Assembly (NCBI GenBank): GCA_945861935.1
Contig: CAMAVU010000009.1
Coordinates: 1-39,504, forward strand
Source of the DNA: Bifidobacterium breve
GTDB lineage: Bacteria; Actinomycetota; Thermoleophilia; Miltoncostaeales; Miltoncostaeaceae
Reading direction: 5' to 3'
DNA: 39,504 nt
Shown: positions 1 through 39,504 of the stretch, piece after piece
How positions within the stretch are numbered: position 1 is the first letter of the stretch
Layout of the letters: the number at the start of each line of letters is the position of its first letter
Translations under genes and position numbers: made by a program
The notes under the pieces: model-generated
Databases searched by the model: none
The model's input: the letters and a program-made list of their open reading frames with translations, nothing else
Told to the model about the DNA's origin: nothing

Positions 1-420
1 TTGGAGCGCTGCCACACAGCGGTCACGGCGCCTGAGGGGTCGGTGGCGATCCTGGGGTCGTAGGCGTTCTGGCCCGGGGCCGAGAGGTCGCTGGGCGCGC
101 TCCACGCGCCGGCGGCGTACCGGGAGGCCGGGATGATGTAGTGCGTGCCGTTCCAGCGCCACCACACGGCGGTCACGGCGCCTGAGGGGTCGGTGGCGAT
201 CTGGGGGTCGTAGGCGCTCCGGCCCGCGGCCGAGAGGTCGCTGGGCGCGCTCCACGCGCCGGCGGCGTACCGGGAGGCCTGGATGATGTAGTGCGTGCCG
301 TTGGAGCGCTGCCACACGGCGGTCACGGCGCCTGAGGGGTCGGTGGCGATCTGGGGGGCGTTGGCGTTCTGGCCCGCGGCCGAGAGGTCGCTCGGCGGGG
401 TGGCCCACACCCCGGCGAGC
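1..420 (-). repeat. 150-bp tandem repeat inside the edge gene
   Basis: Units 1-150, 151-300 and 301-420 (the last partial, nearest the signal peptide) are almost identical at the DNA level. For example CGGTCACGGCGCCTGAGGGG recurs at offset 20 in each. The period is exactly 50 codons, so the array is coding and in frame. Near-identity at synonymous sites suggests recent duplication or gene conversion. Confidence 0.9.
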
Positions 421-518
421 GCCAGGGTGCCGGGCAGGAGCAACAGTGCGCTCGCGGCGAGGAGGGCCACGGCTGCCCGGGGGATACCTGAGACTCGGGT
501 GCGCGCGGGGGGCTCCAT
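1..518 (-). CDS. secreted protein with 50-residue repeats (partial, C-terminus off the window)
   Basis: The reading frame opens at an ATG at 518-516 and stays open to the window edge, giving at least 172 residues with no stop. Residues 1-36 form a signal peptide: a basic start (MEPPARTRVSG), a hydrophobic core rich in Ala/Leu and an Ala-x-Ala-like end (LALAGVWA). The rest is a tandem 50-residue repeat with cores such as PSDLSAAG, IATDPSGAVTAVW and GTHYIIQASRYAAGAW. The spacing resembles repeat blades of secreted beta-rich proteins seen in some actinomycetes; that family link is from memory. It is divergent from ffh. A TACGGT box lies 6 bases before the start. The function and the total repeat number are unknown. 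Confidence 0.8.
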   Translation of the reverse strand, partial: MEPPARTRVSGIPRAAVALLAASALLLLPGTLALAGVWATPPSDLSAAGQNANAPQIATDPSGAVTAVWQRSNGTHYIIQASRYAAGAWSAPSDLSAAGRSAYDPQIATDPSGAVTAVWWRWNGTHYIIPASRYAAGAWSAPSDLSAPGQNAYDPRIATDPSGAVTAVWQRS

Positions 519-524
519 GGACGG

Positions 525-530
525 ACCGTA
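525..530 (-). promoter_or_regulatory. -10 box of the repeat protein
   Basis: TACGGT lies 6 bases before the ATG at 518. The spacing fits a transcript that starts at the A of ATG, with no leader. Confidence 0.5.
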
Positions 531-737
531 CACCGTCGGGCCGCCTGCCAGACCAACCCCGGGACTTTCACTGTTCGATCCCCCGGTTCCCGCGTGTGCA
601 CCGGCGGTCCGGGCGTGAGGGGATCCGTCGGCTCCCAACGGGCATGCGCGATGGGCTGGTGGGGGCCAGTCGCACGAGGCCCGATCGCTCACCCCGGCAG
701 AGGGGTGCGCAGGGCCCGATGGCCGTGCGTCCCTGTC

Positions 738-766
738 ACCGGGTGGCGCGGGGGTACCGGGTGGCG
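738..766. repeat. 11-bp direct repeat upstream of ffh
   Basis: ACCGGGTGGCG occurs at 738-748 and again at 756-766, with starts 18 bases apart. It could be an operator pair or chance in GC-rich DNA. Confidence 0.35.
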
Positions 767-911
767 TCGGCACTGCTCATGCGTCCATCTTGCCGGGGGC
801 CGGTCCGGTGGACGCGCACCTTGCCCGGGGAGGATCCACGGTCGTCGGTCATCTCCCCGGGAGGGCCTGCGATAGCCTTCACCTCTCGCGCGATCACGCG
901 CGGACTTCACC

Positions 912-2231
912 GTGTTCGACGCACTCACCGACAAGCTGCAGGGAGTCTTCTCGGGCCTCAGAGGCCGCGGGCGGCTCACCGAGGCCGACATCGAGAAGGC
1001 CATGCGGGCGATCCGCATGTCGCTGCTCGAGGCCGACGTCAGCCTGCCCGTGGTCAAGCAGCTCACGACGGCCATCAAGGAACGGGCTACCGGCGACGAG
1101 GTGATGTCGTCCATCACGCCCGATCAGCAGGTCGTGAAGATCGTGAGCGAGGAGCTCACACGCCTCATGGGCGGCACCAATACGGGCCTCGCGATGGCAT
1201 CCACGCCGCCGACTGTCATCCTGATGGCGGGGCTCCAGGGGTCGGGCAAGACCACGCACACGGCCAAACTCGCACGCCTTCTGACATCGGAGGGGCGTTC
1301 TCCCCTGATGGTGGCCTGCGACGTTCACCGACCGGCCGCGATGGAACAACTCGCGGTGCTGGGCGAGCAGGTGGGCGTGCCCGTGCACCGCGACGAGGGC
1401 GCTACCGATCCGGTCGCGGTCGCGCGCGCGGGAATTGCGGCTGCGAAGCGCGCCGGGCGGGACGTGGTGCTGGTGGACACCGCGGGACGGCTCACGATCG
1501 ATGCCGCGATGATGGGTGAACTCGTGGCCATCCGCGACGCAGTGAAGCCGACCTCGGTCATTCTGGTGGTGGATGCCATGACGGGCCAGACGGCCGTGGA
1601 CGTGGCCGTGGCCTTCCAGGAGGCGGTGCAGTTCGACGGCGTGATCCTGAGCAAGATGGACGGCGATGCCCGCGGCGGGGCGGCGCTGTCGGTGCGTGCG
1701 GTCACCGGCACGCCGATCCTGTTCGTGGGCACGGGCGAGAAGGTGGATGCCCTCGAAGCCTTCCATCCCGACCGCATGGCCTCGCGAATTCTGGGGATGG
1801 GAGACGTACTCACCCTCATCGAGAAGGCCCAGCAGAACGTCAACGAGGCCGACGCCCGGCGCATCGAGGAGAAGATGCGCGGTGGCAACCTGACGCTGGA
1901 CGACTTCCGGGACCAACTCCGGCAGGTACGGAAGATGGGTCCGATCGGTCAGGTGATGGGCATGATCCCCGGACTCGGCCAGGCCGGGAAGTTGAAGGAC
2001 GTGCAGGTGGACGAGAGGCGCATCGATCGCATCGAGGCCATCATCAGCAGCATGACCTTGTCCGAACGGGCCCGGCCCGACATCATCAACGGCAGCCGTC
2101 GGCGCCGGATTGCGCAGGGAAGTGGCACCACGGTTCAGGAGATCAATCAACTCCTGGCTCAGTTCAAGCAGATGCAGAGGCTCATGAAGCGCATGGGCAA
2201 GGGCGGGCTTCCGTCCATGCTCGGCGCCTGA
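912..2231 (+). CDS. ffh: signal recognition particle GTPase Ffh
   Basis: Ffh binds signal peptides of nascent chains and, with 4.5S RNA and FtsY, delivers ribosomes to the membrane. The 439-residue length is typical. The N domain covers about residues 1-85. The G domain shows the P-loop GLQGSGKTT (107-115), DVHRPAA (137-143), DTAGR (189-193) and SKMDG (247-251). The methionine-rich M domain follows, with [10 protein letters not shown] and the RNA-binding [12 protein letters not shown]. Start is GTG at 912, where the N domain begins; no clear ribosome binding site precedes it. A TAGCCT box at 873-878 would give a short leader. It heads the block that continues with rpsP 23 bases downstream, a classic ffh-rpsP-khpA-rimM-trmD-rplS order. 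Confidence 0.97.
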
Positions 2232-2254
2232 CACCGAATCCGAGTAGGAGCACA

Positions 2255-2497
2255 GTGGTCAAGATCCGCCTTGCCCGAGTGGGCAGCAAGAAGAACCCGA
2301 TCTACCGTGTGGTGGTGAGCGACTCGCGCTCGCCGCGTGACGGACGCAACATCGAGACGATCGGCCGCTACAACCCCCAGACCGATCCGTCGGTGGTGGA
2401 GGTGGACCTGGCACGCGCCGATCACTGGATCGGCAACGGCGCCCAGCCCACGGGTGCCGTGAGGAAGCTCATCTCCATCGTCCGTGCACGCGGGTGA
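2255..2497 (+). CDS. rpsP: 30S ribosomal protein S16
   Basis: S16 is an early-binding protein of the small subunit. The 80 residues match the family length. The start [15 protein letters not shown] and the central [10 protein letters not shown] are diagnostic. Start is GTG at 2255, preceded by TAGGAG at about 2244-2249. The last codons overlap the next gene by 4 bases (GTGA), so S16 and the KH protein are likely translationally coupled. Confidence 0.98.
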
Positions 2498-2742
2498 GCG
2501 AGGCCCGCGCAGCAGAGATGGTTGCTCGCATCGCCCGCGCGATGGTCGAGCACCCGGAGGAGGTCTCCACCCGGGTGGGGGAGGACCGCGGCGAGCCGGT
2601 CGTGGACCTGCTGGTGGCCGAGGGCGACCGCGGTCAGGTGATCGGGCGGGGCGGGCGCGGCGCGCACGCCCTGCGCACCCTGCTGCGGGCAGCCACGGGG
2701 CCGCGCAGCAAGGGCGGCCTCGGGCTGAGGATCGTCGACTAG
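2494..2742 (+). CDS. khpA: KH-domain RNA-binding protein KhpA
   Basis: This small KH protein of 82 residues belongs to the KhpA/YlqC family, which binds RNA and in Gram-positive bacteria pairs with KhpB (Jag). The GxxG loop is seen in [16 protein letters not shown]. The GTG start at 2494 overlaps the rpsP stop. The position between rpsP and rimM is the standard one. The next gene starts 4 bases after the stop. Confidence 0.93.
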
Positions 2743-2746
2743 TCGC

Positions 2747-3253
2747 ATGCCGGGTCGGGGCGAGCAGGTGGCCATCGCACGCCTGGGCCGTCCCCACGGC
2801 CTCCGCGGGGCCATCACGGCCCACGCCGACGGCCCGACGATCGGAACGCTCGGGGAAGGCGACGTCGTGATCGTGCGCCAGACCGGTACCGATCGTGAGA
2901 TGATCCTTTCCGAGCGCACCGGCGGGGCACCCCGTGCGATCGTCGCGTTCCGCGGCATCACGACCCGCGAGGACGTCGCGCGTTTTACCGGTGGCTCCGT
3001 GATGGTGGATGTTGAGCGCCTGCCCCCCGTGGACGACCCCGACACGTTCTACGTACGGGACATCCTCGGCTTCGAGGTGCGCGACGGCGACACCGTGGTG
3101 GGCTCGGTGAGCGATGTGCGTTCGGGTCGCTCGAACGATGTCCTGGTGGTCCAGGGGGAGACGGGCGAAATCCTCCTGCCGTTTACGCGGGATGCCGTCG
3201 TCGTCGTTGACACCGCCACGCGCTCTCTGGTGCTGCGGAAGGGCCTCCTGTGA
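2747..3253 (+). CDS. rimM: ribosome maturation factor RimM
   Basis: RimM is a 16S rRNA processing and 30S maturation factor that binds S19. Its 168 residues are the usual size. The N-terminal RimM domain has IARLGRPHGLRGAI (about 9-22). The C-terminal PRC barrel begins near DTFYVRDILGFEV and ends at LPFTRDAVVVVD. The ATG is 4 bases after khpA. The end overlaps trmD by 4 bases (GTGA). Coupling with trmD is usual in bacteria. Confidence 0.95.
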   Translation: MPGRGEQVAIARLGRPHGLRGAITAHADGPTIGTLGEGDVVIVRQTGTDREMILSERTGGAPRAIVAFRGITTREDVARFTGGSVMVDVERLPPVDDPDTFYVRDILGFEVRDGDTVVGSVSDVRSGRSNDVLVVQGETGEILLPFTRDAVVVVDTATRSLVLRKGLL

Positions 3254-3960
3254 CCGTCGATGTGATCACCTTGTTCCCGGAGTGGTTCGACTGGATGCGT
3301 CGCCCCCGGCACCTCACCAACGCGGCTGAGATCAGCGGGCTCGACATCCGCTGCTTCAACCCGCGCGACCACACGCCGTTGGGTCAGGGGCAGGTGGACG
3401 ACTCCCCCTATGGCGGCGGGCCGGGCATGGTGCTGCGCGTGGACGTCATCGCCGCGGCGATGGAGGCCATCTACGGCATGCCGGCCGAGCGGGTGCGCGA
3501 TACCCGGCGGGTCGTCGTGCTGTCCCCCCGCGGGCGTCCGTTCACCGACACGATCGCCCGCGACTTCGCGGCACTGCCCGGCATCACGCTGCTCTCCGGG
3601 CGCTACGAGGGGCTCGACGAGAGGGTCCATGAGCATCTGGCGAACGACTGCGTGAGCCTTGGGCCGTTCGTGCTCGCAGGCGGTGAGGTCGCGGCCATGG
3701 CGATGATCGACGCCATGGCCCGGCGCCTGCCGGGCGCACTGGGCAACGCGGAGAGCCTCCACCGGGAGTCGTTCTCGCCCGGGCTCGAGGGCCGCGTCGA
3801 ACACCCGCACTACACACGTCCGGCGGAGTTCCGGGGGTGGGGTGTGCCACCCGTACTCCTGTCCGGAGACCATGGCGCCATCGAGGACTGGCGCCGGTCG
3901 CAGGTACGCGCTGCACCCCGGGCAGGGACGGTGGTATTGTCGCCGCCGCTGTCACCCTAG
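3250..3960 (+). CDS. trmD: tRNA (guanine-37-N1) methyltransferase TrmD
   Basis: TrmD makes m1G37 in tRNAs, preventing frameshifting, using S-adenosylmethionine bound in a trefoil knot. Visible motifs are [11 protein letters not shown] at the start, [11 protein letters not shown] (about 54-64), [35 protein letters not shown] and [10 protein letters not shown]. Two oddities stand out. The segment usually read as DSF before the HYTRP motif is ESF here, so the residue thought to be the catalytic Asp is Glu. The C-terminus after WRRSQ is shortened and unlike the family. The start GTG overlaps rimM. The stop TAG is part of the rplS ribosome binding site. Confidence 0.95.
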
Positions 3961-3974
3961 GAGGACACCCAAGC

Positions 3975-4409
3975 ATGACCGTCATCGAGGACTTGGAGCG
4001 GATGCAGATCCGCGACGACATCCCGGTATTCCGCCCGGGGGACACCGTGCGCGTGCATTTCCAGGTCATCGAGGGCCAGCGCCGCCGCGTGCAGGTCTTC
4101 GAGGGCACGGTCATCAAGCGTCAGGGATCCACCGCGCGCGAGACCTTCACGGTGCGCAAGCAGAGCTTCGGGGTAGGCGTGGAGCGCACGTTCCCGGTGC
4201 ACTCGCCGAAGATCGAGAAGATCGAGCGCACCCTTGAGGGTGACGTCCGCCGCGCCAAGCTGTACTACCTGCGCGATCGCGTGGGCAAGAAGGCGCGTGT
4301 GCGGGAGAAGGCCACGTGGATGTCGCAGCGCAAGGCACCCGCACAGGTCGTCGCACCGCAGGTCGAGGCCGTCACGGTCGAGCCGGTGGAGACCCCCGCC
4401 GGGGAGTAG
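3975..4409 (+). CDS. rplS: 50S ribosomal protein L19
   Basis: L19 sits at the interface of the two ribosomal subunits. The core has [32 protein letters not shown] and [20 protein letters not shown]. At 144 residues it is longer than the usual 115-120. The extra is a C-terminal tail after ARVREKATW rich in Ala, Pro, Val and Glu. I chose the ATG at 3975 because AGGAGG (about 3959-3964) sits ideally before it; the frame is open further upstream. A stem-loop overlaps the stop codon. Confidence 0.96.
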
Positions 4410-4418
4410 TCGGCGGGG
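4394..4418 (+). terminator. stem-loop over the rplS stop codon
   Basis: CCCCGCCG (4394-4401) can pair with CGGCGGGG (4411-4418) around a nine-base loop that includes the stop. There is no T-run after it, so it is a possible high-GC terminator or attenuator rather than a canonical intrinsic one. Confidence 0.5.
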
Positions 4419-4516
4419 TGGTTCCCGGGGTCCGTGGGGTTGCCCGCGACCCGGACTCCATGCGTGCGTGCGACGCCCTCGGCCGTGGGGTTCCCCGGTG
4501 CGACCGGGCGCGCGGG

Positions 4517-4522
4517 TAGCGT
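4517..4522 (+). promoter_or_regulatory. -10 box of rnhB
   Basis: TAGCGT lies 7 bases before the ATG at 4530. This fits a leaderless transcript and supports 4530 as the start rather than the in-frame GTG at 4521. Confidence 0.5.
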
Positions 4523-4529
4523 GGCGCGG

Positions 4530-5186
4530 ATGGTCCTGAACCCCGGTATCCCGCCTCTGATCGCGCACGACATGGCGCTGGGCCTCGCGCTGGTGGCGGG
4601 GGCCGACGAGGCCGGACGGGGGTGTCTGGCCGGACCCATCGTGGCGGCGGCGGTGTGCCTGGACATGACTGCGCTCGATTCGTCCGCGCTCGATGCCCTG
4701 CGCGGCCTCGACGACTCGAAGCGGCTCACCGCGCGCCGCCGGGCTGCTCTCGTCCCTGCGATCCTGCGGATCGCGCACCAGGTCGTGGTGGTGTCGGCGC
4801 CGCCGCGGGCCATCGACACGGACGGCCTGCACGCGACCAATCTCCGCATCATCCGGCGCGCGCTGGCCATGCTTGATCCCGTGCCCGGGATCGCGCTCGT
4901 GGACGGGTTCGCCCTCGGCGACGACGCGCCCCCGCACCGGCAGGTGGTCAGAGGCGACTCGACGAGCGCGGCCATCGCGGCGGCGTCGGTGATCGCCAAA
5001 GAGACCCGCGACCGCCTGATGCGCGGGCCGGCCGCGGCGGCATATGGGGACTACGGGTTCGAGCGCCATGTGGGGTACATCACGGCTGAGCATTCGGAGG
5101 CGGTGCGGACATGGGGCCCCACGCCGCTGCATCGCCGGTCGTTCCGCACGGCCGCGTATGGCGGGGACCCGACGCTGTTCGCCTAG
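4530..5186 (+). CDS. rnhB: ribonuclease HII
   Basis: RNase HII cuts the RNA strand of RNA-DNA hybrids and removes misincorporated ribonucleotides. The acidic active-site motif [19 protein letters not shown] begins near residue 17. [11 protein letters not shown] and [12 protein letters not shown] follow. 218 residues is the family length. The frame is open back to 4434; I prefer the ATG at 4530 because of the -10 box 7 bases before it, with GTG 4521 as the alternative. The stop shares the four bases CTAG with the stop of the convergent yraN. Confidence 0.94.
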
Positions 5187-5557
5187 CGCCCGGGCCCGAT
5201 GTCCTCGATGCGGGTGATACGCCACCCGACCCCGCGCGGGGTGACGATGATCAGATCGGGGCGCAGGGCATGATCGCCGTATGCAGGGTGCCGGGCAGCC
5301 CAGGCCTGTGCCGCCCGGACCAGACGCTGGCGTTGCGTATCTGCGACCGGCAGGGTGTGGGGATCGACCGTGGTGCGCGTCTTCACCTCGCACGCCGCGA
5401 CAACCCCGCGGCGCTCGGCCACGATGTCGATCTCGCCCCCGCCGCCCCGCCAACCGGTCGCCAGCACCTGCCAGCCGCGGCGCCGCAGCCAACGCGCCGC
5501 GGCGGCCTCGCCGGCCGCGCCGAGCAGGTGATCGGGATGGGGCACGTTCTCATCCAC
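5183..5557 (-). CDS. yraN: YraN/UPF0102-family nuclease-like protein
   Basis: The family has a restriction-endonuclease-like fold. The conserved core is visible: [17 protein letters not shown], then [25 protein letters not shown], whose E/D...E.K pattern is the PD-(D/E)XK site. About 124 residues is normal. No ATG lies near the family start; GTG at 5557 is chosen, with GTG 5566 and 5545 possible. In most bacteria yraN is co-oriented between rnhB and comM. Here it is inverted and meets rnhB tail to tail on a shared CTAG. The same frame stays open for about 2.3 kb upstream, which is antisense artefact over sodA and comM. Confidence 0.88.
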
Positions 5558-5707
5558 AGGGGGCACGATCCACCTCGCGGACTCCCCGGGGACCGGCAGA
5601 TCGCACAGGAATGTGCACGGCGACGTGCCGATGGCCGTGACTCGCAGGGCGCGATCCGCCACACTGCAGAAGCCGTACCCGAGTCGAACCCATTCCGAGG
5701 AGGCCAC

Positions 5708-6316
5708 ATGCCCTTCGAGCTCCCGTCGCTCCCATACGCATTCGACGCGCTGGAGCCCCAGATCGACGCCATGACCATGGAGATCCACCATGATCGGCAT
5801 CACAAGGCGTATGTGGACAACGCGAACGCCGCGCTGGCTGGCACGGCATGGGAGGACTCCTCGGTCGAGGAGGTACTCACCAACCTCGACCAGATCCCCG
5901 ACGGCATCCGTATGGCCGTACGCAACAACGCCGGTGGGCACTGGAACCACTCCCTGTTCTGGGAGGTCATGGGCCCGGACGGCGGCGGAGACCCAGGTGG
6001 CGCCCTGGGGGCCGCCATCGCCTCCACGTTCGGCTCGGTCGAGGACCTGAAGGCGAAGGTGAGCGATGCCGGGATCAAGCGCTTCGGGTCGGGCTGGACG
6101 TGGCTGGTGGTGTCGGGCGGCGCCCTCGACGTGATGTCCACACCCAATCAGGACACGCCGCTGTCGGAGGGCACGAGGCCCATCCTCGGCATCGACGTGT
6201 GGGAGCACGCGTACTACCTCGGGTATCAGAACAAGCGCCCGGCGTATCTGGAGGCGTGGTGGAACGTGGTCAACTGGGACGCCGTCTCGGCGCGCTACGA
6301 GGCCGCCGTCTCGTGA
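5708..6316 (+). CDS. sodA: Fe/Mn superoxide dismutase
   Basis: The enzyme dismutates superoxide to oxygen and peroxide in the cytoplasm. All four metal ligands are visible: His27 (MEIHHDRHH), His81 (NHSLFW), Asp163 and His167 ([14 protein letters not shown]). The length is 202 residues. The start ATG 5708 has a strong GAGGAGG just upstream (about 5696-5703). It sits between yraN and comM, breaking the usual rnhB-yraN-comM-dprA order, and is followed by a perfect terminator-like hairpin. Iron versus manganese use cannot be told from the sequence alone. Confidence 0.97.
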
Positions 6317-6322
6317 TCTGAC

Positions 6323-6359
6323 CATGGTGCGCGGGCCCCGTGACGGCCCGCGCACCATG
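6323..6359 (+). terminator. 15-bp perfect inverted repeat after sodA
   Basis: CATGGTGCGCGGGCC (6323-6337) pairs fully with 6345-6359 around a 7-base loop. It starts 6 bases after the sodA stop. There is no T-tract. It most likely ends the sodA transcript and insulates comM. Confidence 0.75.
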
Positions 6360-6388
6360 TGTGCGCTGTGGCCGCCCAACATGGGCCT

Positions 6389-7912
6389 GTGGTCGCGCGC
6401 ATGGTCAGCCCCGCAATCCTCGGCCTCGATACCGTCACCGTCGAGGTGGAGGTGGACCTGCGGGGTGGCATGCCGGGGTTCAGCGTGGTCGGCCTTGCCG
6501 ACACGGCGGTCCGGGAGGCGCGCGAGCGGGTGCGCTCGGGCATCGTCAATCAGGCATTCGACCTCCCACGGCTGCGCATCATCGCCAATCTGGCCCCGGC
6601 CGACCTGAGGAAGGCGGGGCCGCAATACGACCTCCCTGTCGCGCTGGCGCTGCTCTCGGCCTCTGGGCAACTGAGGCCGGGCGCGCTCGCGGGCACCGGT
6701 GCCGCGGGAGAACTCGCCCTCGATGGGTCGCTCCGCCCCGTGGCGGGCGCGCTGGTCATGGCCGAGCACGCGGCGCACCGCGGCTGGAGGCAGATGGTGG
6801 TGCCAGAGGGAAACGCGGCTGAGGCCTCGCTGGTGCCGGGTATCCGGGTCGTCGGTGCACGCACCCTGCGACACGCCGTGGACATTCTGGAGCAGCGCGA
6901 CGAGCCGGTGGTCGTGCGGGCCGACGCGGCGGAACTCCTCGAGCACCAGGCGCTCGCCTGCGCGGGCGACCTCAGTGACGTGCGCGGTCAGGGGGATGCG
7001 CGGCGGGCGCTGGAGATCGCTGCTGCCGGTGGGCACTCCCTGCTCATGCTTGGTCCGCCGGGCGGGGGCAAGACGATGCTCGCCCGGAGGCTGCCCGGCA
7101 TCATGCCGCGCCTCGAGGTGGAGGAGGCCATCGCGATCACGCGCATCCACTCGGTGTCCGGTCTGCTGCCGGCGGGCCAGGCCCTCATCACACGGCGGCC
7201 ATTCCGTGCCCCGCACCACACCATCTCCGCTGCGGGGCTGGTGGGGGGCGGGGGGATCCCGCGGCCCGGGGAGATGACCCTCGCGCACCTCGGCGTCCTG
7301 TTCCTCGACGAGGTCTGCGCCTTCCTGCCGGTGGTGCTCAATGCACTGAGGCAACCCCTTGAAGAGGGGTGTGTGCATATCACCCGTGCGCGCGGGGCGG
7401 CCCGGTTCCCGGCCGAGCCACTGCTCGTGTGTGCGGGAAACCCATGCCCGTGCGGGCATGCGGGCGATCCCATCCGGGCGTGCATCTGTGCACCCGCCTC
7501 GATCGACGCATACCGGGGACGGCTCTCGGGGCCCATTGCCGACCGCATCGACCTGCGGGTGGACCTGCCGCGGCTGGATCGCGCCGAGATGATGGACGAT
7601 GCGGCAGCGGGCGAGCCGAGCGTCGTGGTGCGCCGCAGGGTCGAGGCCGCCCGGACGGCCCGCCGGGATCGCGGCCAGCACCTTCCCAACGCCCGCCTTG
7701 GCCCGCAGGCCACACGTGAGGCCGCCACCCTGAACCGGGAGGGCCGGGCCCTCCTCGGCAGCGCGATTGACCGGCTCGGCCTCACGGCGCGCGGGTGCGA
7801 CCGTGTCATCCGCGTGGCCCGGACGGTCGCCGATCTGGCGGGCAGCGCGGGCGTCGAGTCCGTCCACGTGGCGGAGGCGCTGCGCTATCGCAGCGCGGGT
7901 GCCGTGGGGTGA
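6389..7912 (+). CDS. comM: Mg-chelatase-like AAA ATPase ComM (YifB family)
   Basis: ComM is a hexameric helicase that promotes branch migration during natural transformation in Vibrio. The N-terminal ChlI-like domain has GMPGFSVVGLADTAVREARE. The AAA part has Walker A GPPGGGKTMLARRLPG, Walker B GVLFLDEVCAF, the NPCPCGHAGDP cysteine motif and DRIDL. A C-terminal helical Mg-chelatase domain follows. I chose GTG 6389 because it gives the family N-terminus (VARMVSPAILGLD); ATG 6401 is possible. It is about 507 residues, normal size. Its stop overlaps the dprA start by 4 bases, so the two are coupled. Confidence 0.95.
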   Translation: MVARMVSPAILGLDTVTVEVEVDLRGGMPGFSVVGLADTAVREARERVRSGIVNQAFDLPRLRIIANLAPADLRKAGPQYDLPVALALLSASGQLRPGALAGTGAAGELALDGSLRPVAGALVMAEHAAHRGWRQMVVPEGNAAEASLVPGIRVVGARTLRHAVDILEQRDEPVVVRADAAELLEHQALACAGDLSDVRGQGDARRALEIAAAGGHSLLMLGPPGGGKTMLARRLPGIMPRLEVEEAIAITRIHSVSGLLPAGQALITRRPFRAPHHTISAAGLVGGGGIPRPGEMTLAHLGVLFLDEVCAFLPVVLNALRQPLEEGCVHITRARGAARFPAEPLLVCAGNPCPCGHAGDPIRACICAPASIDAYRGRLSGPIADRIDLRVDLPRLDRAEMMDDAAAGEPSVVVRRRVEAARTARRDRGQHLPNARLGPQATREAATLNREGRALLGSAIDRLGLTARGCDRVIRVARTVADLAGSAGVESVHVAEALRYRSAGAVG

Positions 7913-9018
7913 TCGGCGATTCCGAGTGGCCGCTGGGCCTGGCGTGGCTCGCCCGGGAACTCGCCCGTGATCTCCAGCGGGCGACGCGTGTCGCAGGCGG
8001 TCCCGAGGCCCTGTGGGGTTCGTCGTCCGCGCGACTGGCGTCCTGTCTGCATGCGGGAAGCGAGGTCACCGAGCGCGCGACGCGCGCACGGGCGGCGTTT
8101 CGCGCGGCAGACGCGCAGGAGGCCCTGGGTCGCATCGGCGTCGTGCACGTGCCCATCACCCGAGCGGAGTACCCGGCCCGCCTCCGGATGATCTTCGATC
8201 CGCCATTCGGGCTGTTCGGCTCGGGCTCCGTCGTCCCGGCGCTCGCACGTGCAGAGCAGGCGCCTGTCGTGGGGATCGTGGGGAGCCGGCGTCCGTCGGC
8301 GGCCGGGCGGCGTCTGGCGTCCGATCTGGCGGCAGGGCTCGCCGAGCGCGGCGCGGTCGTGGTGAGCGGGCTCGCGCGGGGCATCGACACCGCGGCGCAT
8401 GAGGGGGCCCTGGATGCGGCGGGCATCACCATCGCGGTGCTCGGGTCGGGGGTGGACCGCGTTCATCCCCGCCGGAACGAGGCGCTCGCCCGCCGGATCG
8501 AGGCCACCGGCGCCCTCGTCAGTGAGTACTGGCCGGGCACGGAGCCAGCCCCCTGGCGATTTCCTGCCCGCAACCGCATCGTGGCCGGGCTGTGCGATGC
8601 GGTCGTCGTGGTCGAGGCGGCGGCGCGCTCCGGGGCCCTCATCACTGCGGACTTCGCCATGGAGAACGGCACGCCGGTCCTTGCGGTGCCGGGCTGGCCG
8701 GGGGCCGAACTGTCGGTCGGTTGCAACGCGCTCATCCGATCCGGCGCGGCTCTCTGCGAGGGAGTGGAGGATGTGGTTGCGGAGGTGTGCCACCGCTCGT
8801 GGCGTGACCCACCGGCACGCGCATCGGCCATGGGACCTGCCGCGCAGGTTCTGGAGGCGGTGTCGCTCGCGCCAGCGGGGGTGGACCGCATCGCCACGGA
8901 CTGCGCCCTCTCCCACGCGGATGTGGCGGTGGCCCTCGCGGCGCTGGAGTTGGACGGGCTCGTCGCGCGCGAGCCCGGGGGTGTGTTCCGGGCGGTTGTC
9001 CGGAACAGACTGCGGTGA
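7909..9018 (+). CDS. dprA: DNA processing protein DprA/Smf
   Basis: DprA loads RecA on incoming single-stranded DNA during transformation. The Rossmann core is clear: VGIVGSRRPSAAGRR, VVVSGLARGIDTAAHEGAL, IAVLGSGVDRVHPRRN, FPARNRIVAGLCDAVVVVEA and SGALITADFAMENG. An N-terminal helical extension and a C-terminal winged-helix remnant (DVAVALAALELDGLVARE) flank it, for 369 residues. GTG at 7909 overlaps the comM stop. The gene ends 14 bases before the convergent pafBC stop. Confidence 0.95.
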   Translation: MIGDSEWPLGLAWLARELARDLQRATRVAGGPEALWGSSSARLASCLHAGSEVTERATRARAAFRAADAQEALGRIGVVHVPITRAEYPARLRMIFDPPFGLFGSGSVVPALARAEQAPVVGIVGSRRPSAAGRRLASDLAAGLAERGAVVVSGLARGIDTAAHEGALDAAGITIAVLGSGVDRVHPRRNEALARRIEATGALVSEYWPGTEPAPWRFPARNRIVAGLCDAVVVVEAAARSGALITADFAMENGTPVLAVPGWPGAELSVGCNALIRSGAALCEGVEDVVAEVCHRSWRDPPARASAMGPAAQVLEAVSLAPAGVDRIATDCALSHADVAVALAALELDGLVAREPGGVFRAVVRNRLR

Positions 9019-9032
9019 CGCCCGGGTGGGTC

Positions 9033-11120
9033 CTAGCCCCGCGCGCGGGCGGGTATGTACCGAGCCAGACTGCGCTCGGCGCGGTCCGCGATGTGCACGC
9101 GCAGCGCCTCGGGCGTGTGCAGCACGGCTTCACCTGCGTGCTTGGTGATCTCCTGCACCAGCCAGTCGTCGCTGGCGTACGGGATCTCGATGATGGCGGA
9201 GCCGTCCGGGAAGCGCTCGGCCGAGGGATGCTCCTCGGCCATCCGCCGCGCGATCACCGGGCTGCACCACACCGTGGCGATGTGCGCGTGGGGCGGGGCC
9301 GCATGGTCGGGCAGACCCCACGGCCGTCCGGGAACGGCCTTGATCTCCCGACGGCGCTCGAAGTGCTCGTCGAGGGGGGTCGCGGCGCGGATGCGGTCGA
9401 GCCGGAAGGTGCGCTGCTCCTCCGCCCTGCGGCAGTAGGCCACCAGATACCAGGCATCGCGCGAGTTCATGAGCAGGTGCGGCTCGATGACGCGCCGGGT
9501 CACGTCGCCGCGCGACTCGTTCCAGTAGTCGATCTCGAGAACCCGGTCCTCACGCACGGCGCGGGCCAGCACGGCGCCGACCGCCTCGCTGGCCGTCTGG
9601 ACGGCGCCGAGTTCGACCCCGGTGGACGCCTCGTAGCCCACGGCGGCCTCGATCTTGCGCCGCGCCGAGGTGAGGGACTCCTCGCCCACCAGCGGGAGCC
9701 TGCCACCGACGAAGTCGAGGGCCCACAGCAGCGCCTTGGCCTCGAGCGGCGACAGGCGTGCGGGGCGCGAGAACTGGTCCCCGTAGACCTCCTTCTGCAC
9801 GAACACAACATCACCCTCGATCTGTGCGAACAGCGCGTAGCAGCCGCCGCCGAAGTTGATGAGATTGAGGAGCGTGAGGTCCTCCTCCAGCGCCTCCTGG
9901 GTGATGTTCAGTTCGGACCGGATCTCACTGCACGGCACCTCGGCCTCGTACGAGCGGCCGCAGGCTGCGAGCAGGCGGGTCATGAATGCCAGAAGGCGCG
10001 AGATGCGCTCCACCGGCACCACGCGCTCGGACGGGTCGTCCTGGGAATCGTCTGGGGCAGGCGAGTCGGCAACCCGGGGCAGAGGTCGGCCGCGTCGCCG
10101 CGGCTTCGTGGCATGGCGGATACGCAACTGATCGAGGGCGGCGCTCACGGCATCGCGCAGCGCTGGCGGGTCGAGCACCTCGGCTTCATCACCCAGGCCC
10201 AGCACCCACGAGATCAACTCGTGCTCGCCCCCGTACTCGGTGCGGAAGACCGCCGATCCGTCGTCGTGGCCCTCGAAGTCCCCCTGCTGGCCGAACATCT
10301 GGTCCACCCACCACGCGATGGTGGAGGAGAGGGCGATGACCGCCGTGCCGGTGGGCTCCGCCAGTTGCCATGGCGAACGGTCGCGGTAGCGGGCGAGGTT
10401 GATGTCCTTGGGCGGCGGGAAGTCATGCTCGGCACGCGTCTTGAAGGTGATGCGTCCCTCAATGCGCGAGAGGCGGAAGCACCGGAGATCCTCGCGGTCA
10501 TGGGCGTATCCCACGAGGTACCAGTTGCCCGCCATGTACAGCAGGCTGTAGGGGTTCACCTCGCGGTCGCCGTGGTCGTCGCGGCCGATCGAGTAGTACC
10601 GGAAGCGGATGGTCTTGCGGCGACTGATTGCCGATTCGATCTTGATGAGGTGCCCCGAGACCGCGCTCGTGTGCCGGCTGCCCAGCAGGTTCACGGCCAC
10701 AGTGCGCGCCGCGTGGTCGTCGAGCGGGCTCGGGCGCCCGAGCGTGAGGTGCTGGAGGGCGAGCCGGAGCGGCTCGGCATACGCGAACTGCCCCTCGAGC
10801 AGGTACAGGCTCGTGTGCAGGGCGCTGAGCTCGGCCTCGTCGAATTCGATGGGGGGCAGGTAGTAGTTCTCGGGCGGCATGGCGTACAGGTCGCCCTGGA
10901 ACGGGTCGTCGGTGGGGCGCTCCACCGCCAACTTCAGGCCCACGCCCTCCAGTTCAGAGCGATCGCTGTAGAAGCGCCGGAGAAAGGCCTGCTCGCTCAT
11001 GCCGCCGTACCCCTCGACGGCGTCGTGAATCTCCTCGGCGGTCACCGGGCGCTGCTGCGCCATCAGGAACGCGACGAGCGAGAGCTGCCGCACCAGCTTG
11101 TCGTCATCCCTTTGGCCCAA
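9033..11120 (-). CDS. pafBC: fused PafB-PafC WYL-domain transcriptional activator
   Basis: The product is 695 residues with two consecutive HTH+WYL modules. The first has VRQLSLVAFLMAQQRPVTAEEI, then FYSDRSELEGVG, then a WYL domain with NPYSLLYMAGNWYLVGYAHDRE. The second runs from about ERISRLLAFMTRLLAACG to EPHLLMNSRDAWYLVAYCRR. PafB and PafC are separate in mycobacteria, where they activate the LexA-independent DNA damage response; naturally fused forms are known in some actinobacteria. Start: TTG at 11120 is preceded by AAGGAGG (11126-11132) at 5-6 bases, better than any ATG. It is divergent from the nuclease lipoprotein gene. Confidence 0.9.
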   Translation of the reverse strand: MGQRDDDKLVRQLSLVAFLMAQQRPVTAEEIHDAVEGYGGMSEQAFLRRFYSDRSELEGVGLKLAVERPTDDPFQGDLYAMPPENYYLPPIEFDEAELSALHTSLYLLEGQFAYAEPLRLALQHLTLGRPSPLDDHAARTVAVNLLGSRHTSAVSGHLIKIESAISRRKTIRFRYYSIGRDDHGDREVNPYSLLYMAGNWYLVGYAHDREDLRCFRLSRIEGRITFKTRAEHDFPPPKDINLARYRDRSPWQLAEPTGTAVIALSSTIAWWVDQMFGQQGDFEGHDDGSAVFRTEYGGEHELISWVLGLGDEAEVLDPPALRDAVSAALDQLRIRHATKPRRRGRPLPRVADSPAPDDSQDDPSERVVPVERISRLLAFMTRLLAACGRSYEAEVPCSEIRSELNITQEALEEDLTLLNLINFGGGCYALFAQIEGDVVFVQKEVYGDQFSRPARLSPLEAKALLWALDFVGGRLPLVGEESLTSARRKIEAAVGYEASTGVELGAVQTASEAVGAVLARAVREDRVLEIDYWNESRGDVTRRVIEPHLLMNSRDAWYLVAYCRRAEEQRTFRLDRIRAATPLDEHFERRREIKAVPGRPWGLPDHAAPPHAHIATVWCSPVIARRMAEEHPSAERFPDGSAIIEIPYASDDWLVQEITKHAGEAVLHTPEALRVHIADRAERSLARYIPARARG

Positions 11121-11185
11121 CCGGCCCCTCCTTCGGGTGCGGGAGCACGCGGATGCTAGCCGAGACAGGGCTCCGGCGGCACGCC

Positions 11186-11695
11186 ATGAGGGCACGGATT
11201 CTCGCATGGGGAGCCACGATTGCCACATTTCTGGTCGTTGGGTGCGGGGCTGGCCCAGCAGGGGTTGCGCGGTCGGGTCGGGTGGTGGCGGTGCTGGACG
11301 GCGACACCATCGTCGTGGAGGGCGTTGGCACGGTGCGCTACCTGGGCATTGACACCCCCGAACTGCACCACCCCCGGAGGCCGGTCGAGCGCTACGCGGC
11401 CCGCGCCGCTGCGATCAACCGCACGCTCGTGGCCGGGCGCGTGGTGCGGCTGGTCACCGACGTCGAGGAGCGGGACGCATACGGTCGCCTGCTCGCGTAC
11501 GTATTCGTGGGTGATGCGATGGTGAACGCGCGCCTCGTGGCGGCGGGTGCCGCCGAGGCCTATCCGTTCGTGCCGAACACCCGGCACAGGCAGGAGTTCG
11601 CCCGCCTGCAAGAGGACGCCATGCGCAGGGGCCTGGGGATGTGGGGGGCCGCCGAGGGCGGGCCGCCGTGGGGCGCCCTGCCGCAGCCGGGTTGA
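11186..11695 (+). CDS. thermonuclease (SNase) family lipoprotein
   Basis: This is an exported nuclease of the staphylococcal nuclease fold. Residues 1-20 form a lipoprotein signal with lipobox VVGC (Cys20), so it is probably anchored outside the membrane. The catalytic set is complete: Asp38 and Asp40 (DGDT), Arg51, Asp56, Thr57 and Glu59 (RYLGIDTPE) and Arg101 (DAYGRLLAYVF). 169 residues is the normal size. ATG 11186 is picked because the signal peptide starts there. An extracellular nuclease near comM-dprA could feed DNA uptake, but that is only a neighbourhood inference. Confidence 0.9.
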   Translation: MRARILAWGATIATFLVVGCGAGPAGVARSGRVVAVLDGDTIVVEGVGTVRYLGIDTPELHHPRRPVERYAARAAAINRTLVAGRVVRLVTDVEERDAYGRLLAYVFVGDAMVNARLVAAGAAEAYPFVPNTRHRQEFARLQEDAMRRGLGMWGAAEGGPPWGALPQPG

Positions 11696-11720
11696 GCGGG
11701 GGGCCGCGCCCGGGGGGTTG

Positions 11721-11726
11721 TACGAT
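11721..11726 (+). promoter_or_regulatory. -10 box of the 89-residue protein gene
   Basis: TACGAT lies 6 bases before ATG 11733, in the leaderless arrangement. Confidence 0.55.
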
Positions 11727-11732
11727 CGGGCC

Positions 11733-12002
11733 ATGACGATCCTCGAGCACGACTACGGAGTGCCATCGGAGGATGAGTTGGCCCGTCTGGTCGGGGCGGC
11801 CACTCCGCACTTCGCCCTGCAGATCCGCGAGCGCGTCGCCATGTTCCGCAGCGCGTTGCCCGAGGGGCACCCGCGCATCGCCGAACTTGATGGCCAGATG
11901 GCGTGGCTTGAGCGTCTGGCCATCGCGGGGGCGGGTGGGCCGCACGGTGCCGCCGACCTCCCGCCGCGTCCCTCGCTGGAACTGCGCGGTCGCGGGCGCT
12001 AG
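11733..12002 (+). CDS. small unknown protein, 89 residues
   Basis: I do not recognise this protein. It begins MTILEHDYGVPSEDELARLV, followed by a likely amphipathic helix region (HFALQIRERVAMFRSAL, IAELDGQMAWLERLA) and a Gly/Pro/Arg-rich tail. There is no signal peptide or Cys pair. The start at 11733 is supported by TACGAT 6 bases upstream; the frame is open further 5' but that part lies over the nuclease gene. The stop TAG shares CTAG with the stop of the convergent NUDIX gene. Confidence 0.7.
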   Translation: MTILEHDYGVPSEDELARLVGAATPHFALQIRERVAMFRSALPEGHPRIAELDGQMAWLERLAIAGAGGPHGAADLPPRPSLELRGRGR

Positions 12003-12613
12003 GGCGCGGCGGCCGGCCCCGCCACCCGGTGTACGACATCGGCAAGGTTGCGCAGGATGCGGGCCGTCATGCCCCAGACGTCCTCGCCCATGAGGGGATA
12101 CCGCAGAGTCGCGATGTCGGCGTGCCGGGGCAGGCGACGGTCCGCCGCGAGCACATCGGCGAGCGACACCTCCATGATTCGCGCGATCTCGCTCTCCTCG
12201 GCCGTCATGCGCGGCCGTCCTCCCGGATGATGCGCCAGCCATGGGCTCACCGTGAACCCGCTCGCGATGGTGTGGACATCATCGAGTGGGCCGAGGATTG
12301 CGAGGGCCTCGCGTGGCACCCCGATTTCCTCCTCGGTCTCGCGCAGCGCCGTGTCCAGGAGATCGCGGTCCTGGGCCTCGGTGCGTCCCCCGGGCAGCGC
12401 GACCTCACCTCGGTGGTGGGCCACGGAGTCGGAGCGTCGTGTCAGGACGAGATGCCCCCGCCCGTCCACGTCGTAGAGGATGAGCATCACGCCGGCATCC
12501 CGGCCCGAGGGTGCGAGCGAGACCCGGTCGCGGCTGGCCAGCGCGTCGGGCAGGAGCAGGGCCAGCGCCGCCGCGCTCGGGGTGCTCTCGGTTCCCGGGG
12601 CGCGTGCTGCCAT
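11999..12613 (-). CDS. nudL: NUDIX hydrolase, CoA pyrophosphatase type (NudL)
   Basis: The likely reaction is hydrolysis of CoA or acyl-CoA to phosphopantetheine and 3',5'-ADP. The extended signature is visible: LTRRSDSVAHHRGEVALPGG followed by the Nudix box with REtEEEIG (ALRETEEEIGVP). The HHRGEVALPGG part is the UPF0035/NudL hallmark. 204 residues. ATG 12613 has TACACT 8 bases upstream. It is divergent from an unknown gene at 12652 and convergent with the 89-residue gene. Confidence 0.87.
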   Translation of the reverse strand: MAARAPGTESTPSAAALALLLPDALASRDRVSLAPSGRDAGVMLILYDVDGRGHLVLTRRSDSVAHHRGEVALPGGRTEAQDRDLLDTALRETEEEIGVPREALAILGPLDDVHTIASGFTVSPWLAHHPGGRPRMTAEESEIARIMEVSLADVLAADRRLPRHADIATLRYPLMGEDVWGMTARILRNLADVVHRVAGPAAAP

Positions 12614-12621
12614 CGGCGGCG

Positions 12622-12627
12622 AGTGTA
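12622..12627 (-). promoter_or_regulatory. -10 box of nudL
   Basis: TACACT lies 8 bases before the ATG at 12613 on the minus strand. Confidence 0.4.
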
Positions 12628-12651
12628 CGCGGGGCCATCCGAGGCGCCGCG

Positions 12652-13326
12652 ATGACCGGCCCCGCCCCTGCCCTCGGCATGGACGACCGCGCCGCGGCCG
12701 CCCGGGATGCCGCCCAGGCGCTCGCGGGCCGCCCGCCGTTGGCACTCCGCGCGGTCGCCCCGGGCACCGGGGGCACGGCATGGATGGCCGGGTTCGGCGA
12801 CGCCCGGTTCCTCTGCCTGGATGAGGACCTGCAGCCGGTTACATCGCTGACCCGTGTACAGGACATCGCCCAGACCGCCGTGGCGACCGAGGTGGTCGAG
12901 GAGCGTCTGGACGGATCCGCGCTGCGGGCACTGCGCGGCCCTGTGGAGGTCCTCGCAGCCCGTGGGTGGGACCTGCCGACGGCGGTCGAGGCACTTGGCC
13001 GGGCAGTCGGAGCCGCTGAGGACCTCGCCGCCTGGCGTGAGGATCCGGAGCGGGAGGTGGCGTCACTCGTGGCGATGGACGCCGCCATCGGCATCCAGCA
13101 GCGCGCACATGCCGCCTATGCCACGTTCGCTGCCCTCACCGAGCCCTTGGTACAGCGACAGGACGAACTCGACACCGACCTTCTCGCGGCGCTGGTCGCG
13201 GTGGAGCAGGCTGCTGCTGACGCCGGACTCGGCGCGTCGCTCGGGGCGATGCTGGGGGAGGGGATGGGGGGCATCGCCGAGGCCGCGGACGAGGTCGCGC
13301 GCGGCCACCTCACGCCGCTGCGGTGA
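12652..13326 (+). CDS. unknown protein, mostly helical, 224 residues
   Basis: No family is recognised. The N-terminal third holds short strands (GGTAWMAGFGDARFLCLDED). The rest looks helical and Ala-rich, with SLVAMDAAIGIQQRAHAAYA and LVQRQDELDTDLLAALVAVE. There is no signal peptide, and no membrane segment is convincing. ATG 12652 is chosen because the divergent nudL starts 38 bases away; the upstream extension would overlap nudL. The 3' end overlaps the end of the convergent aldo/keto reductase gene by 17 bases. Confidence 0.65.
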   Translation: MTGPAPALGMDDRAAAARDAAQALAGRPPLALRAVAPGTGGTAWMAGFGDARFLCLDEDLQPVTSLTRVQDIAQTAVATEVVEERLDGSALRALRGPVEVLAARGWDLPTAVEALGRAVGAAEDLAAWREDPEREVASLVAMDAAIGIQQRAHAAYATFAALTEPLVQRQDELDTDLLAALVAVEQAAADAGLGASLGAMLGEGMGGIAEAADEVARGHLTPLR

Positions 13327-14326
13327 CAGGCTCCCCGGGGTCGGGCACGGCATCCCCGTCCGGGTCGAAGCCCGAATCGATGAGCCCCTCGATGCGGGCA
13401 AGGTCCTCGGCGGTGAGAGGCGGCAGGCCGGGTGCCCGGACGAACTCGTCGAGTTGCTCCTCGCCGTGGATCGCAGTGACCACCGACGCGACGCCCGGCC
13501 GGGACAGCGCCCAGAGGATGGCCGCCTGCCCCAGACTCCAGGGCCGTCCGGCGTCATGCAGGAATGCCAGAGCGCGCACGCGGCAGAGGCCGGGCACGAG
13601 CCATTCGCGCGTGAGGTGGGCGCGGGGATCGCCGGGGGGGAAGGTGGTCTCGGTGGAGTACTTCCCCTCCAGCAGGCCGTGGGAGTGCGCCTCCCGGGCG
13701 ATGACGCATGATCCGGCGGCATGGGCGAGCCCTGCCATCTCCGCACCGGGGTGATGGCCGAGGATTCCCATCTCCACGTCCAGCACGGGGAACCGGCGCT
13801 GGCGGATGAGCCGTCGTCCGTCACCCGGGCGCCCCCCGCCCGGGATGCAGGCACCGAAGGTGCGCACCGTGCCCTCGGTGACGAGATCGTCCATCACCCG
13901 CAGGAGCGCGTCGTCCGCCAGCGCACGGCGGGTCGGGTGGTGGAGTTCGCAGATGTCGATGACCCCGCCGAGCCGTGTCGCGCTGGCCTCCACGGCCGCG
14001 CGGATGGCGTGGGGCCGGAAGTCCTGGGGCATCGGGCGCCCGGCCCGTCTGGGCTCCGCACCGTCCCATGCGTAGCCGACGCGCGTGGAGATGACCACGC
14101 GGTCGCGCCGCGCCGCGAACGCCCGGCCGAGCACCTGCTCCACCCGGCCGCTGCCGTCCCGGTCGGCCGTGTCGAAGAGGGTGACCCCGCGGTCGCGAGC
14201 GGCATGGAGCAGACCTACGGCTTCGTCGTCCCCGTGGTCACCCCACCAGCCCGTGGCGAGCGGCTCGGCCCCGAAACCGAGTTCCGACACGCGGATGCCC
14301 GTGCCCGGTATCTCCCTGTAGCGCAT
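13310..14326 (-). CDS. aldo/keto-reductase-like protein with altered catalytic tetrad
   Basis: The (beta/alpha)8 AKR fold is clear from the start (YREIPGTGIRVSELGFG), FDTADRDGSGRVEQVLGRAF, the ELHHP strand and the late RIEGLID end. AKRs use an Asp-Tyr-Lys-His tetrad. Asp52 and His129 are in place, but the Tyr position (residue 57, usually AD.YG) is Asp and the Lys position (residue 82, usually TKvG) is Arg. The C-terminal NADP-binding segment is also atypical (GVASVVTAIHGEEQLDEF). It may be inactive as an NADPH reductase or do other chemistry. ATG 14326 has TAACCT 8 bases upstream. Confidence 0.88.
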   Translation of the reverse strand: MRYREIPGTGIRVSELGFGAEPLATGWWGDHGDDEAVGLLHAARDRGVTLFDTADRDGSGRVEQVLGRAFAARRDRVVISTRVGYAWDGAEPRRAGRPMPQDFRPHAIRAAVEASATRLGGVIDICELHHPTRRALADDALLRVMDDLVTEGTVRTFGACIPGGGRPGDGRRLIRQRRFPVLDVEMGILGHHPGAEMAGLAHAAGSCVIAREAHSHGLLEGKYSTETTFPPGDPRAHLTREWLVPGLCRVRALAFLHDAGRPWSLGQAAILWALSRPGVASVVTAIHGEEQLDEFVRAPGLPPLTAEDLARIEGLIDSGFDPDGDAVPDPGEPVTAAA

Positions 14327-14334
14327 GGGCGCCG

Positions 14335-14340
14335 AGGTTA
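14335..14340 (-). promoter_or_regulatory. -10 box of the AKR-like gene
   Basis: TAACCT lies 8 bases before the minus-strand ATG at 14326. Confidence 0.4.
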
Positions 14341-14364
14341 CGCGCGCCTCCCGACGGACTGCGG

Positions 14365-14811
14365 CTACCCGCTGTCCTCGGCGCCGTCCTCGTCCGGGGC
14401 GAGCAGGAACTCCACCAGATCTTCCACCGTGAAGCGCCCGGCCTGCATCGAGGCCACGAGCCCGTAGACCGTGGCCGAGTGGGGCCGTTCGAGCACGTAC
14501 TCACGGATGGCACGGTTGCCGTTCGCATCAATCTCCTCGATGGCCTGACGCCCGACGGCGGTGGCCACGATGCCCGTGCCATCGACATCCACCAGACCCG
14601 CCGTGGACAGCGATCTGGCCGCCCCGGCGATGTCGTCGGGCCCGGCACCGATCTCCTCGGCGAGGGCGGTGATGGCGGCGCCCTCCGGCTGGCCGGCGAG
14701 TGCCCGGAGCAGCAGATAGGAGCCCGGGGAGAGCCCCGCGTCCATCACCACCTGGTCCAGTACGCCCGCCACTTCGGCGAGCAACCGCAGGTCATCCTCG
14801 TCGCGGTACAT
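14365..14811 (-). CDS. winged-helix (MarR-like) regulator
   Basis: This 148-residue protein has an N-terminal helix (LLAEVAGVLDQVVMDAGLSP) followed by a winged-helix pattern: LLLRALAGQP, ITALAEEIGAGPDDIAGAARSLSTAG, and a wing at DGTGIVATAVGRQAIEEID. It matches the MarR layout, with dimer helices at both ends and an acidic tail. ATG 14811 comes 2 bases after the stop of the upstream 108-residue gene, so the two are co-transcribed. The target is unknown. Confidence 0.7.
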   Translation of the reverse strand: MYRDEDDLRLLAEVAGVLDQVVMDAGLSPGSYLLLRALAGQPEGAAITALAEEIGAGPDDIAGAARSLSTAGLVDVDGTGIVATAVGRQAIEEIDANGNRAIREYVLERPHSATVYGLVASMQAGRFTVEDLVEFLLAPDEDGAEDSG

Positions 14812-14813
14812 CC

Positions 14814-15140
14814 CTACGGGCCGTAGCGGTGGGCGGGCGCCGGTTGCATGGTGTCGTATGCGGCGCCCATCCAGATCCGGCCACGAACGCCCAGATCGTC
14901 CAGCGCGTGCAGAGCCGACCGCACCACGCCGGCCCGCGCGCCGCGCCCGTGCGTGTTGGCCACGGTGATGGCGAAGTCATGATCGGTGGGACCCTGCACC
15001 GGGCGCCCGTTCGCGCGGGCGAGTGCCACGCGGGCGTCGGTCAGACGCAGCGGATCGTCCACCGTGAGATGGCACTCGAAGAATGCCCAGTCGGGGGCCA
15101 TTCCCTCCAGGACAGCGTCGAACTCGTCCGCATACGGCAC
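14814..15140 (-). CDS. unknown protein, 108 residues
   Basis: No family is recognised. It reads as a compact alpha/beta protein: APDWAFFECHLTVDD, TDARVALARANGRPV, DHDFAITVANTHGRGARAG, and RIWMGAAYDTM near the end. There is no signal peptide. The GTG at 15140 has TAGCCT 6 bases upstream; the TAG of that box is also the stop codon of the DUF1802 gene. It lies between DUF1802 and the winged-helix gene, all on one strand. Confidence 0.65.
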   Translation of the reverse strand: MPYADEFDAVLEGMAPDWAFFECHLTVDDPLRLTDARVALARANGRPVQGPTDHDFAITVANTHGRGARAGVVRSALHALDDLGVRGRIWMGAAYDTMQPAPAHRYGP

Positions 15141-15146
15141 GGCCGC

Positions 15147-15152
15147 AGGCTA
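15147..15152 (-). promoter_or_regulatory. -10 box overlapping the DUF1802 stop codon
   Basis: TAGCCT at 15152-15147 lies 6 bases before GTG 15140. Its first three bases are the TAG stop of the preceding gene. Confidence 0.4.
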
Positions 15153-15761
15153 TCCGAGCGTCGCTGTGCCGGACGCCATGGCCGGGTGGGCGTCGGCCAG
15201 CGCCTCGGCCACCGCAGCCGCGTGCGCGGCGAAGACCGCGTCACCGAGCACCGGCGCGCGGGCCGGGAGGGTGTAATCCACGGGCACCCAACTCCGGCAG
15301 CCGCGCATCCCGGGCGTCATGTCGAGCGGGAGCGGTGGTTCGACCCGGTGCACGCGCGCGACGATCACGACGAGGGGGTGCGTCGGGCGCCATCTGAGCC
15401 GCAGGGATGCATAGTCGGGGCCAAGGACATGGAACGGGGCGATGGCGTCGAGTTCGCGCTGCTCGGTCACCGTGTGAACGGCGGTCACCTCGCACCAGGC
15501 GGCCAGTGTGACCCGGTCCGGCTCCTCCGTGACGGCGAGCTCCGCGGTGTACGTGTCCCGTGCCGCGGGGACCAGCAGTTCCGGGCGCTGGTGGACGTGC
15601 GTGGGCAGGAGCAGGAACTCGCGGTGGGGCAGGTCGAAATGCTTCTCGCCGATGCCGCCCTTGCGGAGCATCACGATCTGCTCGCCGGCGAGCATTGCGG
15701 CGATGACCGAGGCCCATTCCTTGAGCGCGGCGGCTGGCACGGCGGGAACGGTAGCGCCCAT
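15150..15761 (-). CDS. DUF1802 family protein
   Basis: The N-terminus AALKEWASVIAAMLAGEQ, then IVMLRKGGIGEKHFDLPHRE and FLLLPTHVHQRPEL, follow the DUF1802 pattern as I remember it (ALKEW...LLRKGG...FLLYPT..HQ). The middle carries ITAVH-like strands and a DYASLRLRWRPTHPLVVIV segment. About 203 residues. The start ATG 15761 is chosen because the conserved motif begins 11 residues later; the frame is open upstream over mqnE, which is antisense. Its molecular role is not known to me. Confidence 0.78.
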   Translation of the reverse strand: MGATVPAVPAAALKEWASVIAAMLAGEQIVMLRKGGIGEKHFDLPHREFLLLPTHVHQRPELLVPAARDTYTAELAVTEEPDRVTLAAWCEVTAVHTVTEQRELDAIAPFHVLGPDYASLRLRWRPTHPLVVIVARVHRVEPPLPLDMTPGMRGCRSWVPVDYTLPARAPVLGDAVFAAHAAAVAEALADAHPAMASGTATLG

Positions 15762-15803
15762 CCCCCGGGGCGGATGACCCTTCGGGGCGCCGCGGGCCGT
15801 CGC

Positions 15804-15809
15804 TACGAT
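15804..15809 (+). promoter_or_regulatory. -10 box of mqnE
   Basis: TACGAT lies 6 bases before ATG 15816, fitting a leaderless mRNA. Confidence 0.55.
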
Positions 15810-15815
15810 CACCGC

Positions 15816-16919
15816 ATGATCGATTCCATCCTGTCGAGGGCGGCTGAGGGCGAGCGGATCACGCAGGAGGAGGCCGTCGCGCTGTACGAGCAGGCCCCGC
15901 TCGACGACCTCGGCGCCGCGGCGGATGCCGTGGCGCGGCGGCTCCACGGCGACGAGGTCACGTACAACGTCAACGCCCACCTCAACCCCACGAACATCTG
16001 CGTCGTGGGGTGCGGGTTCTGCGCCTTCGCCGTGTGGACCGATCACGACCCACGGGCCTACGCCTACTCGGTGGACCAGTTGGTGGACCGGGCCCAGGAA
16101 GTGTCGGATCTCGGCATCACCGAGTTGCACATCGTCGGGGGAATGACCCGCGAGTACAGCATCGAGTACTACGAGGACCTGTTCCGCGAACTCAAGGCCG
16201 CGCTGCCGTCCGTGTCCCTCACGGCCCTCACGGCGGTGGAGATCGATTTCATCGCCAAGATGGCGAAGATCACGGGGCGCGAGGCCCTGGAGCGCACCAT
16301 TGCCGCCGGGCACGACACGATGCCCGGCGGTGGGGCTGAGGTGTTCAGCCCGCGCGTCCGGCGGATCATCGCCGACCGGAAGGTCGGGGCCGACGTGTGG
16401 CTCGACATCCACCGCGACGCGCACGAGATGGGCCTCAATACCAACGCCACTCTCCTGTTCGGGCACTTCGAGACGCCCGACGAGAAGGTGGACCACATGG
16501 TCCAGTTGCGCGATCTCCAGGACCATGCGATCCACCACGGGCACCCGGGCCGCTTCCAGGCGTTCATCCCGCTGCCGTTCCTGCCCGGTAACACGGACTT
16601 CTCGTACCTGCCCGGCCCCTCGCGGGATGAGAAGCTGCGCACCATCGCGCTGTCCAGGCTGGTTCTCGACAACTTCCCGCACATCAAGGGCCACTGGGTG
16701 ATGCTGGGGGAGGACATCACGTCCGAGGCGCTGTCATACGGCTTGGACGACCTCTCCGGCACTCTCACCGAGGAGCGCATCGCCCACGCCACCACCGTGC
16801 AGACGCCTCTGGGGCTCACGCACGAGCGCATCCGCGATCTGGTGGCGAGCGGAGGCCGGACGCCCGTGGAGCGCGACTCGCTCTACGGTCGCGTGGTGCG
16901 GGAGCCGGTCACCGCGTAG
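15816..16919 (+). CDS. mqnE: aminodeoxyfutalosine synthase MqnE
   Basis: MqnE is a radical SAM enzyme of the futalosine menaquinone route that joins an enolpyruvate ether of chorismate origin to SAM, making aminodeoxyfutalosine. The 4Fe-4S motif CxxxCxxC is Cys62, Cys66 and Cys69 (ICVVGCGFCAF). Family features follow: TALTAVEIDFIAKM, TMPGGGAEVFSPRVRRII, NTNATLLFGHFETPDEKVDH and FQAFIPLPFLPGNT. The related MqnC lacks the GGGAE segment, so MqnE is preferred. 367 residues. No other mqn gene is in the window. It is divergent from DUF1802. Confidence 0.92.
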   Translation: MIDSILSRAAEGERITQEEAVALYEQAPLDDLGAAADAVARRLHGDEVTYNVNAHLNPTNICVVGCGFCAFAVWTDHDPRAYAYSVDQLVDRAQEVSDLGITELHIVGGMTREYSIEYYEDLFRELKAALPSVSLTALTAVEIDFIAKMAKITGREALERTIAAGHDTMPGGGAEVFSPRVRRIIADRKVGADVWLDIHRDAHEMGLNTNATLLFGHFETPDEKVDHMVQLRDLQDHAIHHGHPGRFQAFIPLPFLPGNTDFSYLPGPSRDEKLRTIALSRLVLDNFPHIKGHWVMLGEDITSEALSYGLDDLSGTLTEERIAHATTVQTPLGLTHERIRDLVASGGRTPVERDSLYGRVVREPVTA

Positions 16920-17215
16920 CCGACGCGCCTGGTGCGAGGTCAGCCGATCTTGCGGCAGGCCCCGCGGGCACGTAGCGGCGTTTCCGTTACACGCCTGCCT
17001 CTCACCGCAGGCGCACACAGACCACGCGAACGGCGGCGGGCCACGGCCGTGCCCTTCCGGTGCGCGTCGTACGCAGACGGAATGGCCGGGCGTCCTCGCG
17101 ATGCTTTCCGCGGATCACATGCTCGTTCCATGACTGTCGCATTGTGCGCTCTGAACCCCTTCTACCGATATGACACCGCGGACAAACGTGCTCACTGAGG
17201 AATAACGTATCCGGC
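16920..17215. other. gene-poor stretch with a GC drop
   Basis: This is 296 bases after mqnE. Open frames here are short and do not look like protein. GC falls toward the right: 17161-17220 is 55 percent G+C by count. It probably carries the promoter and flank of the accessory exported genes. Confidence 0.5.
17203..17208 (+). promoter_or_regulatory. -10 box of the 134-residue exported protein
   Basis: TAACGT lies 7 bases before GTG 17216. Confidence 0.5.
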
Positions 17216-17620
17216 GTGCGGAGGCTCGCGGTGACACTCGGAGTCGGATTCCTGCTCTCCGTTGGAGCAGCAGCAGCACCCTCGGGCGCGTCGGCCGCTG
17301 CATGGTGCTCGTTCCCCGGCAATGCACCCACCTGCTCGTCTTTTGGGGCAATAGGAACGTCACCTAACTGGCGATCATCCGCGACTCCGACGGCCCAGTT
17401 CATTACGGGCTTTCCCTACATGTTCAACCAGACAGCGGGGACTTCGAAGAGGATCGACCGGCGTTACTGGGGCGACGGCTCGGGCTCGCTGCAGAATCAG
17501 TGGTTCGGCTCTATGCCGAACTGGCAGGTGCCGGCTGGGTGGTGGGCCTACTCGTCCTGGCACTGCGTCAACCTTGCCGGTGGCACCGTGAACGTGAAGT
17601 GCGGCGACGTCTACCCGTGA
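17216..17620 (+). CDS. small exported protein, four cysteines, aromatic-rich
   Basis: No family is recognised. Residues 1-29 are a signal peptide (MRRLAVTLGVGFLLSVGAAA, Ala-rich, ending ASAAAW). The mature part of about 105 residues has Cys31, Cys40, Cys117 and Cys129, an even number fit for two disulfides, and is strikingly rich in Trp, Tyr and Phe (RRYWGDGSG, NQWFGSMPNW, GWWAYSSWHC). GTG 17216 is set by the signal peptide and a TAACGT box. The next gene begins 32 bases later with its own ribosome binding site, so the two likely share a transcript. Base composition is lower in GC than the neighbours. Confidence 0.75.
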   Translation: MRRLAVTLGVGFLLSVGAAAAPSGASAAAWCSFPGNAPTCSSFGAIGTSPNWRSSATPTAQFITGFPYMFNQTAGTSKRIDRRYWGDGSGSLQNQWFGSMPNWQVPAGWWAYSSWHCVNLAGGTVNVKCGDVYP

Positions 17621-17652
17621 AGAGCGATCAACACCGATCATCGGAGGACGGC

Positions 17653-18318
17653 ATGCGTACTGACAATGCGGGCCCGGAGGGTCACGTGTGGCTGAGGGGG
17701 ACGGTAGGACGTGTTGTGGTAGGCGCGACCCTCGGCTCCCTCGCGCTCGTCGCGTCGTTGGTTCTCAGTCGCCAGGCAAGTGGACAGGCCATCGCTCCGA
17801 CCAGCGAACGTGCCATCGACCCGAGCACCGGGCGCGTCGACTTAACGACATCATCCGACCGCATCACTGTCGCAGGTGGAGCAGTAACACTCCCGCGTGA
17901 AGTCGGGGACGTCGTCAGCCCGGGCTCGCTCAAAATCGTGGGCGACGGCGCGGGCATCACCGTCCTGCTCGGCGACCCCAAGCCAGGCGCCACGCTCGTC
18001 GGTCGATCTCTTGGGGGACAGGGTTGCGTCGTCGTCAGCACTGACGCGGGTCGGCAGGCTCAGATGGGCTGCGGGGCTCGATCCACGATTGCCCGGAAGG
18101 GGGCGACCTTCGCCTATCGGGACGTGAAAGAAGGCGTCGTGTCTGGCGGGGTTCTCCTGCCGGAGGGAGCCACGGACGTCACTGTGAATGGTGAAACGCT
18201 GTCGGCTGGCACCCGCGCTGTGACTTTCCGGGTAGCCGATACAGAAACGGTGGAAATCTCCTTCACCGGCCGGGGTGGACGAGTGACGAACGCAATCACA
18301 CCGGACGTCTGGCGCTAG
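17653..18318 (+). CDS. membrane-anchored or exported beta-rich protein, unknown
   Basis: I do not recognise a family. 221 residues: a short polar N-terminus, one hydrophobic segment at about 18-39 (VGRVVVGATLGSLALVASLV), then a beta-strand-rich exterior part with SSDRITVAGGAVTLPREVGD, a pair of cysteines (QGCVVVS, QMGCGARS) and VTFRVADTETVEISFTGRGG. ATG 17653 has CGGAGGA about 5 bases upstream. It follows the small Cys-rich exported protein, and both lie in the lower-GC patch. The pair may act together at the cell surface; this is inference from position only. Confidence 0.75.
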   Translation: MRTDNAGPEGHVWLRGTVGRVVVGATLGSLALVASLVLSRQASGQAIAPTSERAIDPSTGRVDLTTSSDRITVAGGAVTLPREVGDVVSPGSLKIVGDGAGITVLLGDPKPGATLVGRSLGGQGCVVVSTDAGRQAQMGCGARSTIARKGATFAYRDVKEGVVSGGVLLPEGATDVTVNGETLSAGTRAVTFRVADTETVEISFTGRGGRVTNAITPDVWR

Positions 18319-18335
18319 GTAGGGACACTCAACGC

Positions 18336-18369
18336 CCGGTGACAGTCACCACCCGGTGACTGTCACCGG
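18336..18369. repeat. compound palindrome, copy 1
   Basis: GGTGACAGTCACC, spacer ACCC, GGTGACTGTCACC. Each 13-base half is itself palindromic about its centre base, and the two halves are reverse complements. In this copy the outer arms extend to 15 bases (CC...GG). It is 18 bases after the upstream stop codon. Confidence 0.85.
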
Positions 18370-18418
18370 AAGCGGGTCAGGCCCGACGCGCGCCTTCCGC
18401 TACCGGGGGGTGGGTCCT

Positions 18419-18442
18419 GCTCCCGGAGGTGCTCCCGGAGGT
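18419..18442. repeat. 12-bp direct repeat pair
   Basis: GCTCCCGGAGGT is repeated back to back at 18419-18430 and 18431-18442. Confidence 0.8.
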
Positions 18443-18449
18443 GTTCGAC

Positions 18450-18487
18450 GGCATGGGTGACCGGCATGGGTGACCGGCATGGGTGAC
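18450..18487. repeat. 13-bp tandem repeat, nearly three units
   Basis: GGCATGGGTGACC occurs at 18450-18462 and 18463-18475. A third unit, at 18476, runs into the second palindrome copy (GGCATGGGTGACa). Confidence 0.85.
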
Positions 18488-18513
18488 AGTCACCACCCGG
18501 TGACTGTCACCGG
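18482..18513. repeat. compound palindrome, copy 2
   Basis: The same 32-base core as at 18338-18369 is repeated without a mismatch: GGTGACAGTCACC, ACCC, GGTGACTGTCACC, GG. The two copies start 144 bases apart in direct orientation, although the element is nearly its own reverse complement. Confidence 0.85.
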
Positions 18514-18627
18514 CACTCTGGGCATGCGTGGTCCCGCACGGTGATCCCGGCATGGCCACCACCATCGTCTTGCCACCCACGCCCATGCAACGTGAGGCCC
18601 GCGGCGTGACTTTGCGTGGACCGGCCG

Positions 18628-19446
18628 CTACGAGAGCGCGCGCCGCCGGAATGCCAGCGCCGCGGCCGCTGCGAGGGCCAGGCACCAGAGGAGCGTCCAG
18701 ACGATCGCCGCTCCTGATGACGCGGGCACCAGCACCACGTTGCCGTTGATCTCCAACTGGGCACCCGCCACGTCGGCGACCCCCCGGGCCTGCATGTCGC
18801 TCAGCATCGGCGATGTGATTGCGCGGGGGAAGAGCAGATAGAGCGCAGTGATGAAGCCGGTCCAGGACGTGCCGATGACCTCGGCATCCGCTGCGGCCAT
18901 GAGGTTGGCGAGCGACAGGCACGAGACGAAGGCGAAGGCGGCGACGATGGCCGATGCCACCGGGCCGAGGGCCACGCTGCACAGCGCGGCAGCGAGCAGC
19001 ACCAGGACCATGTTCCCGAGCATCGCGCAGCCGTGCACGACCAGGTCCTGGTCGCCTCCCTGGCCGATCACCGCCGAGGCGATGGCGGCCACGGCGATCC
19101 ACATGGCGAAGCCCGCCACGAGCACGGTCAGGCGCCCCGCGATGCGGCCGAGGGCCACGGTTACCCGCGGCGTCCCCGTGGCCACCTGCAGACCCACCCA
19201 TCCGGCGTCGGCATCGCGGTTGAAGGTGCTGGCGCCGAGGGCGGCGGCAAGCACGAGGCCCACCACCAACTCGACGCCGGCGGTCCACGATCGCATGGTG
19301 TCGGTTGCGGCGAGCCCGTTGCGGCCCGCCGCCACGATTGCGCCGGCGACGATGAGGGCGGCGCCCACGAGCAGCACGACCATGGCCCAGCGACGCCGGG
19401 AGATGCCGCGCGCCTCGACCCGCCCGATCACCTGTGCGCCACTCAC
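18628..19446 (-). CDS. ABC-2 type transporter permease
   Basis: A 272-residue integral membrane protein with about six hydrophobic segments: near MVVLLVGAALIVAGAIVAAG, VELVVGLVLAAALGA, VLVAGFAMWIAVAAIA, MVLVLLAAALCSVALG, VASAIVAAFAFVSCLSLANL and the last near VWTLLWCLALAAAAALAF. The layout is that of an ABC-2 permease, with an extracytoplasmic loop before the last segment. GTG 19446 overlaps the stop of the ATPase gene by 4 bases (GTGA), so they are coupled. The substrate is unknown. It is the last gene of the run that begins with corA. Confidence 0.8.
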   Translation of the reverse strand: MSGAQVIGRVEARGISRRRWAMVVLLVGAALIVAGAIVAAGRNGLAATDTMRSWTAGVELVVGLVLAAALGASTFNRDADAGWVGLQVATGTPRVTVALGRIAGRLTVLVAGFAMWIAVAAIASAVIGQGGDQDLVVHGCAMLGNMVLVLLAAALCSVALGPVASAIVAAFAFVSCLSLANLMAAADAEVIGTSWTGFITALYLLFPRAITSPMLSDMQARGVADVAGAQLEINGNVVLVPASSGAAIVWTLLWCLALAAAAALAFRRRALS

Positions 19447-20054
19447 CCGGGTGCCCCGTCCACGAGGTGGAGGCCGGCCCCGAGCAGCCCAGGCAGGCCA
19501 CCGGGGTCCTTCGAGGCTGCGAGCACGGCTGCGCCCCGGTCCATGGCCCGGCGGATCGCGGCCGTGGTCTCGGGGAATTCCCACGGGTCGTCCAGCACCA
19601 GCAGGTCCGGCTGCCCCACGAGGGCGCACGCGAGGGATGTGCGGCGCACGTCCTCGACCTCCAGAGCCTCCACCCGTGCGTCGGGTGTGCCGACACCGGC
19701 CTCCTCGATGGCACGGCCGGCCTCGCCGGGGTCCTGCCCCCTGAGGGCCGCGACCATCTCCACCACCTCACGTGCCCGGAGCCCGTAGCCGAAGGGCCAC
19801 GATTGCGGTGCCCAGCCGATGCGGCGCAGGGTCGCAGGGTCGCCGGGTGGGGCGCCGAGGACAGAGATTTCACCGCCGGGGCCCGCGAGCCCCAGCACGG
19901 CCCGCAGGACGCTCGACTTGCCCGATCCACTCGCGCCGGTGATGAGGAGCCCGGCACCCGCACGCAGGTCGAGGTTGACGCCGCTCACCGCCAACGCCCC
20001 ACCCCGCCGATACCGCACCTGGATGGCGCGGGCACGGACGACCGTGTCAGGCAA
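19443..20054 (-). CDS. ABC transporter ATPase with degenerate catalytic motifs
   Basis: The ABC ATPase fold is clear, with Walker A GASGSGKSS (40-48) and Q-loop Gln84 (GWAPQSWPF). Other motifs are eroded. The place of the LSGGQ signature reads LEVED (131-135, before VRRTSLACALVG). Walker B ends LDDP, so the catalytic Glu is Asp156. The H-loop reads AASKD with no His. At 203 residues it is short. ATP binding looks possible, normal hydrolysis doubtful. Start: TTG 20054, preceded by GGAG and overlapping the ferredoxin stop by 8 bases, as no ATG or GTG fits the first strand. It partners the permease downstream. Confidence 0.83.
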   Translation of the reverse strand: MPDTVVRARAIQVRYRRGGALAVSGVNLDLRAGAGLLITGASGSGKSSVLRAVLGLAGPGGEISVLGAPPGDPATLRRIGWAPQSWPFGYGLRAREVVEMVAALRGQDPGEAGRAIEEAGVGTPDARVEALEVEDVRRTSLACALVGQPDLLVLDDPWEFPETTAAIRRAMDRGAAVLAASKDPGGLPGLLGAGLHLVDGAPG

Positions 20055-20277
20055 GCCGCTCCAGGCGGATCGCCTCCTGCGGGCAGTCGCCGACGGCCTC
20101 GCGCACTGCATCGGCCAGGGAGGGGTCGAGAACATCCCCGCTGGCCGACGACAGGTTGGCGTCGTCGTCCACTGTGAACACCCCGGGAAGCCGGGCGATG
20201 CAGACCCGGGTGCCCATGCAGAGGTCGTGGTCCACATCCAGCCGATAGCGCTCGCCGTTGATCTCGATCTCGGCCAT
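20047..20277 (-). CDS. [3Fe-4S] ferredoxin
   Basis: A 76-residue soluble electron carrier. The cysteine pattern is C-x5-C (DLCMGTRVCIA) and a distant CP (GDCPQEAIRL), the single 3Fe-4S cluster type that serves cytochrome P450s and other oxygenases in actinomycetes. The start MAEIEINGERYRLDVD is at ATG 20277, one base after the phosphomannomutase stop. The 3' end overlaps the ATPase start. No P450 or reductase is in the window, so its partner is unknown. Confidence 0.9.
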   Translation of the reverse strand: MAEIEINGERYRLDVDHDLCMGTRVCIARLPGVFTVDDDANLSSASGDVLDPSLADAVREAVGDCPQEAIRLERLA

Positions 20278-20278
20278 G

Positions 20279-21631
20279 TCAGCCCTCCCTGATGACGGCG
20301 AGAACCTCGTCCCGCTTGCGTTCCATGTCGGCCTCCGACACAAGCGACTCGAGGTTCAGTCGCAGGAGCGGCTCGGTGTTCGAGGGTCGCACGTTGAAGT
20401 GCCAGTCATCGTAGGTGACCGAGAGGCCGTCGAGGTCGGCATGGCGGCCGTCCGCGTACCGTGACCGGAGCCGGGCGAGTGCCGCCCCGACGTCGTCCAC
20501 CGTCGAGTTGATCTCGCCCGAGATGTGGTAGCGGGCACGCAGCGTCGCGACCATCTCCGACAGGGGCTGGCCGGACGTGGCGAGGATCTCGAGGACCATG
20601 AGCGCCGGGATGAGGCCCGAGTCGGCGAACGAGAAGTCGCGGAAGTAGTAGTGGCCGCTCACCTCGCCGGCGAATACCGCGTCCACCTCCCGCATCCGGC
20701 GCTTGATGAACGCGTGGCCCACCCGGAACTCGTCGGGCGTACCGCCTGCCCCGACGATGGCATCGCGCACGGCCCACGAGGCGCGCAGGTCATACACGAC
20801 GGTGGACGGCCCGACGCGCTCCAGGATGTGCCGGGCCAGCAGGGCGGTGAGGAAGTCCCCCGCCACGAAGCCGCCCTTCTCGTCGATGAAGAAGCAGCGG
20901 TCGGCATCGCCGTCCCAGGCGATGCCGAGGTCGGCCCCTTCCTCGACCACGGCGCGCTCGATGAACGCGCGGTTCTCCGGGAGCAGGGGGTTCGGCTCGT
21001 GGTGCGGGAAGCGCCCGTCCGGGTCGAGGAAGCACGGCACCGCGTCGAGATTGATCCGCTCAAGAACGCGCGGGAGGTACAGCCCCGCCATGCCATTAGC
21101 GGCGTCGAGCACAACCCTGAGTCCGCTGATGGCGGACGGGGTGACGAAGCCCATGCAGCGGTCCACGAAGCGCTCGAGCAGGCCGTCGTCTGCCGACGCG
21201 GTGCCCGGCACGGGTGCCGCCGGGGGCTCACCGGCCAGGGCCAGCCGCCCGATCTCGGCGATGCCGGTATCGCCGGACAGCGGCAGGGCCCCGGCGGTGA
21301 CCATCTTGGCGCCCGTGTAGGCGGGCGGGTTGTGGCTCGCCGTGACGACTGCCCCCGCGTCGTAGCCGCCCTCGGCGACGGCGAAGTAGACCATCTCGGT
21401 CGCGGCGAGCCCGAGGTCGGTGACGTCCGCCCCGGCCGAGAGGACCCCGCGGATGAGCGCGGCGCTGATGCCCGGCGACGAGAGCCGCACATCGCGCCCC
21501 ACTGCGACCCGCCGGGCCCCCGTGACCGCGACGAAGGCCCGCCCGATCCGCTCGGCACCCTCCTCGTCCACCTGCTCCCCGTACAGCCCCCGGATGTCGT
21601 AGGCCTTGAAGACCGCCGGGTCGAGCGTCAC
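20279..21631 (-). CDS. manB: phosphomannomutase/phosphoglucomutase
   Basis: The enzyme moves phosphate between C6 and C1 of mannose (or glucose), supplying GDP-mannose or UDP-glucose precursors. All four landmarks are present: the phosphoserine loop TASHNP (97-102, Ser99), the metal site DGDADR (240-245), the sugar loop GEVSGH (322-327) and the phosphate site RPSNTEP (415-421). 450 residues. GTG 21631 overlaps the HIT gene's stop by 4 bases. GEVSGH favours the bacterial PMM/PGM class; sugar preference is not settled. Confidence 0.94.
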   Translation of the reverse strand: MTLDPAVFKAYDIRGLYGEQVDEEGAERIGRAFVAVTGARRVAVGRDVRLSSPGISAALIRGVLSAGADVTDLGLAATEMVYFAVAEGGYDAGAVVTASHNPPAYTGAKMVTAGALPLSGDTGIAEIGRLALAGEPPAAPVPGTASADDGLLERFVDRCMGFVTPSAISGLRVVLDAANGMAGLYLPRVLERINLDAVPCFLDPDGRFPHHEPNPLLPENRAFIERAVVEEGADLGIAWDGDADRCFFIDEKGGFVAGDFLTALLARHILERVGPSTVVYDLRASWAVRDAIVGAGGTPDEFRVGHAFIKRRMREVDAVFAGEVSGHYYFRDFSFADSGLIPALMVLEILATSGQPLSEMVATLRARYHISGEINSTVDDVGAALARLRSRYADGRHADLDGLSVTYDDWHFNVRPSNTEPLLRLNLESLVSEADMERKRDEVLAVIREG

Positions 21632-22146
21632 GCGCCGAACCCCGGCTTCAGGATCGCGTAGGTCTCATCCAGGCCCTGCGGCATCACGCGAATGTCCCCG
21701 GTGACGGTGATGAAGTTGGTGTCGCCCGTCCACCGTGGCACGAGGTGGAGGTGCAGGTGGTCCTCGATCCCGGCGCCCGCAGCGGATCCCTGATTCATCC
21801 CGAGGTTGAAGCCGTGGGGACCCATGGCCTCGGTCAGCACGGTCTGGGCGGCACGGGTGAGGTCCATCATCTCGGCCGTGGCCTCCGCGGTCATGTCGGT
21901 GAGGCGATCCACGTGGGCATAGGGGATCACCATCAGGTGCCCCGTGGAATAGGGGTATGCGTTCATGATGACGAAGCAGTGCTCGCCGCGCGTGAGGATG
22001 AGGGCGCCGTCGTCATCGCCCATGGCCGGAAGGGCACAGAACCGGCAGGCAGGTCCGTCGAACGCATCGTCGTGCTCGGCCGACACGTAGGTCATCCGCC
22101 ACGGCGCCCAGATGATCCGGCGGCCGGCGGGCTCACCTACAGCCAC
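21628..22146 (-). CDS. HIT-family nucleotide hydrolase/phosphorylase
   Basis: Histidine-triad proteins act on nucleotide-phosphate bonds such as Ap4A. The triad is HLHLHLVPRW. A CRFC zinc-type knuckle lies near residue 34, and NLGMNQGSAAGAGIEDH comes just before the triad. The N-terminal IIWAPWRMTYV is typical of actinobacterial Ap4A-phosphorylase-like members. 172 residues. GTG 22146 overlaps the corA stop by 10 bases. Its stop overlaps manB. Confidence 0.88.
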   Translation of the reverse strand: MAVGEPAGRRIIWAPWRMTYVSAEHDDAFDGPACRFCALPAMGDDDGALILTRGEHCFVIMNAYPYSTGHLMVIPYAHVDRLTDMTAEATAEMMDLTRAAQTVLTEAMGPHGFNLGMNQGSAAGAGIEDHLHLHLVPRWTGDTNFITVTGDIRVMPQGLDETYAILKPGFGA

Positions 22147-23135
22147 TTGCGCCTGCGGAAGTACCAGAGGACACCGACGGCGATCACCCCGAGCAGCGCC
22201 ATCAGGGCGATGAACGACACGACCCCGTTCCGGGCGAACGGCAGGCCATCAATGTTCATCCCGTAGAAGCCCGTGATCACGGTCATGGGCAGGATGAGCG
22301 CCGAGAGGATCGTCAGCACCGCGAGCATGTCGTTCAGGCGGTGGGTGATCACCGACTCGTTGGTGGCCTCGAGCGCCTCGGCCACCTCCTTGTAGTTCTC
22401 GAGCGAGTCCCAGATCCGCTCGTTCTTGTCGACGATGTCGTCGAAGTAGATTTCGAGGTCCTCCGGCGCGTACCGCTGGACGGCACGCTCCAGCATGCGG
22501 AGCGTGGGGCGCTGCGGCTTGATGACCTTCCGGTAGTTGATGATCTCCTGCTTGACGTTCGAGATGTCGCGCACCAGTTCGCGGTGGTGCCCCTCGAAGA
22601 TGGCGTCCTCGAGCACGTCGAGTTTGAACCCGATCTTGTCGAGGATCGGGAAGCAGTAGTCGAAGATCTGGTCGACGATCTCGTACAGCAGGAAGCCGGG
22701 ACCCTTCGACATGAAGTCGAACTGGGCGTCGGCCCGCGCCTCGCACCGCGACCACAGCGCCGAGATGGGCTTGAGGGGCTCCTTGGGGATGGTGATGAGC
22801 AGCCCGGGGCCGATGAAGACGTTGAGTTCGGCGGCCTGCAGGCGGCCCGTCCCCTTGTCGAAGCGGGGGAAGTGCAGGACCAGGAACACATAGTCGTCGT
22901 ACTCGTCGATCTTCGAGCGCTGCCGGCGGCGCGACAGGACGTCTTCGAGATCAAGGGCGTGGAACTGGTGGTGCTCCGCGAGCCAGGCCGTCTCGGCGGC
23001 GGTGGGCTCAGCGATGTTCAGCCAGGTGAGTCCATGGGCCTCGAGCCGCTGGACGTCCGGCCGCTCCCGCTCAGGGGCGGCCAGCGCGGAGGCGGTCCGC
23101 TTGGTCGTGCGACGGATGTTGGGAAGGCTCGCCAT
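22137..23135 (-). CDS. corA: CorA-type magnesium/cobalt transporter
   Basis: CorA is a pentameric channel for Mg2+ and Co2+. The signature GMN is present (TGFYGMNIDGLP) between the two C-terminal membrane helices (LTILSALILPMTVIT; VSFIALMALLGVIAVGVLW), and the protein ends with a basic RRRKWL. The large cytoplasmic domain precedes it. 332 residues. ATG 23135 has AGAGGA about 8 bases upstream. It heads a six-gene run whose junctions overlap or nearly touch. Confidence 0.94.
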   Translation of the reverse strand: MASLPNIRRTTKRTASALAAPERERPDVQRLEAHGLTWLNIAEPTAAETAWLAEHHQFHALDLEDVLSRRRQRSKIDEYDDYVFLVLHFPRFDKGTGRLQAAELNVFIGPGLLITIPKEPLKPISALWSRCEARADAQFDFMSKGPGFLLYEIVDQIFDYCFPILDKIGFKLDVLEDAIFEGHHRELVRDISNVKQEIINYRKVIKPQRPTLRMLERAVQRYAPEDLEIYFDDIVDKNERIWDSLENYKEVAEALEATNESVITHRLNDMLAVLTILSALILPMTVITGFYGMNIDGLPFARNGVVSFIALMALLGVIAVGVLWYFRRRKWL

Positions 23136-23215
23136 CGTCGAGTCCTCTCGTCGCGGTCATGCACGGCAGGTACGGCATCCGCGGGAGTGTATCGCGCAGG
23201 GCCTGCCCGCCCGGC

Positions 23216-23221
23216 TACTGT
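23216..23221 (+). promoter_or_regulatory. -10 box of the trp genes
   Basis: TACTGT lies 6 bases before GTG 23228, the chosen trpF start. Confidence 0.5.
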
Positions 23222-23227
23222 GGGGGC

Positions 23228-23872
23228 GTGTCGCGCGAGCAGAGGATCAAGTTCTGCGGGGTCACCCACCCGGCGGATGTGGAGGCCTGCGTTCTGGCGG
23301 GCGCGTGGGCCATTGGCGCGATCATGACGCCCGATGGGCCGCGCGCGCTTGACGCCGCCGCCGCGCGCGCGGTGATGGCTGCGGTCCCGGCCGACGTCGA
23401 GCGCGTGGGGGTGTTCGTGAACCCTGCGCCGGGCGACGTGGCCCGCGCCGTGATCGCCTGCGGCCTCACCCGTGTGCAACTGCACGCGACCCACGACATC
23501 GCCGCGGTCGCGCGCGCCGCCGAGGTCCCCGTGACCGTGGTGATTCCCCTCCGTGACGAGCGGTCTGTCGCCCTGGCCGACGCGCTCGACTGTGATCTGG
23601 TGCTATTCGACGCCGCGGTCCCCGGTGCGCATGGAGGGACGGGGGTGCGCGCTGACTGGACGGTGCTCGAGGCCCACCGACCGGGCCGCGTCTTCGCTCT
23701 GGCGGGCGGGCTCACACCGGAGGTCGTGGCTGATGCGGTACGCCGGGTGAGGCCCGACGTGCTCGACGTGTCGAGCGGGGTGGAGGGAGATGTGGTCGGC
23801 CGGAAGGACCCACGACGCATCCGCGCGTTCGCGGATGCCGCACGCCGGGCGGCGGCGGAGGTGGCCGCATGA
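23228..23872 (+). CDS. trpF: phosphoribosylanthranilate isomerase
   Basis: This is the third-stage tryptophan enzyme that converts PRA to CdRP. The barrel shows [12 protein letters not shown] (catalytic Cys near residue 10), [44 protein letters not shown] and LDVSSGVEG. About 214 residues. I place the start at GTG 23228, just before the first strand and 6 bases after TACTGT; an upstream ATG would add 23 unlikely residues. The stop overlaps the trpB start (ATGA). No trpC precedes it. Confidence 0.92.
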
Positions 23873-25056
23873 GCGTCGCCAAGAGGTTCGGCCCGTATGG
23901 CGGGCGCTACGTACCCGAGACGGTGATCGGCGCTCTGGACGAGCTGACCGAGGCCTACGACCGCTACCGCGACGACCCGGGCTTCCGGGACGAGTTGGGG
24001 GCGCTGCTCGGGAACTACGTCGGGCGACCGACGCCCCTGTACCGGGCCGGACGCCTTGAGGAGGCATGGGGGCTGGACCGCGGCCTGTGGCTCAAGCGCG
24101 AGGACCTGTGTCACACGGGTGCGCACAAGATCAACAACGCCCTCGGCCAGGTGCTGCTGGCCCGCCGCATGGGCAAGCAGCGGATCATCGCCGAGACCGG
24201 GGCGGGCCAGCACGGAGTGGCCACCGCCACGGCGTCGGCCCTCGTGGGCCTGGGCTGCCGCGTGTACATGGGCCGCACGGACATGCGGCGCCAGCGTCTC
24301 AACGTGATCCGCATGCGGATGCTGGGCGCGGAGGTGACTCCGGTGGATTCCGGCAGCGGCACCCTCAAGGACGCTACCAGCGAAGCCATTCGCGACTGGG
24401 TGACCAACGTCGACACCACCCACTACATCATCGGCTCGGCCGTGGGGCCGGCGCCGTACCCCGAGATCGTCGCGGCGTTCCAGTCGGTCATCGGCAACGA
24501 GGCGCGGGCGCAGATGCTGGCCGAGACCGGCGGCCTGCCGGGCACGGTGGTCGCCTGCGTGGGCGGCGGGTCCAACGCCATCGGCATCTTCCGCGCCTTT
24601 CTTGATGACGCCGCGGTCGCCCTCGTGGGCGTGGAGGCCGGGGGGGAGGGGCCATCGGGGCGTCATGGAGCGTCGCTTGCCCTCGGGCGCCCCGGGGTGC
24701 TGCACGGCTCGTATTCCTACCTGTTACAGGACCCCGACGGGCAGGTGGCCGAGGCCCACTCGGTCTCGGCCGGGCTCGACTACCCCGGGGTCGGCCCGGA
24801 GCACTCGCACCTGCGCGATACCGGCCGGGTGTCGTATGTGAACGCCACGGACGAGGCCGCGCTCTCGGCATTCCTCGAGTGCTCCCGTCGGGAGGGCATC
24901 ATCCCGGCGCTCGAGTCGGCACATGCCCTCGCCCATGTGCGCGACGGTGCCGCGGGCCTCGCGGGGCCGGGACCCGTGCTGGTGTGCCTGTCGGGCCGGG
25001 GCGACAAGGACGTGGATCAGGCAGGCGCCGCGCTGGGAATCGACGCCAGTGCCTGA
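23869..25056 (+). CDS. trpB: tryptophan synthase beta chain
   Basis: TrpB joins indole and serine using pyridoxal phosphate. Landmarks are [12 protein letters not shown], the PLP lysine in [11 protein letters not shown] (Lys87), the Glu in [12 protein letters not shown], and the phosphate loop [10 protein letters not shown]. 395 residues. It is TrpB1-type, as expected next to trpA. ATG 23869 overlaps trpF by 4 bases, and the end overlaps trpA by 8 bases, so subunit synthesis is coupled. Confidence 0.97.
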
Positions 25057-25843
25057 GCCGGGCGCGCTGCGCCTGGAGCGTGCCTTCCGCGCTGCCGGGC
25101 GCCCGTTGTTCGTGCCCTACGTGATGGGCGGGTACCCCGACCTCGACGCCAGCCGGCGCCACGCGCGGATCCTCGCGCGGCACGCCGACATCATCGAACT
25201 CGGCGTCCCCTTCTCCGATCCGCTTGCCGATGGGCCGACCATCCAGGCGGCCGGCCAGCAGGCGCTCGACGGCGGCACGCGGCCGTGGGACGTGCTCCGG
25301 ATCGCAGGCGACCTGCGCGACGGGCCGCCCGTGGTGGTGATGACCTACTTCAACACGGTCATCGCCCACGGGGCGGAGCAGTTCCTCAACGAGGCCGCCG
25401 GGAATGGCGTGGCGGGCATCATCGTGCCCGACCTGCCCGTGGACGAGGCCGCCGAGGTGCGCGAGGTCGCGCAGGGAGTGGGAGTCGCGCTCGTGGCCCT
25501 CGCGGCGCCCACTACCGACGATGCCCGCATGGCGGAAATCGGCCTGAGCGCCGAGGGGTTCGTCTATCTCGTGGCCGTCACCGGGGTTACCGGTGGGCAG
25601 ATGGCGCTCGACGACCGCCTGCGGGCACTGGTGGAGCGGGCCCGGCGGCACATCAAGGTGCCCCTGGTCGTGGGCTTTGGGGTGCGCACGCCCGAGCAGG
25701 CCCGGCAGATCGGGGACATCGCAGACGGAGTGGTGATCGCCAGCGAGATCATCCGGCGCATCGGTGATGCCCCCGATGCAGATGCCGCGGATGCCGCCGT
25801 CGAGGCATTCGGCAACGCGATCGCAGGCGCGCTCCGCACCTGA
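25049..25843 (+). CDS. trpA: tryptophan synthase alpha chain
   Basis: TrpA cleaves indole-glycerol phosphate and channels indole to TrpB. The catalytic Glu and Asp are in [16 protein letters not shown]. Other marks are [29 protein letters not shown] and [13 protein letters not shown]. 264 residues. GTG 25049 is chosen since it gives the family start ([20 protein letters not shown]); the longer frame lies inside trpB. It ends 7 bases before the convergent unknown gene's stop. Confidence 0.95.
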
Positions 25844-25850
25844 CCCGTTC

Positions 25851-26351
25851 CTAGTAGGGGTAGGCGCGGACGAAGCCCACGAGGCCGTCCGTCTCGTCAT
25901 CCCCGATCGGCCGGTCCGCGGCGGGGTCGTCCAGGTATTCGAGGTACCGCAGGCGGATGAGCCGCCCGAACCCGCTGTCGCCCGAGGCGATCTCCGGGAA
26001 CTCGCCCCACCAGACGAAGTCGGCACGGTCCCCCCAGTGCCCGCCGAGCGCTGCGATGGCCGACATGGGGTCGGCCCCGTCGTCGGGCACTCTCCGCACG
26101 GCCTTCCGCGTGGCCTCGACCAGGTCGTCGAAGTCGGGCCAACTGGCGGGATCGAGCAAGAGGACGGGCACGATCTCCACCATGAAGTCCGCGGCCTCGG
26201 CGTGGTCGGCGAACCACAGGAAGGTCCCCGCACCCTCGTTGGGCGGTGGCACGGGATCGCGCGAGAAGAGCCCCACGGGGAAATCTCGCGGGTCACGGGC
26301 GGTCACGATGGCGAGCGCACGCCCGCGACGGAGTCCTGTCCAGTCATGCAT
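25851..26351 (-). CDS. unknown protein, 166 residues
   Basis: No family is recognised. The N-terminus MHDWTGLRRGRALAIVTARD and the middle GTFLWFADHAEAADFMVEIV suggest an alpha/beta fold, and the end is acidic (GDDETDGLVGFVRAYPY). There is no signal or membrane segment. ATG 26351 has TACGCT 7 bases upstream. It is divergent from the deacetylase gene, which has its own box, so the 55 bases between carry two promoters. Confidence 0.65.
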   Translation of the reverse strand: MHDWTGLRRGRALAIVTARDPRDFPVGLFSRDPVPPPNEGAGTFLWFADHAEAADFMVEIVPVLLLDPASWPDFDDLVEATRKAVRRVPDDGADPMSAIAALGGHWGDRADFVWWGEFPEIASGDSGFGRLIRLRYLEYLDDPAADRPIGDDETDGLVGFVRAYPY

Positions 26352-26358
26352 GGCGGCC

Positions 26359-26364
26359 AGCGTA
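26359..26364 (-). promoter_or_regulatory. -10 box of the 166-residue protein
   Basis: TACGCT lies 7 bases before the minus-strand ATG at 26351. Confidence 0.5.
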
Positions 26365-26395
26365 GCCTGAGGACACGGTCGCCGGGATGCGCCGC

Positions 26396-26401
26396 TACGA
26401 T
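26396..26401 (+). promoter_or_regulatory. -10 box of the deacetylase operon
   Basis: TACGAT lies 5 bases before ATG 26407 (8 before an in-frame GTG). Confidence 0.5.
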
Positions 26402-26406
26402 CTCGG

Positions 26407-27597
26407 ATGGTGAGCCGACCCGAGAGACCACCCCGCCCGGGCAGTAACCGTCCGTCCGCCGACGACCGGCGACGCAACCTGCGCCGACGTCGTCGCAACG
26501 CGCTGCTCGTCCTGCTGGCCGGCGTGGCGGTGATCGCCGGCTTCGTGGTGTGGGCGGGTCGCGGTGGCGATGGTGGGCCGGACCCCGACGCCGCTCCGCC
26601 CCCCGTGCTGCAGGTCGTCGCGAAGAGTCCCGCGCCGCAGTTGCCTGCGCTGCGCACGCCCACCATGTCGGTCACCGCGGCCGGGGGCGAGGGTCTGGAG
26701 ATGCGCCTCGTCGCCACCCCGAAGGGCGCCCGCGTGATCAACGGTCCATGGAAGCCGGCCGCGAAGTCGCTGGCGATACCGGCCGCCATCAGCGCCGTGC
26801 TCGAGGCGGGCTCGATCCCGGGGTATGTCGAGGTACGTGACGATTCCGGCAAGACGGTGCGATCGGGCACGTTGCTCCTGCCGCCCGTACCCGGAACGGG
26901 CGCGGCGGAGATCATCCGCTCGGTGCCGACCAGCAAGCCGTACGTGGCCCTGGTGTTCGACGACGGGCTCGACGAGACGGCAGCGCTCCGCATCGTGGAC
27001 ATCCTGCGGAGCACGACGTCGGGCGGCACGTTCTGCTTCAACGGCATCAACGTCAAGGACTGGAGCGCTTCGGCCGCGCGCAAGATCCAGGCGGCGGTGG
27101 CCGATGGGGTCATCGCGATGTGCAACCACGGGTGGACCCACCGCACCAGCACCTCCACCACCGAGGCCGCGGCGATGGAGGACCTGTCCGCCAACGCGGC
27201 GATGGGCCGCTTCGTCGGCGTGTCGAGCGTGCCGTTCTACCGACCGCCCTACGGCGCCCTCAGCCCGGGCATCGAGGCCGCCGCCAGGCGGCTGGGGTAC
27301 CGGTGGATCGTGCTGTGGGACGTGGACCCGTCCGACTACGAGAAGCCGGACGCCGCCACGCTGATCGATCGCGTGGTCGGCCCATCGGGGAAGGGGTCCA
27401 TCGTCGTGCTCCATGCCATTGACACGACCGCCGATGCCCTCCCGGGAATCCTCTCGGGCCTGAAGCGGCGGGGTCTGAAGGCCGTCACGCTCACGACCAT
27501 GTTCAGTGAGATGCTCGCCGCGGCCGCTGCCGCGGCGACATCCACGTCCACGACGGGGACCGTGACAACCGGCACCGCCGCGGGGGAGGGCACCTGA
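26407..27597 (+). CDS. membrane-anchored NodB-type polysaccharide deacetylase
   Basis: Residues 1-30 are highly basic and cytoplasmic. A single membrane helix at about 32-50 (ALLVLLAGVAVIAGFVVWA) anchors it. The extracellular part has the NodB motifs: VFDDG with Asp185 and Asp186, NHGWTH with His241 and His245 as metal ligands, FYRPPYG, WDVDPSDY, and a late VVLHAID histidine. Family enzymes remove N- or O-acetyl groups from cell-wall or capsule sugars. A Thr/Gly/Ala-rich tail ends it. 396 residues. The next gene starts at its stop (TGATG). Confidence 0.87.
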   Translation: MVSRPERPPRPGSNRPSADDRRRNLRRRRRNALLVLLAGVAVIAGFVVWAGRGGDGGPDPDAAPPPVLQVVAKSPAPQLPALRTPTMSVTAAGGEGLEMRLVATPKGARVINGPWKPAAKSLAIPAAISAVLEAGSIPGYVEVRDDSGKTVRSGTLLLPPVPGTGAAEIIRSVPTSKPYVALVFDDGLDETAALRIVDILRSTTSGGTFCFNGINVKDWSASAARKIQAAVADGVIAMCNHGWTHRTSTSTTEAAAMEDLSANAAMGRFVGVSSVPFYRPPYGALSPGIEAAARRLGYRWIVLWDVDPSDYEKPDAATLIDRVVGPSGKGSIVVLHAIDTTADALPGILSGLKRRGLKAVTLTTMFSEMLAAAAAAATSTSTTGTVTTGTAAGEGT

Positions 27598-28328
27598 TGT
27601 CGTGGGATTGGGTGATGATCACCGCGACGATGGTGATGTTCATATCCCTGCTCGGGGCATTGGGTCTGGCGACCATTGCGTGGCGCCGCTGGTCGGTCAT
27701 CCGCGGGCTCGAGGCCCGTGCGCAGGACGGCCTGGGCCAGTCGTCCCCCGTCCCAACCGATCGTGTCGAGGCCCTCGCCGGACGTCCGGGCATCTCCCAG
27801 GGCGGCGTGCCGGTGCCGGGAAGCACCGGCAACGGCACGACCATCCGTGTGACCATCGCCGTCGCGGCGATCATCGTGGCCGGTGGCTTCGCGGGGTGGT
27901 GGTTCCTCCTGCGTGGCGCCGATTCCCCCACCGCCCCCGTCACGACACCGCTGGGCACGCCGGCAAACGGCCCGCTGGGGGCCGACCCGACGTCGGTCGT
28001 GCCAGCGGACCCGCCGGACATCCAGGACCGCGCCGCCTACACCGTTGCCGTCCTCAACGCGAGCGGCATCACGGGTGCCGCAACCGATCGGGTGGCGCCC
28101 AAGGTCAAGACCGCGGGCTACCGCCTGGGCGAGGTCGGTGATGCGAATGCAGAGGACCTCGCGGTCTCGGTCGTCATGTGGCGGCCCGGCAAACAGGCCG
28201 TTGCCCAGAACGTGGCCGTGGATCTGGGCATCACCTCCGCGCCGCCGCTCGACGGCGTGGCGGCCGACGCCATCGGGGAGGCCGACGTCGTGGTGGTCGT
28301 GGGCAAGGACGCCGCGACCGGCCCGTGA
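27597..28328 (+). CDS. LytR_C-domain membrane protein
   Basis: 243 residues with two hydrophobic segments (about 6-28, MITATMVMFISLLGALG; and about 84-105, IRVTIAVAAIIVAGGFAGWW). A Pro/Thr-rich linker follows, then a C-terminal LytR_C-like domain (YTVAVLNASGITGAATDRVA ... VVVVVGKDA). LytR_C domains accompany cell-wall glycopolymer ligases and related proteins, in line with the deacetylase upstream. ATG 27597 overlaps the upstream stop by one base; its own stop overlaps the next start (GTGA). Confidence 0.8.
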   Translation: MSWDWVMITATMVMFISLLGALGLATIAWRRWSVIRGLEARAQDGLGQSSPVPTDRVEALAGRPGISQGGVPVPGSTGNGTTIRVTIAVAAIIVAGGFAGWWFLLRGADSPTAPVTTPLGTPANGPLGADPTSVVPADPPDIQDRAAYTVAVLNASGITGAATDRVAPKVKTAGYRLGEVGDANAEDLAVSVVMWRPGKQAVAQNVAVDLGITSAPPLDGVAADAIGEADVVVVVGKDAATGP

Positions 28329-29191
28329 ACGCCGACCGCCTGCGGGAACTCGCGGACGCGGGCGGACCGCTCGTGCTGCCCGGCGTCTATGACGGGCTGT
28401 CGGCCCGTCTCGCCCATCAGGCCGGGTTCGGGGCGCTGGTGGTGTCGGGGTACTCGGTCGCGGCGTCCCGCCTGGGCCTGCCCGACTTCGGGTACCTCAC
28501 CCAGACCGAGATCACCGACGCCGCGCGTGATCTCGTCCTCGCCGTCCCCGGGGTGCCCGTGATCGTGGACGCGGACACCGGATACGGCAATGCGCTGTCG
28601 GCCATGCGCACTGCGCGCCTGCTGCACGGGGCAGGAGCCGCGGGCATCATCATCGAGGATCAGGAGTGGCCCAAGCGGTGCGGCCACATGGAGGGGAAGC
28701 GCGTCACCGGTCGTGCCGAGTGGCTCGCGAAGATCCGTGCGGTGGCGGACCTGCGCGATGAGGGCATCGACCTATTCCTCGTGGCCCGCACCGATGCCCG
28801 CGGCACCGAGGGGCTGGACGAGGCCCTCGCCCGCGGCCGGGCCGCCGCCGACCTGGGTGCCGACGCGGTGTTCGTGGAGGCCCCCCTGGACCGCGACGAG
28901 CTCGCCCGCATCGCCGAGGTTCTGGCGGACGCCCGGCCCGTCGCCAACATGGTGGAGGGGGGGAGGACGCCCATCGTGCCGACGCCCGACCTGGCGGCCA
29001 TGGGCTTCCGGGTCGTCCTCTGGGGGATCAGCGGGATCCTGGCCGCCGGGCACGCCCTCCGGGAGACATATCAGGCGCTCGCGGCAACCGGGTCGGGCCC
29101 CGACCCGTCCACCCTCATGACCTTCGGCGAGATCACCGACACCGTCGGGCTTCCCGCCCATCGCCGTCTGGACGAGCGCTACTCGGCATAG
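28325..29191 (+). CDS. isocitrate lyase/PEP mutase superfamily enzyme (PrpB-like)
   Basis: A carbon-carbon lyase of the ICL/PEPM superfamily. The barrel holds the metal site VDADTGYGN (Asp82, Asp84), IEDQ (111-113) and the lyase signature KRCGH (117-121, Cys119), which marks methylisocitrate lyase and relatives rather than phosphonate mutases. 288 residues. A methylcitrate-cycle role is not supported by neighbours, as no prpC or prpD is present, so a different 2-alkylmalate-type substrate is possible. GTG 28325 overlaps the LytR_C gene stop. Confidence 0.87.
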   Translation: MNADRLRELADAGGPLVLPGVYDGLSARLAHQAGFGALVVSGYSVAASRLGLPDFGYLTQTEITDAARDLVLAVPGVPVIVDADTGYGNALSAMRTARLLHGAGAAGIIIEDQEWPKRCGHMEGKRVTGRAEWLAKIRAVADLRDEGIDLFLVARTDARGTEGLDEALARGRAAADLGADAVFVEAPLDRDELARIAEVLADARPVANMVEGGRTPIVPTPDLAAMGFRVVLWGISGILAAGHALRETYQALAATGSGPDPSTLMTFGEITDTVGLPAHRRLDERYSA

Positions 29192-29447
29192 GCGGTCGTG
29201 GGTAGTAGGCGGACCCTCTCGTGTCCGGGCCATGTCCCGGCTGGGTCCAGCAGACGGGCAGCGGTGCAGACTCCTCGTGCCTGACCCCCGGGGAAGGAAC
29301 CGCCGACCCCGGCGCACACGCACGGATACCCGGCGCCCGCTCAGCAGCACGCTCGCTCTGCACCGATCTGGCACCCACCCCACCCTCCTGCCCGCCTTCG
29401 ACCGGCGGCGCCCAACCGGGGATACCGGACCTGCTAAACAGACGGAG
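29192..29447. other. intergenic region upstream of the first RCC1 gene
   Basis: 256 bases with no credible gene. Near its right end is CGGACCTGCTA (29426-29436), shared with the second RCC1 paralogue at the same distance from the start codon. Confidence 0.5.
29426..29440 (+). promoter_or_regulatory. shared promoter-like element of RCC1 paralogue 1
   Basis: CGGACCTGCTA followed by AACA. The TAAACA at 29435-29440 lies 7 bases before ATG 29448, the position of -10 boxes elsewhere in the window though lacking the final T. Confidence 0.4.
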
Positions 29448-31295
29448 ATGAGTTCCTCCCGCCCCCTCCGCCGCATGGTGCTCTCGACTGCCGCCGCGAT
29501 CTGTGCCCTTGCGATCTCCGCAGCACCCGCCCTCTCCGTGAAGGCCCCCACCCCGGTGAAGGCGCCGCTCGTCAGCGGGGTGGTGCAGGTGGGATCGATT
29601 CTGACCGCTTCCCCCGGTACCTGGCGTCCGAAGCCTGCATCGGTCTCCTACCGGTGGGAGGCCGAGCGCACCGTCACTGTCACCACCAAGACGACCGTCA
29701 AGGGCAAGGTGCGTGTTATCCGCAAGGCGGTCCTGCGCTGGCAGGCCATCCCCGGTGCCAGCGCATCCACCCTCACCCCGGTTGCCTCCCTTCAGGGGCT
29801 GAGGCTGCGCGCCTGCGCGCAGGCGGCCAAGGGTGGCCAGCGCTCGGACTGGCGCTGTTCGGCAGCCAGCGGGCCGGTTGCGGCACCCACTCCCACTCCT
29901 TCACCACCCGCATCCGTGGCGATTTCCTATGCCGAGACCGTGTTCGCCGTGGGTATGGATGCCCAGAGGTTCTTACCTACCATCACCGGTGCTCAGGGCA
30001 CCCAGACCTTTTCGGTGCAGGGCACCCTGCCTGAGGGCGTCACCTTCAGCGAGGCCACCGGTGCATTCTTCGGGCCCGCCTTCTCGGATTGGACCGTCCG
30101 GGCGACGCAGGTCAGCGCGGGCGGCGCCCACACCTGTGCCCTCACCACCGGGGGCGCGGTGAAGTGCTGGGGGGATGACAACTGGGGCCAGATCGGCGAC
30201 GCCGGCTCCAACGCCCGTCAGTCCTCCCCGGCGGACGTCGTGGGCCTGGGCAACGGGACGGCGACGCAGGTGAGCGCGGGCTCCTCCCACACCTGTGCCG
30301 TCACCACGCAGGGCGCGGTGAAGTGCTGGGGGGATGACGACTTCGGCCAGATCGGAAACGGCGCCACCACGGGCAACCAGACATCCCCCGTGCCCGTCGA
30401 GGGCCTCAGCAGCGGCGTGGCACAGGTGAGCGCAGGCAACTACCACACCTGCGCCCTCACCACGCAGGGCGCGGTGAAGTGCTGGGGGTATGACGGCAGC
30501 GGCCAGATCGGAAACGGTGCCACCATCACCACCACCCAGACATCCCCCGTGCCCGTCGATGGCCTCAGCAGCGGTGTGGCGCAGGTGAGCGCCGGCGGCA
30601 ACCACACCTGTGCCCTCACCACGCAGGGCGCGGTGAAGTGCTGGGGGGCTAACTACGACGGGCAGATCGGCGACGGCGGGGCCAATGTCGATCAGACCTC
30701 CCCGCTGCCCGTGCCGGGCCTGGGTAATGGGACGGCGACGCAAGTGAGCGCGGGTAGCGGTCATACCTGCGCCGTCACTACGCAGGGCGCGGTGAAGTGC
30801 TGGGGGAATGACGACTACGGCCAGATCGGCAACGGCGGCTCCAATGCCGCTCGACCCTCTCCGGAGCCCGTGCAGGCCCTGGGAAACGGGACCGTGACCC
30901 AGGTGAGCGCAGGAAGCCTCCACACCTGCGCCCTCACCACGCAGGGCGCGGTGAAGTGCTGGGGGGATGACCGCTACAGCCAGATCGGCGACGGCGGGGT
31001 CGCGGGGCAACCTCGGACCACTCCGGTGGCCGTGGTGGGCCTCACCGACGGCGTGGCGCAGGTGAGCGCAGGCGGCCTCCACACCTGTGCCCTCACCACG
31101 CAGGGCGCGGTGAAGTGCTGGGGGTCTGACTCGTCCGGCCAGATCGGCGACGTCGGTTCCTACACTGATCAGCACTCCCCCGTGCAGGTGAGAGGTCTCC
31201 AGCCCCAGGCGGGCTTCCCCGCCGCGCTGCGCGTGGTCGTGACCGACAGCCGCGGGGTTGCGGGGTCGGTGGACATCATCCTCGGTACGTTCTGA
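29448..31295 (+). CDS. secreted RCC1-repeat protein with Ig-like domains (paralogue 1)
   Basis: 615 residues. A signal peptide occupies about 1-30 (MVLSTAAAICALAISAAPAL). Next is an Ig-like domain (PLVSGVVQVGSILTASPGTW ... AVLRWQAIPGASASTLTPV), a short Pro/Thr linker, then the first half of a putative-Ig fold (ISYAETVFAVG ... LPEGVTFSEATGAFFGP). Seven RCC1 units of 53 residues follow, each with HTCALTTQGAVKCWG and GQIG. The last strands of the interrupted Ig fold come at the end (LRVVVTDSRGVAGSVDIILG). So the propeller is inserted in the Ig domain. Each unit has two Cys. The role is unknown, probably surface binding. Its stop TGA is intact, unlike paralogue 2. Confidence 0.88.
   Translation: MSSSRPLRRMVLSTAAAICALAISAAPALSVKAPTPVKAPLVSGVVQVGSILTASPGTWRPKPASVSYRWEAERTVTVTTKTTVKGKVRVIRKAVLRWQAIPGASASTLTPVASLQGLRLRACAQAAKGGQRSDWRCSAASGPVAAPTPTPSPPASVAISYAETVFAVGMDAQRFLPTITGAQGTQTFSVQGTLPEGVTFSEATGAFFGPAFSDWTVRATQVSAGGAHTCALTTGGAVKCWGDDNWGQIGDAGSNARQSSPADVVGLGNGTATQVSAGSSHTCAVTTQGAVKCWGDDDFGQIGNGATTGNQTSPVPVEGLSSGVAQVSAGNYHTCALTTQGAVKCWGYDGSGQIGNGATITTTQTSPVPVDGLSSGVAQVSAGGNHTCALTTQGAVKCWGANYDGQIGDGGANVDQTSPLPVPGLGNGTATQVSAGSGHTCAVTTQGAVKCWGNDDYGQIGNGGSNAARPSPEPVQALGNGTVTQVSAGSLHTCALTTQGAVKCWGDDRYSQIGDGGVAGQPRTTPVAVVGLTDGVAQVSAGGLHTCALTTQGAVKCWGSDSSGQIGDVGSYTDQHSPVQVRGLQPQAGFPAALRVVVTDSRGVAGSVDIILGTF
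30105..31199 (+). repeat. seven 159-bp RCC1 coding repeats
   Basis: Units begin at 30105, 30264, 30420, 30579, 30738, 30897 and 31056; the periods are 159 bases except one of 156. A 26-base core (ACGCAGGGCGCGGTGAAGTG plus CTGGGG) is identical in units 2-7, including third-codon positions, while the four or five codons just after it vary strongly. Confidence 0.92.
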
Positions 31296-31617
31296 CAGCA
31301 CCCCCTGGGGGGTCGGCGATCGCATCGCCCATCTCGCGGGGAGGCCCATGGCGTTCGGCCACGCCCTCGAGGTGGTGGCCCAGAGGGCTTCGGCGTTGGT
31401 GGCCCGGGGAGCGTTTGGCACTCACACCCCAACGAGGTCAGGCGCCCATCTGGCCTCGTGACACGTGGGCGATCGATGGTACCGCCCGGATGACCCGCCC
31501 CAGAGCAGGGGACATTCCGGCTGGGAAAGGGTGGTGGGGCAGATTGCGTGGGCACTGGGGTCGCAGCCGCTCCCCGCGTCCGAGCGGGCACATGCCCGCC
31601 CCCTGCCCGCCCGGGAC

Positions 31618-31643
31618 CCGCCCCACCCGACAGGGTGGGGCGG
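31618..31643 (+). promoter_or_regulatory. 11-bp hairpin upstream of RCC1 paralogue 2
   Basis: CCGCCCCACCC (31618-31628), loop GACA, GGGTGGGGCGG (31633-31643). It overlaps the start of the shared CGGACCTGCTA element. It is absent upstream of paralogue 1, so it may be an operator or a terminator specific to this copy. Confidence 0.55.
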
Positions 31644-31655
31644 ACCTGCTAGAAA
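31641..31655 (+). promoter_or_regulatory. shared promoter-like element of RCC1 paralogue 2
   Basis: CGGACCTGCTA followed by GAAA. TAGAAA (31650-31655) lies 7 bases before ATG 31663, the same geometry as in paralogue 1. Confidence 0.4.
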
Positions 31656-31662
31656 CGCATCC

Positions 31663-33213
31663 ATGGGTTCCTCCTCTGCGGGGTCCTTCCATTCCGTCCG
31701 CCATGTGGTGCTCGCAATCGCCGCCGCGATCTGTGCCCTCGCAGCCGCCGCAGCACCCGGCATCGCCGCGAAGGCCCCCACCCCGGTAAAGCGCCCGCTC
31801 GTCAGCGGGGTGGTGCAGGTGGGATCGGCGCTCTCTGCCTCTCCCGGAACCTGGCGTCCGAAGTCTGTACGGGTCTCCTACCGCTGGGAGGCCCAGCGCA
31901 GCGTCACCGTCACCACGAAGAAGACCGTCAAGGGCAAGGTGCGTGTTACCCGCAAGGCGGTCCTGCGCTGGAGGGCGATCCCCGGTGCCAGGGCATCCAC
32001 CCTCACCCCGGCCGCCTCCCTCCAGGGGCTGAGGCTGCGCGCCTGCGTGAGGGCGGTCAGGGGTGGCCGGCGCTCGAAATGGAGCTGCTCGAGGCAGAGC
32101 GGGGTGGTTGCTGCCCCCACCCCCACGCCACCCGCAACCGTGGCGATCTCCTACGCCCAGACCGCCTTCGTTGTGGGTCAGAACGCCCAGGTGCTCTCAC
32201 CCACCATCACCGGCGCTCAGGGCGCCCAGACCTTCTCGGTTCAGGGCACCCTGCCTGAGGGCGTCCCCTTCAATGCGGCCACCGGCGCCTTCACCGGGCC
32301 TGCCGCCTCCGCGTGGAACTTCCGCGCGACGCAGGTGAGCGCGGGCTGGGGCCACACATGCGCGCTCACCACGCAGGGCGCGGCGAAGTGCTGGGGAAAT
32401 GACGACTTCGGCCAGATCGGAAACGGCGGGGCCAATACCAACCAGTCCACCGCCGTGCAGGTAAGTGGCTTCCATCCCCAGCCGGGCTTCCCCGCCTCGC
32501 TGCGTGTGAGCGTGACCGACAGCCGCGGGGTTGCGGGGTGGGTGGACGTGCTCCTGGGGACGTTCGAGCAGCACCCCTGTGTGATCGGGGCCGGCGAGTC
32601 ATCGCCGCCGTCGGGGGCGTCCATCGAAGCGGGGGAATGGGCAGGTCCTGCTCAGAACTCCTCGGGTAGGACTCGAACCTACAACCCTCCGGTTAACAGC
32701 CGGATGCTCTACCAATTGAGCTACCGAGGACCGCGGGCGGGGAGTCTAGATCACGACCGGCTTGTGATGATGCCCCGGTGGCGGGGTGAACGAGTGCACG
32801 TGGACGATCGGCCCGGTCTCGTCAATGCGGCCCGGCACCGGCAGGTCGTCCCGCCTGTGGGTCCAGCCCGCACGCTGCATGGCGTCCACGAATGGCCGGG
32901 CGTCCGGGCGCCGGGGATCGGCGATGATCACGCGGGTCGCGGGTCCGCACAGGGCGGGGATGAGCGCCCCGAGCGCCACGCCGTTCCGGCCCTCGTAGAG
33001 GATGTCGGCACCGACGATCAAGTCGAAGGGGGCCCGGTCGAGGACCGCGGGCGGGGGGTCACGCCAGTCCATCACCTCGGCGTCCATGTGCAGGCCGAGG
33101 TTGCGGGCGTTCCACCGGGCAAACCCCACCGCCTCCGGGTACCAGTCGGTGGCCAGCGCTGTGGCCCCGCGCGTGGCGGCAACCATGGCCCCCGTCCCGA
33201 TGCCGGCCCCTAG
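31663..33213 (+). CDS. secreted RCC1/Ig protein, paralogue 2, with stop-loss extension
   Basis: A paralogue of the 29448-31295 protein: the same signal peptide, the same first Ig-like domain (PLVSGVVQVGSALSASPGTW), the same half Ig fold, but only one RCC1 unit (HTCALTTQGAAKCWG at about 32352-32396) before the closing strands (LRVSVTDSRGVAGWVDVLLG). In paralogue 1 the sequence after LGTF is TGA CAG CAC CCC; here it is GAG CAG CAC CCC, so the stop is lost. The frame then runs 215 more residues, from 32566 to 33213, antisense to tRNA-Asn and most of the methyltransferase gene. That tail is Arg/Gly/His-rich and has no homology I can see; the true protein likely should end near 32565. Confidence 0.7.
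   Translation: MGSSSAGSFHSVRHVVLAIAAAICALAAAAAPGIAAKAPTPVKRPLVSGVVQVGSALSASPGTWRPKSVRVSYRWEAQRSVTVTTKKTVKGKVRVTRKAVLRWRAIPGARASTLTPAASLQGLRLRACVRAVRGGRRSKWSCSRQSGVVAAPTPTPPATVAISYAQTAFVVGQNAQVLSPTITGAQGAQTFSVQGTLPEGVPFNAATGAFTGPAASAWNFRATQVSAGWGHTCALTTQGAAKCWGNDDFGQIGNGGANTNQSTAVQVSGFHPQPGFPASLRVSVTDSRGVAGWVDVLLGTFEQHPCVIGAGESSPPSGASIEAGEWAGPAQNSSGRTRTYNPPVNSRMLYQLSYRGPRAGSLDHDRLVMMPRWRGERVHVDDRPGLVNAARHRQVVPPVGPARTLHGVHEWPGVRAPGIGDDHAGRGSAQGGDERPERHAVPALVEDVGTDDQVEGGPVEDRGRGVTPVHHLGVHVQAEVAGVPPGKPHRLRVPVGGQRCGPARGGNHGPRPDAGP
32658..32730 (-). tRNA. tRNA-Asn (anticodon GTT)
   Basis: On the minus strand a full cloverleaf is read from TCCTCGG at 32730 to 32658. The acceptor stem TCCTCGG pairs with CCGAGGA, the D arm is GCTCAATTGGTAGAGC, the anticodon arm is CCGGCTGTTAACCGG with GTT, and the T arm contains GGTTCGAGTCC. 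The discriminator is G, as expected for Asn. No CCA is encoded (TTC follows), so the tail must be added after transcription. Its 3' end faces the RCC1 paralogues. Confidence 0.95.
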
Positions 33214-33429
33214 TTCGATCACTGAGCACCCGGCCAGATCCATCCGTGCGAGCACGCCGCACAGCACACGCGCGCTCGGCCACACCTCGGCCCAGTAGGG
33301 CAGGCGCTCGTCGTGGGCGAACTCCTGCTCGTCGATGAGGTCCTCGGCCGATGGGGGGCGCCGGATGCGCAGGATCAGGTCCCCGGCGGGGACGTCCTCC
33401 CAGATTGTGCGGGGGTCATCGGGCTGCAC
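32746..33429 (-). CDS. SAM-dependent methyltransferase (METTL21/methyltransf_16-like)
   Basis: A class I methyltransferase. Motif I is VIELGAGIGTGAMVAATRGA. The family start LPYWAEVWPSARVL precedes it, and ATDWYPEAVGFARWN and the post-motif DLIVGADILYE follow. The layout resembles the lysine methyltransferase group (METTL21/ETF-beta KMT), so a protein target is likely but unproven. 227 residues ending in a His/Pro-rich tail. GTG 33429 has TACGCT 8 bases upstream. It is divergent from the acidic protein gene. Confidence 0.85.
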   Translation of the reverse strand: MQPDDPRTIWEDVPAGDLILRIRRPPSAEDLIDEQEFAHDERLPYWAEVWPSARVLCGVLARMDLAGCSVIELGAGIGTGAMVAATRGATALATDWYPEAVGFARWNARNLGLHMDAEVMDWRDPPPAVLDRAPFDLIVGADILYEGRNGVALGALIPALCGPATRVIIADPRRPDARPFVDAMQRAGWTHRRDDLPVPGRIDETGPIVHVHSFTPPPGHHHKPVVI

Positions 33430-33437
33430 GGCGGCAC

Positions 33438-33443
33438 AGCGTA
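33438..33443 (-). promoter_or_regulatory. -10 box of the methyltransferase gene
   Basis: TACGCT lies 8 bases before GTG 33429 on the minus strand. Confidence 0.4.
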
Positions 33444-33460
33444 ATCGCCAGCCGGGGCGC

Positions 33461-33466
33461 TATAGT
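33461..33466 (+). promoter_or_regulatory. -10 box of the acidic protein gene
   Basis: TATAGT, the best -10 in the window, lies 36 bases before ATG 33503. Unlike most boxes here it leaves room for a leader with a ribosome binding site (GGGAG at 33489-33493). Confidence 0.5.
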
Positions 33467-33502
33467 CCCCGGCCGTTCGGACCCCGATGGGAGATTTCCA
33501 AC

Positions 33503-33907
33503 ATGAGCGACGAGACCGTGCAGGAGGCCGCTGAGGCTGTCGACGAGGCCCCGGAGGCCGAGGCCGGCGTGGCCGTCGACGAGGCCCCTGCCGAGGGCGC
33601 ACCGGAGGATGAGTTGGATGCCGTGGAGCCCGCTGGGGACGATGACGCACCCGAGCCCGTTGCAGACGCCGAGGCCGACGAGGCCATCGCTGGTCCGCGG
33701 GCGCGTGAGGGCCTTGCCACCCTCTACCTGTGCGAGCGCGGGCACCGCACGCTGGCAGTCTGGAGTGAGCCGCCGGCCGTATGCCACGCAGCGATCTCGA
33801 GGCGGCAGGAGTGCGGCCGTCCCGTGTACCACTCCACCGAACTCCCGGAGCAGGTCCAGAAGGCCCTGAACCCGCTGAAGGCGTCGAGGAAGTCCCGGAA
33901 GGGCTGA
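33503..33907 (+). CDS. acidic protein with Cys/His-rich C-terminus, 134 residues
   Basis: No family is recognised. Residues 1 to about 70 are almost only Ala, Glu, Asp, Pro, Val and Gly, with internal repeats (VDEAPEAEAG, VDEAPAEGAP), so very likely disordered and strongly negative. From about residue 72 a compact part begins: LYLCERGHRTLAVW, VCHAAISRRQECGRPVYHS, able to form a zinc site from C..H and C..C residues. The tail is Lys/Arg/Ser-rich (KASRKSRKG). I chose ATG 33503 for its GGGAG ribosome binding site. The gene stops 4 bases before the convergent pepF stop. Confidence 0.72.
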   Translation: MSDETVQEAAEAVDEAPEAEAGVAVDEAPAEGAPEDELDAVEPAGDDDAPEPVADAEADEAIAGPRAREGLATLYLCERGHRTLAVWSEPPAVCHAAISRRQECGRPVYHSTELPEQVQKALNPLKASRKSRKG

Positions 33908-33911
33908 GCCC

Positions 33912-35705
33912 TTACGCCGAGGTCATCTCCTCGGCGCGCTTGACCATCGTCTGCATCTCCCGGAATCCGGCGTCCCAGCAGCCGGGATCGGTGAGGTCCA
34001 CCCCCAGCGGACGGAGCAGGTCGGCCGGCGCGGCCGATCCGCCGGCCGACAGGAACTCGAGGTATGCCGGGATGAACGCGGCGCCGTCCTCGCGGAAGCG
34101 GGAGTAGAGCGCGAGGGTCACCAGGTGCGCGAACACGTAGGCATACGTGTAGAAGCGGGTTGAGATGAAGTGGGGGATGTACGACCACCCCAGGCCGTAG
34201 CCGTCGGGCATCTCCACGGCATCGCCGTAATAGGCCGCGTTCTGCGTGATCCATGCCGCAGAGAGACGCTCGTCGGTGAGGGTGGTGCCGTCCCTGCGCA
34301 TCCGGTAGGCGTCCTGTTCATACCGCGCGAGCACCGTCTGGCGGAAGACGGTCGCGAACGATCCCTCCACCCGTTCGCACACCAGCGCGGTGCGAGTGGC
34401 CGCATCCTGCTCGGTTGACATGAGGTGATCGAACGCGATCAGTTCGGCGAAGGTGGATGGCACCTCGGCGAGTGCGAGACCCGTGTGGAACGACAGCGCA
34501 GTCTGTCGCTCGGCCGACAGCGTGAAGTGCATGCCGTGTCCGAGTTCGTGGGCAAGCGTCATCACGTCGTCCATGCGGTCGGTGTAGTTCATCAGCACGA
34601 ACGGCCGCGCATCCTGGGCCACCGAGGCGCAGAACGCACCACCGCGCTTGCCCGTGCGCGGCTGGGCGTCGATGCGGGCCTCAGCGAAGAACCCCTCGGC
34701 GATGTCCCCGATGCGCGGAGAGAAGGCGCGGAATGACGCGCTGATGATGCCCCGGGCCTCGGGGAACAGCACCTGACGGGCCTCCCCGAGCGGGGCGTAC
34801 TGGTCGGCGAGATGAAGGCGGTCGAGGCCCATGAGCGCGGCCTTCACGCGGAACCAGCGCTGCGCCAGGCCGTAGTGGCGCTCGACGGCACCCATCATCG
34901 CCTCGATCGCGGCGCCCGGTACTTCGTTCCGCAGGTGGGTCGGGTCCATGGGGTCGTCGTAGGCCCGCAGCTGGTCCATGGCCAGTCGGTCGCCCACCAG
35001 GGTGTCGTAGCAGTGGGCGAGGGTGGGTGCATGGGGGGAGAGGGCCCCGTACAGCGCGTCGAGCGCACCGAAGCGGGTGTCGCGGTCGGGGCTGCGCACG
35101 CAGGCGAGCAGCCGGTCGATGGTGTGCGGCTCCACGCCGTCGCCAGAGTCGAACCCGGCCTCGAGGGTGGAGGTGATGCGTCCGAAGAGCGTCTGCCACG
35201 CGCTCGTGGCGGCCGGGCTGCGCTCCGCCAGCATGCGCTCCTCGGGCTCGGTGAGGGTGTGCGTGCGGAAGCGACGCTCCGAGATCAGGTGGTGGCGGTC
35301 GGCTGCGACCTCGGGTGAGTCGGCGAGCCTCGCCGCCTCCTCCTCGTCCATCTCCAGCCACTCGAGTTCGAAGAACCGCAGCGCATTGGATGCCTCCACC
35401 ATCGAGCGATCCAGCAGCGCATTCAGGTCCTGATTCCCGGCATCGGTCACGTCAACCGATTCGCGCAGCGAGGCATACGAGTGCAGGCGACCCAGGACGT
35501 TGTCGATGCGGGCCATCTCCGCCAGCGCGGCGGCCAACGTGGCCCCATCCATGGTGGCGACAGTACCGCGATAGCGGGCCTCGAAGGCCCGGCAGTCCAC
35601 GAGCGCGGTGGCGAGGTGTTCGCGGCATTCGTCAGCGGATGCGCACAGGGAGGAGAGGTCCCAGAGGATCCCCTCGGCGCGGGGGGCGGAATCGGTGGTT
35701 GTCAT
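33912..35705 (-). CDS. pepF: oligoendopeptidase F (M3 family)
   Basis: A cytoplasmic zinc peptidase that degrades short peptides. The zinc site HELGH is at 386-390 (TLAHELGHGMHF), with the third ligand Glu in ALAEVPSTF (Glu414). The C-terminal GYGLGWSYIPHFISTRFYTY segment is a family mark. 597 residues is normal. ATG 35705 has TAGCGT 7 bases upstream, and that box includes the TAG stop of the upstream PHP gene; the two genes may also share a transcript. Confidence 0.93.
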   Translation of the reverse strand: MTTTDSAPRAEGILWDLSSLCASADECREHLATALVDCRAFEARYRGTVATMDGATLAAALAEMARIDNVLGRLHSYASLRESVDVTDAGNQDLNALLDRSMVEASNALRFFELEWLEMDEEEAARLADSPEVAADRHHLISERRFRTHTLTEPEERMLAERSPAATSAWQTLFGRITSTLEAGFDSGDGVEPHTIDRLLACVRSPDRDTRFGALDALYGALSPHAPTLAHCYDTLVGDRLAMDQLRAYDDPMDPTHLRNEVPGAAIEAMMGAVERHYGLAQRWFRVKAALMGLDRLHLADQYAPLGEARQVLFPEARGIISASFRAFSPRIGDIAEGFFAEARIDAQPRTGKRGGAFCASVAQDARPFVLMNYTDRMDDVMTLAHELGHGMHFTLSAERQTALSFHTGLALAEVPSTFAELIAFDHLMSTEQDAATRTALVCERVEGSFATVFRQTVLARYEQDAYRMRRDGTTLTDERLSAAWITQNAAYYGDAVEMPDGYGLGWSYIPHFISTRFYTYAYVFAHLVTLALYSRFREDGAAFIPAYLEFLSAGGSAAPADLLRPLGVDLTDPGCWDAGFREMQTMVKRAEEMTSA

Positions 35706-35712
35706 GCGGGCG

Positions 35713-35718
35713 ACGCTA
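35713..35718 (-). promoter_or_regulatory. -10 box of pepF overlapping the PHP stop codon
   Basis: TAGCGT lies 7 bases before ATG 35705; its TAG is the stop of the PHP gene. Confidence 0.45.
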
Positions 35719-36552
35719 CCCGAGTGCCCGAGCGAGAAGGCGGTCCACGGTGTCATCCGGCAGCGGCGGGTCCCCCGTGGCTCCGGGGTGGTGGGGGCTG
35801 GACGGGCGGTGGTAGTCCGATCCGCCCGATGGGATGAGCCCATAGGTGCGGGCGAGGGCCCCGTAGCCCGCGAACTGGTCGGGTGTGTGCTCGGGCCGGT
35901 GGACCTCGATTCCGATGAGGCCGGCGCGGGCCAGGCGGCCGACGAAGGGACTGAGGTGCGCCGCGTCCAGCCCCAGGGTGGAGGGGTGGGCCAGTACCGG
36001 GGCCCCGCCGGACTCGGCCACCAGCGCCACCCCGTCCTCCACGTCGAGGCCCTCCGAGCGAACATACGCCGGTCGGCCCTCGGCCAGGTAGAGGTCGAAT
36101 GCCTCCTTCCGGGTGTCCACGTGCCCGGCGCGGATCAGCGCCTCAGCGATGTGCGGACGGCCCAGCACGGCACCGGACGCCTCGTCCACCAGATCGTTCC
36201 AGTCGATGGTCACGCCCAGCCCGTTCAGCCGGTCCACCATCTCCCGTGCCCGGAGAATGCGTGTCGCGCGCAGCCCGGCGAGCATCCCGAGCAGCGGATC
36301 CGGCGACGGCTCTGCGAAGTAGCCGAGCAGGTGCATGCTCCCGTGCGGCACCTTGATCGACAGCTCCACGCCGGGGACCACGCGGATGCCTGCGGCTCGT
36401 CCCGCATCCGCGGCTTCGGCAACTCCCGCCATGGTGTCGTGGTCGGTGATGGCCAGCACGTCCACGCCCAGATGACCTGCGTACTGCACGAGATCGGCCG
36501 GGTCGTGCGAGCCGTCCGACCGGTTGGTATGTGCGTGCAGGTCGTGTGCCAT
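35716..36552 (-). CDS. PHP-domain phosphoesterase (RNase AM/TrpH-like)
   Basis: The polymerase-and-histidinol-phosphatase fold uses a three-metal site, visible as DLHAHTNRSDG (4-14), ITDHDT, VPGVELS, GRPHIAEAL, VLAHPSTLG and SGGSDYH. The 278-residue length and the insert with GRPHIA match the YciV/RNase AM group, which trims 5' ends of RNA and hydrolyses 3',5'-nucleoside bisphosphates such as pAp. ATG 36552. It is divergent from the SUI1 gene, with overlapping -10 boxes. Confidence 0.88.
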   Translation of the reverse strand: MAHDLHAHTNRSDGSHDPADLVQYAGHLGVDVLAITDHDTMAGVAEAADAGRAAGIRVVPGVELSIKVPHGSMHLLGYFAEPSPDPLLGMLAGLRATRILRAREMVDRLNGLGVTIDWNDLVDEASGAVLGRPHIAEALIRAGHVDTRKEAFDLYLAEGRPAYVRSEGLDVEDGVALVAESGGAPVLAHPSTLGLDAAHLSPFVGRLARAGLIGIEVHRPEHTPDQFAGYGALARTYGLIPSGGSDYHRPSSPHHPGATGDPPLPDDTVDRLLARALG

Positions 36553-36561
36553 GGGCGCGCG

Positions 36562-36571
36562 ACGCTACCAT
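36562..36571. promoter_or_regulatory. overlapping divergent -10 boxes (PHP and SUI1 genes)
   Basis: ACGCTACCAT. On the minus strand TAGCGT (36567-36562) lies 9 bases before the PHP ATG; on the plus strand TACCAT (36566-36571) lies 10 bases before the SUI1 ATG. The two overlap by 2 bases. Confidence 0.4.
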
Positions 36572-36581
36572 CGGCTCCGGC

Positions 36582-36926
36582 ATGGGACGTATCCGACGGG
36601 ACCCGGGCGGGAACGCCCAGGCGGTGTACTCGACCGAGTCCGGGCGCATCGCCAGAGCGGTGCCCGTCGCGCCCACGGCGGGAGCGGGTGGCCCGGACGG
36701 GATCGTGCGCGTGTCGCGCACGCGGGCTGGGCGCCGGGGCAAGACCGTCACCCTCATCACGGGGATCCCGGCGTCCGAGGTGGCCGATATGGCCCGCGAT
36801 CTGAAGCGCCTGTGCGGGTCGGGCGGGTCGGTGAAGGACGGGGTCGTCGAGGTGCAGGGTGACCACCGCGATCAGGTGGCCGCGCACCTGCGGGACCGCT
36901 ACCGGGTGGTTCTGGCGGGCGGTTAG
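36582..36926 (+). CDS. eIF1/SUI1-family translation factor (YciH-like)
   Basis: A bacterial homologue of eukaryotic initiation factor eIF1, which senses start-codon pairing; E. coli YciH has weak eIF1-like activity on 30S complexes. The domain runs from about GIVRVSRTRAGRRGKTVTLI to LKRLCGSGGSVKDGVVEVQG and DHRDQVAAHL. 114 residues, with an N-terminal arm. ATG 36582 is chosen over an upstream in-frame start lying in the PHP gene. Confidence 0.9.
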   Translation: MGRIRRDPGGNAQAVYSTESGRIARAVPVAPTAGAGGPDGIVRVSRTRAGRRGKTVTLITGIPASEVADMARDLKRLCGSGGSVKDGVVEVQGDHRDQVAAHLRDRYRVVLAGG

Positions 36927-36948
36927 CGGGGGCTGGCCGGGGGACCCA

Positions 36949-38496
36949 CTAGGCGCGCTCGATCGCGAGGTGGCGACCGGTGGCGCGCTGGAACACGCCT
37001 GCCTCCTGCCCGGCCGACCACATCGCCACCTCCACGTCGCCTTCGGCGCGGATCCACAGCGTCACCTGATCGCCGTCCACGGCGGTGTCGATGCCGGTGA
37101 CCGCACGTGCCCGACCGACCTCGAGCTGTTCGGCGATGCGGAGGAACGATGCGAGGCGCAGGATCCGCTCGTCGTCGCGTGTCCTCAGCACCGCGCCCAG
37201 CACCCCCGGTGGCTGGATGGATTTCCGGTGCCCGCGCACGATCTGGGCGATGATCACGATCTCACGGTGACTGAAGCCCGCGAGGCCGGCGTTCAGCACG
37301 AGGTAGTGCCCGTGCCGGTGGTGGTCGTGGTAGTCGACGAGGGTTCCGATGTCGTGCAGGAGTGCCGCGGAATGAAGCCACTCGCGCTCGCGCGGGTCGC
37401 CGTCGTGCAGTCCCAGGCGTGCGAGCCCGTCGAAAATCGCGAGCGCGAGCAGGGAGACGTGCTCGCAGTGCGGCCGGTCGTACCCATACACCTCGGCCAG
37501 ATCGCGCACGCTGGTGGTGCGCACATCGGTGACCAATGGGGGGTCGGCCGGGGAGAGGAAGGCCTCCCAGAACACGCCCCAGCGGAGGCCCTCGGCACAC
37601 ACCTCCACGCGGTCCACGCCGGCCGCCTGCATGAGGCTGTCGAGCACCACGGCACCCGCCAACATGATGTCGGCACGATCCGTCCGGAGGCCCGGCAGCC
37701 GCTTCCGCTCGCGGCGCGGGTGTGAGGCCATGCGCTCCACCTGCTCGTCCACGGCGTCCCGCGAGAGCACGTACCCGTGTACCGCGCCCAGCGGGTAGCC
37801 CGACGCTCTCTGGGCCATCGCCGCGAGGGTGCGCACCGCACCCCCCATCGCGACCAAGCGCTCCGCCCCGGCGATCCAGGGATCGTCGTGGAAGACGTCG
37901 AGCGCGTGCCGCCTGAGGGCCCTCACGTCCTCCCGTGAGGCGATCTCACCCGGCATGAAGGCATCGGTCATCCGGACGGCCCCGAGGGGCTGGCTCATGG
38001 AACGGGAGAGCAGCCGGTCCTCCACCCGGCCGACCTGGATGCTGCCGCCTCCCAGTTCGGCCACGAGCCCATCGGTGAGGGTGGTTCCGTTCACCGCGCC
38101 GAGGTATCCGTAGCGGGCCTCCTCATCGCCCGACACCACCCGTGCGGGCAGTCCGGTGGCGATGATCGCCTGAAGGACGTCGTCCCCGTTGGGCGCATCG
38201 CGGATGGCGCTGGTCGCGACAGCGCGTACCTCGTCGATTTCCGACCCCTGGCAGAAGCCGACGAACAGCCGGGCCACGCGCGCGGCCCGGGCGATGGCCT
38301 CGGGCGCGATCGGGGCCCCGGGCGGGGTGCCCTCGGTCAGGCGCACGACCTCACGCACCTCGTCGGCCAGCCGGAAGGGGCCACCCGGCCAGTACTGGAA
38401 CACCTCGAGACGGAACGTGTTCGAGCCCAGATCGACCACTGCAAGGCGACGCTCGCGGTCCGCGTCGTCGCTCGCGCGCGATACCCTAGAACCCAT
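36949..38496 (-). CDS. Ppx/GppA phosphatase with C-terminal HD domain
   Basis: An exopolyphosphatase or pppGpp phosphohydrolase of the ASKHA fold. VVDLGSNTFRLEVF is the phosphate loop; VAELGGGSIQVGRVE and RLVAMGGAVRTLAAMA follow. The C-terminal half has an HD domain (WLHSAALLHDIGTLVDYHDH ... GFSHREIVIIAQIVRGHRK). 515 residues, the long two-domain form. The ATG at 38496 overlaps the divergent hydrolase ATG at 38495 by two bases; a GTG at 38439 is a shorter option that would begin inside the first strand. Polyphosphate versus pppGpp preference cannot be read from sequence. Confidence 0.88.
   Translation of the reverse strand: MGSRVSRASDDADRERRLAVVDLGSNTFRLEVFQYWPGGPFRLADEVREVVRLTEGTPPGAPIAPEAIARAARVARLFVGFCQGSEIDEVRAVATSAIRDAPNGDDVLQAIIATGLPARVVSGDEEARYGYLGAVNGTTLTDGLVAELGGGSIQVGRVEDRLLSRSMSQPLGAVRMTDAFMPGEIASREDVRALRRHALDVFHDDPWIAGAERLVAMGGAVRTLAAMAQRASGYPLGAVHGYVLSRDAVDEQVERMASHPRRERKRLPGLRTDRADIMLAGAVVLDSLMQAAGVDRVEVCAEGLRWGVFWEAFLSPADPPLVTDVRTTSVRDLAEVYGYDRPHCEHVSLLALAIFDGLARLGLHDGDPREREWLHSAALLHDIGTLVDYHDHHRHGHYLVLNAGLAGFSHREIVIIAQIVRGHRKSIQPPGVLGAVLRTRDDERILRLASFLRIAEQLEVGRARAVTGIDTAVDGDQVTLWIRAEGDVEVAMWSAGQEAGVFQRATGRHLAIERA
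38482..38487 (+). promoter_or_regulatory. -10 box of the SpoT-like hydrolase
   Basis: TACCCT lies 7 bases before ATG 38495. It sits inside the first codons of the divergent Ppx/GppA gene. Confidence 0.5.
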
Positions 38497-39205
38497 GGTG
38501 ACCGGTCCGCTCGAACCCCCGTCCGTCGGTGAGTCGGGGGAGGCGTTGGCGCCGATCGCCCCCCGTCACCTCGCCTGGCCCGAGCACTTCGACACCACCG
38601 ACGACGTCGAGGCAGCGTGGCACCGCGCGCTCGCCACCCTGCCGACGACCGACCGGGCTGCGCTCATGGATGCCGACGCCTTCGGCCGCGAGCGGCACCA
38701 CGGGCAGATGCGGCGCGGAAGCGACACCCCCTACTGGGTGCACCCCGTGCGGGTGGCCATGGGCATCATGCAGTGGGGGATTCACGACCGCGAAGTGCTG
38801 GTGGGCGCCCTGCTCCACGACGTGGTGGAGGACACCATCACGACCCCCGGGGAGATCCGTCAGGCAGTCGGTGCCCGGGTCGAGGGCCTCGTCGTGTGGC
38901 TGACGGCACCCGACGCCGCGGGCGGGGCCGTGCGGGACTACTACCGCCGCCTCCTCGCTGAGGGCCCCCCGGATGCGCACCTCGTGAAGATCGCAGACCG
39001 CTCGGACAACCTGCGGAGCATCCAGGCACTCGTCATGCGGACGGGGGACGAGCACCGGCGGTGGGCGGCTGCATACCTCAGCCGCACCCAGTGGCAGGTG
39101 ATCCCGCTCGTCAGAGCGGCCCCGTCCCCGGCGCGGGTCGCTCTGGTCACCGCCATGGCGGATCTGGCGCCCCTCATCGCCCCCGGCGGCTTCACCGAGT
39201 CCTAA
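38495..39205 (+). CDS. SpoT-like HD hydrolase (small alarmone hydrolase)
   Basis: Only the hydrolase half of a RelA/SpoT protein is present; 236 residues with no synthetase or TGS domain. HD features are AFGRERHHGQMRRGSDTPYWVHPVRV, given as GQMRRGSDTPYWVHP, then GALLHDVVEDTITTP and HLVKIADRSDNLRSIQ. Family members remove the 3'-pyrophosphate from (p)ppGpp, with MESH1-like versions also acting on NADPH. The position next to a Ppx/GppA enzyme, which converts pppGpp to ppGpp, points to alarmone turnover. ATG 38495 is preceded by TACCCT. Confidence 0.85.
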   Translation: MVTGPLEPPSVGESGEALAPIAPRHLAWPEHFDTTDDVEAAWHRALATLPTTDRAALMDADAFGRERHHGQMRRGSDTPYWVHPVRVAMGIMQWGIHDREVLVGALLHDVVEDTITTPGEIRQAVGARVEGLVVWLTAPDAAGGAVRDYYRRLLAEGPPDAHLVKIADRSDNLRSIQALVMRTGDEHRRWAAAYLSRTQWQVIPLVRAAPSPARVALVTAMADLAPLIAPGGFTES

Positions 39206-39238
39206 CACAGCCGCCATACGCGGCCCATTCGGCCACGG

Positions 39239-39271
39239 GTTGGATTCCCTGCAGATGAGGTGGGATCCAAC
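39239..39271. promoter_or_regulatory. inverted repeat upstream of the 57-residue gene
   Basis: GTTGGATTCCC (39239-39249) and GGGATCCAAC (39262-39271) are inverted copies that differ by one extra T. They lie 20 bases before the start codon, as an operator or leader hairpin would. Confidence 0.5.
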
Positions 39272-39290
39272 GCGACCGAAGGAGGACACC

Positions 39291-39464
39291 ATGGGCACCA
39301 TCATTGAAATGCCGCGCAGGGATGTCGTCGATCTGGACCGCGTCGCTGTACTGCTGGACAGGATGGAGTGGAGGCTCGACGAGCCGTGCTCCGTGCCGGG
39401 CTGCTCACACGATGGCGACGCCTGCGGCACGGCCCACGCCAACGTGGTGCTCGTCGCCGCGTAG
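39291..39464 (+). CDS. 57-residue protein with Cys/His cluster
   Basis: I do not recognise a family. The sequence begins MGTIIEMPRRDVVDLDRVAV, has a helix (LLDRMEWRLD), then EPCSVPGCSHDGDACGTAH, in which three Cys and two His lie within 16 residues and could bind zinc or iron, and ends hydrophobic. ATG 39291 follows an ideal AGGAGG at 5 bases. A near-perfect inverted repeat lies upstream, so regulated expression is likely. Confidence 0.7.
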   Translation: MGTIIEMPRRDVVDLDRVAVLLDRMEWRLDEPCSVPGCSHDGDACGTAHANVVLVAA

Positions 39465-39504
39465 TCCGCCCGGGGTCCGGGGAGTGTCGGTATCCGGGGC
39501 AGGG

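Follow-up and report, generated by a model that had tools for sequence, protein, structure and literature searches.

UVR8, the HERC RLDs and RCC1 each arrange seven RCC1 blades in a closed ring; they are intracellular or nuclear proteins, and their propellers are not known to be nested in an Ig domain. To our knowledge, no Ig-like domain is nested with the propeller of BLIP-II either. BLIP-II belongs to the RCC1/BLIP-II group and is a secreted bacterial binding protein (PMC9218822). The window analyzed here, a stretch of 39,504 nt from contig CAMAVU010000009.1, carries two adjacent paralogues in which RCC1 units are found within an Ig-like domain of the He_PIG family (PF05345). The locus probably encodes a nested module, in which a seven-bladed RCC1 propeller, fixed at seven blades, lies inside the He_PIG sandwich of a predicted secreted protein. 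Searches of an incomplete literature library found no description of a propeller nested in an Ig domain.

Paralogue 1 (C9a; 29448..31295, forward strand; ORF and Pfam) starts with ATG at 29448 and encodes 615 amino acids followed by the stop codon TGA (31293-31295). Its N-terminus, MSSSRPLRRMVLSTAAAICALAISAAPALS (29448..29537), looks by eye like a signal peptide. The N-terminal region that follows (29538..29915) was called a first Ig-like domain in the initial annotation; a Pfam search of this region returned no significant match, and nearly all of it has a pLDDT of <50 in the AlphaFold model. The He_PIG front part (residues 157-217; 29916..30098; Pfam and family HMM) is followed by seven RCC1 units (30099..31211), recognized by Pfam, DNA repeats, a custom HMM and the model, and then by the He_PIG back strands GFPAALRVVVTDSRGVAGSVDIILGTF (31212..31292), with the stop codon immediately after. 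The units start at 30108, 30267, 30423, 30582, 30741, 30900 and 31059, with start-to-start spacings of 159, 156, 159, 159, 159 and 159 nt, and the DNA repeats give the same register as Pfam. PF00415 matches seven stretches with 179.3 bits (cut-off, 21.7), and WD40_RLD scores 263.3 bits (cut-off, 150). Genes near the paralogues encode a polysaccharide deacetylase, a LytR_C protein, a PEP-mutase family member, a methyltransferase, an M3 peptidase and a PHP protein, and no clear functional link was found between the paralogues and these neighbors.

The homologous part of paralogue 2 (C9b; 31663..32565, forward strand) spans 301 amino acids, and alignment shows that the signal-peptide-like start and the N-terminal region are common to both paralogues. 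It comprises a He_PIG front part (32140..32322; Pfam and custom HMM), a single RCC1 unit (32323..32484; Pfam and HMM) and He_PIG back strands (32485..32565; HMM, back-strand profile and model). The single unit scores 41.7 bits with RCC1_2 (cut-off, 22) and 15.7 bits, under the cut-off of 21.7, with PF00415, and it is modelled with a pLDDT of <40, as if disordered. The copy numbers of seven and one and the identical insertion point reported in the initial annotation were thus both borne out; its span of 29448-32565 holds for the paralogue starts and the homologous parts but not for a gene end at 32565, where there is no stop codon. All seven other genus proteins with a known end have a stop after the tail. 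Since paralogue 2 lacks it, the frame continues as a read-through extension (32566..33213, forward strand) across the tRNA-Asn (gtt) gene (32658..32730, reverse strand) and runs antisense to that gene and a methyltransferase gene. The dN/dS ratio between the N-terminal parts of the two paralogues is ~0.6, which indicates loose constraint only.

In the AlphaFold model of paralogue 1, the RCC1 stretch has a pLDDT of ~90, and the seven units are predicted to form a closed seven-bladed ring. Residues 185-558 of the model match residues 13-381 of UVR8 with a Z score of 57.8 and an rmsd of 1.6; Z scores range from 44 to 58 across UVR8, the HERC RLDs and RCC1, and the sequence match with UVR8 spans the whole core. 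The RCC1-family propeller of BLIP-II, a secreted protein that binds class A beta-lactamases as their inhibitor, matches with a Z score of ~31, which is a likeness of fold only.

In both proteins, the He_PIG match in Pfam covers only profile positions 5-64 (8-65) of 96 and ends just before the RCC1 units. As encoded, the two domains score 17.7 and 17.9 bits, below the cut-off of 24; with the RCC1 stretch excised, they score 27.1 and 25.8 bits, above it, and 9 of the 10 family members exceed the cut-off in this way. After excision, the module aligns colinearly with uninterrupted He_PIG domains. Fused halves outscore shuffled-tail controls on the Pfam He_PIG profile in all 10 modules (mean, approximately +4.6 bits), and the match extends to profile positions 80-94 in nine of them; against the front part by itself, the mean gain falls to ~2.5 bits, with none or a slight loss in 2 of 10. 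A back-strand profile was also built from uninterrupted He_PIG domains (n = 28), most of them on viral contigs. On this profile, every half C-terminal to the RCC1 units (C-half) scores above its own shuffled versions in at least 496 of 500 cases, and in a 1,649-aa genus protein the three C-halves are the top three matches; in paralogue 1 the tail ranks second, not first. Seven of eight genus proteins terminate at residue 27 of their last C-half. Judged from these matches and alignments, the order is always front part, RCC1 units and back strands, with the same insertion point.

The paralogue 2 module is modelled as a beta-sandwich. Most of its structural matches are Ig, cadherin and Rib domains, and they run through both halves, from about residue 1 to 149; with 3ff7_A, 86 of 97 residues match over model residues 8-149. 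The best Z score is 6.4, and values of <8 may reflect merely a common arrangement; the mean pLDDT is 58.5, with 72-84 over most of the front and 60-73 in the tail. Foldseek returned no match under an E value of 0.001 for this model. Its alignment held no He_PIG back strands beyond those of the two paralogues. Whole phage He_PIG domains could not be aligned across the insertion with MAFFT, and therefore these domains were represented by their front parts only in the alignment of the second model. The Ig halves of paralogue 1 are modelled with a pLDDT of only ~62-78. Fold matches and pLDDT, together with small alignments, suggest with modest confidence that the back strands complete the same sandwich as the front strands. 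The proposal of the initial annotation that the strands after the RCC1 units complete the interrupted Ig-like (He_PIG) domain, with the RCC1 units inside it, is thus upheld by the excision scores and the back-strand profile and, more modestly, by the paralogue 2 model, which predicts a sandwich through both halves.

Homologues with the same split Ig fold were found in 6 of 20 genus genomes and on a plasmid of Glaciihabitans sp. INWT7. With custom HMMs, genus proteins were rendered as strings of front parts (N), units (U) and tails (C). Paralogues 1 and 2 read as N7C and N1C, the proteins of C22 and C7 have a terminal N7C preceded by an earlier C, and those of G002, G014 and G018 read as N4C-N7C-N7C, N7C-N7C and N7C, respectively; the remaining genus proteins are truncated by contig ends. 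Up to three modules occur in tandem, with 1 to 2 residues from each C to the next N. The three-module protein, the 1,649-aa protein mentioned above (L043; G002:C163, positions 1-4947), carries its modules of 4, 7 and 7 units after other N-terminal domains. The split form was absent from all 22 further genomes sampled in the family, and samples of 399 genomes of the class and 396 of the phylum yielded no other case. Searches of viral contigs and phage records detected no relative carrying the split. RCC1 arrays in which no split Ig domain was seen occur in proteins of Chloroflexi, Myxococcales, Lysobacterales and archaea (L018-L025); in each of two adjacent Lysobacterales proteins among these (L022), 14 RCC1 units were detected, a number suggestive of two rings of seven. 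Matches on Deinococcus and Rhizobium plasmids spanned under half of the query; the Ensifer match consists of uninterrupted He_PIG domains in tandem and lacks RCC1 units. The genome of the window encodes another RCC1 protein (L017; G000:C34), a 910-aa open frame in which further repeated domains follow the RCC1 units and no He_PIG match was detected. Four contigs of this genome (L014, L015, L016 and L049) end in or beside these repeat arrays, so that any count of such genes there is provisional.

The Glaciihabitans homologue, WP_185204274.1 (L115), was found in a plasmid search and is encoded on a complete circular plasmid with a front part, seven units, a tail and a stop codon. It has the same split as paralogue 1, with 41% identity at the junction, and its tail is the best match of the back-strand profile, with 11 of 1,000 shuffles scoring as well. 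It differs in that a pilin-like N-terminus replaces the signal peptide and N-terminal region of paralogue 1; this N-terminus resembles a pilin helix, and the sole family match there is weak (GspG; E value, 0.18). Genes for an excalibur-domain protein and an M23 peptidase lie in the vicinity of this gene (L115:5419-7377). Uninterrupted He_PIG domains of Ensifer WP_205239602.1 (L123) and of the genus (L050-L052) have the same front motif, LPxGV..TG.F.G, and the same back strands, VTVTD, and lack the ~370 residues of propeller that are inserted here before the last two strands. The genus proteins L050, L051 and L052 are FG-GAP-like and provide a useful unsplit control.

The initial annotation also suggested a surface scaffold in which the unit number changes by recombination; on such a reading, recombination would alter it routinely, and seven and one unit would both be functional. 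The 7-versus-1 difference between adjacent paralogues and the four units of one G002 module would fit such a scaffold, as would the exact repeats of up to 46-58 nt common to units within an array, and differences in blade number between otherwise identical paralogues are known in other propellers (PMC9218822). Units lack positional correspondence between arrays, which is consistent with unit turnover; identity within arrays mostly equals or exceeds that between arrays, a pattern compatible with internal amplification of arrays, a process described for propellers in general (PMC9218822). However, exactly seven units are present in 8 of 10 complete genus modules and in the Glaciihabitans module. 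With 9 of 11 complete modules at seven, free change by recombination is not supported, and the number looks fixed by ring closure. Both exceptions, with one unit (paralogue 2) and four units (G002), come from draft assemblies, and low counts may be collapses because draft contigs often break in arrays; moreover, the one-unit gene has no stop codon and its unit is modelled as disordered. Routine variation in unit number is therefore rather improbable. Paralogue 2 is most likely a decaying or misassembled copy rather than a functional short form. Decay, real deletion and assembly collapse are all compatible with the assembled sequence. Misassembly of a normal seven-unit gene, by collapse or as a chimera, would compete with decay and not with the nested module, and is a possible but doubtful origin: seven other genus loci break in or beside arrays (C7, C22, C65, C48, G018b, G007 and G017) and the end of paralogue 2 is likewise aberrant, whereas the longest exact sequence common to paralogues 1 and 2 is only 33 nt and the contig continues unbroken past paralogue 2. 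Among the units of paralogue 1, no clear source of the single unit was identified.

The propeller might instead be an ordinary neighbor in a chain of domains, with the front part folding alone and the 27-residue tail packing on the propeller or forming a permuted Ig domain with the next front part. The short spacing of tandem modules leaves such a circular permutation geometrically open, and the extra strand at residues 67-74, directly after the front part in the paralogue 2 model, is also in its favor. However, single-module proteins have no C-half before the front part and nothing after the final C-half, the independent profile recognizes the C-half as He_PIG back strands, and the model matches span front and back together, which makes this arrangement unlikely. 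It is very improbable that the back strands complete the Ig sandwich of a neighboring molecule in a donor-strand-like exchange, giving fibres that bear propeller heads; an orphan front part and a 27-residue orphan tail, one at either terminus of each protein, would then be the polymerising ends.

The nested module is accordingly preferred. In this arrangement, the Ig/cadherin-like He_PIG sandwich would carry the propeller in the loop that leads into its last two strands, and the putative signal peptide would export the protein. The closely spaced Ig parts may form a stalk. The propeller would sit sideways on it, attached through two chain crossings, as a rigid head that may bind ligands as other RCC1 propellers do. 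The product would be a secreted binding protein, possibly displayed at the surface, in which an Ig stalk bears a propeller head. The last Ig strand is the gene end, which leaves no space for a C-terminal anchor; the surface role suggested for the paralogues gains some weight from the pilin-like N-terminus of the Glaciihabitans homologue. Pfam annotation misses the nested Ig domain because the split He_PIG scores below the cut-off. The module would place a beta-propeller as a cassette within another common extracellular fold, up to three times per chain, as a compact means of equipping an Ig stalk with ligand-binding heads. It also offers a testable case of ring closure setting blade number. 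The arrangement can be likened to that of integrin beta, whose Ig-like hybrid domain carries the large, ligand-binding I-like domain in a loop: in both, an Ig-like sandwich would hold a large ligand-binding domain in a loop, although the inserted domains and the proteins are unrelated.
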